Positions 1-64,000 of a stretch of DNA of 64,000 bases are shown piece by piece. The notes under the pieces were generated by a model. It searched no databases. It was given only the letters and a program-made list of their open reading frames with translations, and had not been told where the DNA came from. The stretch comes from Actinokineospora diospyrosa (GTDB lineage: Bacteria > Actinomycetota > Actinomycetes > Mycobacteriales > Pseudonocardiaceae). The DNA is taken from positions 62,001-126,000 of the forward strand of contig NZ_JAMTCO010000003.1 of NCBI RefSeq assembly GCF_024171925.1. The letters are read 5' to 3'. The position numbers and the translations under genes are program-made. Position 1 is the first letter of the stretch. Each line of letters opens with the position of its first letter.

Positions 1-2133
1 GTCGATCCCGTGCCGGAACAGCGCGGGCATCGCCACCGCCGTCACCGAGTCCAGCACGACCAACCCCAGCACCAGCCCCAACGCCCACCGCGCGGGCCGC
101 AGCAGCCCCCGCAGCCGGAACCCGGGATCGGGCGCCGTCGGGTCCTCGCCGCGCAGGTCCGGCACCTCGACCGCCGGTGGCAGCGCCCGGACCGCAGCCA
201 GCAACTCCTCCGTCGCGGGCGTCCCGCTCACGGCAGCGGCGGCAGCACCGCCACCCATCCGCCCCCCGGGCCCCGCCCCGGGCCGCATCACGGACTCGGT
301 CGCCCGGACCGCCGCCGGGGCCTCAGGTGCCGTGTCCGGCCACAGCGCGGGGGTGATCCCGTCCGGGCCCGGCGCCGAGTCGGTGCTGGGCCCGGCGGGC
401 TGCTCGATCGCCTCACCCGGCCCGGCCAGCAGCGACCGGTACAGCGCGCACCGCGCCGTCAGCTCCGCGTGCGTGCCGACGTCGACCAACTCGCCCCCGT
501 CGAGCACCGCGATCCGGTCGGCCAGCGCCAACGTCGACCGCCGGTGCGCGATCAGCAGCGTCGTGCGCTCCGCGGTCACCGCGCGCAGCGTGTCGTGGAT
601 CGCCGACTCCGTCAGCGTGTCCACCGCCGAGGTCGCGTCGTCGAGCACCAGCACCCTCGGGTCCGACAGCAGCGCCCTGGCCAGGGCCACCCGCTGCCGC
701 TGCCCGCCCGACAGCGTCAACCCGCGCTCACCGACCACGGTGTCGTACCCGTTGGGCAGCGCCTCGATGAACTCGTGCGCCTGCGCCGCCCGCGCCGCCG
801 CCTCGATGTCCACGGCGGTGGCCTCGGGTCTGCCGTAGGCGATGTTGGCGCCCACCGTGTCCGAGAACAGGAACGCCTCCTCGAACACCACCCCCACCGC
901 GCGGCGCAACGACGCCAGCCGCAGCTCCCGCAGGTCGACCCCGCCGACCCGGATCGCGCCGGACTGCACGTCGTAGAACCGGGGCAGCAGCAGCGACACC
1001 GTCGACTTGCCCGACCCGGCGGTGCCCACCAGCGCCACCGTCTCCCCGGGCGAGATCCGCAGGCTCACCCCGGCGAGCACCGGCTCACTGCGCGTGTACC
1101 CGAACCGCACGTCTTCCAGCTCGACCGCGACCGGACCGGCGGGCACGTCCACCGCGTCCGGCTTCTCGGTCACGTCCGGCTGCGAGTCGACCAGCTCGAA
1201 GACCCGCTCCACCCCGGCCCTGGCCAGCTGCGCGTTCACCAGCAGCCCGGCCAACATCCTGGTCGGCCCCACCAGGTTCGCCACGTACCCGGCGAACGCC
1301 AGGAACGTGCCCAGCGTGACCTGCCCGCGCAGCGCCATGTACCCGCCGAGCGCCAGCACCGCCACCTGCCCCGCCGCGGGCATCGCCACCAGCGTCGCCG
1401 CGGGCCGCGAGGTGATCCTGGCGCTGCGCATCCGCTCCGCGAACAGCCGCCGCGCCGCCTTCTCCAGCCGGGTGACCTCCTTGGCCTCCTGGCCGAACCC
1501 CTTCACCACGCGCACCCCGGTGACGGTCTCCTCGACCCGCTGCGCCACGTCGGCCGCGCTCTGCTGCGCCGACCAGGTCGCCGGGAACAGCCGCTTCCTG
1601 CTCCGCGCGGCCACCACCGCCACCACCGGCGTCACCACCAGCGCGACGATCGTCAGCAGCGGCGAGAGCCACAACATCGCCGCCAGCGCCAGCAGCGCGA
1701 ACACCACCGTGCCCACCGACAGCGGCACCATCATCAGCAGGCCCTGCACCAGCTGCAGGTCGGTGATCGACCGGGACACCACCTGCCCGGTGCGCAGCGC
1801 GTCCTGCTTGCCGCCATCGAGGCGCTGAACCGCCCCGAACACCGCTTGCCGCAGGTCGTGCTGCACGTCCAGGGCGAGCCTGCCGCCCAGGTAGCGGCGC
1901 AGGAAGGCACTCGCGAAGCTCAGCACCTCCATCGCGACCAGCCCGGCCGCCAACCCGGCCAGCCCGTCGGTGTGCCCGGCCACCGCGCCGTCGACGACGA
2001 ACTTGACCAGCAGCGGACCCGCCGCCTGGAAGCCGACGCCGACCACCGAGGCGGCCATGGCGAGCAGCACCAGGGTGCGGTGCCGCCAGCAGGCGGCGCT
2101 GAGTCGGCGGATCCAGCCGGGGGAGGTGCTCAC
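1..2133 (-). CDS. Fused ABC exporter (TMD-NBD-TMD...), 3' end outside window
   Basis: The protein starts at a GTG (2133) and runs off the left edge, so only about 710 residues are visible. A six-helix type I exporter domain fills roughly residues 20-330. Then comes an ATPase domain with Walker A GTAGSGKST near residue 370, signature LSGGQRQR near 473 and Walker B LVLDDATSAVD. The usual catalytic Glu of Walker B is Asp, as in the degenerate site of heterodimeric exporters (established for that family). A Pro/Gly-rich linker is followed by the start of a second membrane domain at the window edge, so both half-transporters appear fused in one chain. The substrate is unknown; lipid or drug export is likely from the family. 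No clear ribosome site precedes the GTG. Confidence 0.9.
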   Translation of the reverse strand, partial: MSTSPGWIRRLSAACWRHRTLVLLAMAASVVGVGFQAAGPLLVKFVVDGAVAGHTDGLAGLAAGLVAMEVLSFASAFLRRYLGGRLALDVQHDLRQAVFGAVQRLDGGKQDALRTGQVVSRSITDLQLVQGLLMMVPLSVGTVVFALLALAAMLWLSPLLTIVALVVTPVVAVVAARSRKRLFPATWSAQQSAADVAQRVEETVTGVRVVKGFGQEAKEVTRLEKAARRLFAERMRSARITSRPAATLVAMPAAGQVAVLALGGYMALRGQVTLGTFLAFAGYVANLVGPTRMLAGLLVNAQLARAGVERVFELVDSQPDVTEKPDAVDVPAGPVAVELEDVRFGYTRSEPVLAGVSLRISPGETVALVGTAGSGKSTVSLLLPRFYDVQSGAIRVGGVDLRELRLASLRRAVGVVFEEAFLFSDTVGANIAYGRPEATAVDIEAAARAAQAHEFIEALPNGYDTVVGERGLTLSGGQRQRVALARALLSDPRVLVLDDATSAVDTLTESAIHDTLRAVTAERTTLLIAHRRSTLALADRIAVLDGGELVDVGTHAELTARCALYRSLLAGPGEAIEQPAGPSTDSAPGPDGITPALWPDTAPEAPAAVRATESVMRPGAGPGGRMGGGAAAAAVSGTPATEELLAAVRALPPAVEVPDLRGEDPTAPDPGFRLRGLLRPARWALGLVLGLVVLDSVTAVAMPALFRHGID

Positions 2134-2457
2134 CTGGCCAGCGTAGGCAGGTGGCCGCCCGCTGCGGGGATGGCGGCTTCGGGCTGTGGGTGGCTCGGGG
2201 GGTTGTGGATAACTCCCGGGCCTGATCCGGGGGGCGGTGGATGAGGGGACGGGTGGTGCGTGGGGGTGTGACACACGTGCGGGACCGCGAAGTAGGGCGG
2301 GGCCGTGCGTGTGGCTCGATGGGGCGAGCTCGTGGTGCGTGGAGCTCTTATGGCGCCTGCGTGGGCTGCAGCGGTGTGGCCGTGCTGGGGCTGGGAGTGC
2401 GGTCGGCTCGGTGGCGCCGAGCATCGACGTGGTCTGCGGTGGTTGCTAGTGCGGTGG

Positions 2458-2602
2458 GCTCGATGGGGCGAACTTGTTTTGCGCGGGGCCCCTACAACAC
2501 CCGTGGCAGGTCCGCACAGCAGGGGCCGAAAAGACTGGCCCTGCCGCGAGGAAACGCTACGGGTGTTGTCCCCCCGCGCAAAACAAGTCCGCCCCATCGA
2601 GC
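2458..2602. repeat. 145-bp structured inverted-repeat element, copy 1
   Basis: The 31-base outer arms (2458-2488 and 2572-2602) pair with one A.C mismatch. Inside are an 11-bp perfect helix (2494-2504 with 2559-2569) and a small hairpin around the loop CGAAAAGACT (near 2526-2537). A second copy, also exactly 145 bases, is at 47713-47857; hand alignment shows about 14 differences. No target-site duplication and no open frame specific to the element were seen. It could be a non-autonomous palindromic mobile repeat, a bidirectional terminator or a structured RNA; the sequence alone does not decide. Confidence 0.85.
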
Positions 2603-2682
2603 AGGGGTGGGGTGGTGGGGTTGGTGGGGGGTGTGCACAGCTGCTCTATCGAGCAGGGGGGTGGTGCCGCAGCTTCTAAGCA

Positions 2683-2716
2683 CAACGGTGCCTACCGCGA
2701 GCGGTAGGCACCGTTG
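2683..2716 (-). terminator. Intrinsic terminator of the ABC-2 operon
   Basis: A perfect inverted repeat (CAACGGTGCCTACCGC, 4-base loop, then its complement) lies about 25 bases beyond the permease stop. It is the likely end of the minus-strand ABC operon. Confidence 0.8.
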
Positions 2717-2740
2717 ACCTCGTATAGCCGGAGGGGTGGA

Positions 2741-3643
2741 TCAGGTGATGTCGCGGCGGGCGTTGCGCAGCAGGCCTAGGCCGAACAGCAGGGCGGTCCA
2801 GCCGAGGAAGATCAAGCCGCTGATCCACAGGGAGAACGCGCCTGGTGCGCCTGCGATGACCCGCATTGCGGTCTCGATCCGGTCGTGCGCGGTCGCGGTG
2901 ATCTCGCCGCCGCGGTCGAGCACTAGCGACTGCAGTTGGTCGACCAGCAGTGCCGACGCCGTGGAGCCGGTGAGGCCGTTCGCCGAGCCGTTGGGCAGGA
3001 TGCCTGCCAGGTGCGGCGCGTCGGTGCTCGCTGCGAGCAGGAGCTCGCCGAAGGGGCCGACGACCAGGGAGTAGACCAGCAGGATCACGATCGCGCCGGT
3101 TGTGGAGCCCATCAGCGCGCCGACGCCGAGGCCGATGAGGGTCCACAGCACGATCTGGATGATCCCGGCGAGCACGATCAGGAACCACTGCTTGCCCTCG
3201 GGCAGGTAGTTGCTGCTGGAGCCGACCGCGGTGCCCGCGCTGACCAGCAGTGCCACCGCGACGCCGTAGATCAGGCCCCAGATGACGTAGGTGACCGCCT
3301 TGGCACTGAGCACCGCGGCCTTGGTCGGACCGGTCAGGAACGTGGTGGTGATCGTGCGGTGCCGCAGCTCGGAGGCGATGCCGATCGCGCCGAAGATCAT
3401 CGGGAAGATCGAGGCGAGGTTCATCGCCCTGGTCAGCGCGACCACCGACCAGGAGATCTCGTCGATGGACACCCCGAAGCCGCGGAAGGTCGAGTCGTTG
3501 GTGACCTCGTCGGCCAGTTCGGTGGCCAGCGCGGCCCAGCCCCACGCGGCCAGGAACGCCACGGCGAGCGCCGGGATCAGCAGCGCCCACCACAGCTTGG
3601 TGGTGAGGATCTTGCGGAACTCCGCGGTGATCAAGTTGCCCAT
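2741..3643 (-). CDS. ABC-2 type transporter permease
   Basis: A 300-residue integral membrane protein starting MGNLITAEFRKILTTKLWW, the typical ABC-2 opening: a short cytoplasmic helix with a charged stretch, then the first membrane span. About six hydrophobic segments follow (near residues 20-40, 65-85, 105-130, 140-165, 175-195, 270-290). Its ATG overlaps the stop of the ATPase gene by one base (TGATG), so the two are translationally coupled and should form one transporter. Family members move drugs, lipids or polysaccharides; nothing here fixes the substrate. Confidence 0.9.
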   Translation of the reverse strand: MGNLITAEFRKILTTKLWWALLIPALAVAFLAAWGWAALATELADEVTNDSTFRGFGVSIDEISWSVVALTRAMNLASIFPMIFGAIGIASELRHRTITTTFLTGPTKAAVLSAKAVTYVIWGLIYGVAVALLVSAGTAVGSSSNYLPEGKQWFLIVLAGIIQIVLWTLIGLGVGALMGSTTGAIVILLVYSLVVGPFGELLLAASTDAPHLAGILPNGSANGLTGSTASALLVDQLQSLVLDRGGEITATAHDRIETAMRVIAGAPGAFSLWISGLIFLGWTALLFGLGLLRNARRDIT

Positions 3644-5151
3644 CAGGCCTTGCCCCCCTCGCCGGTCGAGTCCTGGCCGGGGGCCTCGCCACTGGGTGTG
3701 TCCGGTGTTGTCGGTGGTTGCGCGTCCGGGGGCGGCGGCGCGGGCGCGACCTCCACCGGCTTCGGCTGCTCGGCAACCGCCTGGGTGGGCTGCTCCTCGC
3801 TCAACGCGCTCGGCGGCTGCGACTCAGCCGGTGGCGCTACCGGAGCTACTGGCGCTACCGGAGCCTGCGGCGCAGGCGGAGGTACTGGAGCCTGGTAGGG
3901 CGAGGTGGGCTGCGGCGCCTGGTAGGGCGAAGTCTGCTGGTACGGCTGCTGCACCTGCTGCTGGTACGGCTGCTGGTACTGCGGCGCTTGCGGCGCCACC
4001 GGAGCCTGGTACGCCCCGTACTGCGGAGCCTGCTGCTGGTAGCCCTGCTGCGGGTACCCCTGCTGGTACGGCTGCTGCTGCGGGAACTGCACAGCCTGCG
4101 GACCGGCCTGGTAGGGCGAGGCCTGCGGCACCGGCGAACCGAAGCCGGACACCTGCTGCCCGCTGTCGAACCCGGGTGGCGCGTACCCCTGCTGCCCGGT
4201 CCACTGCCCACTGGTCAGCCGGAAGAACAGCTGCTCCAGATCGGCCTGCTCCTCCTGCACCCCGTACAGCGCGATGCCCGCCTTGCTGGCGATGTCGCCG
4301 ACCTGCTGCACCGTGGCGTCCACGACCGCGAGCCGACCATCCGGCAGCGGCGTCACAGCGGTGATCCCGGCCTCTTGTAGCGCGGCCGCGAGGGCTTGAG
4401 CGTCAGCGGGCTGCACAAGTACGCGGCTCTGCTGCGAACGCCGCAGTTCGTCGAGGGCGCCGTAGTACACCGTCTGACCGCGGCTGACGATCACGACCTG
4501 GTCGATCGTCTGCTCGACCTCGGCCAGCAAGTGGCTCGAGATCAGCACCGTCCGCCCGGTCGCGGCGAAGGACTTCAAGAACGTCCGCAGCCAGGCGATG
4601 CCTTCCGGGTCCAACCCGTTGGCTGGCTCGTCGAGCACCAAGACCTGCGGATCCCCCAGGAGCGCGGTCGCCAGTGCCAGCCGCTGCTTCATGCCGAGGG
4701 AGAACCCGCCCGCCTTGCGCATGCCCGCCCCGGCGAGGCCGACCAGCTGCAACACCTCGATCGCCCGCTGGTCGGGCAGCCCCATCGCGGCCGCGTACAC
4801 CCGCAGGTGGTTGATCGCGGAGCGCTTCGGGTGGAAGCCCTGGGCCTCCAACACCGCGCCCACCACGCGACCCGGGTTGCCCAACCGGTGGAAGGGCTGA
4901 CCGTTGATGGTCGCCTCACCCGCCGTCGGGTTCACCAACCCCAACAGCATCCGCAGCGTCGTCGTCTTACCGGCGCCGTTGGGCCCGAGGAACCCCGTCA
5001 CCGACCCCGGCTCCACCTGGAAGCTCAGGTTCTGCACCGCTGCCACCTGACCGAAGTTCTTGGTCAGGCCACGCACCACGATGCGGCCACTACCGTCCTG
5101 CACAGGCTCCTCCAGCTCGCCGACCCTGTCGTGGCGGACATCTTGCCCCAT
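3643..5151 (-). CDS. ABC transporter ATPase with Gln/Pro-rich C-terminal tail
   Basis: The partner ATPase of the downstream permease, 502 residues from the ATG at 5151 (an upstream in-frame start at 5184 would add 11). Walker A GPNGAGKT, a signature-like LGMKQ and Walker B VLVLDEPANGLDP are intact, so it should hydrolyse ATP. The core looks like the BcrA/CcmA-type ATPases of antibiotic or peptide exporters. Unusually, the last 188 residues (315-502) are low-complexity, built from PYQQ, YQAP and APVAP runs followed by an acidic/Pro end. Family ATPases normally stop near 310. The tail resembles disordered Q/P tails of actinobacterial cell-pole or membrane proteins; its role is unknown. Confidence 0.92.
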   Translation of the reverse strand: MGQDVRHDRVGELEEPVQDGSGRIVVRGLTKNFGQVAAVQNLSFQVEPGSVTGFLGPNGAGKTTTLRMLLGLVNPTAGEATINGQPFHRLGNPGRVVGAVLEAQGFHPKRSAINHLRVYAAAMGLPDQRAIEVLQLVGLAGAGMRKAGGFSLGMKQRLALATALLGDPQVLVLDEPANGLDPEGIAWLRTFLKSFAATGRTVLISSHLLAEVEQTIDQVVIVSRGQTVYYGALDELRRSQQSRVLVQPADAQALAAALQEAGITAVTPLPDGRLAVVDATVQQVGDIASKAGIALYGVQEEQADLEQLFFRLTSGQWTGQQGYAPPGFDSGQQVSGFGSPVPQASPYQAGPQAVQFPQQQPYQQGYPQQGYQQQAPQYGAYQAPVAPQAPQYQQPYQQQVQQPYQQTSPYQAPQPTSPYQAPVPPPAPQAPVAPVAPVAPPAESQPPSALSEEQPTQAVAEQPKPVEVAPAPPPPDAQPPTTPDTPSGEAPGQDSTGEGGKA

Positions 5152-5229
5152 GCCCACCCCGGCCGGTGACGACCTGGCCAACAAAACCGGCAGACCCGCC
5201 CGAACCGTTCACCCAGGTCCGCCCGGACG

Positions 5230-5691
5230 TCACCCCGCGTCAGCGCGCCGTTCGCCGTGGTGCCCGTCGCGCACAACGGGTATCCGAGCGGTCACCTCGC
5301 ACGGCGACTCCGGCGGCACCAACCTGGCCTGCCTCGCGAAGGGGTTGCGCAGCGGCTTCTTGCGCTCACGATGCGGGACACCCTCGCCGATCAAGTGTTC
5401 GTGGGCCATCCGCCACACCTGGCAGGGCCACCGCTTCCCGCGCAGACCCGCCGGGCACGCCTCGCAGCGGCTCTCCTCGTCCGGCTGGTGCACCGTCAAC
5501 AACAGCCGCCACCCGTCGGCCAACCTGCTGATCTCCGCCCGCGCCAGCGGCAACAACGTCGTCGCGTCGGCCGAGTCCGCGGCCTCGTCCAGCAACGCCA
5601 ACCTGCGCAACACCGCGGCCCGCAGCGGATCGCCCCCGTCCTCGGGCGCGCCACCACCCCGCTCGCGGTCGGCACCCCCCGAGCGCCACAT
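5230..5691 (-). CDS. Hypothetical protein with C-x2-C...WPC motif
   Basis: A 153-residue protein of unknown function starting MWRSGGADRERG, 8 bases past the stop of the small upstream gene. The middle is helical and Leu/Ala-rich. A Cys cluster CEACPAG...WPCQVWRMAHEHL follows, with a Cys-x2-Cys and a third Cys before a conserved Trp-Arg-Ala-His block. Proteins with such a WPC/WRxAH block are common in actinobacteria, and a metal site is possible. The Arg/Pro-rich C-terminus is low-complexity. It sits in line with the ABC pair and may share its transcript. The frame is open further upstream (to 5886), but that part overlaps the upstream gene. Confidence 0.6.
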   Translation of the reverse strand: MWRSGGADRERGGGAPEDGGDPLRAAVLRRLALLDEAADSADATTLLPLARAEISRLADGWRLLLTVHQPDEESRCEACPAGLRGKRWPCQVWRMAHEHLIGEGVPHRERKKPLRNPFARQARLVPPESPCEVTARIPVVRDGHHGERRADAG

Positions 5692-5699
5692 GACCCGGA

Positions 5700-5900
5700 T
5701 CAGCCCGCCGCGCCGTCGAGCGCCCGGCCCGCCGCCTGGTCCAGGACCAATCCCAACGACCGGGTCTGCTGGGCCGACAACACCGCGGAGGCCCCCGGCG
5801 GCGGCACCAGCACGACCCGGTCGTCCTCGACCAGCACGGTCAACGCGCGGTCCCTGCCGAAGGGGTCGTGGCACCCGACACACCACCGAGGCTCAGTCAC
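5700..5900 (-). CDS. Small hypothetical protein with CxxCH motif
   Basis: A 66-residue protein, MTEPRWCVGCHDPFGRDRAL at the start, followed by a short beta-rich stretch and an Ala-rich helix. The WCVGCH segment could bind a metal. It is the first gene of a minus-strand run with the next small Cys-containing gene and the ABC pair. The function is not recognisable. Confidence rests on the sensible N-terminus and the tight 8-base spacing to the next gene. Confidence 0.5.
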   Translation of the reverse strand: MTEPRWCVGCHDPFGRDRALTVLVEDDRVVLVPPPGASAVLSAQQTRSLGLVLDQAAGRALDGAAG

Positions 5901-6065
5901 TGATCAAACATCGACCGAACCCGGCCCGCACCCAAGCCGCCACCGGCGGATTCACCCCATCGCGAGCATTCTCACCCGATGGGGCTCAATGTCGTTCGAC
6001 AAGTAATCGCGACACACCCACCCCCCGATGCGGCACAACCGGGCGAATGCGCATAAGCTAGGAAC

Positions 6066-6165
6066 CGGTGGCCCGCTCCCAGTGACCCCCAGGCTGGTTG
6101 AGCGGGCCGCCTCCACAACAGGCAACCCATGCCCGCGAAGAGCGCGGGCGTGGGTTGTTTCGTCA
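6066..6165 (+). ncRNA. Candidate small RNA
   Basis: A -10-like TAAGCT at 6054-6059 precedes an 8-bp inverted repeat (6070-6077 with 6101-6108) enclosing a C-rich loop, then a terminator hairpin (6124-6156) and a T-rich run. There is no start codon or ribosome site between them, and no -35 box is clear. It looks like a short free-standing transcript of about 100 nt. It matches no RNA family I can name; ends are estimates. Confidence 0.4.
6124..6156 (+). terminator. Intrinsic terminator
   Basis: A 13-bp stem with one G-T pair (AACCCATGCCCGC with GCGGGCGTGGGTT), a 7-base loop, then GTTTCGTCATTT. It ends the candidate small RNA on the plus strand. Confidence 0.65.
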
Positions 6166-6481
6166 TTTCACCCGGGGGCCGAGCCCCCGGACCCCCACGG
6201 TGCGGAAACGGCGCCCAACCAGCGTGGTCCAGGGGGTTGACGGGGGAACCTGTGGGCCCTGGCGGGCCCACGGTTCGTCAGGGGAGAGGGCTGGGGGCGG
6301 TGGCCGGGGGGCGGGGAGTGGGGGGCGGGGAGTGAGGGTGGGATTGTCACCCGTGGGGGTGAAATTTGTGTGGGGGTGGGTGGGGGTTGTTGGGGCGGGG
6401 GAATGTTTACTTCTGCAAGAGGATGGCGTTTTTCTGCCATGTGTATGCATTGTTTAGCGATCCACTTCCCTGGGGGAAGGG

Positions 6482-6537
6482 GCGAGGCGGCGTACCGGCG
6501 CTCTGATCCCTGCTTGCAGAGGGCCGGTACGCCTCGC
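6482..6537 (-). terminator. Bulged hairpin downstream of ald
   Basis: Outer arms GCGAGGC...GTACCGGC and GCCGGTACGCCTCGC pair over 15 bp with a 3-base bulge on one side. An inner CTCTG/CAGAG stem caps the structure. It lies about 150 bases beyond the alanine dehydrogenase stop and is the nearest candidate terminator. No clear T-run follows, so it may instead be a processing or stabilising element. Confidence 0.4.
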
Positions 6538-6690
6538 TAGCCGACCGGTGGGGTGTTGCTCGGCACCGAGGGCACCGGGGCCGGGCGGCATTGGGGGTTG
6601 GGGCACCGTGGCCCGGGGGGCCAGGTGCGGTGGGGGGTGAGAGGGGTGAGGCGGGGTGGTGAAGAGGGAGTGGGTCCTCGGGGGGGGCTC

Positions 6691-7806
6691 TTAGACGAGG
6701 ACGGACTCTAGGGGGGTGCTGGGGAGGTTGTGGGCCTCGGCGACGGGGGTGTTGGTGAGGTGGCCCTGGTGGGTGTTGAGGCCGAGGGCGAGGGCCTTGT
6801 CGCCGTTGAGGGCCTTGTGCCAGCCCTGGTTGGCCAGCGCGACGGCGTAGGGCAGCGTCACGTTGGTGAGGGCGTAGGTCGAGGTGTTCGGGACCGCGCC
6901 GGGCATGTTGGCCACGCAGTAGAAGATCGAGTTGTGCACCGGGTAGGTGGGCTCGGCGTGCGTGGTCGGGCGGGAGTCCTCGAAGCAGCCGCCCTGGTCG
7001 ATGGCGATGTCGACGAGCACCGAGCCCGGCTTCATCTGCGCGACCAGCGCGTTGGAGATCAGCGTCGGCGCCTTGGCGCCGGGCACCAGCACGGCGCCGA
7101 TGACCAGGTCCGCCTCCTTGGCCGACTGCTCGACGGCGTACCGGTTGGACGCCAGGGTGCGCACCCGGCCGTTGAACTGCGCGTCCAGCTGGCGCAGCCG
7201 GTCGACGTTGGTGTCGAGCACGGTGACGTCCGCGCCGAGGCCGAGGGCGATGGTGGCCGCGTTGACGCCGGACACGCCGCCGCCGATGACGACGACCTTC
7301 GCGGGCAGCACGCCGGGCACGCCACCGGGCAGCACGCCGCGGCCGCCGGAGGGCTTCATCAGCGCGAACGCGCCGACCTGCGGGGCCAGCCGACCGGCCA
7401 CCTCGGACATCGGGGCCAGCAGCGGCAGCGCGCCGTTGGCGGTCTGCACGGTCTCGTAGGCGATCGCGGTGGTGCCCGCGGCCAGCAGCGCCCGGGTCAG
7501 CGCCTCGTCGGCGGCCAGGTGCAGGTAGGTGAAGAGGGTCTGGCCCGCGCGCAGCCGCGGGTACTCGACCGCGATGGGCTCCTTGACCTTGAGCACGAGC
7601 TCGCCCTCGGACCACACGTCGTCCGCGGTGGCCAGCACCTTGGCACCCGCGGCCAGGTACTCCTCGTCGGTGATGGCCGAGCCGAGGCCCGCGCCCGCCT
7701 CGACGAACACGTCGTGGCCGCGAGAGGTCAGCTCGTGCGCCCCAGCGGGCGTCAGCGCCACCCGGTACTCGTGGTTCTTGATCTCACGGGGAACGGCGAT
7801 CTTCAC
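6691..7806 (-). CDS. ald: Alanine dehydrogenase
   Basis: NAD-dependent alanine dehydrogenase (L-alanine + NAD + water to pyruvate + ammonia + NADH), 371 residues, the normal family length. The start is the GTG at 7806 after a GAGGA site, giving [17 protein letters not shown]; the frame stays open upstream but lacks support. Substrate residues Arg15, Lys75 and His96 and the NAD-binding [12 protein letters not shown] are present. The gene follows a PucR-type regulator in the same orientation, 160 bases apart. A perfect palindrome (7919-7935) lies in that gap and is the likely operator. It probably serves alanine catabolism or redox balance at low oxygen, as in other actinobacteria. Confidence 0.97.
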
Positions 7807-7918
7807 CGGGGCTGTCCTCTCGGGTCCGTGGCTAGGCCATCTGGGGTGTTGTGTACCACGGTCGTGCAGCGCAGAGCGCCTGTCATCGTTCTGCGGCACC
7901 GAGAGTATTCGTGCTCCG

Positions 7919-7935
7919 TTGTGCTCGCAGCACAA
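7919..7935. promoter_or_regulatory. Palindromic operator candidate upstream of ald
   Basis: TTGTGCT-CGC-AGCACAA is a perfect 17-base palindrome, 113 bases upstream of the ald start and about 30 bases after the PucR stop. Lrp-type AldR or PucR-type regulators are known to control ald in relatives; which protein binds here is inference. Confidence 0.55.
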
Positions 7936-7966
7936 TCACCGACGGGCTACCCCGTCCGGTCGGGGA

Positions 7967-9502
7967 TCAGCCCCAGCGCAGCGCGATGAGCTGGATGAGC
8001 AACGCCAGCCGGGTGTTCGGGTCACCCAGGTCGACGTCCACCGCCGCGGTGATGCGGGCCATCCGGTACCGCAGCGTGTTCGGGTGGATGGTCAGCGCGG
8101 CGGCCGCGGCCCGCGGATCGCCGGGGTGGCGCAACCACTCGTAAAGCGTGTCCAAGTACCAGTCGGCGTCCTCGCGGGAACGCAGGTAGGCCAAGGGCCC
8201 CACGTGGGCGACACCCGCTCCGGTAGAGACAACTGCGGTGCGGTGCAAAACCAGCACTGTCCACACTTCGTCGTGCGCGGCGACCGGGCCCGTGACAAGC
8301 CCGGCGCGCAACAGGCTCAACGCCTCGTCGGCCTCGGCTCGCGACCGCGCCAAGTCGTTCACCGGCACCGACCCGCCCGCGGCGGCAAGCGGACCGGCCA
8401 GCTCAGCAAGGGCCTCACGCAGCGCGCGCCAGCCACCGCGCCCGTCGGTGTCCGGCACGATCGCGTAGAGCACGCCGTGCAGGTCGGCCACCGCCGGACG
8501 CCGCCCTACGCCCTCGGTCAACCGCTCTAGCAACGCCAGCCGCACCCCCTCGGCAAGCGGGTCGTCGGACTGAGCGTCGATCGCCACCACCCGGTGCGGC
8601 TCGTCGGCGAGGTCCAGCTCGGCGGCGACCAGCCGTGCGCTGCCGGTGCCCTCGAGCACCGAGCGGACCAGTTCGGCCGAGCGCCCGCGGTCGGTGTCCT
8701 CGCGGGCCCGCCGCCGCAGCAGGTGCAGCGCCACCACCGGCGCGATGTCGGCGAACGCGGCGGCGCGCTCGTCGGTCACCGGGCCGGGCACGACCGCCCA
8801 CATCGACCCGAGCAGCTCCCCGCCCATCCGCACCGGCACGATCAGCCGGGGCAGCGTGCCGTCCTTCTGCGCGGGCACGAAGATCGCGGTCCGGCCCCGG
8901 CTCAGCTCCCGGAACACCCCGCGCGAGCGGAACCGGGCCAGCACGTCGTCGGGCACCCGGCGGCCCATGATCGTCGACACCCTGGCCGAGTCGGTGCGGT
9001 CCTGGCGGGCGGAGTAGGCCAGCACCCGCGAGTTGGCGTCCTCGACGGTCACCGGCGCGTCCACCACGGCCGCCGCGGCGTCGGCGAGCCGGAACAGGTC
9101 GCCGAACGGGCCGGGGTTGAGCGCGTCGGTCGCCTCGTCGGCCGCGGCGTCGAGCACCGACCGCAGCAGCCACACCAGTTGCGCCCACGCGGTCGCGGAG
9201 TGCACCTCGACCAGGGCGGTCCCGGCCTTCTGCGCGGCGGTGCGGACCGCGGTGCGCGCGGCGTGCGGCGGCTTGAGCAGGACCGCGGCCGCCCCGTGCG
9301 CCGCGCAGTGGCGCACCAGCTCCACCGCGTCGGCCGTCGTGCCGACCGCGACGCCGAGCACCAGGTCGCCCGCGGACACCGGGGTCCGCTTGACCGTCTC
9401 GGCGATCACCACGTCGGTCACCGCCAGCGCCGGGCCCGCGGCGTGCACGGTGCGCAGCAGCGTGGGACCCATCCGGTCGACCACCCCGGGCACCGTGATC
9501 AT
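7967..9502 (-). CDS. PucR/CdaR-family transcriptional regulator
   Basis: A 511-residue regulator. The ATG at 9502 is preferred to a GTG three codons earlier because AGGAGG sits 8 bases before it. Residues about 1-120 form a PucR N-terminal ligand-like domain, a GAF-like middle follows, and the C-terminus carries the PucR helix-turn-helix (AAAALTIHPNTLRYRMARI). The family senses purines, sugar acids or amino acids. Orientation and position just upstream of ald suggest it controls ald, but it could act elsewhere. Confidence 0.88.
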   Translation of the reverse strand: MITVPGVVDRMGPTLLRTVHAAGPALAVTDVVIAETVKRTPVSAGDLVLGVAVGTTADAVELVRHCAAHGAAAVLLKPPHAARTAVRTAAQKAGTALVEVHSATAWAQLVWLLRSVLDAAADEATDALNPGPFGDLFRLADAAAAVVDAPVTVEDANSRVLAYSARQDRTDSARVSTIMGRRVPDDVLARFRSRGVFRELSRGRTAIFVPAQKDGTLPRLIVPVRMGGELLGSMWAVVPGPVTDERAAAFADIAPVVALHLLRRRAREDTDRGRSAELVRSVLEGTGSARLVAAELDLADEPHRVVAIDAQSDDPLAEGVRLALLERLTEGVGRRPAVADLHGVLYAIVPDTDGRGGWRALREALAELAGPLAAAGGSVPVNDLARSRAEADEALSLLRAGLVTGPVAAHDEVWTVLVLHRTAVVSTGAGVAHVGPLAYLRSREDADWYLDTLYEWLRHPGDPRAAAAALTIHPNTLRYRMARITAAVDVDLGDPNTRLALLIQLIALRWG

Positions 9503-9557
9503 CCGCGCCACCTCCTGGCGCCACGGTAGCGGCCGGGGCGGGTCGCCTGTGGACTCC

Positions 9558-10427
9558 TCAGCGCGCGGTGACCGCCGACAGCCAGGTCAGGCCCGCCACC
9601 GCGGCCATGCCCGGTTCGTTCGGGTGCATCGGCACCGACGGCGACGCCGGGCGCAGCGGCTCGACCCAGCGGCGGTGCTCGGGCTGGCAGGCGTCGTGGG
9701 TCACCGAGAACAGGTACGGGTTCACGAACCGCGCGCCCGCCGCCCTGGCCCGCTCGCCGAGCACCTGGTTGAGCGCCTTCTCGGTGCGGTCGAAGTAGGC
9801 GGTGTCCCCGGCGGCGAACGGGACCTGCGGCCAGCAGCCCCTGGTCGGCGGCAGGATCCGCAGGTAGCCGACGACGATCACGGTTGCCCGCGGCGAGCGC
9901 GCGCTGACCTGCGCCAACACCTGGTCCACCAGCGTGCCCGCCCGGCCGATCCGGTCGAGCAGCTCGTCCCCGCCGCCCGCGGTGTAGTGCTCGCGGCAGG
10001 GAGCGCCAGCCGGGTCCTGCGCGCCGAGGCGGGCACAGGTGCCCAGGATCTCGCCGAACCCCATGTCGTTGCCGCCGATGGTGAGCGTCACCAGATCGGT
10101 GTCGGGGCGCAGTGCGTCCAGTTGCGGCGGGTTTTGCCCGTCCTGCACCGGTTGTGGGCGTGTCATGTGCACAGTGGTCGCCCCGCCGCAAGTGACGTCG
10201 GTGAAGCGGGTGACGCGCAGCCAGCGGGCGAGCTTGCCCGGGTAGTTCGCTGAGGAACGTCCACAGCCCAATGGGGTTCCGTTTTGCTCGGGGATCCCGG
10301 GGCCGGAAGCGTAAGAGTCGCCGAGCGCGACGTAGTGCTGGAAGCTCGGTTTATAGGTCGTCGCCGTCGCGGGAGTCGCGGCAGCACCGACCAATAACAG
10401 CGTCAGAGCCAGGGCAGCGGCACGCAT
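9558..10427 (-). CDS. Secreted SGNH/GDSL hydrolase
   Basis: A 289-residue secreted esterase/lipase. Residues 1-22 are a signal peptide ending ATPATA. Block I GDSYASG has nucleophile Ser38; the IGGND block and C-terminal HPNEPG (catalytic His) follow, as in the Streptomyces rimosus/SCO7513 lipase family. Cys pairs suggest disulfides, fitting an extracellular enzyme. GAGGATC lies 6-9 bases before the ATG. It acts outside the cell on an unknown ester. A second member of the same family is at 19909-20697. Confidence 0.93.
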   Translation of the reverse strand: MRAAALALTLLLVGAAATPATATTYKPSFQHYVALGDSYASGPGIPEQNGTPLGCGRSSANYPGKLARWLRVTRFTDVTCGGATTVHMTRPQPVQDGQNPPQLDALRPDTDLVTLTIGGNDMGFGEILGTCARLGAQDPAGAPCREHYTAGGGDELLDRIGRAGTLVDQVLAQVSARSPRATVIVVGYLRILPPTRGCWPQVPFAAGDTAYFDRTEKALNQVLGERARAAGARFVNPYLFSVTHDACQPEHRRWVEPLRPASPSVPMHPNEPGMAAVAGLTWLSAVTAR

Positions 10428-10570
10428 GATCCGATCCTCACCCGAGCGGGTGGAATCAGCAACCGTTTCGGATATTCCAGACTGTGGACGGTCTGCCGGT
10501 GATCCGGTCGGCGCAGCTAGCTTCCTCCGTACGGCTGTCCGCTAGACGAGCATTCCCGAGGAGACCGAAC

Positions 10571-11878
10571 ATGACCGACTCCGCCGCCGCCTGGTCGTTC
10601 GAGACCAAGCAGGTGCACGCCGGTGCCGCGCCGGACCCGGCGACCGGTGCCAGGGCGACCCCGATCTACCAGACCACGTCCTACGTCTTCCGCGACAGCC
10701 AGCACGGCGCCGACCTGTTCGCCCTCGTCGAGCCGGGCAACATCTACACCCGGATCATGAACCCGACCCAGGACGTGCTCGAGCAGCGCGTTGCGGCGCT
10801 GGAGGGCGGCGTCGCCGGTCTCGCGTTCGCCTCCGGCTCGGCGGCCACCACCGCGGCCATCCTCAACCTGGCCGAGTCCGGCGACCACATCGTGTCCAGC
10901 CCGTCGCTCTACGGCGGCACCTACAACCTGTTCCACTACACGCTGCCCAAGCTCGGCATCGAGGTCAGCTTCGTGCAGGACCAGGACGACCCCGAGCAGT
11001 GGCGCGCGGCGGCGCGGCCCAACACCAAGGCGTTCTTCGCCGAGACGCTGGCCAACCCGGGCAGCAACGTGCTCGACGTGCGCACCGTCGCCGACGTGGC
11101 GCACTCGGTCGGCGTGCCGCTGATCGTGGACAACACGGTGCCCACCCCGTTCCTGCTGCGCCCGATCGAGCACGGCGCCGACATCGTGGTGCACTCCGCC
11201 ACCAAGTACCTGGGCGGGCACGGCACCACCATCGCCGGCGTGCTCGTCGACGGCGGCACCTTCGACTTCGGCAAGGACCCGGGCCGCTTCCCCGGCTTCA
11301 ACGAGCCGGACCCGAGCTACCACGGCCTCAAGTACTGGGAGGCCCTCGGCCCGGGTGCCTACGCGGCCAAGGCCCGCATCCAGGGCCTGCGCGACACCGG
11401 CGCGTCGATCTCGCCGTTCAGCGCTTTCCTGATCCTGCAGGGCATCGAGACGCTGTCGCTGCGCATCGAGCGGCACGTGGCCAACGCGCAGGCGATCGCC
11501 GAGTGGCTGGAGCAGCGCGACGAGGTCGAGAAGGTCTACTACGCCGGTCTGCCCTCGAGCCCGTTCCACGCCGCGGCCCAGAAGTACCTGCCGCGCGGCG
11601 CGGGCGCGATCGTCTCCTTCGAGCTGCGCGGCGGCGTCGAGGCGGGCCGCAAGTTCGTCGACGGCACCGAGCTGTTCAGCCAGCTGGTCAACATCGGCGA
11701 CGTGCGCAGCCTGATCGTGCACCCGGCCAGCACCACGCACAGCCAGCTGGTCGAGCAGGAGCAGCTGTCCTCCGGCGTCACCCCGGGCCTGGTCCGGCTG
11801 TCGGTCGGCATCGAGAACGTCGAGGACCTCAAGGCCGACCTGGAGGCTGGCTTCCGGGCCGCCAAGGCCGCCCTGTGA
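10571..11878 (+). CDS. metY: O-acetylhomoserine sulfhydrylase
   Basis: A PLP enzyme of 435 residues that makes homocysteine from O-acetylhomoserine and sulfide (direct sulfhydrylation). The start is the ATG after GAGGAGACCGAAC; the frame is open earlier without support. The PLP lysine is Lys212 in HSATKYLGGHGT. The long form, with an insertion near GGTFDFGKDPGRFPGFNEPD, is typical of MetY rather than MetB/MetC. It overlaps metX by four bases (GTGA), so the acetyltransferase that makes its substrate is co-translated. No SAM riboswitch was recognised in the 143-base leader. Confidence 0.96.
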   Translation: MTDSAAAWSFETKQVHAGAAPDPATGARATPIYQTTSYVFRDSQHGADLFALVEPGNIYTRIMNPTQDVLEQRVAALEGGVAGLAFASGSAATTAAILNLAESGDHIVSSPSLYGGTYNLFHYTLPKLGIEVSFVQDQDDPEQWRAAARPNTKAFFAETLANPGSNVLDVRTVADVAHSVGVPLIVDNTVPTPFLLRPIEHGADIVVHSATKYLGGHGTTIAGVLVDGGTFDFGKDPGRFPGFNEPDPSYHGLKYWEALGPGAYAAKARIQGLRDTGASISPFSAFLILQGIETLSLRIERHVANAQAIAEWLEQRDEVEKVYYAGLPSSPFHAAAQKYLPRGAGAIVSFELRGGVEAGRKFVDGTELFSQLVNIGDVRSLIVHPASTTHSQLVEQEQLSSGVTPGLVRLSVGIENVEDLKADLEAGFRAAKAAL

Positions 11879-12954
11879 GTACCGCTCCCCTTCCCGCCAC
11901 CGGTGCGTGGCGGGAAGGGGACCCCGCCGGCGGGCGCCGGTGGGTCCCGCTCGACGGACCCGTCCCCGGGGCGCGGATCGCCTACGAGACCTGGGGAACG
12001 CTCGCGCCGGACGCGTCCAACGCGGTCCTCGTCGAACACGCCCTGACCGGCGACAGCCACGTCGTGGGCCCCGCGGGCCCTGGCCACCCGACGCCGGGGT
12101 GGTGGGACGGGCTGATCGGCCCGGGCCGCGCGGTCGACACCGACCGGTACTTCGTGGTGTGCCCCAACGTCCTCGGCGGTTGCCAGGGGACGACCGGCCC
12201 CGCGAGCACCGCCCCGGACGGGAAGGCTTGGGGGAGCAGGTTTCCGTCCGTGGGGATCCGCGAGCAGGTGGCGGCCGAGGTCGCCCTCGCCGACGCGCTG
12301 GGGATCACGCGCTGGGCGGCCGTGCTCGGCGGTTCCATGGGCGGCATGCGCGCACTGGAGTGGGCCTTGGCCACCCCGGACCGGGTCGCCGCCCTCCTCC
12401 TGCTCGCCTGCCCCGCCGCGGCCTCCGCCGAACAGATCGCTTGGGCCAGCCCACAACTGCACGCCATCCGCGCCGACCCCGGCTGGCAAGGCGGCGACTA
12501 CCACGACACCCCGGTAGGCCCCTGGGCAGGCTTGGGAGTGGCCCGCCGGATCGCCCACGTGACCTACCGCAGCGAACCAGAACTAGCGACCCGCTTCGGC
12601 CGCACCCGCCAACCCGACGGCCGCTTCAGCATCGAGTCCTATCTGGACTACCACGCCGCCAAACTCGCCCACCGCTTCGACGCTGCCAGTTACATCCTGC
12701 TCACCGAAGCCATGAACGGCCACGACGTGGGCGCGGATCGAGGCGGAGTGGAAGCGGCCCTGTCCCGCATCACCGCCCGCACCGTGGTGGCAGGCGTGGA
12801 CAGCGACCGCCTCTACCCCCTTGCGCAACAAAAACTCCTAGCCGACCACATCCCCACCGCAGACTCTCTGCGAATCATCACCTCCCCCTCCGGCCACGAC
12901 GGCTTCCTCACCGAGACGAGCCAGCTGTCGGCCTTGCTCAAGGAATTGCTCTAG
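11875..12954 (+). CDS. metX: Homoserine O-acetyltransferase
   Basis: Transfers acetyl from acetyl-CoA to homoserine, the step before metY. It is 359 residues from a GTG that overlaps the metY stop. An alpha/beta hydrolase fold with nucleophile Ser154 (LGGSMGG), Asp311 (VDSDRLYP) and His341 (SGHDGF) gives a complete triad. A perfect 14-bp hairpin lies over codons 5-16 and may reduce metX output relative to metY. The gene converges on the PASTA-protein gene, whose stop lies 14 bases away. Confidence 0.97.
   Translation: MSTAPLPATGAWREGDPAGGRRWVPLDGPVPGARIAYETWGTLAPDASNAVLVEHALTGDSHVVGPAGPGHPTPGWWDGLIGPGRAVDTDRYFVVCPNVLGGCQGTTGPASTAPDGKAWGSRFPSVGIREQVAAEVALADALGITRWAAVLGGSMGGMRALEWALATPDRVAALLLLACPAAASAEQIAWASPQLHAIRADPGWQGGDYHDTPVGPWAGLGVARRIAHVTYRSEPELATRFGRTRQPDGRFSIESYLDYHAAKLAHRFDAASYILLTEAMNGHDVGADRGGVEAALSRITARTVVAGVDSDRLYPLAQQKLLADHIPTADSLRIITSPSGHDGFLTETSQLSALLKELL
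11887..11920 (+). promoter_or_regulatory. Hairpin at the metY/metX junction
   Basis: CCCCTTCCCGCCAC, a 6-base loop, then its exact complement, starting 12 bases into metX. A stem this long just after a coupled start could slow ribosomes or terminate part of the transcript. The regulatory role is inference. Confidence 0.5.
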
Positions 12955-12968
12955 CGGCGGCAGCGCTA

Positions 12969-13991
12969 TCACGGGCAGCGGTTCCGGGTGTAGGTACACG
13001 GTGCGACCTCGACCACCAGCACCTCCACGGACGTACCCTCGTCCACTACGGTCCCAGCTCCGGGGACGGTCTTTGCGACCTCGCCCGGTGCGCCGCCGCC
13101 CCGCACGCCCGCGCGTCGAACCGGAACCAGGCCGATGCCGTTGAGCACCGCTGCGGCTTCGGCGTAGCTGGTCCGATTCAGAGCCGGGACCGCCACCTGC
13201 TGCGCGCAGACGTCCAGCCGGACCTCGCTCTCCCGTTCCACCTCGGCCCCAGCTGTGGGAACCGTCGCGACGACTGTGCCCCGTGTGCAGCCCGCCGGCG
13301 GTACCGTGGCCGTTCTCGGCTTCAGTCCCGCGCCGACGACCAGGGCGCGCGCGTCGGCGACCCGCTGGCCGACCACGTCGGGAACCAGTACGGCATCCCC
13401 CGCGACAATGGACCGCAGCAGCAGCAAGGAGATCGTCACGGTGGTGGCGGCCGTGATGAGCGTCGCGAGCAACCACAGGCGGACGCGCCCGGCGGTGGCC
13501 GGGGTGTCGACAGCGGAGCCCGCAGGCGTGCCCGGACTCCGATCGGTCACCGATGTACCCGTGACCGTGGACCGCAGCGTGAAGGAATCCGCTGCTACGG
13601 GCCGGAACTCGGCTTCCGCGAGCAGGAACCGCCGGTACGCCGCGGTGGCGGCCGACCACGCCCGTTGGACATCGCTGTCCGCGATCTCGGTGAACAGCGG
13701 CGTCCGTGCCACGAAGCCGTAGGTGAGCACGAGTGGTCTGCCCGCGTGGTCGAGCACGCGGTCCCCGTCGAGCCCGATGTCCGGGGGTGTGATCCTTCTG
13801 GTTCGGTAGACCGCGCTCAGTTCCGCGTCCACCCGCACCACGCGGGGTGGTTCGGAGTCCGGCACTGTGGCGTCCACAGTAGACACCAGCGCGCCTGCAC
13901 TTCCCCCGCGCAGGACGAAGTCGGGCGCCAGCACGACCCGGTATCCCGCGACGCGGCCGCGGGCGACCAGGAACGGCCACCCGACCGTCAT
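12969..13991 (-). CDS. Membrane protein with two PASTA domains
   Basis: A 340-residue single-pass protein. Residues 1-170 are a cytoplasmic part of unknown fold. Residues 171-193 form the membrane span (RLWLLATLITAATTVTISLL). About 201-262 and 263-325 are two PASTA domains, with two Cys pairs and a Cys-containing end. PASTA domains bind peptidoglycan or muropeptides in kinases and penicillin-binding proteins (established), but no kinase or transpeptidase domain is present. Its ATG overlaps the stop of the GTPase-like gene by four bases (ATGA), so the two are made together. I infer a sensor passing a cell-wall signal to the GTPase-like partner. Confidence 0.75.
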   Translation of the reverse strand: MTVGWPFLVARGRVAGYRVVLAPDFVLRGGSAGALVSTVDATVPDSEPPRVVRVDAELSAVYRTRRITPPDIGLDGDRVLDHAGRPLVLTYGFVARTPLFTEIADSDVQRAWSAATAAYRRFLLAEAEFRPVAADSFTLRSTVTGTSVTDRSPGTPAGSAVDTPATAGRVRLWLLATLITAATTVTISLLLLRSIVAGDAVLVPDVVGQRVADARALVVGAGLKPRTATVPPAGCTRGTVVATVPTAGAEVERESEVRLDVCAQQVAVPALNRTSYAEAAAVLNGIGLVPVRRAGVRGGGAPGEVAKTVPGAGTVVDEGTSVEVLVVEVAPCTYTRNRCP

Positions 13992-15289
13992 CGCACGGCC
14001 CGGGTGAGGTCGGAGGACGGGTACTTGATCTTGAGTGCGCTCCCCATCTCCTGGAACTCCTCGATGACCGCGCGCCGGGCCAGGTCCGACTCGTCGGCGG
14101 CCACCGTGTTGCGCCCGAGTTGTTCGTTGCGGGCGAACCAGTCGAGGAACATCTCGGCGAGGCGGTCGTTGATGACGTCCACCCCCACCACCACCGCGAG
14201 CACCGCGCGCAGCCCCTCGCCCGCCGGGCTGCGCAACAGCTTCTTGGCGGACTTCGCCGCCCGCCCCCGCCCGCGGACACCGCGGTGGCGCTCCAGCCGA
14301 TCGACGAGGTCCGCGTGGTGCTCGGGCTTGAGCCGGGCCCCCACCTGGGCGAACAGGTCCGGGATCACCATGCACAGCGGGAACTCCACGTTGAACGGTC
14401 GGACCTTCTCACCAGGACACTTGGTCATCACCCGCGTGTGCTCGTCGAAGCGGGCGAACCGGCGACCCACGGCGCTGACCGGGATCAGCCGGACGCTCTG
14501 GTGGCGCTCGCGGCTCTGGTGGACGAGCCGCCCGATGGCGGGCTGGTCGAGCAGTGCGCCGCGCACCCGCCGGAGCTGGTCCTCGTCTTCGTCCTCGTGC
14601 CTGGCGATCAGGTCCCAGCGGCTGACGATGAAGTAGACCGGGCACCCGACGTCCTGCATGCTGTCGACCATCGGCAGGATCACGTGCTGGACGTAGTGCC
14701 TGCCCGCTTCCTCTTTGTCGAGGTACTGCCGGATCCGGTAGGCGTCGATGATCCCGAAGACCGCGTCCGCCGCCTTGATGTGCCGGTCCAGCTCTTCCCG
14801 CCCCGGCCGCTGGGCGTCGGTGGCGTCGTGCGCGTCGTGACCGCCGTCGACGATCTCGCCCGCGAGGTCGATGAACTCGAACCTGGCGACCGGGTACTCG
14901 TTGCCGCCCGCCAACCCCTTGCAGTCGAAGGAGAACTTCTGCAGCGGTCCCAGCTTGGTCGCCTCCGGCCAGCCCGCGTCCGGTGCCGACACGGTGGCCC
15001 ACACCCGGGTGAGCGCGTTGCCGCGCACCCCGTCGACGGCGCTGAGCCGCAGCCGCTCGCCCTTGTTCCGGAAGTGGTCGAACATCCCTGCCAGCAGGAC
15101 CGTCTTGCCCACCGCGGTCGCGCCGAGCGTCACGATCCGCAACACCGGCGGCGGCGCGCTCACCACGGTCTTGCGCCGGACGCGGCGGACCATCAGCCCC
15201 AGCAGCATTGTCATGATCACGCCCAGTGCGGCCACTCCGCCGAGGACCGTCTGGGTTTCGGTCAACGGCGAAGCCGTCATCGAGGACAT
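13988..15289 (-). CDS. Membrane-anchored P-loop GTPase-like protein
   Basis: A 433-residue protein from the ATG at 15289 (AAGGTGG just upstream; the frame is open to 15346). A membrane span occupies residues 14-33. A P-loop follows, GATAVGKT (Lys62, Thr63). DLAGE resembles a G3 switch and SRWD could be a degenerate NKxD base-recognition motif with Arg for Lys. A basic linker and a helical C-terminus (about 320-433) come last. It resembles the double-GTPase/TRAFAC-like ATPases of actinobacterial signalling or conflict clusters, but I cannot name a characterised member. It is coupled to the PASTA membrane protein downstream. Confidence 0.7.
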   Translation of the reverse strand: MSSMTASPLTETQTVLGGVAALGVIMTMLLGLMVRRVRRKTVVSAPPPVLRIVTLGATAVGKTVLLAGMFDHFRNKGERLRLSAVDGVRGNALTRVWATVSAPDAGWPEATKLGPLQKFSFDCKGLAGGNEYPVARFEFIDLAGEIVDGGHDAHDATDAQRPGREELDRHIKAADAVFGIIDAYRIRQYLDKEEAGRHYVQHVILPMVDSMQDVGCPVYFIVSRWDLIARHEDEDEDQLRRVRGALLDQPAIGRLVHQSRERHQSVRLIPVSAVGRRFARFDEHTRVMTKCPGEKVRPFNVEFPLCMVIPDLFAQVGARLKPEHHADLVDRLERHRGVRGRGRAAKSAKKLLRSPAGEGLRAVLAVVVGVDVINDRLAEMFLDWFARNEQLGRNTVAADESDLARRAVIEEFQEMGSALKIKYPSSDLTRAVR

Positions 15290-15463
15290 GGACCACCTTT
15301 TCCGCGCGGGCCGAGAGATCGGCGGCATCGAAACGCGATCCGCCACCCTGGATCGGACCGGTCGTTGATGACCACAGGGTCGCCTAGGACACGCGACGCG
15401 TTACGGAGAGTGGTGACGCGCGCCGGAAAGCGACTTCACCGGTCGACCGCCAGGTCGCGCTCT

Positions 15464-15961
15464 CTACCCTGCCCGCAGCCAAGAAGGCACCGGCAACCCC
15501 CGACTCAAGCACTCGTCCGACAACCGCAACGTCCACCGCAGCGCCTGCACCATCAGGGTTGCCATCTCTTCCGGTGCCGCGTTCGTCAGCGCGATTTCGA
15601 TCTGCGCCTTGGCCCCATCCGTGTCCCCATGCACCTGCGCCAGCAACGTCCGCACGGCGGTACGCACCGGGGGGTCGGCTTCGTCGATCGGGACCTCGTG
15701 GCCGTCGTCGTCGTAGACCTGCATCTTGACCGGGGTGGTGCCGCCGGAGCCGAGGGCGGAGACCATGGCGCTGCACTCGTGGAACAGCAGCAGCATGAGC
15801 TCGCGCGCGTCGACGTGGCTGTCCGGGGCGGAGCGGACGGCGGCGGCGACCCGGTCGAGGGCGCCGTCGTCCTCGCCCGCGCGCATGGCGGCCAGTGCGC
15901 CCGCGGCGGCCTCGGTGAGGCGCCGCTTGCGCGCCGGGTCCGACTCGTCCACGTCCCTCAT
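15464..15961 (-). CDS. Hypothetical protein
   Basis: A 165-residue soluble protein, acidic at the N-terminus (MRDVDESDPARKRRLTEAA), mainly helical, with a short polar beta segment near residues 80-95 (VKMQVYDDDGHEVPIDE). There is no signal peptide, membrane span or recognisable motif. It lies between the PAS-GGDEF protein and the GTPase-like pair in the same direction but with gaps of 67 and 174 bases, so it is probably its own unit. The function is unknown. Confidence 0.6.
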   Translation of the reverse strand: MRDVDESDPARKRRLTEAAAGALAAMRAGEDDGALDRVAAAVRSAPDSHVDARELMLLLFHECSAMVSALGSGGTTPVKMQVYDDDGHEVPIDEADPPVRTAVRTLLAQVHGDTDGAKAQIEIALTNAAPEEMATLMVQALRWTLRLSDECLSRGLPVPSWLRAG

Positions 15962-16028
15962 CCTGCAACAGCGGGCGCTCGCGCGGGGAGATCAGCCGTG
16001 CTCGATTCGCTCAGTTGGCGGCGAGCGG

Positions 16029-18083
16029 TCACCGCCCGGTGATGTCACCGACGCCGCCGGGACCGCCGAACGCGGGGCCCTCGGCCGTGCGGACGCCCTG
16101 CTCGGCCCACCAGGTCGCCTCCGCGTGGTCGCGCACGCCGAGCACCCCCACCGACGCCCCGACCGAGCGCAGCGCCGCGATCAGCTCCAACGTCGCCCGC
16201 ACCGGCACCGCCTCGCGCGGCAACCAGTCCGGCCGCCAGCCCTCGAACGGGTCGGCCAGCAGGACGGTCCGCACGCCGAACCGCTCGACCATGGCGATCT
16301 CGCGCGGGCCGCCGGTGAACCCGTGCAGCGCGGTGACCACGCCGATGTCGCTCAGCGTGCGCAGGTTGTCCTGCGCGTCGCCGCGGCCGGTCAGGACCGC
16401 GGCGGTGTCCAGGCCGATCTCCAGCGCCCCGGTGGGCACGCAGGTCGAGGTCAGCACGTCGTTCACGGTCGCCGACAGGTCGCCGTCGGCCGACTGCAGC
16501 CCCGACAGCAGCACCCGGTGCACCGCCTCGCCCTCCTCGGCGACCGGGCCGAACAGCGTCCGCCAGCGCGGCAGGTGCGTACCGGACTGCGCCAGCAGCC
16601 ACGGTCCCAGCGGCACCGACAGCCCGGTCGACTCGGCGAGCTCGGCGGTGTCGCGGTCGGTGGGCAGGTGGACCAGCGCCCGCACGCGCACCGGCACCAG
16701 GTCCGAGAGCCGCACCACCGGCTGGTAGGCGACCCGCAGCTCGCCGTTCTCCCAGGCCGCGGGCAGCCCGGTGGCGAGCGTGCCGACCTTGCGGGTCGCC
16801 CGGTCGGCGTGCCCGTCGAACTCCGCCCACTGGTGGCGGCCCAGCGAGCGGGCGTAGCGGTGCGCGGCGTCGGCGGCCCGGAACAGCTCCGCGCTCGACA
16901 TCTCCGCCGGGGTGCGGCGCACGGCGCCGACGGTCGCGCTGACCGCCAAGCCGACGCCTGCGTCGTAGTCCGGTTCGGACAACTCGGCCAGCAGCGCGGT
17001 GACCAGCGTCGACACCGGCGGCGGGGCGGTGTCGTGCGCGATGAGCACCGCGAACTCGTCGCCGCCGACCCGGGCGACCAGCGCCTGCCTGCCCGCGACC
17101 GCCGAGGTGAGCCGGTTGGCCGTGGTCCGCAGCACCCGGTCCCCGGTCGCGTGCCCGTAGGTGGTGTTGACCAGGGAGAACGCGTCCAGGTCGAGGCAGA
17201 GCAGGGTGAGCGGGCGGTGCGGCGGGGCCTGCGCGTGCATGGCCTCCAGCCGCGACTCGAAGTGCAGCCGGTTGGGCAGACCCGTCAGCGCGTCGTGCAG
17301 GCTCTGGTGGCTGAGCTGGTTGCCCAGCAGCTGCAACTCGGACAGGTCCTGCACCATGGTCACCCGGTAGCGCGCGACGCCGCTGTCGTCGCGCAGCATC
17401 GACGTCGTGAGGTACACCCAGGCGGTGTCGCCGCCGGGTCTGACCACCCGGCGCCGGTCGGCCTCGCCGACCGCGAGCGGCGGCTCGTCCTCGTCGGCGA
17501 TGAACTCGGCCAGGGTGCGGTACCGCAGGTCCTCGGTGGGCCTGCCCAGGATCGTGGCCAGTGCGGGGTTCGTCTCGACAAAGGTGCCATCCAGTTCGGT
17601 GATCGCGATGCCCACCGCGGAGGCGTCGAACACCTCCCGGAACCGGCTCTCGGTGGCCCTGCGGTCGCGTTCGGCGCGCTGCTTGGCGGTCAGCAGCGCG
17701 AGCTTCATGTTCTCCTGCTGCGCCAACGTGCGTTTGCGCAGCGCGGCGGCGTAACCGGCGGCGACGTAGGCGAGCAGCCGGGCCACCGGTCGCGCCCCGA
17801 ACCCGGCGTCGGCGAGCCCGTCGGCCAGCACGCCGAGCGAGCCCTCCAGGGTGGTCTCGCCGGTCAGCGCCCCCTCGACCATCAGCTCGCCGACCCGCAG
17901 CCCGACCACGACGTCCGGCGGGGTCGCGGTGAGCGCTTCGGTGAGCCTGCGCAGCAGCGACGCGAGCAGGGCGTGCACCTCGGTCGAGGAGCGCGGGACG
18001 TAGGCGGTGGCGGCGACCACGCGCAACCAGGACAGGACGAGATCCGCTTGGTCGCCTTCCGGGTCGGGCGGCGCGTCAGACAT
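16029..18083 (-). CDS. PAS-GGDEF-EAL protein (probable diguanylate cyclase)
   Basis: 684 residues: a helical N-terminal domain (about 1-140) also seen in other actinobacterial c-di-GMP proteins, a PAS domain (about 155-270), a GGDEF domain with an intact GGDEF at 340-344, then an EAL-like domain from about 445. The inhibitory RxxD site reads RQAL, so product inhibition is probably lost. The EAL motif reads RAL and the DDFGTG loop reads LHGFTGG, so phosphodiesterase activity is unlikely; the domain may bind c-di-GMP instead. The gene starts 11 bases after the PF04672 methyltransferase stop. Confidence 0.9.
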   Translation of the reverse strand: MSDAPPDPEGDQADLVLSWLRVVAATAYVPRSSTEVHALLASLLRRLTEALTATPPDVVVGLRVGELMVEGALTGETTLEGSLGVLADGLADAGFGARPVARLLAYVAAGYAAALRKRTLAQQENMKLALLTAKQRAERDRRATESRFREVFDASAVGIAITELDGTFVETNPALATILGRPTEDLRYRTLAEFIADEDEPPLAVGEADRRRVVRPGGDTAWVYLTTSMLRDDSGVARYRVTMVQDLSELQLLGNQLSHQSLHDALTGLPNRLHFESRLEAMHAQAPPHRPLTLLCLDLDAFSLVNTTYGHATGDRVLRTTANRLTSAVAGRQALVARVGGDEFAVLIAHDTAPPPVSTLVTALLAELSEPDYDAGVGLAVSATVGAVRRTPAEMSSAELFRAADAAHRYARSLGRHQWAEFDGHADRATRKVGTLATGLPAAWENGELRVAYQPVVRLSDLVPVRVRALVHLPTDRDTAELAESTGLSVPLGPWLLAQSGTHLPRWRTLFGPVAEEGEAVHRVLLSGLQSADGDLSATVNDVLTSTCVPTGALEIGLDTAAVLTGRGDAQDNLRTLSDIGVVTALHGFTGGPREIAMVERFGVRTVLLADPFEGWRPDWLPREAVPVRATLELIAALRSVGASVGVLGVRDHAEATWWAEQGVRTAEGPAFGGPGGVGDITGR

Positions 18084-18094
18084 GGTTCACGGCA

Positions 18095-18943
18095 TCAGTG
18101 CTTGCGGCCGACGCCCGCGTAGATGCCCGCCCGGTCCGGGTCGCCGCCGTCGTCGAAACCCGGGTCCGGGCGCCACTTCGCTGTCGGCACGATCCCCGGC
18201 TCGACCAGGTCGAACCCGGCGAACAGGGCGGTGATCTCGGCGTGCGAGCGCGGGTACATCGGGTCCCGGCTGGACTTCATCACCTCGACGATCCGGTCCA
18301 TCTCGGTCGGCATCAGGTCCCTGGTGAACTGCGAGAACGCCAGGTACGAGCCAGCCCCGATGGCGTCGCGGTAGCGGGCCACCAGCCGCGCGGGGTCCTT
18401 CTCCGGCGGCACGAAGTGGAACACCCCGGCCATCAGCAGCCCGATCGGGTGGTCGAAGTCGAGCAGTTCGCGGGTCTGCGGGGCGTCGAGGATGTCGTCC
18501 GGGCGGGTCAGGTCGGCCTGCACGATGGTCGCCAGCGGGTTGTCGGCGAGCATCAGCGTGCTGTGCGCGTAGGCGACCTCCTCGTAGTCCACGTAGACCA
18601 CCTTGGCGCGCGGGTCGGCGGCCTGGGCGATCTCGTGCACGTTGCCCACGGTCGGGATGCCCGAGCCGAGGTCGAGGAACTGGCGCACGCCGCGCTCGAC
18701 CATGAACAGCACCGAGCGGCGCAGGAACGAGCGGTTGTGCCGGGCGATCTCCCTGGCGTTGGGCTGGGCCTTGATGAACCGCTCGGCGAGCTCCCGGTCG
18801 TGGGCGAAGTTGTGCGCGCCGCCGAGCAGGTAGTCGTAGAGCCGCGCCGCGCTCGGCCGCTCCAGGTCGATCCCCTCCGGGACCCAGCTGGTCACGTCCG
18901 ACCGGCCCATGCCAGGCACGCTCACGTCGCCGCCCCGTCCCAT
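18095..18943 (-). CDS. SAM-dependent methyltransferase, PF04672 (DUF574) family
   Basis: A 282-residue class I methyltransferase with the family hallmarks ARLYDYLLGGAHNF, FLRRSV, QFLDLGSGIPTVGNVHE (SAM-binding loop) and VYVDYEE, and a C-terminal KWRPD block. The substrate is not known for most members; some act in natural-product pathways. The ATG at 18943 is taken, but a GTG at residue 7 or ATG at residue 12 are possible because ribosome sites are weak. It is cotranscribed with the c-di-GMP protein downstream. A second family member is at 35100-35852. Confidence 0.88.
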   Translation of the reverse strand: MGRGGDVSVPGMGRSDVTSWVPEGIDLERPSAARLYDYLLGGAHNFAHDRELAERFIKAQPNAREIARHNRSFLRRSVLFMVERGVRQFLDLGSGIPTVGNVHEIAQAADPRAKVVYVDYEEVAYAHSTLMLADNPLATIVQADLTRPDDILDAPQTRELLDFDHPIGLLMAGVFHFVPPEKDPARLVARYRDAIGAGSYLAFSQFTRDLMPTEMDRIVEVMKSSRDPMYPRSHAEITALFAGFDLVEPGIVPTAKWRPDPGFDDGGDPDRAGIYAGVGRKH

Positions 18944-19159
18944 CGGTCTAGTCCACGTCCGTCTTCCGCTCGGTGATCGGAAGGTTACTCACCCGGCACG
19001 GCGGTGCGACAGGAGCCGAACGTCTTGCGCTGACCGGGACGTTCGGCTTTGCGCGCGGCGTTCGCACGTGCAGTCGACCGTGCCCGTAAGGGCAACTGGT
19101 CTGGACCGGTGGACGGAAGCGGGGGGCCTGTCCGGAGTTGGTGGGGGGCGTGCCCGGAA

Positions 19160-19747
19160 CTACCGGGGGCCGTGCCCGAGCGCGCCGAGGGCCATCCCGG
19201 CGAGCAGGTCGGCCATCTGCGCGCGGTCGAGGTGCCTGCTGTGCGGGGTGGAGTTGATCAAGCCGAACACCGCGTGCGCCGCGGCCCGCGCGCTGGGCTC
19301 CTCGGTCGCCGGGACCGCGCCGCGGATGACCTCGACCCACAGCTCGACGTAGCGGCGCTGCAGCGCGCGCACCTTGCGCCGGTCCGGGTCGGTCAGGTTG
19401 CCCAGGTTGCGCTCCTGCACGGTGATCAGCGCCGGGTTGTCCAGCGCGAAGTCGACGTGGAAGCGCACCAGGTCCTGCAGGGTGTCGCCCGCCGCGCGCT
19501 CGGCACCGACCCTGGACTGCCCGCCGTCGAGCAGCACCTCGCTGATCGCGGTGAGCATCTCCCCGAGCATCGCGTCCTTGGACCGGAAGTGCCGGTAGAG
19601 CGCCGGTCCGGAGATGCCGACGGCCGAGCCGATGTCGTCGATCCCCACCCCGTGGAACCCGTGTCTTGCGAACAGCTCGGCCGCCGCGGCGAGGATCTGC
19701 TCCCGCCTGCTCGGCTTGTCGGCGACGGGCTCCGCTGCTGGTGACAC
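19160..19747 (-). CDS. TetR-family regulator of the acyl-CoA carboxylase operon
   Basis: A 195-residue TetR protein with helix-turn-helix at about residues 35-60 (GVGIDDIGSAVGISGPALYRHF) and a helical ligand domain. Upstream of its start lies the palindrome GTTAGCGGCCACTAAC (19779-19794). Two closely related palindromes precede the accD-accA-acd operon, so it very likely represses itself and that operon. Position and operon content match the M. tuberculosis Rv2506 TetR beside accD1-accA1-fadE19 (gene-order knowledge, not a search). The inducer would be an acyl-CoA of leucine breakdown. Confidence 0.9.
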   Translation of the reverse strand: MSPAAEPVADKPSRREQILAAAAELFARHGFHGVGIDDIGSAVGISGPALYRHFRSKDAMLGEMLTAISEVLLDGGQSRVGAERAAGDTLQDLVRFHVDFALDNPALITVQERNLGNLTDPDRRKVRALQRRYVELWVEVIRGAVPATEEPSARAAAHAVFGLINSTPHSRHLDRAQMADLLAGMALGALGHGPR

Positions 19748-19778
19748 GGTTACATCGTATGGCAGGGGTGGCTAGGGG

Positions 19779-19794
19779 GTTAGCGGCCACTAAC
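19779..19794. promoter_or_regulatory. TetR operator, tetR promoter
   Basis: GTTAGCGGCCACTAAC, a 16-base palindrome 32 bases upstream of the TetR start. It matches the two sites before accD (consensus GTTARYGRNSRCTAAC, read from the three). Confidence 0.7.
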
Positions 19795-19908
19795 CTCACC
19801 CGGTTCACCAACTGGTAAGAGGGAATAAGTTACCGGACAGTTCCGTGTTCGCGTTGTTGCTGGTAGTGATGATCCTGTCGGGAATCCCTCCTGCCCCGGA
19901 GGCTTGTC

Positions 19909-20697
19909 ATGCGTGTCCCCCACTCCCTCTCCCTGGTCCTTCTCGCCGCACTGGCGGTATTCGGCCTGGCGACCCCCGCCTCGGCCGCCGTCGGCAAGTA
20001 CGTCGCCCTCGGTGACTCCTACTCGTCCGGCCTCGGTGCTGGCAGCTACGGCAGCAGCGGCTCCTGCAAGCGCAGTGCCAACGCCTACCCGCAACTGTGG
20101 GCCAACGCCCACGGCCCGTCCGCGTTCGCCTTCGTCGCCTGCTCCGGCGCGGTCACCCAGGACGTGCTCACCAGCCAGGTCGGATCGATCACCGCCGACA
20201 CCGCCCTGGTCACCCTGTCGGTCGGCGGCAACGACGCGGGCTTCGCCAACGTCATGACCGAGTGCAACCTGAGCTCCGACTCCGCCTGCGTGAGCCGGAA
20301 CCAGACCGCGCAGAACTTCGCCCGCACGACCCTGCCCACCCGCCTGGACAACGTCTACCGCGCCATCCGCGACCGGGCCCCGTCGGCCAAGGTCGTCGTG
20401 CTCGGCTACCCCCGCATCTACAAGACCAGCGGCTCCTGCGTGGTGGGCCTGAGCGAGGCCAAGCGCGCCGCGATCAACCAGTCCGCCGACGTGCTCGCGT
20501 CGGTCACCGCGGGCCGCGCCGCCGCCTTCGGCTTCACCTTCGTCGACGCCCGCACCGCGTTCACCGGCCACGAGATCTGCGCCTCCGGTGCCCGCTGGCT
20601 CAACAGCATCACCTGGCCGGTGGAGGAGTCCTACCACCCCAACACCGCGGGCCAGGCCAGCGGCTACTACTCCGCCCTGCGCGCCGTCACCGGCTGA
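19909..20697 (+). CDS. Secreted SGNH/GDSL hydrolase
   Basis: A 262-residue extracellular esterase/lipase: signal peptide 1-27 (ending TPASAA), GDSYSSG with Ser38, VGGND, and HPNTAG near the end. Six Cys residues suggest the three disulfides of the Streptomyces lipase family. GGAGG lies just upstream of the ATG. It lies between the TetR gene and the carboxylase operon but ends in its own terminator, so it may only be a neighbour. It is a paralogue of the hydrolase at 9558-10427. Confidence 0.94.
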   Translation: MRVPHSLSLVLLAALAVFGLATPASAAVGKYVALGDSYSSGLGAGSYGSSGSCKRSANAYPQLWANAHGPSAFAFVACSGAVTQDVLTSQVGSITADTALVTLSVGGNDAGFANVMTECNLSSDSACVSRNQTAQNFARTTLPTRLDNVYRAIRDRAPSAKVVVLGYPRIYKTSGSCVVGLSEAKRAAINQSADVLASVTAGRAAAFGFTFVDARTAFTGHEICASGARWLNSITWPVEESYHPNTAGQASGYYSALRAVTG

Positions 20698-20723
20698 CCC
20701 GCGGGCTGATCCAGCCAGGTCGA

Positions 20724-20753
20724 ACGGGCCGTCCCCAGTCGGGGGCGGCCCGT
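20724..20753 (+). terminator. Intrinsic terminator after SGNH hydrolase
   Basis: ACGGGCCGTCCCC, AGTC loop, GGGGGCGGCCCGT, then TTT. It separates the hydrolase from the carboxylase operon. Confidence 0.75.
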
Positions 20754-20845
20754 TTCGCCGTGCGCTCGAACCAGTGCTCGAACCGGTGGTCGACCCGGCG
20801 AACTCGCGCGCGCGGGCGGACGATGGGTTCGGGTGGACCGCGCGT

Positions 20846-20861
20846 GTTAGTGAGCGCTAAC
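20846..20861. promoter_or_regulatory. TetR operator 1 before accD
   Basis: GTTAGTGAGCGCTAAC, a palindrome that matches the tetR-promoter site. Its centre is 28 bases from the next site, about 2.7 helical turns. Confidence 0.7.
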
Positions 20862-20873
20862 ATCGCCGGTGTA

Positions 20874-20889
20874 GTTAACGGTGACTAAC
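20874..20889. promoter_or_regulatory. TetR operator 2 before accD
   Basis: GTTAACGGTGACTAAC, ending 15 bases before the accD ATG; it would block the promoter or early elongation. It is the least symmetrical of the three sites. Confidence 0.6.
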
Positions 20890-20904
20890 AGCTCGAGGAG
20901 CGGG

Positions 20905-22518
20905 ATGGACGCACCGAGGTTGCGCAGTGCCGTGGACCCGGCTGACGAGGCGTTCGCGCGCAACGCCAAGTCGCACGGCGAGCTGGTGCAGGACCTGCGG
21001 GACCGGCTCGACCAGGCTGCGCTCGGCGGGCCGGAGAAGGCCAGGGCCCGGCACGTCAGCCGCGGGAAGTTGCTGCCCCGGGACCGGGTGGACGCCCTGC
21101 TCGACCCCGGGTCGCCGTTCCTGGAGCTGTCGCCGCTGGCCGCCACCGGGCTCTACGGCGACGACGCCCCCGCCGCCGGGATCATCACCGGGGTCGGGCG
21201 GGTGTCCGGGCGCGAGGTCGTGGTCGTGGCCAACGACGCGACCGTCAAGGGCGGCACCTACTACCCGATGACGGTCAAGAAGCACCTGCGGGCCCAGGAG
21301 GTGGCGCTGCAGAACAACCTGCCCTGCGTCTACCTGGTCGACTCCGGCGGTGCCTTCCTGCCCAAGCAGGACGACGTCTTCCCCGACCGCGACCACTTCG
21401 GGCGGATCTTCTTCAACCAGGCCACCATGTCGGCCAAGGGCGTCGCGCAGGTCGCGGCCGTGCTCGGCTCCTGCACCGCGGGCGGCGCCTACGTCCCGGC
21501 GATGAGCGACGAGGCCGTCATCGTGCGCGAGCAGGGCACGATCTTCCTCGGCGGCCCGCCGCTGGTGAAGGCCGCGACCGGGGAGGTCGTCACCGCCGAG
21601 GAACTGGGCGGCGGCGACGTGCACTCCCGGGTCTCCGGGGTCACCGACCACCTCGCCGACGACGACGCGCACGCGCTGCGCATCGTCCGCTCCATCGTCT
21701 CCACCCTGGGCCCGCGCGCCCCCCGCCCGTGGGACGTCGCCGAGGTCGAGGAGCCCGCGGTCGACCCGTCGACCCTCTACGGCGTGGTGCCGACCGACTC
21801 GCGCACCCCCTACGACGTGCGCGAGGTCATCGCCCGCATCGTGGACGGCAGCCGGTTCCGCGAGTTCAAGAAGGAGTACGGCTCGACCCTGGTCACCGGG
21901 TTCGCCCGGATCCACGGTCACCCGGTCGGGATCGTGGCCAACAACGGCGTGCTGTTCGCCGAGTCGGCGATGAAGGGCGCGCACTTCATCGAGCTGTGCG
22001 ACCAGCGGTCCATCCCGCTGCTGTACCTGCAGAACATCACCGGCTTCATGGTCGGGCGCGACTACGAGGCGGGCGGCATCGCCAAGCACGGCGCCAAGAT
22101 GGTCACCGCGACCGCCTGCGCCAGGGTCCCGAAGTTCACCGTCGTCATCGGCGGCTCGTTCGGTGCGGGCAACTACTCGATGTGCGGCCGGGCGTACTCG
22201 CCCCGCTTCCTGTGGATGTGGCCGAACGCGCGGATCAGCGTGATGGGCGGCGAGCAGGCCGCCTCCGTGCTGTCCACCGTGCGCCGCGACCAGATCGAGG
22301 GCTCCGGCGGTGAGTGGTCGGCCGAGGACGAGGAGACCTTCAAGGCACCGATCCGCGACCAGTACGAGGAACAGGGCAACCCGTACTACTCGACCGCCCG
22401 GCTGTGGGACGACGGGGTCATCGACCCCGCCGACACCCGGCAGGTGCTCGGTCTCGCGCTGTCGGCCGCGGCCAACGCGCCCCTGGAACCTGTCCGCTAC
22501 GGCGTCTTCCGGATGTGA
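20905..22518 (+). CDS. accD1: Acyl-CoA carboxylase beta subunit (methylcrotonyl-CoA type)
   Basis: The carboxyltransferase subunit, 537 residues from the ATG at 20905 (GAGGAG upstream; a GTG at 20881 lies inside the operator). Both crotonase-fold halves are present, with acyl-CoA and carboxybiotin pocket features such as [17 protein letters not shown] and [16 protein letters not shown]. Those features and the neighbour order favour 3-methylcrotonyl-CoA carboxylase in leucine breakdown over propionyl-CoA carboxylase. It works with the biotin subunit that starts three bases downstream. Confidence 0.92.
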
Positions 22519-22520
22519 GC

Positions 22521-24500
22521 ATGTTCTCCAGCGTTCTGATCGCCAACCGGGGCGAGATCGCCGTCCGGGTCATCACCACCCTGCGCCGCATGGGCATCCG
22601 CTCCGTCGCGGTCTATAGCGACGCCGACGCGGGCGCTAGGCACGTGCGTGAGGCCGATGTGGCCGTGCGCATTGGGCCCGCCGCCGCGCGGGAGAGCTAC
22701 CTGGCCATCGACAAGGTCGTCGCGGCGGCTCTAGAGACCGGTGCTGAGGCCGTGCACCCGGGGTACGGCTTCCTCGCGGAGAACGTCGAGTTCGCGCGTG
22801 CTTGTGCTGCCGCGGGTCTCGTGTTCATCGGACCGCCCGCGTCGGCGATCGATGCCATGGGCGACAAGATTCGGGCGAAGCTGACTGTTAGCGCTGCCGG
22901 GGTACCTGTGGTGCCCGGGCGCACAGAGCCAGGTATGTCTGACGACGACCTGGTAGCCGCGGCAGAGGAAGTCGGCTACCCGGTTCTGCTTAAGCCATCT
23001 GCTGGCGGCGGCGGTAAGGGCATGCGGTTGGTCGAGGCCGCAGACGGGCTGCGGGCCGCGATCGAGTCGGCGCGGCGTGAGGCGCGCGGGTCCTTCGGTG
23101 ACGAGACGCTGCTGATCGAGCGGTTCGTGCTGCGGCCCCGGCACATCGAGATCCAGGTGCTCGCCGACTCGCACGGGCACGCGATCCACCTCGGCGAGCG
23201 CGAGTGCAGCCTGCAGCGGCGGCACCAGAAGATCATCGAGGAGGCGCCGTCCCCGCTGCTGGACGCGGCTACCCGGGCGCGGATGGGCGCGGCGGCGGTC
23301 GAGGCGGCCAAGGCCGTCGACTACAGCGGCGCGGGCACGGTCGAGTTCATCGTCTCCGCGGACCGCCCGGACGAGTTCTTCTTCATGGAGATGAACACCC
23401 GGCTGCAGGTCGAGCACCCGGTCACCGAGCAGGTCACCGGCCTGGACCTGGTCGAGCAGCAGGTCCGGGTCGCCGCGGGTGAGCGGCTCGCGCTGACCCA
23501 GGACGAGGTGGTCCTGCGCGGGCACGCCGTCGAGGCCCGGGTGTACGCCGAGGACCCGACGACCGGGTTCCTGCCCACCGGCGGTCGGGTCCTCGGCGTC
23601 CGCTCGGCCAGCGCGGACTGGGCGCGGCTGGACTCCGGTCTGCTCGCCGGGTCGGTGGTGGGCTCCGACTACGACCCGATGCTGGCCAAGGTGATCACCT
23701 GGGGCGCCGACCGGGCGCAGGCGATCGATCGGCTGTCCGCGGCGCTGGCCTCGACCGCGGTGCTCGGGGTGGGCACGAACATCGCGTTCCTGCGGGCCCT
23801 GCTCGCCGACGCGGACGTGCGCGCGGGCAGGCTCGACACGCAGTTGGTCGAGCGCAGGCTCGACGAGCTGACCAAGGCCGAGCCGGTGCCCGACGAGGTC
23901 TTCGCGGCGGCCGCGCTCGACGAGTTCCTGTCGCTGCAACCCGGCGCGGGCGTGGTCGACCCGTGGTCGGTGCCCAACGGGTGGCGCGTCGGCCGGGCCG
24001 CGGCGATCCCGTTCCGGTTGACCTGCGGTGACCGCGACGTGACCGTGCTGGTGAGCGGGACGCCCGCCGCGGCGCGGGTCCAGGTCGGCGACGAGTCCCC
24101 TGTGGACGCTTCTGTGTCGCGTGTGGACGATGAACTGCTGGTCGCCGTCGGCGGCCGGAACTCGCGCTACGCCAGGGCTCTGGACGGGGACACGCTGTGG
24201 TTGGCCGCGGGCGGCCGGACCTGGGCGGTCGCCGAGCACTCCGCGCTCGAGGGTGCCGCGGCCGCCGCGGGCGGTGGCGGTCCGGTGACCAGCCCGATGC
24301 CCGGCACCGTGCTGGTCGTGAAGGTCTCGGCGGGGGAGCGGGTGGTCGCGGGTGCGCCGCTGCTGGTCGTCGAGGCGATGAAGATGGAGCACACCATCAC
24401 CGCGAAGGTCGATGGCGTGGTCACCGAACTGCTGGTCCAGGCGGGCAACCAGGTCGCGCTGAACCAAACCCTTGCCGTGGTAACCCCATCGGAGGCCTGA
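22521..24500 (+). CDS. accA1: Acyl-CoA carboxylase alpha subunit (biotin carboxylase + BCCP)
   Basis: A 659-residue fusion of biotin carboxylase (1-450: [16 protein letters not shown]-grasp [21 protein letters not shown]), a linker and biotin carboxyl carrier protein. The biotin lysine is Lys621 in VVEAMKMEH. It carboxylates biotin with bicarbonate and ATP for the beta subunit encoded just before. The ATG follows the accD stop by two bases, so the two are coupled. Confidence 0.95.
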
Positions 24501-24501
24501 C

Positions 24502-25656
24502 GTGATCGACCTGACCCTTCCCGAGGAGCACGAGGCGCTGCGCAAGACCGTGCAGGAGTTCGCCCGCGAGGAGGTCGCCCCGGTCATCGGCGACTTCTAC
24601 GAGCGCGAGGAGTTCCCGTACGGCATCGTCGCCAAGATGGGCGCGATGGGCCTGTTCGGCCTGCCCATCGGCGAGGAGTACGGCGGCATGGGCGGCGACT
24701 ACTTCGCGCTGTGCCTGGCGCTGGAGGAGCTCGCCAGGGTCGACTCGTCGGTCGCGATCACCCTGGAGGCCGGGGTCTCGCTCGGTGCGATGCCGCTGTA
24801 CCGGTTCGGCACCGACGAGCAGAAGCAGCGCTGGCTGCCCGCGCTGGCCGCCGGTGAGCGCCTGGCCGCGTTCGGCCTGACCGAGCCGGGCGGCGGCTCC
24901 GACGCGGGCGCCACCCGCACCACCGCCCGGTTGGACGGCGACGAGTGGGTCATCAACGGCTCCAAGGCGTTCATCACCAACTCCGGCACCGACATCACCT
25001 CGCACGTCACCGTCACCGCGGTGACCGGCGTGCGCGACAACGGCCGCAAGGAGATCTCGGCGATCATCGTGCCGCTGGGCACGCCGGGCTTCACGGTGGC
25101 CAAGAAGTACTCCAAGGTCGGCTGGAACGCCTCCGACACCCACGAGCTGGCGTTCTCGGACGTGCGCGTGCCCGAGGAGAACACCCTGGGCCAGCGCGGC
25201 CGCGGGTACGCCCAGTTCCTGTCCACTCTGGACGAGGGCCGGGTGGCGATCGCCGCCCTGGCCGTGGGTCTGGCCCAGGGCTGCGTGGACGAGTCGCTGA
25301 AGTACGTGCGCGAGCGCGAGGCCTTCGGCCGCAAGATCGGCGAGTACCAGGCCATCCAGTTCAAGATCGCCGACATGGAGACCCGCGTCCACACCGCCCG
25401 CCTCGCCTACTACGCCGCCGCCGCCAAAATGCTGCGCGGCCAGCCCTTCAAGCGCGAAGCCGCCATCGCCAAACTCGTCGCCTCCAACGCCGCCATGGAC
25501 AACTCCCGAGAAGCCACCCAAATCTACGGCGGCTACGGCTTCATGAACGAGTTCCCAGTCGGCCGCTTCTACCGCGACGCCAAGATCCTGGAAATCGGCG
25601 AAGGCACCAGCGAAGTCCAGCGCATGCTCATCGCCCGCGAACTGGGCCTGGTCTGA
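24502..25656 (+). CDS. fadE19: Acyl-CoA dehydrogenase (isovaleryl/branched-chain type)
   Basis: A 384-residue FAD enzyme starting at a GTG after GGAGG inside the accA end. The FAD/acyl motifs AFGLTEPGGGSDAG and the IYGGYGFMNEFPVGRFYRD block are complete. A Glu in GEGTSEVQR is the likely catalytic base. With accD-accA it makes the isovaleryl-CoA to methylcrotonyl-CoA to methylglutaconyl-CoA steps of leucine catabolism, by analogy with M. tuberculosis fadE19-accA1-accD1. Substrate assignment is inferred from context. Confidence 0.9.
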   Translation: MIDLTLPEEHEALRKTVQEFAREEVAPVIGDFYEREEFPYGIVAKMGAMGLFGLPIGEEYGGMGGDYFALCLALEELARVDSSVAITLEAGVSLGAMPLYRFGTDEQKQRWLPALAAGERLAAFGLTEPGGGSDAGATRTTARLDGDEWVINGSKAFITNSGTDITSHVTVTAVTGVRDNGRKEISAIIVPLGTPGFTVAKKYSKVGWNASDTHELAFSDVRVPEENTLGQRGRGYAQFLSTLDEGRVAIAALAVGLAQGCVDESLKYVREREAFGRKIGEYQAIQFKIADMETRVHTARLAYYAAAAKMLRGQPFKREAAIAKLVASNAAMDNSREATQIYGGYGFMNEFPVGRFYRDAKILEIGEGTSEVQRMLIARELGLV

Positions 25657-26051
25657 ACAGCTCCGACCCGCTGAACCACCACGCTCTTCGCCGAGCCCAG
25701 GACCCAACACGCTCAATATCAAGGACGCCCCGCCGAGGTGCGGGTGGTCGACGTACCGTGCGCCCCAATCACGCACAAGATCATCGCTGGTTGGGGTTGC
25801 TCGACCTATTGACCGGGACTTGGCGTGCAGAACCGCTGATAGCAGGGCATTTCGCGTCGCCTGCGCGGCGCGACACCTGCCAACCTGGTTAGTGAGAGGT
25901 GCCGCGGGCAAGAGCAGAGCGAGAGCCTGCGCCGTGGCGCGCCGGACACCGGACCACGGTGACAGGCCCACCGGTGCCGCTCCGCGCATGCAACGCGGTC
26001 TTGACCCTATAGAGCCAAACTCGGCAAGGGTGTGAGCGCTAGGATCGCACG
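25657..26051. other. 395-base intergenic region
   Basis: It separates the high-G+C carboxylase operon from a low-G+C orphan. No gene is supported. A TAGGAT -10-like box (26040-26045) lies six bases before the orphan ATG, suggesting a leaderless message. No direct repeats or attachment site flanking the orphan were noticed. Confidence 0.5.
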
Positions 26052-26645
26052 ATGACCTGGGGCGACCTTAAAGACCTCTCAGCTGTGGTGTTTCCGGCAG
26101 CCACCCTAGTTTTGACGATCGTCCTCTTCCGAAGGACAGGGAACAGGCAGCGACAAGACGAGAATTGGAAGGCTTCAAGGTCTCAAGCCGGTGAGGCTTT
26201 GAAGATCGTGCACACGATAGAAGACTGTCTGGTTTCGCTGCCATCCAGGACTTTGGTTTTCGCCGAAATATCAGATACTCCGATATCTGACTTGCTTAAA
26301 AGTATGGAGCGTGAACTCGGCCTCACCCTAAAGAAGGACGTGGCCCTCTATCAGGTGGTTCAGAACGCGAAACGAGCGCATTCACTCTGGCGCACCACGC
26401 CGGTAGGCGGAGACTACGGATTTCGCGGACACATGGAAGCGCTCATCAACTCCCACGCAGCGCTTGTAAAGGCTGATGAAGAAAGCTTCAACGCACGCTA
26501 CGAAGCGCTCGATAACGCAATTAGATCTACGTACTCCTGGCTGTCGCAGGAGATCAGATCAGGCGCCAGCCAGTATGTCTCGCTCACAAATTTTCGCGAG
26601 GCACTTGCTAACCTGAGAAAAGAACTGGAGGCGCGGATCTCATAG
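26052..26645 (+). CDS. Orphan membrane-anchored protein of low G+C
   Basis: A 197-residue protein with one membrane span near residues 10-28 (LSAVVFPAATLVLTIVLF), then a charged helical cytoplasmic part. The DNA is clearly less G+C-rich than its neighbours: one 60-base stretch (26281-26340) counts 48%. Codons such as ATA, AGA and TTA appear, and coding is otherwise uniform, so it looks recently acquired. No domain is recognised. Single-gene defence or stress proteins with a similar layout exist, but nothing here proves that. Confidence 0.7.
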   Translation: MTWGDLKDLSAVVFPAATLVLTIVLFRRTGNRQRQDENWKASRSQAGEALKIVHTIEDCLVSLPSRTLVFAEISDTPISDLLKSMERELGLTLKKDVALYQVVQNAKRAHSLWRTTPVGGDYGFRGHMEALINSHAALVKADEESFNARYEALDNAIRSTYSWLSQEIRSGASQYVSLTNFREALANLRKELEARIS

Positions 26646-26903
26646 GCAGCGGCGTTTGTCACCTACCGGTACCACGGGAGCATCATCAACGCCGACCACA
26701 GACCTGCGTCTCCTGCCCGATGCCGTCGAGTGGCGAACGAGTTCGACGGGCCACGACACTGTCTTCCAACCCAGGCTGCCTTGACTCCGCCAAAGCAGCC
26801 TGGCCGGGCCCTGAACGTGAATCTGGTCGGGGTTCTGCGGGCCGCGATGCGGAGGTCGTGTGAACAGACCCCGGGTCGCCGTGCGGAACTTGTTGCTACA
26901 GCG

Positions 26904-28106
26904 TTACCTCAGCTCAGAGGACGACTTTCCCAGCAGTCGGCGGGCGACGATGAGTTGTTGGATCTGTTGGGTGCCCTCGAAGATGTCGAGGATCTTCGAG
27001 TCGCGGGCCCACTTCTCCAGCAGGGAGTTCTCGCTGTAGCCCAGTGACCCGGTGAGTTCCACGCAGCGGAGGGTGATGTCCGATGCGGAGCGGCCCGCTT
27101 TGGCCTTGGCCATGCTGGCCTGCAGGGAGTTCGGCTTCCGGTTGTCGGCCATCCACGCGGCTTCCAGGGAGAGCAGGTAGGCGGCTTCCCAGTCGGCCTC
27201 CAACTGGAGGAAGGTGGCGGCTGCGGCGGGTTGGGAGAAGGCCGGGCGGTCGTAGTCGATGGTTATGCCCGCGTCGGTGAGGATGCGGCGGGTCTCTTCC
27301 AGGGCGGCCCGGGCCACGCCCACGGCCATGGCGGCCACGAGGGGGCGGGTGTTGTCGAAGGTCTGCATGACGCCCGCGAAGCCCTGGGTGGGGTTGATCT
27401 CGGGGCTGCCGAGCAGGTTGTCGCGGTGGACGCGGACGTTGTCGAGGCGGAAGTGGGCGGTGTCGGAGGCCCGGATGCCGAGCTTGTGCTCCAGGCGCAC
27501 GAGGTCGAAGCCGGGGGTGCCCCGGTCGACCACGAAGGACTTGATGGCGGCCTTGCCGAGGGCGCGGTCGAGGGTCGCCCAGACGACCACGCAGTCGGCT
27601 CGTTCGCCCGCGGTGACGAAGATCTTCTCGCCGTTGAGCACGTAGTGGTCGCCGTCGAGCACGGCGGTGGTGCGGATGGCGCCCGAGTCGGACCCCGTGT
27701 CCGGCTCGGTGATCGCCATGGCCGCCCATTTTCCTTGGTAGCGCGCCAACTGCTCGTCATTGGCGACCGAGGCGATCGCCGCGTTCCCCAGGCCCTGACG
27801 CGGCATCGACAGCAGGAGGCCCACGTCGCCCCAGCACATCTCGATGGTGCCGAGCAGCAGCCGCAGGTTCGCCCCGTTCTGGTTGCCCGCGGCGGCCGCC
27901 CCACCCCGGCGCACACCACCGGCGCCCGCACCCCCGCCCGACGCCGATAAACCGTCCAGCAGCGCGGCGAGCATGTCCAACTCGCGGGGGTAGGTGTGCT
28001 CGGCTTGGTCGTACTTGCGCGAATGCGGCCGGAAGAACTCCGCCGCCGCCTGGTGGGCTTGGTCGACGAGCTGCTTGAACTTCGCCGGGACCTCAAGGTT
28101 GATCAT
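26904..28106 (-). CDS. Acyl-CoA dehydrogenase (pair, subunit 2)
   Basis: A 400-residue acyl-CoA dehydrogenase fold: helical N-domain with a Gly/Ala-rich insertion near residues 55-75, AITEPDTGSDSGAIRTT, and IFEGTQQIQQLIVARRLLG with the Glu that serves as base in many family members. GGGAGGAGCACA precedes the ATG. It starts 12 bases after the stop of the other dehydrogenase gene. Adjacent dehydrogenase genes in mycobacteria often encode one hetero-oligomeric enzyme (established for ChsE-type), and this pair may do the same. Confidence 0.9.
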   Translation of the reverse strand: MINLEVPAKFKQLVDQAHQAAAEFFRPHSRKYDQAEHTYPRELDMLAALLDGLSASGGGAGAGGVRRGGAAAAGNQNGANLRLLLGTIEMCWGDVGLLLSMPRQGLGNAAIASVANDEQLARYQGKWAAMAITEPDTGSDSGAIRTTAVLDGDHYVLNGEKIFVTAGERADCVVVWATLDRALGKAAIKSFVVDRGTPGFDLVRLEHKLGIRASDTAHFRLDNVRVHRDNLLGSPEINPTQGFAGVMQTFDNTRPLVAAMAVGVARAALEETRRILTDAGITIDYDRPAFSQPAAAATFLQLEADWEAAYLLSLEAAWMADNRKPNSLQASMAKAKAGRSASDITLRCVELTGSLGYSENSLLEKWARDSKILDIFEGTQQIQQLIVARRLLGKSSSELR

Positions 28107-28118
28107 TGTGCTCCTCCC

Positions 28119-29450
28119 TCAGACGAGGACGATTCCCTCGACCAGGCCAACCGCGCGCAAGTCTCGGTACCAGCGCTCCACCGGGTGCTCCTTGACGAAC
28201 CCGTGCCCGCCCAACAACTGCACACCGTCGTTCCCGATCAGCATCCCCTTCTCCGCGCACAGCCGACGCGCCAACGCCGCCTCCCTCGCGAAGGACTTCC
28301 CCCGCTCGGCCCGTGCGGCGGCGCGATAAGTCAGCAGCCGCATACCTTCCAACTCAATCCCGATGTCCGCCACCTTGAACGCCACACCCTGCCGGTGGCT
28401 GATCGGCTCACCGAAAGCGACACGGTCGTTGACATACGGGATGACGTAGTCCAACACGGCCTGCGCGGTACCCACAGCCAAGGCGCACCAACCGATCCGC
28501 GCCAACCGCACACACTCAACATAGGCGTCGGCTCCGCCGAGTAGGGCTCCGGCAGGCACCTTGACCTGGTCCAACCGCAACCTACCGAGCCCAGCAGCGC
28601 GAAGTCCCATCGCGGGCTCGGACTCCACGGACACACCGGAAGTTCCAGACTCCACAATGAACAGCGCAGGCCCACGACCGTCCACATCGGCCGCAACGAT
28701 GAACAGCTCGGCCTGCGTCGCCCGAGGAACCATCGACTTCACGCCGTCGAGAACGAACCCATCCGTCGTGCGGTATGCCTTGGTTTGCAAGGAGAACGGG
28801 TCGAACAGCGCCCGCGGCTCTTGAATGACCAGGGCGGCCGCCGGGACGTTGGATCCCAGGAATGCAGGGAGATAGGTCGCCTGCTGTTGCTCATCGCCCC
28901 AGAGCACCAACGCCGTGCTGACCGCTGCCGGCGCAAGACAAGCCACGGCCAACCCCATGTCACCATGCGCCATCGCTTCCGCGACCAGCACGTTGGTCAC
29001 GGCAGACCGCTCGTCACCCACACCACCCAGCGCCTCCGGGATGCCGACGAGCGCGACCCCCATGTCTGCGACAGTGGCCAGGACCTCGTCTGGAGCCGCA
29101 CACCGCGCATCCGCCTCAGCAGCAACCGGCCGCAACCGCTCAGCGGCGAACTCCGCCACGGTGTCCCGGATCATCGCCTGCTCATCAGTGGGCGTCAGGT
29201 CGAACAGGCCATCGTCGCCCGCGGGCCTGGGCCGCTGAGGAGCGGACTGCCGAGCAACAACGAACGTCCGACTAGCCGCCCCAGCAGCCGTAAACCCCGC
29301 CTTAGTCGCCTGGTAGACGGTGCGCTCGAGCGGTTTCCGCAGCTTGAGCCGGTCCAACACGGCAGTGCTCGCCAACCGGTTGAGGACAGCCAACGCCGCA
29401 CCCATCGCCCCTCGGCGGCTGCCGTCCACATTGCGCTGATCGCCCGTCAT
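28119..29450 (-). CDS. Acyl-CoA dehydrogenase (pair, subunit 1)
   Basis: A 443-residue member with an about 75-residue N-terminal extension before the usual start (DLTPTDEQAMIRDTVAEFA). It ends abruptly at AVGLVEGIVLV, just after the Glu that would be catalytic, so the last helix of normal family members is missing. GAGGAGCACC precedes the ATG. A 16-base perfect palindrome lies 30 bases upstream. It is the first gene of a two-gene operon; the acyl substrate is unknown. Confidence 0.88.
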   Translation of the reverse strand: MTGDQRNVDGSRRGAMGAALAVLNRLASTAVLDRLKLRKPLERTVYQATKAGFTAAGAASRTFVVARQSAPQRPRPAGDDGLFDLTPTDEQAMIRDTVAEFAAERLRPVAAEADARCAAPDEVLATVADMGVALVGIPEALGGVGDERSAVTNVLVAEAMAHGDMGLAVACLAPAAVSTALVLWGDEQQQATYLPAFLGSNVPAAALVIQEPRALFDPFSLQTKAYRTTDGFVLDGVKSMVPRATQAELFIVAADVDGRGPALFIVESGTSGVSVESEPAMGLRAAGLGRLRLDQVKVPAGALLGGADAYVECVRLARIGWCALAVGTAQAVLDYVIPYVNDRVAFGEPISHRQGVAFKVADIGIELEGMRLLTYRAAARAERGKSFAREAALARRLCAEKGMLIGNDGVQLLGGHGFVKEHPVERWYRDLRAVGLVEGIVLV

Positions 29451-29479
29451 GGTGCTCCTCGGCTGGGTGTCGTCAGCTA

Positions 29480-29495
29480 CCTACTCTAGAGTAGG
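29480..29495. promoter_or_regulatory. Palindromic operator before the dehydrogenase pair
   Basis: CCTACTCTAGAGTAGG is a perfect palindrome 30 bases upstream of the first dehydrogenase ATG. It differs from the GTTAG-type sites at 20.8 kb, so a different, unlinked regulator (TetR-like by symmetry) is implied. Confidence 0.65.
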
Positions 29496-29560
29496 AACGG
29501 GTCCGAGGGCGAGACCACCTGCAGCCGTGGAACCGCGTGGGCGGCCGCGTGAGCGATTGG

Positions 29561-30526
29561 TTACCGGGAGGTGCGGGTTTTGTCGACGAGGTTGGTGAGG
29601 GGGCGGCCGCTTGTGTAGTTGTCCAGGTTGGCCGCGAAGCGCCGGACCATTTCTTCTCGCCAGCCTCGGACGTCGCCTGACATGTGGGCGGAGATCAGCA
29701 CGTTCGGCATGTCCCACAGGGGGGAGGACGGGGGGAGGGGTTCGTCGGGGAAGACCGTGAAGGCGGCGCCGGAGAGGCGGCCCGCGTCGAGGATGTCGAT
29801 GAGGTCCGGGGTGACGACCAGGGCGGAGCGGCCGATGTTGACCAGGCGGGCGGTGGGCTTGCAGGCGCGCAGGAGGTCGGCGTCGAACAGGCCGGTGGTC
29901 TGGGGGGTGAGGGCGAGCGCCAGGATCAGCCAGTCCTGGGTGGGCACGGTTGCTCGCAGTTGTGACATCGGGACTATGTCGCCCAGGTCGGGGTCACCGG
30001 ATCGGGCGGAAGGGCCGACAGAAGAGATGTGCACGCCGACGGCCTTGAGGGTGCGGGCGATGGCCCGGGCGATCGGGCCGGTGCCGACCAGGAGCGCGCG
30101 GGACCCGGCGAGGCGGTCGGTCTCGCGGTGTTGCCAGCGGCGGCGGGACTGGTCGCGCAGCGTGTTCGGCAGTTCCTTGGCGAACGCGAGCACCAGGCCC
30201 AGCACGTACTCGGCCATCGGCTCGTCGAACACCCCGGCCGAGTTGGTCAGCCGGACCTCGCTCTCGCGCAGCGCGGGGAACAGCAGGTGCCCCACCGCAG
30301 GACCCGCGACGTGCACCCAGCGCAACCGCTCGGCGGCGGGCCAGACGCGGGCCAGGGCGGTGGACTTGACGTCCCAGGCGAACAGGACGTCGGCGCCGTC
30401 GAGCGCGCCGCCGAGGCGGTCCGCGGTGGTGTAGCGCACGGTCGCGGTCGCCTCGATCCCGGCCATGCCCGGGGGGCGGTCGGTGCCGTGCAGGACCACG
30501 ATGGTCGGCCGTGCGCGGGTGTCCAT
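29561..30526 (-). CDS. D-isomer-specific 2-hydroxyacid dehydrogenase
   Basis: A 321-residue NAD(P)-dependent 2-hydroxyacid dehydrogenase. The nucleotide fold is marked by LVGTGPIARAIARTL, followed by LVNIGRSALV and a C-terminal substrate block. The catalytic His is usually followed by a Gly-rich run; here ISAHMSGDVRGW carries it, and the Arg and Glu partners are probably in NIGRSALV and DEPLP. The N-terminus is somewhat divergent. It resembles GhrA/glyoxylate-hydroxypyruvate-type enzymes. It precedes the dehydrogenase pair in the same direction, but the palindrome between them suggests a separate promoter. Confidence 0.85.
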   Translation of the reverse strand: MDTRARPTIVVLHGTDRPPGMAGIEATATVRYTTADRLGGALDGADVLFAWDVKSTALARVWPAAERLRWVHVAGPAVGHLLFPALRESEVRLTNSAGVFDEPMAEYVLGLVLAFAKELPNTLRDQSRRRWQHRETDRLAGSRALLVGTGPIARAIARTLKAVGVHISSVGPSARSGDPDLGDIVPMSQLRATVPTQDWLILALALTPQTTGLFDADLLRACKPTARLVNIGRSALVVTPDLIDILDAGRLSGAAFTVFPDEPLPPSSPLWDMPNVLISAHMSGDVRGWREEMVRRFAANLDNYTSGRPLTNLVDKTRTSR

Positions 30527-31208
30527 TCGAGTGATGTTCCCCGTTCGAGTGGTGCAGGGCCGGACAGGTTGGCAACGCTAGGAACCGGCGGGGTGGGGTG
30601 TCAAACGACCCGCTGCCGGGGCACGTTTGTGCAGGTCAGCCGGGCTGTGCTGCACGATAGAGTGAAGCAAGCGAGGGATCATGCTCGTCTCTGTAGACCA
30701 GTCTTACTCCATTCGTGACGATGACTACCCGAACGGGCTAACGGAGATCGTTACCGTCCAGTATCGCCCCGCGCCCACCTTGATCAAGGTTGCCTCGCCG
30801 GCGGGAAAACGACCACCCGATGGAGGTTCCCGGATCGGGGCGTCCCCGCTACAGTACGTCTCACCTGGGGATTTCCCGCAGAATCGCGACCGCGCACCGA
30901 GGAGGTCCGCTGAGCGGGCCCGGCGCACGGCGAGCCGGGCTGCTCGGCCAGCGGATCAAGGACGCGCGGCGAATAGGGGCGTTGTGCTCTTACCGCTGTG
31001 AGGTTGAATACGAAAACATCGCCCGTATGCAGCAGCGATACCCCTGGTGCACAGCCTCCAGCCCGGCTATCCTCACTCTGCGTCAGGGCCACCATCGAAT
31101 CCGACTGTTTCGCGGACGGATGGGACGGTGAGCCGCGACAACCGCGCCGTTCCGGACCTCGACGGCGTACCTCCACCACTCGGTGCGCCGCAACATCTGG
31201 GGGCTCAT
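30527..31208. other. 682-base region without a supported gene
   Basis: It is the leader region of the sigma-factor gene, with mixed, partly lower G+C. A short frame (30681-31001) has a GAGGG site and a plausible first 40 residues but turns into Arg/Ala-rich filler. It is not called. No repeat or operator stands out. Confidence 0.5.
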
Positions 31209-31880
31209 GTGACAGCGACAGCTTCCTCGCCCGCGTCGGAGACAGCTCCGCCGCGCATGCCGGGAACCCAGCCCGCCAACCGGAACCCCACGACCGACGC
31301 CGTGTTCGCCCGGCTCAAGAGCTCCGCCTTCCACGAGCTCGTCGCGGCCTCGCTGGCCGGTGACCAGGACGCCATCGGCACCCTGTTCACCTGGATCAAC
31401 CCCGCCATCGTGCGCTACTGCCGCGCTCGCATCGGCCGCACCGGGTCCGCCTTCTCCTCCGCCGACGACGTCGCCCAGGAGATCCTGCTCGCCGTGCTCG
31501 GCGCCCTCCCGCGCTACTCCGACGACCGCGAGTCGTTCCTGCCGTTCGTCTACGGCATCGCCTCCCACAAGGTCGCCGACTACTACCGCCGCTCCGGCCG
31601 CGACCGCTCCGACCCCGTCGCCGACGTGCCCGACACCGTCGACCACGGCCTCGGCCCCGAGCAGATCACCCTGCGCGCCGAGATGCGCGGGCGCCTCGCG
31701 AGCCTGCTCGACACCCTCGCGCCCCGCCAGCGCGAGATCCTCGTGCTCCGCCTGGTCGTCGGCCTCTCCGCGCAGGAGACCGCCGCCGCCATCGGCCTCA
31801 CCGCCACCGCCGTGCGGGTCGCCCAGCACCGGGCTCTGACCCGGCTGCGCGGCAGCCTCACCGCGACCGACTGGCTCTGA
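31209..31880 (+). CDS. ECF-type sigma factor, SigD/ShbA-like
   Basis: 223 residues from the GTG at 31209, chosen because TGGGGG sits 5 bases before it; the frame is open to 31047. Sigma region 2 (FHELVAASLAGDQDAIGTLF...RYCRARIG) and region 4 (LDTLAPRQREILVLRLVVGLSAQETAAAIGLTATAVRV) are complete. The RNPTTDAVFARLK start resembles the SigD/ShbA group that controls growth and the stringent response in actinobacteria. No anti-sigma gene follows, unlike sigD-rsdA of mycobacteria. It ends before a shared terminator. Confidence 0.88.
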   Translation: MTATASSPASETAPPRMPGTQPANRNPTTDAVFARLKSSAFHELVAASLAGDQDAIGTLFTWINPAIVRYCRARIGRTGSAFSSADDVAQEILLAVLGALPRYSDDRESFLPFVYGIASHKVADYYRRSGRDRSDPVADVPDTVDHGLGPEQITLRAEMRGRLASLLDTLAPRQREILVLRLVVGLSAQETAAAIGLTATAVRVAQHRALTRLRGSLTATDWL

Positions 31881-31916
31881 GTACCCGGGTAGCTCCCAAG
31901 TAGACCTCTCACCAAA

Positions 31917-31954
31917 GACCGCTGGGTCGCGTTGTGTGCCGCGACCCAGCGGTC
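31917..31954. terminator. Bidirectional terminator
   Basis: GACCGCTGGGTCGCG, 8-base loop, exact 15-base complement, between the convergent sigma-factor and methyltransferase genes, with a TTTT run beyond it on the plus strand. Confidence 0.85.
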
Positions 31955-31961
31955 GCTGGTT

Positions 31962-32582
31962 TTAAGAGGCCCGCGCGCGCAGGTAGAGCTGCACCTCGAT
32001 CCGACCGGGCTCGGCCTCGGCCTCGAACTCGCGCAGCGACACGTCGGTGAACCCGGCGTCGGCCACGACCTGCCGCAGCTGGTCCGGCGGGTACGCCGAC
32101 ACGGTGGTCGGGGAGCCGAGGAAGTTCACCGGGAACGTGTCGAAGTCGCCCTGCACCATGCTCACCAGCAGCAGCCGGGGCCCGGTCAGCACCGAGTGGA
32201 TCGCGCGCAGGGTGGACTCGATCTCGGCCTTGGGCAGCATCAGCAGCGCGAAGAACGCCACCACCGCGTCGAACTCGCCGAGCCCGTCGAGCTCGCGCAG
32301 GTCCCCGAGCCGGTAGTCGGCACCGGGTGCCTGCTCGCGGGCGAGCTCGAGCATGACCGGGGACTCGTCGACCCCGACCACCGACAGCCCGGCTGCCAGG
32401 AGTTGGCGCGCGGTGGGCAGGCCGCTGCCGCAGCCCAGGTCGAGCACGCGCGACCCGGGCGTGAGCCGCTCGGCGAGCCACGCCGCCTCGGCGATCTGGA
32501 CGTCGCGCTCCACGAAGGACTCGTCGTAGCGCTTACCGATCAGGTCGAACGCTGGGTTCTGGGTAGCCACGCCGCACAGCAT
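31962..32582 (-). CDS. Class I SAM-dependent methyltransferase
   Basis: 206 residues with the SAM-binding motif VLDLGCGSGLPTARQL near residue 45, VVGVDES (motif II) and a typical core ending in beta strands. The substrate is unknown; it resembles the small methyltransferases near natural-product or stress genes. The ATG at 32582 is used; a GTG four codons in is possible. The TetR gene in the same direction ends 51 bases upstream. Confidence 0.82.
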   Translation of the reverse strand: MLCGVATQNPAFDLIGKRYDESFVERDVQIAEAAWLAERLTPGSRVLDLGCGSGLPTARQLLAAGLSVVGVDESPVMLELAREQAPGADYRLGDLRELDGLGEFDAVVAFFALLMLPKAEIESTLRAIHSVLTGPRLLLVSMVQGDFDTFPVNFLGSPTTVSAYPPDQLRQVVADAGFTDVSLREFEAEAEPGRIEVQLYLRARAS

Positions 32583-32633
32583 GCCGCCGTCGCCGCCGCG
32601 TGGTCCAGCACCTAACCGGATGAGATCAACGGC

Positions 32634-33281
32634 TCACACCCGCGACGAGCTGATGGCCGCCATGAGCTCGGTGTGCGAGACCCGGTTCGGGTGCAGCGGG
32701 CTCACCCCCGGCGCGCGGATGCCGTCGAGGACCAGGGCCAGGTACCGCCGCCACAGCTGGGGGTCCGCGGCGCGGGTGGCGTCACCGACCGCGGAGAGCA
32801 TGACGATCACCGGGCCGATGTCGGTCCCGGTGACGTCCGCGCGCACCTGCCCGGCCGCCTTGGCCCGGGTGATCAGCGCCTCGACCGCGGGGACGTAGTG
32901 CGCGGAGATCCGTTCCAAGTGGCCGAAGTCCGCCTTGGTGCAGATCTCGAACACGCCCCGGTCGCCGGACTGGCGCTGCAGCACGTCGGTGATCAGCGCG
33001 ACCAGGCCCGCCCACGGGTCCTGGTTGGCCGCGTGCCGGTCGACCTCGTCGGTGATCTCGACGACCACCTGGTCGAACACCGCCGACAGCAGCGCCTCCT
33101 TGGTGGGGAAGCGCCGGTAGAGGGTGCCGATGCCCACCCCCGCGGTGCGCGCGACGTCGTCGAGGGAGGCGGCGAGGCCGTGCGCGGCGAACACCTCGCG
33201 AGCGGCCTCGACGATCCGGCCGCGGTTGCGCTCAGCATCGGCGCGCAGCGGTCGATTCCCGTGCTCGGTGTCAGACGTCAC
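32634..33281 (-). CDS. TetR-family repressor of the DHA2 exporter
   Basis: 215 residues, GTG start, N-terminal helix-turn-helix at about 37-60 (SLDDVARTAGVGIGTLYRRFP). It is divergent from a DHA2 exporter, with a long palindrome between them, the usual layout of an efflux repressor-exporter pair. The C-terminal ligand domain gives no hint of the inducer. Confidence 0.9.
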   Translation of the reverse strand: MTSDTEHGNRPLRADAERNRGRIVEAAREVFAAHGLAASLDDVARTAGVGIGTLYRRFPTKEALLSAVFDQVVVEITDEVDRHAANQDPWAGLVALITDVLQRQSGDRGVFEICTKADFGHLERISAHYVPAVEALITRAKAAGQVRADVTGTDIGPVIVMLSAVGDATRAADPQLWRRYLALVLDGIRAPGVSPLHPNRVSHTELMAAISSSRV

Positions 33282-33297
33282 GCTCTCAGCTTAGCGT

Positions 33298-33324
33298 AGA
33301 AGCGGAGGGAACACCTCCGCTTCT
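33298..33324. promoter_or_regulatory. Operator between tetR and the DHA2 exporter
   Basis: AGAAGCGGAGG-GAACA-CCTCCGCTTCT, an 11-bp perfect inverted repeat 16 bases upstream of the TetR start and about 50 before the exporter start; it could repress both. Confidence 0.7.
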
Positions 33325-33375
33325 GTGTTAGCGTCGCCACGACACCACAGTGGACATCCAGTGCAGGGGGGAACC

Positions 33376-34902
33376 TTGACTTTGTCGGACCCGGCGGTGC
33401 CGGACACCGAACTGCCCAACGCCAGTAAACCCGCGGGCCCGTCCGGGCGGCCACCGGGTCCCGACACCGACCACGGCCACTCGAAGCGCTGGCTGATCCT
33501 CGCGGTCATCGCCATCGCGCAGGTCATGGTCATCCTGGACGCCACGGTCGTCAACATCGCACTGCCCTCGGCGCAGAAGGCGCTGCAGTTCACCGACGAC
33601 CAGCGGCAGTGGCTGATCACCGGCTACGCGCTGAGCTTCGGCAGCCTGCTGCTCATCGGCGGGCGCGTCGCCGACCTGTTCGGCCGCAAGATCACCTTCC
33701 TGGTCGGCGTCGCGGGCTTCGCGCTCGCCTCCGCGGTCGGTGGCGCCGCCAACGGCTTCGAGGTGCTCGTCGCGGCCCGCGTCGGGCAGGGCGTGTTCGC
33801 CGCGCTGCTGGCCCCCGCCGCGCTGTCGCTGCTGACCACCACGTTCACCGACCCGGCCGAGCGCGGCAAGGCGTTCGGCATCTTCGGCGCCATCTCCGGC
33901 GCGGGCGGCGCGATCGGCCTGCTGCTCGGCGGCGTGCTCACCGAGTACCTCGACTGGCGCTGGTGCATGTACGTCAACCTGATCTTCGCGGGCATCGGCT
34001 TCCTCGGCGGCGTCTCGCTGCTGGGCAAGGGCGGCGCGACCGAGCGGCCGAAGATCGACTGGCTGGGCGTGGTCACCGCGACCGCGGGCATGTTCGCCCT
34101 CGTCTACGGCCTGGGCAACGCCGAGTCCCAGTCCTGGGGCTCGCCGAGCACCTGGGGCTTCCTGGTCGCCGGTGGCGTGCTGCTGATCGGCTTCGTCGCC
34201 TGGCAGACCCGCTCGCCGCACCCGTTGCTGCCGCTGCGGATCCTGTTGCACCGCAACCGGGGCGGCTCGTTCCTGGCCATCTTCGTGCTGTGCGCGGGGA
34301 TGTTCGTGATCTTCCTGTTCCTGACCTACTTCATGCAGGTCAACCTGCGCTTCACCCCGGTGACCAGCGGCCTGTCGTTCCTGCCGATGATCGGCACGCT
34401 GATGGTCGGCGCCACGCTAGCCACGACCGTGCTGCTGCCCAAGATCGGGCCGCGGCTGCTGGTGACCGTCGGCATGCTGGTCGCGGGTGCGGGCATCGGC
34501 CTGCTCGCGCTGCTGGAGGCCGACAGCACCTACGCCGCCTCCGTGCTGCCCGCGCTGCTCATCGCGGGCTTCGGCATCGGGCTCACCATGGCCTCGGGCA
34601 TGAACGTCGGCATCGCCGGTGTCGACGCGCAGGACTCCGGGGTCGCCTCGGCGGCGATCAACGCCGTGCAGCAGATCGGCGGCTCGATCGGCACCGCGCT
34701 GTTCAGCACCATCGCCGCGAGCGCGGTCACCTCCGCGCTCGGCGACGGCAAGAACCCGATGGCCGCCGCGGTGTCGGGCTACAGCGCCGCGTTCACCTGG
34801 AGCGCCATCCTGTTCGCCGTCGGCGGCATCGTCTGCGCGTTCGTGCTGCGCCCCGGCGTGCCCGACGAGCTCAAGACCGCGGGGCCCACTGTCCACATGT
34901 GA
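33376..34902 (+). CDS. DHA2-family (EmrB/QacA) drug efflux MFS
   Basis: 508 residues and about 14 membrane spans. The start is a TTG because AGGGGGG lies 5 bases before it; a GTG at 33361 would be longer. Motif D-like AIAQVMVILDATVVNIALPS, motif A GGRVADLFGRK and motif C GAGGAIGLLLGG identify DHA2. It is a proton-driven multidrug or antibiotic exporter. It is divergent from its TetR and ends in a strong terminator. Confidence 0.93.
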   Translation: MTLSDPAVPDTELPNASKPAGPSGRPPGPDTDHGHSKRWLILAVIAIAQVMVILDATVVNIALPSAQKALQFTDDQRQWLITGYALSFGSLLLIGGRVADLFGRKITFLVGVAGFALASAVGGAANGFEVLVAARVGQGVFAALLAPAALSLLTTTFTDPAERGKAFGIFGAISGAGGAIGLLLGGVLTEYLDWRWCMYVNLIFAGIGFLGGVSLLGKGGATERPKIDWLGVVTATAGMFALVYGLGNAESQSWGSPSTWGFLVAGGVLLIGFVAWQTRSPHPLLPLRILLHRNRGGSFLAIFVLCAGMFVIFLFLTYFMQVNLRFTPVTSGLSFLPMIGTLMVGATLATTVLLPKIGPRLLVTVGMLVAGAGIGLLALLEADSTYAASVLPALLIAGFGIGLTMASGMNVGIAGVDAQDSGVASAAINAVQQIGGSIGTALFSTIAASAVTSALGDGKNPMAAAVSGYSAAFTWSAILFAVGGIVCAFVLRPGVPDELKTAGPTVHM

Positions 34903-34925
34903 CAGTTAGGCACCGTTTCGCCGCC

Positions 34926-34963
34926 ACAGCGGGCCCCCGGCGCACCAGCCGGGGGCCCGCTGT
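34926..34963. terminator. Terminator after the DHA2 exporter
   Basis: ACAGCGGGCCCCCGGC, 6-base loop, exact 16-base complement; a very stable stem with a weak T tail. Confidence 0.75.
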
Positions 34964-35026
34964 GTTCCGGGCGGCGCCGCCGTGGACCGCCGGCTACGAT
35001 CTTTCGGGTAGCAGGCAAGCAATACC

Positions 35027-35080
35027 GTGGGCCAAGACAGCGCAGTGGGCCAAGACAGCAGAGCGGGCCAAGACAGCAGA
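35027..35080. repeat. Three tandem 18-bp repeats
   Basis: Three copies of GTGGGCCAAGACAGCAGA (one or two differences per copy) end 19 bases before the methyltransferase GTG, with a fourth partial copy (GCGGGCGGGG) merging into the ribosome site. Confidence 0.8.
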
Positions 35081-35099
35081 GCGGGCGGGGAGGACTGAC

Positions 35100-35852
35100 G
35101 TGGCCGAGATCGACCCGGATCGACCGCACCCGGCGCGGATCTACGACTACCTGCTCGGTGGCGCGTGCAACTTCGAGCCCGACCGCGCCTTCGCCGAGCA
35201 GTTCCTGCGCGTGATGCCGAGCGCGGCCGACGCGGCCCGGCTGAACCGGGCGTTCCTGCGCCGCGCGGTGCGCTACTGCGTCGACAACGGCGTCACCCAG
35301 TTCCTCGACCTCGGTTCCGGCATCCCCACGGTCGGCAACGTGCACGAGACCGCCCCCGAGGCGCGGGTCCTGTACGTCGACAACGACCCCATCGCCATCG
35401 CGCACAGCGAGATCGAACTCGCGGGCGTGACCAACGCCAGAGCCGTGCTCGGCGACCTGCGGGAGCCGGACGCGGTGCTGGCCGCCGCGGCCGAGGTGCT
35501 CGACTTCGACCGGCCGATCGGCCTGCTCATGCTGGCGGTGCTGCACTTCGTCGCCGAACCCGAGGAGCCGCTGCGGCGCTACACCGAAGCGGTGGTCCCG
35601 GGCAGCTTCGTCGCCATCACCCACGGCACCGCCGACGAGGCGCCCGACAAGCGCGAGGACGTCCTGCGCCTCTACGCCAGCAGCGGGTCACCGGCGCACC
35701 CGCGCACCCGCGCGGGGGTCGGCGCCCTCGTCGCCGGGCTGGAGGTCGTCGACCCCGGTGTCGTCTGGACCTCCCAGTGGCGCCCCGACACCCCCGCCGC
35801 CGCCGACCCGGCCGCGGCGCTGACCTACGCGGTCGTCGCCCGCAAGCCCTAG
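35100..35852 (+). CDS. SAM-dependent methyltransferase, PF04672 (DUF574) family
   Basis: 250 residues starting VAEIDPDRPHPARIYDYLLGG after GGGGAGGACTGAC. It has the same family signature as the gene at 18095-18943 (FLDLGSGIPTVGNVHET, VLYVDND), but is shorter and starts directly at the family block. The 18-bp repeats sit in its leader. Its last 165 bases are antisense to the convergent membrane-protein gene. Confidence 0.87.
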   Translation: MAEIDPDRPHPARIYDYLLGGACNFEPDRAFAEQFLRVMPSAADAARLNRAFLRRAVRYCVDNGVTQFLDLGSGIPTVGNVHETAPEARVLYVDNDPIAIAHSEIELAGVTNARAVLGDLREPDAVLAAAAEVLDFDRPIGLLMLAVLHFVAEPEEPLRRYTEAVVPGSFVAITHGTADEAPDKREDVLRLYASSGSPAHPRTRAGVGALVAGLEVVDPGVVWTSQWRPDTPAAADPAAALTYAVVARKP

Positions 35853-36992
35853 CCCCGGGCGGCCGACCCGCAGCGCCTCGGCCGTGGTCAGCGCCGCGTG
35901 CGCCTGGTCGAGCGGGGTCGTCAGCGGGGACTGGTCCACCGGCAGCCGGATCGGCACGGCCCGCGGGCCCGGCTGGGTCATCGCGAGCTCGCGGCCCAGC
36001 AGGATCGCCCGGTGCGCGGGCAGGTAGTAGCGGGCGACCCTGGCCAGCACCCGGGTGTGCTCGCGGCGCAGCCGGGCCTCCCACCGGCGCGCGCGGGTGA
36101 GCGAGCGGTCCGCGAGCCGGAGGTTGCGGTCGTTCTCCTTGCCCGCACGGGCGATCACCCGGGTGAGGGACCCTGCCCTCCTGGTCAGCGGCGAGCCGTC
36201 GAAGGCCTCCTGCTGGACGATGATCCACGGCGCGACCACGGCGCACCCGGCCAATACCAGACCGAGCGCGGTCGCCAGTCCCGCTTGATCTATTTGGGCC
36301 CCCTCGTGCCGCACGCGCAGCAGGATTGACAGCCCCGCGCAGGCACTCACCGCGAACAGCGGCACGGCCGTCCAGGTGATGACGGCGCCACCGGTGCGCG
36401 CCACCCGCCACGTCCAGAGCCTGCGGCCGAGTTCCAGCGCGAGTTTCGCCTGGATCCCCGCACCGAATAGCGAGAACGCGACGACCGTGGTCACTTCCGG
36501 CGTTGACGTCCAGTTGATGTTCAGCAGCAGCGCGAAAACCGTGAATAGCGCCACCGCGTCAACTGCCAACAACAGGTACGCGATCGCGGATATCAGCCGG
36601 CTGCGCGACTGGTGGTGCGCCGTTATCCCCGCCGACACCTCTTCATCTATGCGGCGCAGAGTCTCCGCCAGCAGCGGGCGGGCCTGCCCAGCGGTGATAG
36701 CCCAACCTTTCGCGGCGGTCGTATGGTGGGAACCGTCGAGGATTCGGGTCTTGTTCTCCGCGGCCATCGCGATCCGGCAGGAAGCGGTTGCCGCCGCGGC
36801 GGCCGTGCACGCCTTCGCGCTCCACCTACCCATACGCCGAGAACGGCGGTGGACGAGCTTGGTGGCTTTGGTCAAGCCCCGGACCTCGTGGGCCAGTTCG
36901 CCGTGTTCGGCGCCCTGGGACAAGAAGGTGGCGTTCGCCGAGACGATCGGGTGGCGTAGCCACATCGACAGTGGCAGGTGGCGGGTTCGCAT
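35688..36992 (-). CDS. Hypothetical membrane protein overlapping a convergent gene
   Basis: A 434-residue protein, GGGAGATCTGCC before the ATG. The N-terminus is basic and Ala-rich. A block of four hydrophobic spans (about residues 138-165, 168-190, 205-228 and 240-262) is followed by a basic helical C-terminus. The last 55 residues are Gly/Arg low-complexity and lie antisense to the methyltransferase gene; no earlier stop exists, so the overlap is either real or the gene has lost its stop. It starts 11 bases after the OmpA-like lipoprotein stop, so the two form a unit. The function is unknown. Confidence 0.65.
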   Translation of the reverse strand: MRTRHLPLSMWLRHPIVSANATFLSQGAEHGELAHEVRGLTKATKLVHRRSRRMGRWSAKACTAAAAATASCRIAMAAENKTRILDGSHHTTAAKGWAITAGQARPLLAETLRRIDEEVSAGITAHHQSRSRLISAIAYLLLAVDAVALFTVFALLLNINWTSTPEVTTVVAFSLFGAGIQAKLALELGRRLWTWRVARTGGAVITWTAVPLFAVSACAGLSILLRVRHEGAQIDQAGLATALGLVLAGCAVVAPWIIVQQEAFDGSPLTRRAGSLTRVIARAGKENDRNLRLADRSLTRARRWEARLRREHTRVLARVARYYLPAHRAILLGRELAMTQPGPRAVPIRLPVDQSPLTTPLDQAHAALTTAEALRVGRPGLGLAGDDRVGQRRGRVGGGGGVGAPLGGPDDTGVDDLQPGDEGADPRAGARVRR

Positions 36993-37003
36993 GGCAGATC
37001 TCC

Positions 37004-38191
37004 CTACGGGCGGGCGACAACGAGCTCGACGGACCGGTTGCGTTGCGCGGCGGCGGGGATGAGGGCGCCCGCCGCGTCGCGATCGGCTACCAGGGGGCGG
37101 TCGTACCCGAGTCCCTCGACGCTGAGAGACAAGGCAGGCACACCTTGGGCGGTCAAGCCGTCGCGGACAGCGCTAGCGCGTCGCGAACTCAACGCGCGGG
37201 CGGACTCCGGCGGGCCTACCGATGCGGTGCGGCCGATGAGGTGCACTTGTGAACCTGCAGGTAGTGCCTTTGCGACCTGTGCGAGCAGCGGCTCGGCCTC
37301 CGGTAAGAGGTCTGCGGAGTCCGGCCCGAAGAGGATGTCGCTAGGCAGCTCGACGGGACTGGCTGCTGCTGGGGTTGTGATGGCTGGAAGTTGCGGTACC
37401 GGGACGGTGGGGACTGGCGTCGTCGACTTGGGCTCACCGCCGACGACAGGCTCACTGTCTATAGAGCAGTCGCCGCCACCTGCCTGGCAGAAGCGCAACC
37501 ACATCTGGGCGAGTCGATCGCGCAGCGGCGGCGGTAGTGCTTCCTGCGGCCGGTTGACCTCGCCGATCCCGCTCAGCACCACGCGCTTGCCGCTCAGGTC
37601 CGGCACCAGCCCGTCGCGTTTCGCCTGGTCGACGACCTCGGCCGAGCCGACCCGGTCCCAGCCCAGGGCCGCGATCGCCAGCGGGCCCGAGGTCTGCAGC
37701 CCGGAGCTGATCACCACCGCCGTGCCGGGGCCCGGCGTCCTGGCGATCACGTCGAGCAGGCCTGCCAGGTCCAGCCGGGGCGCCTGGCTGGCCGCCTCGG
37801 CGAGCACCGACTCGATCCGGCGCACTTCGCCGCTGGTCAACTCGGCCCGGCGCGCGGTGTCGTGCTCGACCCGGGCACCCCGGCGCAATCGCAGTTCGCC
37901 GTCCTCGAGGACCCGCGGGCGGTCCGCCCCGCTGATCACGATCCGCAATCGGGCCCGATCGGTGCCCAGGGCGCTCGCCACCGCCGCGCGGGCCGTCGAG
38001 GTCAGTGTCGGCCGCTGCTCGGTGGCGACCGCGGTGGCCGCCAGCACCAGGGTCGTCGCGCCGCCCGGCTGCTCGGCGCCGGTGCCGCAGCCCACCGCGG
38101 CCGCGCCGATCGCGGTGATCATGATCAGCGTCTTCGCGGCTTTCGGTCGTGGTCGGTTCGTCGTCCTCCCGTGCCGTCGTCGTCCGGTCAT
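37004..38191 (-). CDS. OmpA-like lipoprotein
   Basis: 395 residues. A lipobox (AAAVGCGTG) near residue 35 marks lipid attachment. A vWA- or Rossmann-like middle (GTAVVISSGLQTSG, KRVVLSGIGEV) follows. The C-terminal domain (about 285-395, starting DILFGPDSADLLPEAEP and ending RNRSVELVVARP) is OmpA-like, the fold that binds peptidoglycan. Gram-positive actinobacteria have such OmpA-domain lipoproteins (ArfA-like), so cell-wall anchoring is likely. It is the first gene of a two-gene unit with the membrane protein. Confidence 0.8.
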   Translation of the reverse strand: MTGRRRHGRTTNRPRPKAAKTLIMITAIGAAAVGCGTGAEQPGGATTLVLAATAVATEQRPTLTSTARAAVASALGTDRARLRIVISGADRPRVLEDGELRLRRGARVEHDTARRAELTSGEVRRIESVLAEAASQAPRLDLAGLLDVIARTPGPGTAVVISSGLQTSGPLAIAALGWDRVGSAEVVDQAKRDGLVPDLSGKRVVLSGIGEVNRPQEALPPPLRDRLAQMWLRFCQAGGGDCSIDSEPVVGGEPKSTTPVPTVPVPQLPAITTPAAASPVELPSDILFGPDSADLLPEAEPLLAQVAKALPAGSQVHLIGRTASVGPPESARALSSRRASAVRDGLTAQGVPALSLSVEGLGYDRPLVADRDAAGALIPAAAQRNRSVELVVARP

Positions 38192-38286
38192 CGCGCGCTC
38201 CCCTCCCGACGGGGCCGCCCGGGCGGGCGGCTACGCAAGTTCGTCTCCAGATTCCGAGATTCAAGACCGTGGCGCAAGCCCTCCAT

Positions 38287-38307
38287 GCACTTGCAAGGAG
38301 CAAGTGC
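38287..38307. promoter_or_regulatory. Operator candidate 1 (CACTTGC palindrome)
   Basis: GCACTTGC-AAGGA-GCAAGTGC, a perfect inverted repeat. It shares the CTTGC/GCAAG half-sites with the second site 87 bases on. Confidence 0.65.
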
Positions 38308-38373
38308 GACGAAATTCAGCCACTCGCCGTCGCGTCGTACACCGTTCGGGTCACCCCCGTGTGGGTGTCTTGC

Positions 38374-38390
38374 ACTTGCATGCTGCAAGT
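38374..38390. promoter_or_regulatory. Operator candidate 2 (ACTTGCA palindrome)
   Basis: ACTTGCA-TGC-TGCAAGT, a perfect 17-base inverted repeat about 150 bases before the HTH gene. Confidence 0.65.
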
Positions 38391-38542
38391 CCGCGTGCTT
38401 CCGTCCTCAGTGGAGCGAGCCTGGTCGTGACGGGCGGAAACGGGCCATCCGCTGGTCGTGCTGAGTTCAACGAGTGGTACGGTCGAGCATCAGTCCGAAC
38501 GAGCAATCCCGTTCGGCAATTGCATGGCGCGAGGAGGCGTTG

Positions 38543-39424
38543 ATGCCGTCGCAAACGCCGCTCATCCCGCGGCGCCGCCTGGGGCAGGAACTGCGCAGGC
38601 TCCGCGAGTTGCGCGGGCTGCACCTCGAGGACGCGGCCGACCACCTGGAGTGCTCGCCGTCCAAGATCAGCAGGCTCGAGACGGGACAGGGGGTGCCCAA
38701 GGCGCGGGATGTGCGCGACTTGCTCGACCTCTACGGGGTCGGCGACCAGAAGTTGCGCGACCAGTTGCTGCGGCTGGCCGGGGACGGCCGCAGGCAGGCG
38801 TGGTGGCAGGACCTGGCGGATGTGGTGTCCACCGCGATGGACACGTTCATCTCGCTGGAGTCCGAGGCGTCCAACATCCGCTATTACGTCCAATCGACGT
38901 TTCCCGGAATGTTCCAAACGGAGGAGTACGCGCGCGAACTGTTCCGCGCGATCTACCCCCGTGATGACGACATCGAACGGGAAAAGCGGGTCCGACTGCG
39001 CCTCAAGCGCCAGGATATTCTCGTCGAGCGCGAGGACCAGCCCAGGATCGGAGTCATCCTCGACGAGGCGACGCTGCACCGCGTTGTCGGCTCGCCGAAG
39101 GTGATGGCCGACCAGTTGGCCGCGTTGCTGCAGGCGAGTGAGCGTCAAGGTGTCACCCTGCGCGTCTACCCCTTCGCGGCAGGGCCCGATATTGCCATCC
39201 AGTGCACGTTCGTGGTTTTCACGTTCGAGAGCGAGTACGACCGCAACTCGGTCCACATCGAACTCAGCGCTGGTGATCGGTGGCTCGAGCAGGAGAGCGA
39301 CATCACCCGCTACACGCGGATCTTTGATGACCTCAGCCGGAAGTGCCTCTCCGTGGAGGCGAGCCGGGACTCGATTCGTTCGATGCTGGAACACTATTCG
39401 AGCAAGGAAGAAAGACCCCGATGA
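38543..39424 (+). CDS. WhiJ-type XRE/Cro regulator with DUF5753 domain
   Basis: 293 residues from the ATG after GAGGAGGCGTTG. The Xre helix-turn-helix (about 12-66, LGQELRRLRELRGLHLEDAADHLECSPSKISRLE) is followed by a DUF5753 ligand or effector domain (about 95-285, FPGMFQTEEYARELFRA...). Such regulators pair with DUF397 proteins throughout Streptomyces and relatives and affect development and antibiotic production (WhiJ/Scr1 family). It overlaps the DUF397 gene by four bases, and the ACTTGCA sites upstream are its likely targets. Confidence 0.93.
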   Translation: MPSQTPLIPRRRLGQELRRLRELRGLHLEDAADHLECSPSKISRLETGQGVPKARDVRDLLDLYGVGDQKLRDQLLRLAGDGRRQAWWQDLADVVSTAMDTFISLESEASNIRYYVQSTFPGMFQTEEYARELFRAIYPRDDDIEREKRVRLRLKRQDILVEREDQPRIGVILDEATLHRVVGSPKVMADQLAALLQASERQGVTLRVYPFAAGPDIAIQCTFVVFTFESEYDRNSVHIELSAGDRWLEQESDITRYTRIFDDLSRKCLSVEASRDSIRSMLEHYSSKEERPR

Positions 39425-39630
39425 ACACCATTTACCAGCAGAGCAGCTTCTGTTCCACCGGTGGTTGCGTCCAGGTGGCCGTCCTCGCCGACGGCTCCAT
39501 CTCGCTGCGCGACTCCAAAGATCTGTCCATTCCCGCGCACACCTACACCGTCGAGGAGTGGGTGGCCTTCACCGCGGGGGTCAAGAACGGCGAGTTCGAT
39601 CTCGTACCTGGTGGATTGCTGGCCAGCTGA
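39421..39630 (+). CDS. DUF397 protein (partner of the WhiJ-type regulator)
   Basis: 69 residues, ATGA overlap with the regulator gene. The family pattern is present: SSFCSTGGCVQVAVLADGSISLRDSK and EEWVAFTAGVKNGEFD. In the Scr1/Scr2 and WhiJ systems such partners bind their HTH protein. Whether the pair here acts as a toxin-antitoxin or a switch is unknown. Confidence 0.92.
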   Translation: MNTIYQQSSFCSTGGCVQVAVLADGSISLRDSKDLSIPAHTYTVEEWVAFTAGVKNGEFDLVPGGLLAS

Positions 39631-39649
39631 CGTCCAGGATTTGTCCGCC

Positions 39650-39681
39650 GGACCCTCCGCGAATGCGCACGCGGGGGGTCC
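39650..39681 (+). terminator. Hairpin after DUF397
   Basis: GGACCCTCCGCG, 8-base loop, 12-base complement with one wobble, about 20 bases after the stop. The T tail is weak; it is possibly partial. Confidence 0.55.
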
Positions 39682-39840
39682 TGGCGCACCCCGTAACCTT
39701 ACGGTAACCTGGGGTGACAAGATCGCTCGGCGCCACGTGCCGGACCAGGGCAGCGGTGTCGCGGACCATTTCGCACAGCTGAGGCGCTGCCGCGCGCCCA
39801 CTGCCGGGTGCGGGGTGCCGGGTGGGGGGAGGGGGCGATC

Positions 39841-40080
39841 ATGTCGGCGACCACGCCAGCGGCGCCAACCGGATCAGCCGGGGTGGACCTGTTCGGCTCG
39901 GCACCGGGGTTCCGCCGCAGCTCGCGCTGCACCACGGGGGCCTGCGTGCTGATCCGGTTGACCGGGGGCTCGCTCGCCGTGCGCGGCAACGCGCCCGACC
40001 GCGGGCTCGACTTCCCCGCCGCCGCGGCGGCGCACCTCGTGCGCGCCATCGCCGCCGGGACCCTCAGACCGGCTGACTGA
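39841..40080 (+). CDS. Divergent DUF397-like protein
   Basis: 79 residues; GGGGAGGGGGCGATC precedes the ATG. The stretch RRSSRCTTGACVLIRLTGGSLAVRGN resembles the DUF397 pattern (S-S-x-C...G-x-C-V-x-V...D-G-x-x-x-V-R), followed by a helical end. It is less conserved than the partner upstream, and the usual D-S-K is lost. It is a probable second, diverged member beside the HTH/DUF397 pair; the assignment is inference. Confidence 0.6.
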   Translation: MSATTPAAPTGSAGVDLFGSAPGFRRSSRCTTGACVLIRLTGGSLAVRGNAPDRGLDFPAAAAAHLVRAIAAGTLRPAD

Positions 40081-40196
40081 CCCGATCGGGCACTGACCCG
40101 ATCGCGCGGCCGAACACGCGCCCCCCCGGCCAGTTCCGGGCAAAACACGAACTCGCTGTGACCAAAAGGTCCCGTGGAATCACCTCCCGTGGACGG

Positions 40197-41726
40197 ATGA
40201 TCGCCCGTCGGTGTGATTCGCTAGTCTCGGCTCCTCCACTCGGGGGGCCCGAGGTCCACGCACGCGAGGAGTACCTGGTCATCGAACAGGGTGAGTTGAT
40301 CGCCGGGCGCTATCGGCTCGAGGAGCCGGTCGGCAGCGGGGCCATGGGCGTGGTGTGGCGCGCCCGCGACGAGCGGCTGGAGCGGGTCATCGCGCTCAAG
40401 CGGCTGATCATCCGGCCCGGTCTGACCTCGGCGCAGGCCGACGAGGCCAGGCGCAGGGCGATGCGCGAGGCGCGCATCGCCGCCCGGCTGCAGCACCGCA
40501 ACGCCATCGCCATGCTCGACGTGGCCGAGCACGACGGCGACCCCTGCCTGGTGATGGAGTTCCTGCCCTCGCGCAGCCTCTCCGCGGTGCTCGCCGAGGA
40601 CGGCACGCTGCCCCCGGACCAGGTCGCCGCGATCGGCTCGCAGGTCGCCGCCGCCCTGGCCGCCGCGCACGCCGCCGGGATCGTGCACCGCGACGTCAAA
40701 CCGGGCAACATCCTGCTCGGCGACAACGGCACGGTGAAGATCACCGACTTCGGCATCTCCCGGGCCATCGACGACGGCACCGTCACCGAGACCGGCATGC
40801 TCGCGGGCACCCCCGCCTACCTGGCCCCCGAGATCGCCCGCGGCCACGACCCCAGCCAGGCCTCCGACGTGTTCTCCCTCGGCGCGACGCTCTACCACGC
40901 CGTCGAGGGCGCGCCGCCGTTCGGCCTGAACCCCAACCCGTTGGCCCTGCTGCACGCGGTGGCCTCCGGCGAGATCACCCCGCCGCGCGGCGCAGGCGCG
41001 CTCACCCCGACCCTGATGACCCTGCTGCGCGCCGAGCCGACCGACCGCCCGACGATGGACGACGCCGCGTCCGTGCTGGCGCTGCCGACCGCGCCGCTGC
41101 GGGTGCCCGCGTTCGAGCAGCGCACGGTCCCGGTCAAGCCCAACCCGATCCGCCGCCAGCCCGCCCCGCCGCGGCAGGCGCCCGCCGCCGTCCCCCCGAA
41201 CGATCCGCCGCCGGGTCCCAAGCGCGGCGTGCTCATCGCCCTGCTGCTCGGCGTGGTCGTGCTCGCCGCCGCGGTCACCCTCGTGCTGACCAGCTCGCGC
41301 ACCGGCACCCCGACCAACACGGTCACCACCTCCATCGTCACCGTCAGCCAGGACCCGCCCAGCCCGGCGCCCACCACCCCCTCGGCGGCACCGGTGGCCT
41401 CGCAGAAGATCACCGACTTCTCCTCGGCCGGGCGCGCGGTCATCGCCTACTACGGCAGCGACAGCGCGCCGCAGGCCCGCTGGGAGATGCTCGGCCCCAA
41501 CGGCAAGGCGGTCTTCGGCGACTACGCCGGGTTCGAGCGGCACTGGGGCCAGTTCCAGTACATCTCCTCCCGCAACGCCAACGGGGTGACCTCCAACCAG
41601 GACGGGTCGGTCAACGTGCCGGTCGACGTCACGGTGAAGGGCGCCGCGGGCGAGGTCGCCGGGAAGCGGACGGTGAAGGTCGTGCTCGTGGGTGGTAAGT
41701 ACCTCATCGACTCCGACTCGCGCTGA
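40197..41726 (+). CDS. Membrane Ser/Thr protein kinase
   Basis: 509 residues from the ATG at 40197; the true start is uncertain (GTG 40158, CTG 40275 after GAGGAG, TTG 40296), because the kinase family usually begins at LIAGRYRL, here residue 34. Kinase motifs are complete: GSGAMG, Lys68 (ALKRL), HRDVKPGN (Asp166), DFG (Asp184), APE. A Pro-rich linker, a membrane span near residue 345 and an extracellular C-terminal domain of unknown fold (about 400-509) follow; there are no PASTA domains. It lies directly after the DUF397 genes on the same strand, possibly one cluster. Confidence 0.9.
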   Translation: MIARRCDSLVSAPPLGGPEVHAREEYLVIEQGELIAGRYRLEEPVGSGAMGVVWRARDERLERVIALKRLIIRPGLTSAQADEARRRAMREARIAARLQHRNAIAMLDVAEHDGDPCLVMEFLPSRSLSAVLAEDGTLPPDQVAAIGSQVAAALAAAHAAGIVHRDVKPGNILLGDNGTVKITDFGISRAIDDGTVTETGMLAGTPAYLAPEIARGHDPSQASDVFSLGATLYHAVEGAPPFGLNPNPLALLHAVASGEITPPRGAGALTPTLMTLLRAEPTDRPTMDDAASVLALPTAPLRVPAFEQRTVPVKPNPIRRQPAPPRQAPAAVPPNDPPPGPKRGVLIALLLGVVVLAAAVTLVLTSSRTGTPTNTVTTSIVTVSQDPPSPAPTTPSAAPVASQKITDFSSAGRAVIAYYGSDSAPQARWEMLGPNGKAVFGDYAGFERHWGQFQYISSRNANGVTSNQDGSVNVPVDVTVKGAAGEVAGKRTVKVVLVGGKYLIDSDSR

Positions 41727-41804
41727 GGTCCACCTGGGACTGATTGCGCGAGCCGGTCACCAGTGGCAGCGTTCGCCGCAGCCAGAGCCGAAGGAGGCGC
41801 GGCC

Positions 41805-43154
41805 GTGCCGCTGATGCCCGTGACCGAGTCGATGTTCCTGCTCGGCGAGTCCCGCGAGCACCCGCTGCACGTCGGCGGCCTGCAGCTGTTCTCGCTCCCG
41901 GAGGGCGCCGGGCCGGACTACGTCGGTGAGCTGCACCGCGCGCTGCTGGCGACCACCGACATCAACCCGCTGCTGCGCAGGCGCCCGCGCGGCCCGGTCA
42001 GCACCGTCGGCCAGTGGGTGTGGACCGACGATGCCCGGCTCGACCTCGAGTACCACGTGCGGCTCTCCGCGCTGCCCACCCCCGGCCGGGTCCGCGAACT
42101 GCTGGAACTGGTGTCGCGGCTGCACGGCTCGCTGCTCGACCGGCACCGCCCGCTGTGGGAGGCGCACCTGGTCGAAGGCTTGCGGGACAACAGGTTCGCC
42201 CTCTACACGAAGGTCCACCACGCCCTGCTCGACGGCGTGTCCGCGCTGCGGCTGCTGCAGCGCTCGCTGAGCACCGACCCCGCGGTGCGCGACCCCCGCC
42301 CGCCGTGGGCCGCCCGCGACACCGAACCCGCCCCGCGTCCGCGCGGCGCGGGCGTCGGCGCGGTGCTGCGCGACCTGGCGGGCCTGGGCCCGGCGTTCGC
42401 CCGCTACGCCAACGAGGTCTTCCGCGCCCAGACCGCGACGCTGCCCTTCGCCGCCCCGCGCTCGATCCTCAACGTCCCCATCACCGGTGCCCGCCGCTTC
42501 GCCGCCCAGGGCTGGCCGCTCGCGCGCGTCCGGGCCGTCGGCGACGCGACGGGGTCGACGGTCAACGACGTCATGCTGGCGATGTGCGCCGGGGCGCTGC
42601 GCCGGTACCTGCTGGAACTCGACGCCCTGCCCGAGCGCCCCCTCGTCGCCGCCGTCCCGATGTCACTGCGCTCGGACGACTCCACCGGCGGCAACGCGCT
42701 CGGCATGATCCTGTGCACCCTCGCCACCGACCGCGCGGACCCGGCCGAGCGCCTGGCCGCCATCGCCGACTCCACCCGCCGCGGCAAGGACGTCTACCGG
42801 GGGATGAGCCAACTGCAGGTCACCGCCCTGAGCGCGATCCCGTTCGCCCCGCTGGCCCTGGGCCTGCTGCCCGGCGCCGTGCGGCTCACCCCACCCGCGT
42901 TCAACCTGATGATCAGCAACGTCCCCGGCCCGGCGGCCCCCCTCTACTGGAACGGCGCCCGCATGCTCGGCGTCTACCCGGTCTCGATCCCGTACGAGGG
43001 CCAGGCGCTCAACATCACGGTCACCAGCTACAACGGCTCCCTGGAGTTCGGCCTCACCGGCTGCCGCCGCACCGTCCCGCACCTGCAGCGCCTGCTCACC
43101 CACCTCGACACCGAACTGGCGGCACTGGAGAGCAGCACCTCCGACCACGGCTGA
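41805..43154 (+). CDS. Wax ester synthase/diacylglycerol acyltransferase (WS/DGAT)
   Basis: 449 residues from the GTG at 41805, seven bases after AAGGAGG (an earlier GTG at 41763 has no site). The catalytic HHALLDG motif near residue 130 (HHxxxDG) and the C-terminal DUF1298 half (LMISNVPGPAAPLYWNG) mark the bacterial WS/DGAT family, which esterifies diacylglycerol or fatty alcohols with acyl-CoA to make storage lipid. It is an isolated gene with a strong terminator downstream. Confidence 0.93.
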   Translation: MPLMPVTESMFLLGESREHPLHVGGLQLFSLPEGAGPDYVGELHRALLATTDINPLLRRRPRGPVSTVGQWVWTDDARLDLEYHVRLSALPTPGRVRELLELVSRLHGSLLDRHRPLWEAHLVEGLRDNRFALYTKVHHALLDGVSALRLLQRSLSTDPAVRDPRPPWAARDTEPAPRPRGAGVGAVLRDLAGLGPAFARYANEVFRAQTATLPFAAPRSILNVPITGARRFAAQGWPLARVRAVGDATGSTVNDVMLAMCAGALRRYLLELDALPERPLVAAVPMSLRSDDSTGGNALGMILCTLATDRADPAERLAAIADSTRRGKDVYRGMSQLQVTALSAIPFAPLALGLLPGAVRLTPPAFNLMISNVPGPAAPLYWNGARMLGVYPVSIPYEGQALNITVTSYNGSLEFGLTGCRRTVPHLQRLLTHLDTELAALESSTSDHG

Positions 43155-43236
43155 GGCCCTGCTGCCCGGCGTTCTCCGCGCGACGTGGTGGCCACGGGGA
43201 GCTCGTCCGGGCGGCGTACCGGGCCCGGACACGGCT

Positions 43237-43268
43237 GAGGCCCCGCGATCTCGGGTTCGCGGGGCCTC
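43237..43268. terminator. Bidirectional terminator
   Basis: GAGGCCCCGCGA, 8-base loop, exact 12-base complement between convergent WS/DGAT and DUF5302 genes. Confidence 0.8.
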
Positions 43269-43286
43269 AGGTCGACTGTCGGGGGA

Positions 43287-43523
43287 TCAGCCGCTCTTGC
43301 GGCGGAACTGGCGCTTGCTCCCCGCGCGGCCGTGCGCGTCGTGGACCTTGGAGCCCGCGGTGGCGTGGCCTTCGCCGGACTTGCTCAGGGCCTGCTTGCG
43401 GGCGAGGGCCTCGCGGAAGCGGGCCTTCACGTCGCCGCTGTCGGCGGTGTCCGCGGCGGCGGGGTCCGAGCCAGGGGCGTCCTCGCCAGGGGGGTCCTCG
43501 GTCTGGCGGGGCTGTTCGGACAT
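43287..43523 (-). CDS. DUF5302 protein
   Basis: 78 residues from the ATG at 43523 (GGAGGTCAGCACC upstream; the frame opens at 43538). An acidic, disordered N-terminus is followed by the conserved end FREALARKQ...[18 protein letters not shown] typical of DUF5302, a small actinobacterial family of unknown function. The C-terminus is very basic and may bind nucleic acid. Confidence 0.8.
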
Positions 43524-43593
43524 GGTGCTGACCTCCACGGCGAATCGAGTGGTGGTCCCAGCCTCGCACGTGCGCGGCCAGGGGACGAATCGA

Positions 43594-44019
43594 TTATCCC
43601 CGCACGCCCTCGGCGCGGGCCTTGAGGCCCTCGGCCTCCAGCGCCAGGTACCGGTCGGTGAGCCCGGCGGTGAGCTTGGCGACGAGCAGCCCCAGCGGGC
43701 CGGTCATCTCCAGCGACAACTCCGCCCGCGCGCCGTCCCCGCGCGGCTCGACCACGTGCGTGGCGACCGTGCGGGCACCGGGACCGCCCGCCACCCAGGT
43801 CCACGCCCGGCCGTCGTCGAGTTCGGTGATGGTCCAGACCGTGGCGGGCAGCCGAGGCTGGCGGATCCGCGCCCTGGTCCCGATCCGCAGCGGACCGGGG
43901 TCCAGCGCGGTGATCGAGGTCACCGACGCCGTCCACTCCGGCCACCGCTCGATGTCGCGGTAGATCTCCCACACCCGCGCCGCGGGCGCGGCGATGTCAA
44001 CCCCGGTACCGAACCGCAT
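43594..44019 (-). CDS. SRPBCC-fold protein (polyketide cyclase/dehydrase-like)
   Basis: 141 residues, start [29 protein letters not shown], the classic SRPBCC/START-like opening. The fold forms a hydrophobic pocket (helix-grip) used for lipid or polyketide binding. No partner gene indicates the ligand. The ATG at 44019 is used though the frame extends to 44055. A second SRPBCC gene is at 59541-59984. Confidence 0.85.
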
Positions 44020-44102
44020 CGGGTGAGGGTAGCGCCGATGATCAGCACGGGGCACCAGCGGACTATCCTCGGCGGCGGATCTTTCTCGGCGGAGGACGTA
44101 CG

Positions 44103-44612
44103 GTGAACCTGCTGGACCACATCGCGGCTGTGGCGGATCTGGCGGAGTGCACCGAACACGACCCGCGCGCGCTCAGCGCCGACGCGGGCCTGCGGTTCGC
44201 CTGGTACCGCGCGGCCGACCCCTCCGACGAGGCCGCGTTCCTCGCCGCCGTCCTGCGCGACCCCGACCCGCCCACCGCCACCGCGGCCGCGATCGCGCGC
44301 ATCGACGACCGGGCCCAGCGCGGCCCCGGTTTCGCCCGCTGGGCCGCCCGGGTACGCCCCGCCGTGGCCGCCGCGGAGCCGGTCGCCGCGCGGCTCGCCG
44401 AGTGGTGCCTGCTGCACGACGCGTTCGCGGGCAGGCCCGTCGCCCCCGGCGCGGTGCTGGCCGCTTCCGACTGGGCGCAACGCACACTGGCGACCACCGT
44501 CGACGGCGAACTGCTCGCGCTGCTGGCCGAACACGGCCGCACCAGGCGGGTCCGCGCGCTGACCCGGGTGCCCCGCCCGGTCCGCGCCAGGCGCCTCGCC
44601 TGCGACGACTGA
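44103..44612 (+). CDS. Hypothetical protein
   Basis: 169 residues, GTG start after GGCGGAGGACGTACG. Helical, Ala/Arg-rich, with Trp residues in AWYRAADPSDEAAFLAAVL and RFAWY; no signal, membrane span or known motif. It is divergent from the SRPBCC gene with only 83 bases between starts. Confidence 0.65.
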   Translation: MNLLDHIAAVADLAECTEHDPRALSADAGLRFAWYRAADPSDEAAFLAAVLRDPDPPTATAAAIARIDDRAQRGPGFARWAARVRPAVAAAEPVAARLAEWCLLHDAFAGRPVAPGAVLAASDWAQRTLATTVDGELLALLAEHGRTRRVRALTRVPRPVRARRLACDD

Positions 44613-44681
44613 GATCCCCGGCGGTCCTCACCGGAGCGCGCCGGTGCCGGCACAGTGGAGGTCCCTGGCGAGAGGAGACCC

Positions 44682-45155
44682 ATGTCGTACCTCGGGACAA
44701 CCGGTGAGCTCAGCGCGCGCTGGCGCCCGGTCGAGGAGATCACCGTGCTCGACCGGCCGCGCACCTCGGCGCACTTCATCGCGCCGGGCAGCCTCACCAA
44801 TGGCCAGTACGGGATGTTCCGCTGGGACATGGCGCCGGGCGCGAGCGGGCCGCGGCCGCATTTCCACCGGACCTTCTCCGAGTCGTTCTACATCCTCGAC
44901 GGGGCCGTTCGGCTATTCGACGGGCAGCGGTGGGTCACCGCGACCGCGGGCGATTTCCTGTACGTCCCGGAAGGCGGTGTGCACGCCTTCGGCAACGAGT
45001 CCGACGAACCGGCGTCGATGCTGATCCTGTTCGCCCCCGGAACGGCGCGGGAGGACTTCTTCGTCGAACTCGCCGAGCGGTTGGAATCCGGCCGGGAACT
45101 GCCCGCCGACGACTGGGCCGAGTTCTACGCCAGGCACGACCAATACCACGTGTGA
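44682..45155 (+). CDS. Cupin-domain protein
   Basis: 157 residues from the ATG after GAGGAGACCC. The cupin 2 motif RPHFHRTFSESFYILDG (His-x-His, Glu) and the second His block (GGVHAFGNES) provide a metal site. It may act as a dioxygenase-like or sugar-binding cupin; the substrate is unknown. It follows the unknown gene by 69 bases on the same strand. Confidence 0.85.
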   Translation: MSYLGTTGELSARWRPVEEITVLDRPRTSAHFIAPGSLTNGQYGMFRWDMAPGASGPRPHFHRTFSESFYILDGAVRLFDGQRWVTATAGDFLYVPEGGVHAFGNESDEPASMLILFAPGTAREDFFVELAERLESGRELPADDWAEFYARHDQYHV

Positions 45156-45224
45156 TCGGCAGCATCCCCCGAATGCCGCGCCCGCGGGTGTAGCGCGGCG
45201 CTCGTCGGCCGCGATTCCCAGCAC

Positions 45225-45566
45225 ATGGTGCGAAGATCGCCGCTGCCCCTGCTCGCGGTGGCCTCGGCGCTCGTGGCGGGCACCGCCTGCCAGGCCGAGG
45301 GCGACGACGGGTCCTGCTCGCAGATCCGCTGCGAGGTGACGATCACCGGTTCGCCGACCCTGGAGGTGTTCGACATCCGGTTCAAGGCCGATGTCGGCCC
45401 GGACCGGGTGCGGGTGGCCGGTGGTGGGGTCGACGTCACGCTCAACCCGGGGGACGCCGCCGTGGTCGAGGGCGTGCGGGTTGAGCTGCGCGAGGTCGCC
45501 CAGGAGCGCGCCCGGCTGGTGCTCGTCCCGGTCGACGCCCGTTTCGCCCGGCTCGACGAGGGGTAG
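45225..45566 (+). CDS. Small lipoprotein
   Basis: 113 residues: signal peptide with lipobox LVAGTAC (Cys22), a Cys pair (SCSQIRC) at the start of the mature part, then a beta-rich domain. It is probably a cell-surface lipoprotein; the function is unknown. Confidence 0.75.
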   Translation: MVRRSPLPLLAVASALVAGTACQAEGDDGSCSQIRCEVTITGSPTLEVFDIRFKADVGPDRVRVAGGGVDVTLNPGDAAVVEGVRVELREVAQERARLVLVPVDARFARLDEG

Positions 45567-45857
45567 TCCACTGTCGGGAGCACCCCACAGACCCGGCCGT
45601 TGACCGCGCCCTTCCGCCAACCCCCCAGGCACGGGCAGCGCGACGGTCGGCCGGGCAGGCCCCGGCAATCCCCCCAGCCGGGGCCTGCCGCTCCCACCTC
45701 GTGGGACGCCACCGCGGGGGACTCCAGCTCGGGGAAACCGACCGGGTGCGGCCGTTCGGTGGGAGCGATCCCGGCGCCGACCGCACCGCGACCCGCGGCT
45801 GGGGCACCCGGACGCGGCCCCGTTCCCCGTGTCGGCCGCATAATCCGTGGCCATAAC

Positions 45858-46832
45858 ATGTGGACCATGGAACTGGAGTTCCGACACCTGCGGATCGTCA
45901 TCGCGGTGGCCGATGAGGGCAGTATCACCAAGGCCGCCGCGGCGCTCGGCTTGTCCCAACCTTCGTTGACATCTCAACTGCAGCGGATCGAGCGGGCCAT
46001 GGGCGCGCCCCTGTTCGAACGGGCCAGAACCGGGGTGGTGCCCACCTCCTTCGGGCGCACGGTGCTGGCCAAGGCGCGCTCGGTGGTCAACGAGATGGCC
46101 GACCTGCGCGGCGAGGCGGCCGCGGCCACCCCGACCGGCCCGGTCGAACTGAAGATCGGCGGACGGCCGAGCCCCCTGCTCTCCGCCGTCGTGCCGCTGC
46201 TGAGCGCCGCCTACGCCGCGCTGCACGGCCCGGACGCGCCACCGCTGGGCGTCCAGGTGCACACCGACCCGTCGGCGGCCGCCCTGCAGGGCCGGGTCCG
46301 CGCGGGCCGCCTGGACGCCGCCGTCCTGTGCGACGTCATCGGGTTCGAGATCGGCGCGGCCGAGGGCGTGCGGCGCGAGGTCGTGGTCGAGGTCGAGCCG
46401 GAGTTCGTCGCCCTCTCCGAGCGCCACCCGCTCGCCGAGCGCGACGTGATCGACCTGGCCGACCTGGCAGGCGAGAACTGGATGATCGACCCGCAGGAGG
46501 ACCACGGCGGTGTCGGCCCGCTGCGCGCGGCCTGCCGGGCGGCCGGGTTCGAGCCCCGGATCACCCACGAGATCAGCGACTCGAGCTCGGCCCGCGAGTT
46601 CGTCATCACCGGCCAGTGCGTCAGCCTCGCCCAGCCGACCTCCAACGAGGGCCGCGGCCTGGTCGTGCGCCCGCTGGTCGGCGACCCCATCAGCAACCGG
46701 CTCGAGCTCGCCTGGAAGGACCTCGGTCCGATCGACCCCGCGGTGCTGCGCGACACCGTGGTCGAGGGCTACCGCAGCCTGGTGGCCCGCAACCCGCACT
46801 ACCCGAAGTGGTGGGCCCGCCACCACGGGTGA
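45858..46832 (+). CDS. LysR-family transcriptional regulator
   Basis: 324 residues from the ATG at 45858 (MWTMELEFRHLRIVIAVADEG). The N-terminal winged helix-turn-helix is GSITKAAAALGLSQPSLTSQLQRIE, and the effector domain (about 95-300) is complete. A CATAAT -10-like box lies just before the ATG, suggesting leaderless translation. No obvious divergent target; the region upstream only holds a lipoprotein. Confidence 0.88.
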   Translation: MWTMELEFRHLRIVIAVADEGSITKAAAALGLSQPSLTSQLQRIERAMGAPLFERARTGVVPTSFGRTVLAKARSVVNEMADLRGEAAAATPTGPVELKIGGRPSPLLSAVVPLLSAAYAALHGPDAPPLGVQVHTDPSAAALQGRVRAGRLDAAVLCDVIGFEIGAAEGVRREVVVEVEPEFVALSERHPLAERDVIDLADLAGENWMIDPQEDHGGVGPLRAACRAAGFEPRITHEISDSSSAREFVITGQCVSLAQPTSNEGRGLVVRPLVGDPISNRLELAWKDLGPIDPAVLRDTVVEGYRSLVARNPHYPKWWARHHG

Positions 46833-47365
46833 GCGCGGATGGCCGGGGCCGGGCGGCGTCCCCCGATCGGGCCTTAACGCAACAAAGGTTTCTTTGTGGG
46901 ATGCGCGACTGCCCGTTGGTCCCGATTCGGTCGTCCAACCCCGCCCGAGCGCCCGGATCGTCCGATTCGACCGCGCCGAGTGGCCCGGATGCTGGGCCGA
47001 ATGAGTGTAGTCGACCGCTCGCCCCCGGTGAGTTAAGAATTTTGATGACCGCTAAGTGATGGACGTCGTTGCCGGATGCCCGATAACCGGGGACCATTGC
47101 CGTCGGAACGGTGGACCGCGCCGTGCAGGGTCGGCAGCGGATCACCGTCCGTCCGCATCGCCTCTGCGGTCGCCGCGGCCGGGACACCGCGCACCGCGCC
47201 CTCGCGCGATGGGGACGGCGGGCCCCGGAGGTCGGGTGGAGCCGACGCCGGGGCCTGTCACGCATCTTGGGGTGGCAGGCGTGCGGGGCGCTGCGGGGAT
47301 CGTCGGGGCTTGCGGGTCGGGCTCGCGGCTGCGGGTTTGCTGATGGGTGGGTGCTGGGGCGCCGG

Positions 47366-47602
47366 GTTGTCCACAACGTCTGTTGCTGTCCACAGGCGCT
47401 GGTTGCTGCTCCTGTTTTGTCTGTGCCTATCGGTAGGCTGTATATCGGGGGCTCTTATGGCGGATGATCTTGTGGTGGCCCTTTTGTGGGGTTGAGTTGT
47501 CCACAACGTCTGCTGTTGTCCACAGGCTCTGTTCGCCGCTACTGTTTTGTCGGGGTGCGGCGGTAGGCTGTTTATTTGGGGGCTTTCGATCAGGTTGATC
47601 TT
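47366..47602. repeat. Two direct repeats, 130-bp period, with four DnaA-box-like sites
   Basis: Unit 1 (47366-47472) and unit 2 (47496-47602) share a TTGTCCACAACGTCTG start and a CGGTAGGCTGT...GGGGGCT...GATCTTG end. TTGTCCACA is at 47367-47375, 47497-47505 and 47516-47524; the fourth site (47386-47394) is CTGTCCACA. In each unit the two sites are 19 bases apart. TTGTCCACA is the preferred DnaA nonamer of Streptomyces (established). A TAGGCT that could be a -10 box lies in each unit. Confidence 0.8.
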
Positions 47603-47712
47603 GACGTCAGCCGTTGCTGGGAGTGCGGAGCAAGAACTTCGGTGCCTCCGCCTTCGGCTCCGGTAGACGGCTCGCCTTCGGCATTGCATCTGATCCGCGA
47701 TTTTCGAGCTTT

Positions 47713-47857
47713 GCTCGATGGGGTGGACCTGTTTTGCGCGGGGCCCCTACGACACCCGTGGCAGAACCGCAAAGCAGGGGCCGAAAAGACTGGCCCTGCC
47801 GCGCGGAAACGCTACGGGTGCCGTCCCCCCACACAAAACAGGTCCACCCCATCGAGC
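47713..47857. repeat. 145-bp structured inverted-repeat element, copy 2
   Basis: The 31-base arms are 47713-47743 and 47827-47857. Compared with copy 1, pair C2469-G2591 is T47724-A47846 here, T2474-A2586 is C47729-G47841, and A2496-T2567 is G47751-C47822. The A2471.C2589 mismatch of copy 1 is a proper G-C here. Three one-sided changes introduce A.C mismatches. The hairpin loop CGAAAAGACT is identical in both copies. Confidence 0.85.
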
Positions 47858-47860
47858 ACC

Positions 47861-48240
47861 TGGCACCAGCGAGTCCGACTGTCCAGGCGCTGAGTAGGTG
47901 GGCTGGGGCGGACCTGACGGCAGGCGAGTTGGCACCGACGGGTCCGAGTGTCCAGGGGCTGGGTTGGCAGGGCCGACGAGGGCGGGCTGGGATGGCACCG
48001 GACCTTCCGGTGTCCACGGCTGGTCAGGTGGGCTGAGGCGGACCTGACGGGGCTGGGGTGGCACCGTCGCGTCCGGGTGTCCAAGGGGTGATCAGGTGGT
48101 TTGGGGCGGGCCTGACGGCAGCCGGGATGGGTACGGGAGGATCCGAGTGTCTAGGGCGGGTTGGCAGGGCTGACTCGGTGGGTTGGGCTGGCACCAACGG
48201 GGTTCCGGGTGTTCAGTGGCTGGCAAGGCTGTCGATGTAG
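47861..48240. repeat. Degenerate tandem array, six units of 61-69 bp
   Basis: Units start near 47861, 47930, 47993, 48059, 48128 and 48189. Each begins about TGGCACCG, followed by GGGTCCGAGTGTCCAGGGGCTGG (approximate) and a GGTTGGCAGGGC/ACCTGACGG part. Unit lengths vary (69, 63, 66, 69, 61), so it is not a coding repeat, and there are no fixed spacers as in CRISPR. Confidence 0.75.
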
Positions 48241-48261
48241 GCGGTGGCAGCACCAGCGCGA

Positions 48262-49224
48262 TCAGCGGGCTGAGGTGGTGTCCTCGGGTTCGTCGTAGTC
48301 GCCGTGGTCTCGGTTGCCCCGGGGCCAGAGGGGTTGCTCCGGGGCGTCAGACACGGGGAGGGCTTTTCTGTCCTCTTCGGACTGGGTGTTGAGCCGGGGC
48401 CAGCCGACGGCGCTGAGGGTTGGGCGGTCGTCCAGGCGTTCGGCGTATTGGGGGGCTATTTCGGTTTTGGTGACGGCCGCGCTGATGCGGGCGAAGGTGG
48501 GGATGAGGTCGGCGGCTTCGCGGACCTGTTCGGGGTGGCGGGCCAGCCACCAGACGACGGCGGTGCCGGGGTCCACCAGGATCTCGTCGGCCAGGTAGGC
48601 CCTGGTGCGCTGCTCCAGTTCCTGCTCGTGGTGGCGGACCTGCTTCTCCTTGCGCAGCTGCGTCAACCGGTCCAGGCGGCGGGCGTCCTCCTCCGGTACC
48701 GCCAGGCCGACGTTCTCCGCCCAGGTGATGATCTGGCCGGAGCGGTCCTGGGCCATCGCGCCCAGTTCGGCGGCGAGGCGGGTCTGCACGACCTCGGCCT
48801 CGGTCGGGGAGCCGGTGACGGTGACCGCGCGGGCGCGTTCGAGGATCGAGTGGACCGCGAGGCCGCGCAGGTTGCCGTGCTGGGGCAGGCCCGCGCTGGG
48901 CTGCCAGCACACCGTGCAGGTGAGGATGAACCGGTAGTACGGCTCCGCGCTGTCGACCGGGATGGCTGGCACGTGGTGTTCGGCGTGCGGTGCCGGTTCC
49001 GCCTTGGGTTTGGCGCGCTCGCGGGCCGCCTCGGCGCGCAGTTCGCGCTGTTCGCGGTAGAACAGCACCTGCTTGACGACCAGTCCCGCGATGGCGAGCG
49101 CGACCAGCATGACCGGGACGGTCACCCAGTTCGCCCAGCCGAGCGCGAGGCCTGCCACGAGGGGGGCGAGCGCGGCCACGCCGAGGATGGCGGCGGGCGC
49201 GCGCCAACGCGCTGCAGTGTCCAC
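48262..49224 (-). CDS. Hypothetical membrane-anchored protein
   Basis: 320 residues, GTG start. Two N-terminal membrane spans (about 10-30 and 33-50), a basic/acidic coiled stretch, then a cytoplasmic region with a Cys-x2-Cys (TCTVCW) and a helical middle, and a low-complexity acidic end (NRDHGDYDEPEDTTS). Its 3' end meets the repeat island. It may be a small stress- or envelope-linked protein; no family is recognised. Confidence 0.65.
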   Translation of the reverse strand: MDTAARWRAPAAILGVAALAPLVAGLALGWANWVTVPVMLVALAIAGLVVKQVLFYREQRELRAEAARERAKPKAEPAPHAEHHVPAIPVDSAEPYYRFILTCTVCWQPSAGLPQHGNLRGLAVHSILERARAVTVTGSPTEAEVVQTRLAAELGAMAQDRSGQIITWAENVGLAVPEEDARRLDRLTQLRKEKQVRHHEQELEQRTRAYLADEILVDPGTAVVWWLARHPEQVREAADLIPTFARISAAVTKTEIAPQYAERLDDRPTLSAVGWPRLNTQSEEDRKALPVSDAPEQPLWPRGNRDHGDYDEPEDTTSAR

Positions 49225-49328
49225 ACCTAGGTGGGTACCTCTTGCGGCTGCCGAGTTGGTAGACCGATCAAGCGGATTCGCTCGAACATACGAACGCCCG
49301 GGTGCCGACGGTGATCACCCTGCTCTGG

Positions 49329-50120
49329 TCAGGGGAACGCCGGTGCGCCCGTCTTGCCCCACCTGGGCAGGCCCGTCCAGCGCACCGCGGGCGCGCCGGT
49401 CGTGCCCGGCGCGCAGGCGTGCACGGTCCCGTCGGCCGAGGTGATCAACAGGGTGGGGCCCGCGAAGCAGCAGTCGACGGCGACGGCGTCGGTCAAGCGG
49501 ACGATCGTGTACGCGACGCCGGTGTGGTCGACCCGGCGGACGGTGTTGCCGCCCGCGACCCAGGCGAACCCGTCGACGTCGACCGCGACGCCGCGGGCGG
49601 CCGACACCAGCGGTCTGGCGCGGCCGGTCGTGCCGTTGGCGAGGTCGAACTCGTGGGCGATCAGGCCGCCGTCGCTGACCCGGTACATGGTCCTGGTGTC
49701 CGGGCTCCAGGCGAGCCCGCCGGTCGGGCCGTCGAGCACCGTGCGCACGCGCCCGCCCAGGTCGACCCGGTGCAGGCCGTGCTCGGTGCCCAGCCACAGC
49801 CGCCCGGCCGGGTCGCACCAGATGCCGTCGGAGGCGGGCAGGTCGAGCGGGGCGACGCGGCCGTCGCGGCGCAGGAACACCGGGTCGCCGCCGACCACCC
49901 AGCCGCCCTCGGCCGGGACGGCGCCGACGACGCGGCCGTCTAGCACCAGGGTCGCGATGTGCCGCGGGCCCAGCGATGTCATGCGCCCCAACTGGACCCG
50001 GCCGCGCTCGGTGTCCACCCAGGACAGGGTGCGGCCGGTCCAGCGCGGGCCGCTGACCCGTCTGCCGAGCAGCCCGACGCACATCCCGGCGGTCAGCTCG
50101 GTCGGCCTGATCATCGCCAT
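49329..50120 (-). CDS. SMP-30/gluconolactonase-like (SGL) protein
   Basis: 263 residues from the ATG at 50120 (GAGGGGGCGCC before it). It is a six-bladed beta-propeller of the SMP-30/Gluconolactonase/LRE family, with blades marked by repeated LDG/GLxWSPD/VDVDGFAWVA patterns (GLAWSPDTRTMYRVSDGG; GVAVDVDGFAWVAGGN). It likely hydrolyses a sugar lactone. A GntR-style double operator lies just upstream. Confidence 0.85.
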   Translation of the reverse strand: MAMIRPTELTAGMCVGLLGRRVSGPRWTGRTLSWVDTERGRVQLGRMTSLGPRHIATLVLDGRVVGAVPAEGGWVVGGDPVFLRRDGRVAPLDLPASDGIWCDPAGRLWLGTEHGLHRVDLGGRVRTVLDGPTGGLAWSPDTRTMYRVSDGGLIAHEFDLANGTTGRARPLVSAARGVAVDVDGFAWVAGGNTVRRVDHTGVAYTIVRLTDAVAVDCCFAGPTLLITSADGTVHACAPGTTGAPAVRWTGLPRWGKTGAPAFP

Positions 50121-50133
50121 GGCGCCCCCTCTT

Positions 50134-50162
50134 TGGTCTGAACCACTAAGTGGTCTGAACCA
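50134..50162. promoter_or_regulatory. Double GntR-type operator candidate before the SGL gene
   Basis: Two TGGT-CTGA-ACCA sites (50134-50145, 50151-50162) flank the palindrome ACCACTAAGTGGT (50142-50154), 14 bases upstream of the SGL start. TGGT...ACCA is the FadR/GntR half-site style (established for the family). No GntR gene is nearby. Confidence 0.6.
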
Positions 50163-50328
50163 ATGTGTCCGGCGGCGGGGCAGAATGCAAGGCCCGGATG
50201 TCCCCATTTTCCGGCTCGTCCCACCGGTGGCCCTCACGCACGGTAGCCGATGGTGCCGCGCCCGGGGTCGGGTTCGCCCGGAATTCCCGCACCCCGGTGA
50301 GCGGGTGTCCCACGTCGAGGGGGACGCG

Positions 50329-50745
50329 CTAGGCCAGCCGCGCGCGGATCCTGGCCGCGTACTCCTCGGCGGGGTGCTCGGCGTCGTAGGGGTGGCGCGG
50401 CCCGAGCCAGAACCGCAGGCCGTCCTTGCGGTGGCGCGGGATGACGTGCAGGTGCAGGTGGGGCACCGACTGGCTGACGATGTTGTTGATCAGCACCAGC
50501 GAGCCGTCCGCCCCGAGACCGTCCTCGACCGCCCGCTCGAGCCGCTGCGCCATCCCGAAGAACGGCACGAGCTGATCGGCGGGCAGGTCGCTGAGAACGG
50601 TCACGTGCGTGCGCGGGACCAGCAGGACGTGGCCGCGAAAGAGCGGGCGGTGGTCGAGGAAAGCGACCACGTCAGTGTCCTGGTGAACCATGACAGCGGG
50701 CAATTCCCCGGTCATGATTCGGCAGAACACGCATGTTTCCGACAA
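50329..50745 (-). CDS. HIT-family hydrolase
   Basis: 138 residues from a TTG at 50745 (AGGAGGAATCC before it; the upstream ATG at 50790 has no site). The HIT motif HLHLH is at residues 96-100 and VIPR follows; CVFC at 5-8 is typical of Hint/PKCI-type HIT proteins that cleave nucleoside phosphoramidates or Ap3A. It is divergent from the TetR gene, sharing a short promoter region. Confidence 0.9.
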   Translation of the reverse strand: MSETCVFCRIMTGELPAVMVHQDTDVVAFLDHRPLFRGHVLLVPRTHVTVLSDLPADQLVPFFGMAQRLERAVEDGLGADGSLVLINNIVSQSVPHLHLHVIPRHRKDGLRFWLGPRHPYDAEHPAEEYAARIRARLA

Positions 50746-50789
50746 GGATTCCTCCTCCTGGGCCGAACGTCCGAATCCTTCTGGGCACA

Positions 50790-51662
50790 ATGGCCCGCGT
50801 GACCGTTCCAGACACGCCCTACCGGGTCCGGCGCACGCCCACCCAGTATCGGGCCAGCCGCCAGATCGAGCGGATCCTCGACGCCGCGGCCAGGGTCGTG
50901 GCCACCAAGGGGTACGCCGCGACCACCACCGCGGACATCGCCAAGGCGGCCACCGTCTCGATTGGATCGGTGTACCGGTACTTCCCGGACAAGACCGCCG
51001 TCATGCGCGCGGTCGTCGAGCGCAACACCCGCCGCTTCCAGGACCGGGTCCTCGCCGACCGGACCCCGGTGCGCGGCTGGCGCGCCGGGCTCGACCGCGC
51101 CTACGCGGTCTATGTGGACATGTGCCGCACCGAGGACGGCTTCCGCGCCATCAGCGGCGCCGGGCTGGCCGCGGGCGAGCTCGAACCGCAGGACGACGCC
51201 AAGGACCCGCTCGCGGAGGCGTTCGCGACCCTGCTGGTCCGCCACTTCGCGTTCACCGACACCCCGGCGCTGCGCACCACGCTGCTGCAGTGCGTCACCC
51301 TCGCCGACGTGCTCACCCGGCTGGCGTTCCGGCTCGCGCGGACCGGGCACCAGGACACCCTGGAGCGGACGCGGGGCATCATCGAGCAACTCCTCGCCGC
51401 GCACGAGCCCGCCGCCCGCGAGCCTGCCGTCGACGGGCCCGCTGTCGACGGGCCCGCAGGCCACGAGACCGCGGCCCAGGAGCCCGCGGTCCCCGAACCG
51501 GCCACCGAGGACCGGGTCGCTGTGGATCCGGTCGCGGCTGAACCGACCACCGTGGACCCGGCCACTGGCGATTTGACTGCAGGCGACCCGACTGCTGGCG
51601 ACCCGACTGCTGGTGACCCGACCGCAGGGGACTCGGCGGAGCGGGAGTCGGCCGCCTGCTGA
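50790..51662 (+). CDS. TetR-family regulator with repetitive C-terminal tail
   Basis: 290 residues. Standard TetR N-domain (ATTTADIAKAATVSIGSVYRYFPDK) and ligand domain to about residue 205. The remaining 85 residues are an Ala/Pro/Asp/Glu tail that ends in repeats of AGDPT coded by 15-base DNA repeats around 51585-51635. Such a tail is unusual for TetR; it may be disordered, or slipped-strand expansion. It is divergent from the HIT gene. Confidence 0.85.
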   Translation: MARVTVPDTPYRVRRTPTQYRASRQIERILDAAARVVATKGYAATTTADIAKAATVSIGSVYRYFPDKTAVMRAVVERNTRRFQDRVLADRTPVRGWRAGLDRAYAVYVDMCRTEDGFRAISGAGLAAGELEPQDDAKDPLAEAFATLLVRHFAFTDTPALRTTLLQCVTLADVLTRLAFRLARTGHQDTLERTRGIIEQLLAAHEPAAREPAVDGPAVDGPAGHETAAQEPAVPEPATEDRVAVDPVAAEPTTVDPATGDLTAGDPTAGDPTAGDPTAGDSAERESAAC

Positions 51663-51867
51663 TCGGCGAAAAGCGAAGCGGATTCGGGGAACCCGCGCCG
51701 GATCCACCGCCGCCATGGCGAATCGGATTCGGTTCCGGGGGCTGAACGGTGGCCCGCCGCCGAACTGGCGGCGGGCCGGTGCGCCAATTCGCGGTCGCGT
51801 TTCGACGGCCGGTCCGCCGTCGTCGCGGACCGCTCATCCTGGGCCCGACCTTTGAGGAGGGTGCGGG

Positions 51868-53016
51868 ATGACCAGTCTGGCCACGGTGGCAGTGCACGCG
51901 GGACGCGAAGACCTCGCGGGGCTCGGGGTGCACGTGCCCCCGATCGATCTCTCCACGACCAACCCAATCCCCGACATCGACTCCGGCGGGGCCGCTTACG
52001 AGGCCCTCGCCACCGGCGGGTTACCCCCTGCCGAGGGTGGCCTCGTCTACCAGCGACTGTGGAACCCGACCGTCGCCCGGTTCGAGTCGGCTCTAGCGCG
52101 GTTGGAGGATGCCGAGCAAGCGGTCGCATTCGGCTCTGGCATGGCGGCGCTCGCTGCCTGCCTCACGGCCACGGTCGCCGCGGGAAAACCCCACATCGTC
52201 GCCGTCAGGCCCCTCTATGGCGGTTCTGATCACGTGCTCGCCACCGGCCTTCTGGGAACCTCGGTCACTTGGGCCACCCCGGACGGCATCGCGGCGGCGT
52301 TGCGTAAGGACACCGGGTTCGTCTTGGTCGAGACTCCCGCCAACCCCACCCTGGACCTGATCGACCTGGCCTCTGTCGCCGAGCAGGCGAACGGGGTGCC
52401 CGTCATCGTGGACAACACCTTCGCCACGCCCGTCTTGCAGCGTCCTCTTGAGCACGGTGCGGCCTTGGTCCTCCACTCGGCGACGAAGTACCTAGGCGGG
52501 CACGGCGACGTCATTGGCGGCGTTGTGGCCACCTCCGCGGATTGGGCTACCAAGCTCAGGCAGGTCCGAGCGGTCACCGGCGGGCTCATGCACCCCCTCG
52601 CCGCCTACCTGCTCCACCGAGGCCTGCAGACCCTGCCGATCCGCGTGCTGACCCAGCAGGACAACGCCAAGAGGATCGCGGCGTGGCTGTCGGACCACGA
52701 GTACGTGCGCGAGGTCCACTTCCCGTCCGGCCCGCTCGTCGGCACCCAGATGTCCGGCCCCGGCGCGATGATCGCCTTCGCCGTGGCGGGCCCGGACGAG
52801 GCGGCGCGCACGGTGGCGGGCGTCCGGCTGATCACCCACGCGGTGTCCCTCGGCGGCGTCGACACCCTGATCCAGCACCCGGCCTCGCTCACCCACCGCC
52901 CGGTGGCGCCCTCCGCCAAACCGCACGCCGCTGTGCTGCGAATATCGGTTGGGCTTGAGCACCCGGACGACATCCAGGCCGATCTGGACTACGCGCTCAA
53001 GGATGCCCACCGCTGA
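51868..53016 (+). CDS. Trans-sulfuration PLP enzyme (cystathionine gamma-lyase-like)
   Basis: 382 residues, GAGGAGGGTGCGGG before the ATG. The PLP lysine is Lys207 (SATKYLGGHGD). Pairing with an Lrp/AsnC gene resembles methionine gamma-lyase loci, but the Cys of methionine gamma-lyase active sites is missing (the corresponding block is RPLYGGSDH), so gamma-lyase on cystathionine or a related C-S lyase is more likely. It adds to metY-metX as a second sulfur amino-acid locus in the window. Confidence 0.88.
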   Translation: MTSLATVAVHAGREDLAGLGVHVPPIDLSTTNPIPDIDSGGAAYEALATGGLPPAEGGLVYQRLWNPTVARFESALARLEDAEQAVAFGSGMAALAACLTATVAAGKPHIVAVRPLYGGSDHVLATGLLGTSVTWATPDGIAAALRKDTGFVLVETPANPTLDLIDLASVAEQANGVPVIVDNTFATPVLQRPLEHGAALVLHSATKYLGGHGDVIGGVVATSADWATKLRQVRAVTGGLMHPLAAYLLHRGLQTLPIRVLTQQDNAKRIAAWLSDHEYVREVHFPSGPLVGTQMSGPGAMIAFAVAGPDEAARTVAGVRLITHAVSLGGVDTLIQHPASLTHRPVAPSAKPHAAVLRISVGLEHPDDIQADLDYALKDAHR

Positions 53017-53061
53017 CATAGGTTCGGAAGGACCGACCTGCGGCAGAGAGATACGGACACC

Positions 53062-53535
53062 ATGGGCCAGCCAGCCGACATCGACGCAACCGACCTCGCC
53101 ATCCTGCGCGAACTGCAACGCGACGCACGGGTGCAGAACAAGGAACTCGCCTCCATAGTCGGCGTAGCCCCGTCGACGGCACTAGAGCGGGTCCGGTCCT
53201 TGCGGCGACGCGGTGTGCTCACCGGATTCCACGCCACGGTCAGCCTCGCCGCGCTCGGTAGGCCTATAAGCGCTCTGCTGTCCGTCCGGGTAAGACCGCA
53301 CCGGCAGCGCGTAGTGGAGGAGTTCAAGGCCTTCGTCCTAGAGCAGCCGGAGACGGTGTCGCTGCTGCACGTGGCGGGCCCGGATGACTACCTGATCCAG
53401 GTAGCCGTGCCGGACACCACGCACCTCCAGCAGCTGCTCATCTCCCGGCTGCTCAACCGGACGGAGGTGGTCTCGGTGAACACGCTGCTGGTCTTCGAGG
53501 CCATCACCAGCCCGGTGCAGACCCCCATCATCTAG
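53062..53535 (+). CDS. Lrp/AsnC-family regulator
   Basis: 157 residues: N-terminal helix-turn-helix (DLAILRELQRDARVQNKELASIVGVAPSTALERVRSL) and RAM/AsnC ligand domain. It starts 45 bases after the trans-sulfuration enzyme on the same strand, and probably senses an amino acid and controls that gene. A strong terminator follows. Confidence 0.9.
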   Translation: MGQPADIDATDLAILRELQRDARVQNKELASIVGVAPSTALERVRSLRRRGVLTGFHATVSLAALGRPISALLSVRVRPHRQRVVEEFKAFVLEQPETVSLLHVAGPDDYLIQVAVPDTTHLQQLLISRLLNRTEVVSVNTLLVFEAITSPVQTPII

Positions 53536-53549
53536 AAACTTCCGTCTAA

Positions 53550-53592
53550 AACGCCGAACGGCCGGACCCGATGGGCCCGGCCGTTCGGCGTT
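53550..53592. terminator. Bidirectional terminator
   Basis: AACGCCGAACGGCCGG, 11-base loop, exact 16-base complement between the Lrp gene and the convergent sortase substrate. Confidence 0.9.
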
Positions 53593-53599
53593 CAACGGA

Positions 53600-54250
53600 C
53601 TAGTTGCTGCTGCGCTTGCGGCGCGCGATGACCAGCGCGCCGCCGCCACCCAGCACCAGCAGGCCGCCGATGGCCAGCGGCACACCGACGTTGGAGCCGG
53701 TGTCGGGCAGGTCGTTCGGGTTCGGCGCGACCGTGGTGGTCGGCGAGATCACCGTGCTGGCGGTGGTCGGCGCGGTCGAGGACGGCGTCGTCGACACCGT
53801 GGTGCTCGGCGTGGTGGTGGTCGTCGTCGAGGTGTTGGTCGGCTTGGTCGTCTCGGTCTTGCACGCCTTCACGTTCTCGACCTCGTGCAGCTCCCAGTCG
53901 GGCTTGTTGGGGTCCGGCACGATGTCGACGTCGAAGGTGAGCTTGTGGTCGACGGTGCCGTCGAGCTCCCAGGTCTTCTTCTCGAGCGCGCTCTTGAACG
54001 TGGTGTCGAGCAGCGTCTTGTCGCCGTCCTTGACGACCGCCTTGTTCGTGACGTCCTTCGAGTCCTGGTACGAGTCGGCCTTGATCCAGACCGTGAGCAC
54101 GCCGGTCTCGCGGTCGCAGTTGACCCCGTAGGTCGGGGTGTGCGCGCTCGCGCTGCCTGCGAACAGCGACAGGGCCGCGGCGGCGAGGGTCGTGACAACG
54201 GCGACGCGGCCCGCGGAGCGGAGCCAATCGCGGGAGAGGGACGTGCGCAA
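53600..54250 (-). CDS. LPDTG sortase-anchored surface protein
   Basis: 216 residues from a TTG at 54250, chosen because GGAG lies 6 bases before it and it puts the start at a signal peptide (cleaved after AGSASA, residue 36); the frame opens at 54418. A Cys45/Cys130 pair lies in the globular part. A Thr/Ser/Pro stalk (136-178) leads to LPDTG (181-185), a membrane span and a basic end. Sortase would link it to peptidoglycan (established for LPXTG proteins). No sortase gene is nearby. Confidence 0.85.
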   Translation of the reverse strand: MRTSLSRDWLRSAGRVAVVTTLAAAALSLFAGSASAHTPTYGVNCDRETGVLTVWIKADSYQDSKDVTNKAVVKDGDKTLLDTTFKSALEKKTWELDGTVDHKLTFDVDIVPDPNKPDWELHEVENVKACKTETTKPTNTSTTTTTTPSTTVSTTPSSTAPTTASTVISPTTTVAPNPNDLPDTGSNVGVPLAIGGLLVLGGGGALVIARRKRSSN

Positions 54251-54577
54251 GGGGACTCCAACCTCAGCAGGGGGCGACTGCGGCGCCGACACGAACGAAT
54301 GACGGTCGAGCCACCGACGGTGGTGCGGCGTGAGAGTAGTCACCCCTTTGGGTGGAACTTTCGGCGGGTAGGCACTGTTTGTGTCGCGGTTACCCAGCTG
54401 ATACCTCGCGACCATCACCTGCAGGTGTGAACCCCATCGATATGTGTCCTGTTTGTGTCAGTGACATCACTCGTTACCCATGACTCATTCGGGTGATGTA
54501 GACAGGCGGTACGAGCACAACGTGTCATCGACAGTCGAGTCCGCTCGGCGGTGGCACCGGCCAATCGGGTGATCACG
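54251..54577. other. 327-base region upstream of the sortase substrate
   Basis: It holds the leaders of the sortase substrate (minus) and the unknown gene (plus), including a CATCAC...GTGATG inverted repeat with a short stem around 54460-54505. No gene is supported, and no confident promoter was read. Confidence 0.4.
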
Positions 54578-55084
54578 ATGAGCCAGCCTTGCCAACAGTC
54601 ACATCCGTCCGACCCGGCAGACTTGTCGGATCCCGCAGACTTGTCCGACCCCACAAACCTGCGCGAGATCGATGACCTCCTGCGCGCGGTCGTCGCGGAC
54701 GGCTTCACCGTGTTCCTGTGCGGTGGGTCCGACCAGCCGGAGGCGATCGTGGCCACCTACGCGTGGGAGACCCACGTCGACTACGTGGTCATCAAGGACG
54801 CGCACGACGTCACCGCGGCGAGATCGCGGCTGGTGCGGGACTGGGACGTGTTCACCGCCGAGTCCGTGGTCTGGTCCTACCAGGGCCACGCCCGCTGGGC
54901 GCTGCGCGCGATCCTCGACCTGCTGCCCCCCGAGCACCCGAACGCCCCGGGGGAGGACTACCCGGCGCCCGCGGGCCTGCGGGTCGAGCCGGGGTTCTTG
55001 ACCTCGGTGTCGGTCCGCACGCCCCGCCCCGGCCTGGTCGCCCGCCGCGCCATGCGGCTGCGCCTCGCCGCCCGGGAGCGCTAG
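54578..55084 (+). CDS. Hypothetical protein
   Basis: 168 residues from the ATG at 54578 (a GTG at 54551 is possible). The N-terminus has three repeats of the type SDPADL coded by 15-base repeats. A globular part follows (LREIDDLLRAVVADGFTVFLCGG...), then an Arg-rich end. The family is not known; conserved blocks WETHVDYVVIKDAHDVTAARSRL suggest a real protein. Confidence 0.6.
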   Translation: MSQPCQQSHPSDPADLSDPADLSDPTNLREIDDLLRAVVADGFTVFLCGGSDQPEAIVATYAWETHVDYVVIKDAHDVTAARSRLVRDWDVFTAESVVWSYQGHARWALRAILDLLPPEHPNAPGEDYPAPAGLRVEPGFLTSVSVRTPRPGLVARRAMRLRLAARER

Positions 55085-55169
55085 GCACCGGGAGCGCTGG
55101 TCACCCGGTGCGGGTGGGATCGCGAGGGGTCTGAGAGCGCTCACAGGCTGCCGCGAGGATTATCAAGGG

Positions 55170-56273
55170 ATGAAACGAGTCCTGACCGCGCTAGCAGTGG
55201 CCGCCGCGGCTGCCTGGGTCGCCTGGGATGTGCCTATCGCGCTCGGACGCCGACCCCGTGGCGAGAGGGTTACCCGATCGCCCCAGTACCGGGATGGCGC
55301 CTTCCGCAACCAAGCCACGCCCAAGCCGGTGGAGCCGGGTGCCATGCGCAACACGCTGCGCACGCTGGTTCGCGAGAACGCCGGGCGTAAGCCCGCCGGT
55401 CCGATCCCGGTCGTCGGGCCTCTAGCGCCCATCGACACCGGGCTGCACATCACGTGGCACGGACACGCCACTAGCTTGATTGAGCTAGACGGCGCCCGGG
55501 TGCTGCTGGACCCCGTGTGGAGCGAGCGCGTCTCCCCGTCCCGGTTGGTCGGGCCGCGTCGGTTGCACCAACCGCCGCAGCCGATCGAGGCACTACCCCG
55601 CCTGGACGCCGTAGTCATCTCGCACGACCACTACGACCACCTCGACCTCGGTGCCATCCGTGCTCTCGTGCGCACTCAAGAGGCGCCGTTCGTGGTCCCG
55701 CTCGGCATCGGCGCGCACCTGGAGCGCTGGCGGGTGCCCGCGAACCGGATCATCGAACTCGACTGGCACGAGTCCGTCGAGATCGGCGCGGTAACCCTGA
55801 CCGCGACCCCCGCGCAGCACTTCTCCGGCAGGGGGTTCAAGCGCGACGGCACCCTATGGGCCTCTTGGGTGATCAGTGCTGAGCAGAAGGGCGGCCAAGA
55901 GAACGGCGGCCAGGAGAACAACGTCTTCTACACCGGCGACTCCGGCTACTTCGCGGGTTACCGGGAGATCGGCGCCCAGTACGGCCCGTTCGACGCCACC
56001 CTCGTGCAGATCGGTGCCTACGCGCCGGGCTGGCCCGACATCCACATGACACCGGAAGAGGGCGTCGCCTCCCACGTCGACGTGCGTGGTGGGTTGCTGA
56101 TCCCGGTGCACTGGGCGACCTTCAGCCTGGCTCCGCACCCGTGGACGGACCCCGTGGACCGCCTCTTGGTCGAGGCCGACAAACAGGGCGTCACGGTAGC
56201 CATACCGAAGCCGGGCGAGCGGGTAGACGTATCGGCCCCGCCCAAGCTGGACTACTGGTGGAGCGACTGCTAG
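55170..56273 (+). CDS. Metallo-beta-lactamase-fold hydrolase (NAPE-PLD/RomA-like)
   Basis: 367 residues with a hydrophobic N-terminus (membrane anchor, residues 1-25). The HxHxDH motif is H152-D-H154-Y-D156-H157 (SHDHYDHLD). Later His/Asp ligands are in GDSGYF and PVHWATF. The layout (TWHGHATSLIELDGARVLLDPVWSERVSP) matches the NAPE-PLD/UlaG-type lactamase-fold enzymes that split phosphodiesters or lactones. Probably membrane-associated; the substrate is unknown. Confidence 0.9.
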   Translation: MKRVLTALAVAAAAAWVAWDVPIALGRRPRGERVTRSPQYRDGAFRNQATPKPVEPGAMRNTLRTLVRENAGRKPAGPIPVVGPLAPIDTGLHITWHGHATSLIELDGARVLLDPVWSERVSPSRLVGPRRLHQPPQPIEALPRLDAVVISHDHYDHLDLGAIRALVRTQEAPFVVPLGIGAHLERWRVPANRIIELDWHESVEIGAVTLTATPAQHFSGRGFKRDGTLWASWVISAEQKGGQENGGQENNVFYTGDSGYFAGYREIGAQYGPFDATLVQIGAYAPGWPDIHMTPEEGVASHVDVRGGLLIPVHWATFSLAPHPWTDPVDRLLVEADKQGVTVAIPKPGERVDVSAPPKLDYWWSDC

Positions 56274-56281
56274 CTCGACGG

Positions 56282-57289
56282 CTAGATGGTGACGCCCAAC
56301 CGGACCAGGGCCCGGGCGTAGGCGTGCTCGCCGCTGTAGGACCACGGCAGCGATGACGGCCGGTTGCCCACCTTGGCCAGGTGCCACCGCGCCCGGTCGA
56401 GGTCACCGGACTCCAACATCGCCCAGCCGAACAGGTTGTGGACCTCTTTCGCGAAGACGCCGGAGGCGGACCCCTTGGTGTCCGCCTCCGCCAACTCCGC
56501 CTTCAACCGCGGGGTGAAGTACCGGGCGTTGAGCTTCACGTACGCCCACGCGCTGCCCTCGGCGATGAACCTGTCGCCCTCGTTGAGCAGGTACTCGGCG
56601 TGCGCGATAGGCAACATCGCCACCAGAGGACTGCCGGGCGCCGCCTTGGCCACCGTGTCGCGAGCGAAGGACAGCATCTCCTCGTGCGAGCCACCCCACT
56701 TCAACGCGAGCGTCTGGAGCCGCCCGACGTGCGCGGGGTAAGAGGTCGGGCAGCGTTGCATCGCCTCTAGCCAGACGAAGTCCCGCTGCGGTTGGTCGAG
56801 CCGCATCCCGCGCGCGTACCGCTGCAACTCCACCCACGGGGTCGCGTCCTCAGGAGCCAACCGGGCGGAGGCCATCAGCGGATCGCGAGCCTCGCGCAGG
56901 CGGGAGAAGAACAGCTTCAACCGCTCCTCGCCGACCGTGCGCGCCCAGCGACCGCCGCGGATCTCCCACGCCTCGGCGATCAGCGTGCTGCCCAGCCACA
57001 GCAGCACGTCCGCCGCCTCGCCCTGGTCGAGTTCGTCGGTGGTCAGCAGTTCGCGGATCTCGGTGGACTGCCCGATCGCGGCGTCGGCGAGCGCCCGGAC
57101 CCGCAGGGTGCGCGCCTCGTGGTCGTCGCGGCACTCGCGCAGCAGGGCGAGCGCGGCCTTGCGGTGCCCGTCGGTCACCGCGTCGACCCCGATGTCGAGC
57201 GCGAAGTCGTCCCAGCACCGGTCCAGGACCAGGTGCTCGGCGAGCGCGGCGGCCTCCGCCTTGGCCTTCCTGCGACCGAACAGTCCCAT
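56282..57289 (-). CDS. Hypothetical helical-repeat protein
   Basis: 335 residues, all-helical with repeated WxxA/LAxAxxRLAP patterns, similar to TPR/SEL1-type solenoids (e.g. AKEVHNLFGWAMLESGDLDRARWHLAKVG near the C-terminus). It starts MGLFGRRKAKAEAAALAE. It has no known domain and is probably a scaffold. It converges with the lactamase-fold gene, whose stop is only 8 bases away. Confidence 0.7.
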   Translation of the reverse strand: MGLFGRRKAKAEAAALAEHLVLDRCWDDFALDIGVDAVTDGHRKAALALLRECRDDHEARTLRVRALADAAIGQSTEIRELLTTDELDQGEAADVLLWLGSTLIAEAWEIRGGRWARTVGEERLKLFFSRLREARDPLMASARLAPEDATPWVELQRYARGMRLDQPQRDFVWLEAMQRCPTSYPAHVGRLQTLALKWGGSHEEMLSFARDTVAKAAPGSPLVAMLPIAHAEYLLNEGDRFIAEGSAWAYVKLNARYFTPRLKAELAEADTKGSASGVFAKEVHNLFGWAMLESGDLDRARWHLAKVGNRPSSLPWSYSGEHAYARALVRLGVTI

Positions 57290-57408
57290 GCGGGCAGCGT
57301 AGTCACTCAGAAATACGCGCTAGGCACTGTCCGGCGAGTCCGGCACGCGCTATCCGCGCTCACCGATCCCACGCACCAGACCCACCGGACAGCGCCTAGG
57401 CTCGGTTC

Positions 57409-57930
57409 GTGCTCTCCTTCCGCCGCGCCACCCTCGACGACGTCGACGCCTTGGTACCCCTGGTCGAATCCGCTTATCGCGGCGACGCGAGCAGGCAGGG
57501 CTGGACCACGGAGGCCGATCTGCTCGACGGCCAGCGCACCGACCCGGACGGGGTCGCCGAGGTCATCACCGCCGACAAGAGCGTCGTGGTGATCGCCGAG
57601 CAGGACGGTGCCCTGGTCGCCTGCTGCCACGTCGCGCAGGAGAACGGCGCCGGGTACTTCGGGATGTTCGCCGTGGACCCCGGGCGTCAGGCGGGCGGGG
57701 TCGGCAGGCTCACCTTGGCCGAGGCGGAACGCGTCGTCGCCGAGGAGTGGGGCCTGCCGGAGATGCGGATGAAGGTCCTCACCGCACGTGCCGACCTCGT
57801 CGCCTGGTACGTCCGCCGCGGCTACACCCAGACCGGCGAGCTCATCCCCTTCCCGTACGGGGATGACCGGTTTGGCCTACCGCGCCGCGATGACCTCGCC
57901 TTCGAGCTCCTCGTGAAGAAGCTGGTCTGA
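57409..57930 (+). CDS. GNAT-family N-acetyltransferase
   Basis: 173 residues. GNAT motifs: MFAVDPGRQAGGVGRLTLAEAE (acetyl-CoA binding, G-x-G-x-G/A-like), YVRRGYTQTGE near the end. TAGGCT (57397-57402) ends 6 bases before the GTG at 57409, so the gene is probably leaderless. The substrate is unknown. Confidence 0.85.
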   Translation: MLSFRRATLDDVDALVPLVESAYRGDASRQGWTTEADLLDGQRTDPDGVAEVITADKSVVVIAEQDGALVACCHVAQENGAGYFGMFAVDPGRQAGGVGRLTLAEAERVVAEEWGLPEMRMKVLTARADLVAWYVRRGYTQTGELIPFPYGDDRFGLPRRDDLAFELLVKKLV

Positions 57931-57987
57931 TCGGCACGTGTCCGACGCGTCGCGGTGAGTGTCGGATGCGCGCGCGACAATGGGTGC

Positions 57988-59481
57988 GTGCCCTCGATCC
58001 ACGATCACATCGCCGGTCACCTCGATCCCAGCGGTCGCGGCCTGCTCCCCGGTGGGGACGTGCTGCCGGACGCCCAGATCGACCACCGGCAAGGGGGCGG
58101 TCTGGTCCCGTGGTCGGACGGCACCGCGCTGACCCACCACCCAGCGGACGTCACCACGGCGCTGCCCGCTTTGGTCGCCGCTGCGATCACCGACGGGGAC
58201 TACGGCGCGCTCTACACCGCGTTGTGCGAGCGCGAGGTCCTCGCCGAACTGGATGACGTCTTGTCCGGAGTGCGGTCGTTGGGCCTGCCGGACGCCGTGC
58301 GCGCGCTCGGCAGGCGGTTGGCGACCGAGGCTGAACACCGCGCACCGGTGAAGTTCGGCATTGCGCTCTTGAGCCTGGGTGCGGACGCCGACGACGTAGA
58401 TGTCGTGCTGCGGTTGGGCAGGCATGAAGAGTTCACCCTCTACGCCTTCGCCACTGTGCAGGCCACTCAAGTCGACCCCGAGCCTGCCTTGCTCGCCTTG
58501 GTCAGTGGGGTCGAAGGGTGGGGTCGGATCGGTGTGGTGGAACGGCTCGGTGACGCTACCGGCCCGCTCTTGCGGGATTGGTTGCTGCGCGGCGGTTTCC
58601 GCAACACGGTCCTCGACGGCTACCTCGCCCACCGCGCTGCCACCATCGGCGGCCTTGTCCCCGCGTTGTCTGCAACGGACGTCGACGACGAACTGCTCGA
58701 CGCCGCCGCCGACATCATCTGTGCCCTGATCGAAGGCGGGCCTGCCGAGGACATCGACGACTACGACGATGCCCCCATCGCCCTGTCCCTTCTGACCGGC
58801 CACCTAACCCGCCGCGCGCACAGCCTCCGACACTTCGTGGCCACCGCCCGCATAGAGGAGTTCCTCGCCAGCCCGGGTTGGGAGCGGCGGTACGCCAAGG
58901 GCTGGGACCTGAGCCGCCACGAAACCCTGGTGCGGCGCTGCCGAGACCTGATGGCCGAGCCGCGCTGGCCCGCGCTCACCGTGCGCGATCTCGAGTCCGC
59001 CGACGACCGCACCTTCCACGACGCCGCGTACGCGGCCGCGGTGCTGGGCATCGACCGCTTCCCGGCCTCCCTGCGCCGGGTCCGCGCCGACGCCTCGCCC
59101 GCGGCCTGGGCGGGCCTGGTCGCGCAGGCCACCGAGGAGCGGCTGCCGCAGATCCTCGACACCGCCTCGGCCGTTCTGCGGCTGTCGGACCTGGGCACCG
59201 GGCCCGGCGACATCGCCGGGATCGGCGCCAGGTGGAACGACCACGCCGTGCTCGACGTCGTGGTCACCGCGCTGCGCGAGTTCCCCGGCCGCGGGGTGGA
59301 GTTCGTGCTGACCTCGCTGCGCTGCCCGGTGGTCCGCAACCGGGTGATGGCGGTCCGGACGCTGACCGGCTGGGGGCCCGAGACCTGGCAGCCGGACGTG
59401 CAGACCGCCCTGCGCGCTGCGGTGGCCCAGGAGCCGGACCCGACCGTGCGGGAGAGCATGGCGCAGCTGCTCACCCACTAA
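57988..59481 (+). CDS. Hypothetical helical-repeat protein
   Basis: 497 residues, start at the GTG 57988; CAATGG just upstream would act as -10 for a leaderless message, and the frame opens at 57955. Helical throughout with HEAT-like repeats of 35-45 residues (LGRHEEFTLYAFATVQATQ...; RVRADASPAAWAGLVAQATEE). No catalytic motif; probably a scaffold or adaptor. Function unknown. Confidence 0.7.
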   Translation: MPSIHDHIAGHLDPSGRGLLPGGDVLPDAQIDHRQGGGLVPWSDGTALTHHPADVTTALPALVAAAITDGDYGALYTALCEREVLAELDDVLSGVRSLGLPDAVRALGRRLATEAEHRAPVKFGIALLSLGADADDVDVVLRLGRHEEFTLYAFATVQATQVDPEPALLALVSGVEGWGRIGVVERLGDATGPLLRDWLLRGGFRNTVLDGYLAHRAATIGGLVPALSATDVDDELLDAAADIICALIEGGPAEDIDDYDDAPIALSLLTGHLTRRAHSLRHFVATARIEEFLASPGWERRYAKGWDLSRHETLVRRCRDLMAEPRWPALTVRDLESADDRTFHDAAYAAAVLGIDRFPASLRRVRADASPAAWAGLVAQATEERLPQILDTASAVLRLSDLGTGPGDIAGIGARWNDHAVLDVVVTALREFPGRGVEFVLTSLRCPVVRNRVMAVRTLTGWGPETWQPDVQTALRAAVAQEPDPTVRESMAQLLTH

Positions 59482-59540
59482 GCGGCACGTCACCACCGCC
59501 CACCACCCACACGCGTGTACCGGCGAGTAACATGTACGCC

Positions 59541-59984
59541 ATGACGACGCGGCAGGTGAGTGACAGCAGGGTCGTGGGCGCGCCTGCTCAGGTGATCTTC
59601 GGGATGCTGGTCGACCCGGCGCAGCACCCGCTGATCGACGGGTCCGGCACGGTGGTGGCCGCGCGCTCCACCGGACCGCGGCGGCTGGAGCTGGGGTCGC
59701 GGTTCGGCATGGACATGCGGATCGGTCTGCCCTACAAGATCCTCAACACCGTGGTGGAGTACGAGGAGGGCGCGCTCATCGCCTGGCGGCACTTCTACGG
59801 CCACCGCTGGCGCTGGCAGCTGCGCGACCTCGGCGACGGCCGCACCGAGGTGACCGAGACCTTCGACTGGTCGACCGCGCGGATCGGGTTCCTGCTGGAG
59901 CTGGTGCGCTTCCCCGGCAAGAACCTCAACGCGATCCGGGCGACCCTGGACCGGCTGGTGCAGCGCTACCCGGTGCCCGGCTGA
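59541..59984 (+). CDS. SRPBCC-fold protein
   Basis: 147 residues from the ATG at 59541, with TAACAT (59528-59533) seven bases upstream, another likely leaderless start. The helix-grip START-like fold (GAPAQVIFGMLVDPAQHPLIDGSGTV, DWSTARIGFLLE) suggests lipid or polyketide handling. It follows the helical-repeat protein on the same strand. Confidence 0.82.
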   Translation: MTTRQVSDSRVVGAPAQVIFGMLVDPAQHPLIDGSGTVVAARSTGPRRLELGSRFGMDMRIGLPYKILNTVVEYEEGALIAWRHFYGHRWRWQLRDLGDGRTEVTETFDWSTARIGFLLELVRFPGKNLNAIRATLDRLVQRYPVPG

Positions 59985-60025
59985 GTTGTCAAGCGGCCAT
60001 CACCCGGTGGTGCGACCATGGGTGC

Positions 60026-60475
60026 ATGACAGTTCCGCAAGAGCCCGACCCGAGGCGCACCCACGCCTTACCGGCGGACGACCAGTACGTGCGTCCCGCC
60101 AGTGAAGAAGTGGTCAGCGAGCGGGTCGAGGACAGCTACGCAGGCCGGGTGCGCACGGTGCGCATGGTGTGCTCGGCCATCACCTTCGTGGTCAGCCTGT
60201 TCGCCGTCGTGCTGGTCGCGCAGATCATCCTGGTCCTCGCGGAAGCCAACCCCCGCAACGGGTTCGCCTCCTTCGTGGACGGCTTCTCCGGCGGGGTCTC
60301 GCTGGGCTTCGACGGCCTGTTCACCCCCGACTCGGAGAAGGCGGCCGTGCTGTTCAACTACGGCACCGCGGCCATCGTGTGGCTGCTCATCGGCGCCGCG
60401 CTCACCTACCTCATCCGCAAGTTCGCGCTACCCGGCCCCCGACGGGAGGTCCGGTACCGCCGCACCGTGGAGTGA
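60026..60475 (+). CDS. Small membrane protein
   Basis: 149 residues, two membrane spans (about 47-70 and 108-130) with a polar N-terminal half and a loop rich in Gly (FVDGFSGGVSLGFDGLF). The function is unknown; typical of small actinobacterial membrane proteins. Confidence 0.7.
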   Translation: MTVPQEPDPRRTHALPADDQYVRPASEEVVSERVEDSYAGRVRTVRMVCSAITFVVSLFAVVLVAQIILVLAEANPRNGFASFVDGFSGGVSLGFDGLFTPDSEKAAVLFNYGTAAIVWLLIGAALTYLIRKFALPGPRREVRYRRTVE

Positions 60476-60487
60476 TCCACCGGTGCG

Positions 60488-60525
60488 AGGTCTTGGCCGT
60501 GTCCCGCACGACACGGCCAAGACCT
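60488..60525. terminator. Bidirectional terminator
   Basis: AGGTCTTGGCCGTGTC, 6-base loop, exact 16-base complement between the small membrane protein and treZ, converging. Confidence 0.9.
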
Positions 60526-60548
60526 ATGTCACGAGCCGGTTCGCGACC

Positions 60549-62267
60549 TCACGACACCCCGACGATCGCGAACGTGTTGCTGGGCAAGGTCAAACCCGTC
60601 GCCGAGGCGGAAACTCCTTCGGCGGCCAGCAGGACCGATGTCGCCCGCAGCGGCAGTGTCACCTCGGAGCCGCCCAGGTTCACCGCGACCCTGAGCCCCG
60701 AGCGGTGCAGCACCAGCCAACCGTCCGCGTGGTCGACCTTGAAGCGGTCCAGCCGGGGGTCGGCCAGCTCGGGGTGTCCGCGCCGCAAGGCGATGAGCGC
60801 CCGGTAGGTCCGCAACACCGACCGGTGGTCCGGCGCGTCCAGCTCGGTCCAGTCCACAGTGGAGCGGCGCACGGTCTCCGGTGACATCGGGTCGGGGACC
60901 TCGGCCTCGCCCCAGCCGTGCTCGGCGAACTCCCGCCGCCTGCCCGTGCGCACCGCCTCGGCCAGCTCGGCGTCCGGGAAGGACGCGAAGAACTGCCACG
61001 GTGTCGACGCGGCCCATTCCTCGCCCATGAAAAGCATTGGTGTGTAAGGGGAGCAGAACACGATCGCCGCACCGCACAGGACGCGGGGCCATGGCACCGT
61101 CGCGGTCAGGCGGTCGCCGGTGGCGCGGTTGCCGATCTGGTCGTGGTTCTGCAGGTAGGCCAAGAACCTGTGCCCCGGCGTCGTCAACGCGTTGACCGGC
61201 CTGCCATGCGTTCGGCGGCGGAACGACGACCACGTGCCCGCGTGGAAGAACGCTGACCGCAACGTTTTCGGCAGCGCGCCCTCGAAGTCCCCGTAGTACC
61301 CGGAGGTGTCCCCGGTCAGGGCGACGTGCAGCGCGTGGTGCAGGTCGTCGCACCACTGCGCGTCCAAGCCGTAGCCGCCCGCCGCGCGCGGGGTCACGTG
61401 CTTGGGGTCGTTGAGATCCGACTCCGCGATCAGCGACAGCGGCCGACCGAGACCCGCGGAGAGCGCCTCGACCTCGACGGCCAACTCCTCCAACAGGTGC
61501 GTGGCGCGGGTGTCCACCAGGGCGTGCACCGCGTCCAGCCGCAGGCCGTCGACGTGGAAGTCGCGCAGCCAGCCGAGCGCGTTGTCGATGACGTACCGGC
61601 GGACCTCGTCGGAGTCCGGCCCGTCCAGGTTGAGCGTCGGACCCCACTGGTTCTTCCCCGCGAAGTACGGGCCGAACCGGTCCAGGTACGCGCCCGAGGG
61701 CCCGAGGTGGTTGTAGACGACGTCCAGGATCACCCCGATGCCGCGCCCGTGGCAGGCGTCCACGAACCGCTTGAACCCGTCCGGCCCGCCGTAGGGTTCG
61801 TGCGCGGCGCCCCACAGCACGCCGTCGTACCCCCAGCCCGCGACACCGTCGAAAGCGTTGACCGGCAACACTTCCACGAAGTCCACACCCAGGTCGACCA
61901 GGTGGTCCAGCTTCTCGAGCGCCCCGTCGAACGTGCCCGCCGCCGTGAACGTCCCGATGTGCAGTTCGTACACGACCCGACCCGCCAACGCGCGCCCGGT
62001 CCACGCGGCGTCGGTCCACTCGAACGCCCGGTGCTCGTAGCGCCGTGACGGCTCGTGCACCCCGTTCGGCTGCCACAGCGACCGCGGATCCGGCAGCGGC
62101 TTGTCGTCGTCATCGAGCAGGAACGCGTAGTCGGTCCCCGGGCCCGCGCCGGGAACCTCCGTGTGCCACCACCCGCGGTCGTCGCGGGCCATCTCGTGCC
62201 GCGCGCCCCCGACGGCCAACCGCACCCGGGAGCGGGACGGGGCCCACACGCTGAACGGCTCGGCCAT
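60549..62267 (-). CDS. treZ: Malto-oligosyltrehalose trehalohydrolase
   Basis: 572 residues. Cleaves the terminal trehalose from maltooligosyl-trehalose made by TreY (established pathway). The GH13 catalytic set is present: DGLRLDAVHALVD (nucleophile Asp), SLIAESDLND (acid Glu) and LQNHDQIGNR (third Asp), after an N-terminal CBM48-like domain (MAEPFSVWAPSRSRVRLAVGG). Its ATG overlaps the treY stop by one base (TGATG). It works downstream of treY; treX is outside the window. Confidence 0.97.
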   Translation of the reverse strand: MAEPFSVWAPSRSRVRLAVGGARHEMARDDRGWWHTEVPGAGPGTDYAFLLDDDDKPLPDPRSLWQPNGVHEPSRRYEHRAFEWTDAAWTGRALAGRVVYELHIGTFTAAGTFDGALEKLDHLVDLGVDFVEVLPVNAFDGVAGWGYDGVLWGAAHEPYGGPDGFKRFVDACHGRGIGVILDVVYNHLGPSGAYLDRFGPYFAGKNQWGPTLNLDGPDSDEVRRYVIDNALGWLRDFHVDGLRLDAVHALVDTRATHLLEELAVEVEALSAGLGRPLSLIAESDLNDPKHVTPRAAGGYGLDAQWCDDLHHALHVALTGDTSGYYGDFEGALPKTLRSAFFHAGTWSSFRRRTHGRPVNALTTPGHRFLAYLQNHDQIGNRATGDRLTATVPWPRVLCGAAIVFCSPYTPMLFMGEEWAASTPWQFFASFPDAELAEAVRTGRRREFAEHGWGEAEVPDPMSPETVRRSTVDWTELDAPDHRSVLRTYRALIALRRGHPELADPRLDRFKVDHADGWLVLHRSGLRVAVNLGGSEVTLPLRATSVLLAAEGVSASATGLTLPSNTFAIVGVS

Positions 62268-64000
62268 CACGCGCGCACCAGCAGTGCGACCGGGTAGTCG
62301 GCCAGCATCGCCGCGACCCCGCCGTCGGTCGGCCGGTCGGTCAGCTGGTCGACCCACTCGCCGTCGGGCAGCGGCAACACCGTGTCGCCCCATTCCCGCA
62401 GTGCCACGGGCAACCGCGTCGCCACCGCGATCAACCCGGTCCGCTCGAACGCCACGACGTGCCGGGCGGCCTGCCCGTCCGCGTACACCGGTCGGTACCC
62501 GGTGAACAGCGCGGGCCGCTCCCGTCGCAGCCGCAGCACCGTCCGCACCACGTGCAGCTTCACCGCGCCCGTCTCGTCGATCGGCGGCGGCCACCCGGAC
62601 GCGAGCTTGCTCAGCAGGTCCGCCCGGTCCGCGAAGTCCACCGGGCGGCGGTTGTCCGGGTCCACGAGGGACAGGTCCCACAGCTCGGTGCCCTGGTACA
62701 CGTCCGGCACGCCGGGACCCGCCAGCTGCAACAGCTTCTGCCCCAGCGAGTTCGACCACCCGTGCGGCGCGATCCGGGCGGCGAACGCCTCGACCTCGGC
62801 CAGCAGCCCCGGGTCGCCGAGGACCGCGCGCGGCCACGCCCGCACGGTCTCCTCGAACTCCTCGTCGTGCTCGGTCCACGACGTGCGGACCTTGGCCTCC
62901 TTGGCTGCCTTGTCCAGGTACGCCGCGAGCCGGTCCGGGTTGATCGGCCACGCGCCCAGCAACGTCTGCCACGCCAGCAGGTTCAGGCACGGCTCCGGCA
63001 GACCCCGGCGCTCGGTCCACCGCCGCACCGCGTCGGCGAACTCGTCCGGCAGCTCCGCCAGCACGGCCATCCGCGCCCGCACGTCCTCGGAGCGCTTGGT
63101 GTCGTGCGTGGACAGCGCGGTCATCGCGAGCGGGTGCGTGGCCTCGCGTTCCGCCTGCGCCGCGTGGAACTCGGCGACGCCCACCCCGAAGTGCGACGGG
63201 TCGCCGCCGACCTCGTTGAGCGCGGCGAACCGGGTGTAGCGGTAGAAGGTGGTGTCCTCGGTCCCCTTGGCCACCACCATGCCGGAGGTCTGCTGCAACC
63301 GCGTCGCCAGCTCGCCACCCGCGCGCACCTGCGCGTCGACGGCGTCCAGCGCCTGGCCGAGATCCGGCCGCTCGCGCCGGACCCGCCCGATCGCGGCGGC
63401 CAGGTACTCCGCGCCCTCCGGCAGGTACGACCGGTACACCGGGAACGCCACCATCAGCTCCGCCACGGCCTCCCGCGCGGCAGCGGGGTCCACATCGGAC
63501 ACATGGGAGGCGATCCTGCGCACCTCGGTGGCCAGCGAGGTGGTGGTGATCAACCGGCGGCACTCGGCGCGCACCGCGTCGAAGTCGGTCGGCACGCCCA
63601 GCGAGTCCGCCAGCGCCGTGAACGCCTCCTCGGCGCCCTGGTCGACGAACACCCCGCACACCTCGCGCAGGGCGTCGTACCCGGTCGTGCCCGCCACCGG
63701 CCAGGACCGGGGGAGCTCCTCGCCGGGTTCCAGGATCTTCTCCACCACGATCCAGCACCGCGCCCGCTCCGCGAGCCGCCGCGCGTACCCACCCGGGTCC
63801 GCGAGCCCGTCCGGGTGGTCGACCCGCAACCCCTGGACGTCGCCCTCGCCGACCCACCGCAGCACCTCGCCGTGCGTGGCGTCGAAGACCTCCTCGTCCT
63901 CCACGCGAACACCGGCGAGCGTTGTCACGTCGAAGAACCGCCGGTAGTTCAGTTCCGCGCCCGCCCGCCGCCAGTCGATCAGCCGGTAGTGCTGCTGGGC
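62267..64000 (-). CDS. treY: Malto-oligosyltrehalose synthase, 5' end outside window
   Basis: Rearranges the end glucose of alpha-1,4-glucans to an alpha,alpha-1,1 link. The visible part begins within QHYRLIDWRRAGAELNYRRFFD and DEEVFDATHGEVLRWV, both typical TreY blocks, so only the N-terminal part is missing. GLRVDHPDGLADPGGY is the catalytic-nucleophile region and HDTKRSEDVRAR follows. Its stop overlaps the treZ start. Together they convert glycogen-like glucans to trehalose. Confidence 0.95.
   Translation of the reverse strand, partial: AQQHYRLIDWRRAGAELNYRRFFDVTTLAGVRVEDEEVFDATHGEVLRWVGEGDVQGLRVDHPDGLADPGGYARRLAERARCWIVVEKILEPGEELPRSWPVAGTTGYDALREVCGVFVDQGAEEAFTALADSLGVPTDFDAVRAECRRLITTTSLATEVRRIASHVSDVDPAAAREAVAELMVAFPVYRSYLPEGAEYLAAAIGRVRRERPDLGQALDAVDAQVRAGGELATRLQQTSGMVVAKGTEDTTFYRYTRFAALNEVGGDPSHFGVGVAEFHAAQAEREATHPLAMTALSTHDTKRSEDVRARMAVLAELPDEFADAVRRWTERRGLPEPCLNLLAWQTLLGAWPINPDRLAAYLDKAAKEAKVRTSWTEHDEEFEETVRAWPRAVLGDPGLLAEVEAFAARIAPHGWSNSLGQKLLQLAGPGVPDVYQGTELWDLSLVDPDNRRPVDFADRADLLSKLASGWPPPIDETGAVKLHVVRTVLRLRRERPALFTGYRPVYADGQAARHVVAFERTGLIAVATRLPVALREWGDTVLPLPDGEWVDQLTDRPTDGGVAAMLADYPVALLVRA

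What the first reader, a model, noticed from the sequence alone, without database searches (positions are those of the whole stretch)
2458..2602. A 145-bp self-complementary element with compensatory changes between its two copies
Two copies 45 kb apart are both exactly 145 bases and about 90% identical (about 14 hand-counted differences). Changes at paired positions include three full compensations (C-G to T-A, T-A to C-G, A-T to G-C) and one mismatch turned into a pair. Three one-sided changes give A.C mismatches. The inner helix (2494-2504 with 2559-2569) is perfect here, and the central hairpin loop is invariant. This is expected of a selected RNA or DNA fold rather than a decaying gene. 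No known RNA, IS or REP family comes to mind.
Basis: partly seen in the sequence, partly recalled or inferred. Interest (0 to 1): 0.85.

Follow-up and report, generated by a model that had tools for sequence, protein, structure and literature searches.

The report
Dispersed hairpin repeat in Actinokineospora
The 145-base hairpin is one of well over a hundred copies of a mobile, gene-free element that sits between genes in Actinokineospora bacteria, and the way its copies vary suggests that one particular strand, most likely as RNA, is kept folding; relatives in another genus sit beside genes of an uncharacterised protein family (DUF222).

Summary
In detail: two 145-bp copies (2458-2602, 47713-47857), 14 differences, three double compensations. 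It is a family: 289 arms, so about 145 copies, in this genome; 15 of 16 Actinokineospora genomes and six genomes of five other genera match a covariance model; no Rfam match. In 1.6 Mb, 43 copies lie between called genes, 29 of 42 between convergent ones. The maintained fold is therefore on the window's minus strand. Copies are mobile: the ~510-bp insert at 2222-2735 is absent from 15 of 15 congeners; 4 of 9 copies in 400 kb face empty gaps in the sister genome. No RAYT and no clear target duplication was found. In genome G095 all 12 listed copies lie beside DUF222 genes. Best reading: an ERIC/NEMIS-like hairpin element acting as RNA, perhaps descended from hairpins of DUF222-type mobile genes. 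How it moves is open.

The parts
2458..2602 (-). Hairpin element copy 1 (class 1 context); maintained fold is on the minus strand
   Evidence: (R1 match C3:64458-64602 minus, E 4.5e-39)
47713..47857 (-). Hairpin element copy 2 (class 2 context); also present at the same place and orientation in sister genome G006
2222..2735 (.). Interval of the composite insert absent from congeners (approximate ends); a 7-bp direct repeat GGTGGAT lies at 2236-2242 and 2735-2741 but may be chance
   Evidence: heptamer read
2314..2457 (+). Two degenerate left units, each beginning with a copy of the hairpin's first bases (starts 2314 and 2406, the second by eye)
2603..2654 (+). Right unit ending in a copy of the hairpin's 3' end (TATCGAGC)
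2684..2715 (.). Perfect 15-bp terminator-like hairpin between the upstream gene's stop (2741, minus) and copy 1; inside the inserted interval
   Evidence: sequence; not in the shorter gap of A. terrae or G006
47367..47524 (+). Three TTGTCCACA (DnaA-box-like) sites starting at 47367, 47497, 47516 in the class 2 left module of copy 2
   Evidence: offsets -346, -216, -197
47417..47569 (+). Two PafBC/P1-promoter-like sites (47417-47439, 47547-47569; one mismatch each) reading towards copy 2, i.e. antisense to the maintained fold
   Evidence: consensus from a passage of PMC5656591
47861..48126 (+). Class 2 right array (~68-bp units TTGGCACC...GTCCAGG)

Best explanation
A dispersed, non-coding mobile hairpin element (MITE-like). 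Shown: high copy number, intergenic placement, lineage-specific gain of whole composites, compensatory change, and strand-specific pairing on the minus strand. Inferred: the minus strand is transcribed, mostly as read-through from genes whose 3' ends face it, and the ~31-bp helix plus the conserved asymmetric internal loop (GG / AGGGG) acts as RNA at the 3' side of genes, as a processing, stability or read-through barrier, the way ERIC and NEMIS hairpins do. Inferred with less weight: it descends from hairpins that accompany DUF222 genes in related genera, and expanded here without the protein.
For: Copy number and range. Intergenic: 0 of 43 copies in 1.6 Mb and 0 of 115 in a wider, partly selected set overlap a gene of my own caller; 29 of 42 in convergent pairs against 226 of 1206 gene pairs (p 1.6e-12; 1.9e-7 against the convergent share of intergenic bases). 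Mobility. Fold: 98.3% of cells paired, 17 of 38 pairs with both sides changed, 86 such cells against 18.6 in shuffles, 0 of 500; slid structures 35-46% paired. Strand: minus strand more stable in 110 of 113 unique copies of five species; on the sense fold 343 G.U and 14 A.C cells, 11 pairs with G.U in three or more copies against 1 with A.C. With the fold computed on the plus strand the bias keeps its direction: own copies A.C 31, G.T 10; own plus two relatives A.C 46, G.T 30. Between co-directional genes the fold's sense agrees with the genes in 29 of 42 (p 0.02). DUF222 link.
Against: No expression data. The gene-direction bias is weak and not significant in this genome alone (18 of 27, p 0.12), and the 42 are not all independent. 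Three of 8 distant relatives fold better on the other strand (L246, L249, L251). The only promoter-like motif found in class 2 copies reads the opposite strand. The G.U excess could also mark a single-stranded DNA hairpin or strand-biased C-to-T change; the shuffles do not model relatedness. DUF222 is absent from this genome, yet insertions here are lineage-specific. The DUF222 link, counted on the matches listed (39 candidates scored per genome, so incomplete), holds for G095 (12 of 12, within 400 bp) and G034 (2 of 2, but 902 and 966 bp away), not for G093 (0 of 7), G067 (0 of 2) or G066 (0 of 1), and for 2 of 6 in G069.
Confidence: 0.6

Rival explanations
1. Single-stranded DNA hairpin: the folded minus strand is the substrate of a transposition or recombination enzyme (as bottom-strand attC sites or HUH-transposon ends are; recalled), so the strand bias reflects mobility, not RNA.
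For: Mobile, no clear target duplication; strand-specific fold; in G095 a DUF222 gene lies between two inverted copies.
Against: Y1 transposase absent from 14 of 16 genomes of the genus, this one included (other enzyme families were not searched); no enzyme gene was seen with the copies here; the gene-direction bias, though weak, is better explained by transcription.
Confidence: 0.25
2. Selfish repeat without function in the host: arms homogenised by hairpin-templated repair or gene conversion give compensations; convergent placement is what selection against promoter damage leaves behind; strand bias is strand-biased cytosine deamination.
For: Species-specific cores inside one family suggest concerted change; intergenic 3' placement is common for tolerated insertions (PMC10969869 passages); the commonest wobbles of the outer helix are C-to-T on the sense strand.
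Against: Conversion would restore Watson-Crick pairs on both strands alike and would not give 343 G.U against 14 A.C; wobbles recur at pairs 12, 14, 25 and 27 in two or more species sets; helix and internal loop persist in other genera.
Confidence: 0.15
3. Convergent-gene terminator or fork/transcription barrier acting as a double-stranded DNA cruciform.
For: 63 of 110 copies between convergent genes; very strong inverted repeat; G-rich tandem arrays beside class 1 copies.
Against: A cruciform uses both strands equally, which the G.U/A.C asymmetry contradicts; no U tract follows the hairpin in the window copies (sequence); 29 plus 13 copies lie between co-directional genes.
Confidence: 0.08

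Closest known systems
ERIC / IRU repeats (127 bp, Enterobacteriaceae and Vibrionaceae)
   Same: Intergenic, tens to hundreds of copies, predicted single long stem-loop, affects neighbouring transcripts (PMC10969869 and PMC2267715, passages)
   Different: No sequence comparison with ERIC was made; here a conserved asymmetric internal loop and inner branched part, strand-biased wobble, flanking tandem arrays, actinobacterial host
Correia / NEMIS elements (Neisseria)
   Same: Hairpin MITE, >120 copies, can carry promoters, transcripts cut by RNase III at the arms (PMC10969869 passages)
   Different: No evidence of cutting here; no clear target duplication; promoter-like motif is antisense to the maintained fold
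REPIN / RAYT system
   Same: Inverted pair of arms, intergenic, of the order of 100 copies, species-specific populations (recalled; PMC3116915 seen in a listing only)
   Different: RAYT (Y1) gene absent here; arms ~31 bp and structured core
REP13E12 / DUF222 repeats (Mycobacterium and other actinobacteria)
   Same: In G095 the hairpin accompanies DUF222 genes at near-constant spacing; DUF222/REP13E12 is named as repetitive in a passage of PMC10589994
   Different: No DUF222 gene in this genome; no paper in two searches was seen to describe such a hairpin with 13E12

Membership tests
Non-autonomous MITE-like repeat | Short, non-coding, terminal inverted repeats, many copies | tested here: met
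Non-autonomous MITE-like repeat | Presence/absence at orthologous sites | tested here: met
Non-autonomous MITE-like repeat | Target-site duplication | tested here: inconclusive
   none clear at four empty sites; one 7-bp direct repeat at the window copy may be chance
Non-autonomous MITE-like repeat | Autonomous partner with the same ends in the genome | tested here: inconclusive
   The 43 copies over 110 bp in 1.6 Mb are all about hairpin length; five partial ones there and the rest of the genome were not checked for a long element
REPIN/RAYT | RAYT (Y1) transposase in the genome | tested here: not met
ERIC/NEMIS-type RNA hairpin | Transcribed and processed, alters mRNA | not testable with these tools
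   needs RNA data
Known Rfam family | Match above gathering score | tested here: not met
   whole window, gathering: none; 9 loci, E<=1: two sub-threshold hits and a SAM riboswitch in L250, none at a hairpin
DUF222 (13E12-type) element | DUF222 gene in or beside the element | tested here: not met
   absent from this genome; met in G095 for 12 of 12 listed matches, G034 2 of 2 within 1 kb, G069 2 of 6, not in G093, G067, G066

The most novel reading that the evidence does not exclude
The hairpin is the recognition part of a previously undescribed kind of mobile element in which a DUF222 protein acts on one folded strand (RNA or single-stranded DNA) of hairpin ends that flank its gene; in Actinokineospora the hairpin has gone solo, expanded to well over 100 copies per genome, captured tandem arrays and a DNA-damage (PafBC-type) promoter, and is retained as structured RNA at gene ends.
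Probability: 0.25. Interest if true: 0.85.

Novelty: new variant of a known kind. Interest (0 to 1): 0.6.

Why it matters
It is a large, apparently undescribed family of structured repeats, with an unusually clean sequence-only signature of which strand is folded. If the DUF222 link is right, it gives a handle on what DUF222 genes, a multi-copy family of unknown function in actinobacteria, do. It also makes the question of whether bacterial hairpin repeats are kept as RNA or only as DNA directly testable.

Tried and rejected
REPIN/RAYT: no Y1 transposase here. Long arms as ends of an IS30-type element: in A. terrae two copies are interrupted after ~33 bp by IS30-like elements (HTH_38 in L043; L051 by eye), which looks like insertion into the hairpin rather than its source; both contigs end there, so not settled. 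DUF222 in this genome as mobiliser: absent. Rho-utilisation site (C-rich arrays on the minus strand of class 1): not pursued, because orientation between convergent genes is uninformative and class 2 arrays look less C-rich (by eye). DNA-damage RNA: 14 of 19 PafBC-consensus sites in 1.6 Mb lie 142-560 bp upstream of a copy and point at it, and 27 of 33 class 2 copies have one within two mismatches against 23 of 660 shuffles, but only 7 of 34 copies of the relatives do, and it reads the wrong strand for the maintained fold; left open. DnaA titration: 85 of 135 TTGTCCACA lie within 700 bp of a copy, but these are repeats of one module. Plasmids and phages: no match for copy 1. A replication-direction test in G006 was not finished because no origin was located. 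Target duplication: not established.

Full report
Observation. The two copies are real: 2458-2602 and 47713-47857, 145 bp each, 90.3% identical, 14 differences. The three A.C 'mismatches' are also there on the plus strand, but on the minus strand they are U.G, U.G and G.U pairs, and the one 'mismatch turned into a pair' is G.U to G-C. Both strands fold far better than shuffles; the minus strand better than the plus (-116.3 against -107.8 for copy 1, -115.9 against -102.5 kcal/mol for copy 2).

Family and host. The genome (G000, 8.1 Mb, 29 contigs) is in the genus of A. terrae: locus L053, fetched by name as A. terrae, is 100% identical to congener G012. BLAST with copy 1 scored 40 candidates, all full-length copies, of 247 first-look candidates; the 31-base arm with up to three mismatches occurs 141 times forward and 148 reverse, the reversed-pattern control 0, so about 145 copies. 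A covariance model (R1) from 34 copies of five sets (this genome, G006, named A. terrae and A. globicatena loci, G010; minus strand) finds 47 distinct places in 1.6 Mb of this genome, 41 of them above 130 bits. Match counts of other genomes may count both strands of one copy, since the palindrome also matches in antisense at lower score. Of 80 genomes drawn from the family, 9 match: three of this genus and six in five other genera, with 1-12 listed matches (39 candidates scored per genome, so lower bounds). No Rfam family matches at a hairpin; no plasmid or phage record matches copy 1. The DNA-level search had found 8 of 61 genomes, all of this genus.

Fold and strand. On the 34-sequence alignment the two helices (30 + 8 pairs) are 98.3% paired; 17 pairs have changes on both sides, 86 cells against 18.6 in shuffles, 0 of 500 shuffles reaching any measure, and sliding the partners leaves 35-46% paired. 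Relatedness is not modelled by the shuffles. Among 113 unique copies the minus strand is the more stable in 110, the plus strand in 3. With the fold computed on the minus strand, 33 pairs and 3711 cells hold 343 G.U and 14 A.C. With the fold computed on the plus strand the bias keeps its direction but is smaller: own copies (59 unique) A.C 31, G.T 10; own plus A. terrae and A. globicatena copies (89 unique) A.C 46, G.T 30. In the outer stem, wobbles recur at positions 12, 14, 25 and 27 in two or more species sets and at 4 in G010. The distant relatives share the layout (outer helix, small asymmetric internal loop, second helix, inner hairpin; the conserved letters around the loop were judged by eye), but only five of eight fold better in the model's sense, three in the other.

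Setting. Copies sit in larger composites. Class 1 (window copy 1) has ~52-bp units to the left that begin like the hairpin's own end, and right units that end like it. Class 2 (window copy 2; 33 of 43 copies in 1.6 Mb) has a left module with TTGTCCACA sites and, in 27 of 33, a PafBC/P1-promoter-like site, and ~68-bp right units (consensus tTGTCRgtg-8 nt-TannnT read in a passage of PMC5656591). In 1.6 Mb taken as whole blocks (the first 400 kb of contigs C1, C2, C3 and C7; the contigs were my choice), 43 copies longer than 110 bp, none overlapping a gene called by my own codon-usage caller; of 42 with both neighbours, 29 convergent, 12 co-directional, 1 divergent, against 226/755/225 of 1206 gene pairs. 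Convergent gaps with a copy have median 1109 bp (29), without 62 bp (197). In a wider, partly selected set of 115 copies (5 at sequence edges dropped, 110 left): 63 convergent, 29 co-directional with the fold's sense, 13 against it, 5 divergent; 29:13 gives p 0.02, this genome alone 18:9, p 0.12.

Mobility. The gene next to window copy 1 was found in 16 of 16 genomes of the genus. R1 finds the hairpin beside it only in this genome: none of the 15 other loci, with up to 1500 bases on each side, has a match; I read the gap by eye in 14 of them (all but G008) and saw none. Likewise an A. terrae copy (L053/L181) is absent at the same place in G005, G000, G006 and G009. Against sister G006 (85-94% identical in most blocks) over 400 kb of contig C3, of 9 copies four face short gaps without a copy (64458 = window copy 1, 156551, 359481, 372394), two are shared in place and orientation (109713 = window copy 2, 184608), one place has a copy in both but in opposite orientation (194959), one (150730) faces unrelated sequence, and one (294518) was not resolved. 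No consistent target duplication was seen. A Y1 transposase is absent here; other transposase families were not searched.

DUF222 link. L248, a 3.1-kb locus of genome G095, holds a DUF222 gene (Pfam PF02720, E 4.9e-21; Pfam reported no HNH domain) between two inverted copies of the hairpin. In G095 all 12 matches listed lie 298-392 bp from one of its 24 DUF222 matches: 11 are 345-392 bp downstream of the domain on the same strand, one is upstream on the opposite strand. By a rough independence estimate chance is negligible, though the 12 look like recent copies of one another. G034: 2 of 2 upstream of a DUF222 match on the opposite strand, 902 and 966 bp away. G069: 2 of 6. G093 0 of 7, G067 0 of 2, G066 0 of 1. 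DUF222 is absent from this genome. Of eight DUF222 loci fetched, two (L256, L261, both G034) held hairpins, three in all, that one search had not listed.

Reading. Shown: a high-copy, intergenic, mobile, non-coding hairpin whose minus-strand fold is conserved. Inferred: it is maintained as RNA at the 3' sides of genes, working like ERIC or NEMIS hairpins, whose effects through RNase E or RNase III are described in PMC10969869 (passages). A folded single-stranded DNA substrate is the main rival. The DUF222 origin is plausible but rests mainly on one genome. Literature: the results listed by searches showed no description of such a family in Actinokineospora or Pseudonocardiaceae; only passages of PMC5656591, PMC10589994, PMC10969869 and PMC2267715 were read.

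Noticed in passing
L043:2030-2370 and L051:580-911 (A. terrae): Two IS30-like elements of differing sequence (HTH_38 in L043; L051 judged by eye) interrupt the hairpin at the same point, after about 33 bases; both contigs end inside the insertion.
   Followed up: partly
L041, after 2222 (A. globicatena): A copy of the hairpin loses its last bases to what looks like an IS end (by eye); not tested.
   Followed up: no
G000 C7:44914-45952: A different intergenic repeat, about three ~350-bp units with GGAGGCCCTCCCCGTGCGGCCCC and GTTGTGGATAACC, stands where A. globicatena L060 has the hairpin.
   Followed up: no
1.6 Mb of G000: TTGTCCACA occurs 135 times, 85 of them within 700 bp of a hairpin copy, nearly all there in one orientation relative to it.
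   Followed up: partly
G000 C1, C2, C7, C11, C12, C13, C15, C16: Several contigs begin within 500 bases of a hairpin copy, so the element may break the assembly.
   Followed up: no
L053:2197-2259: A ~50-60-bp stretch inside the flanking query recurs many times in most congeners, a further dispersed repeat.
   Followed up: no
L031 against G000 C2:1-1050: Same intergenic place, hairpin composite in opposite orientation in the two species, suggesting repeated independent use of the site.
   Followed up: partly
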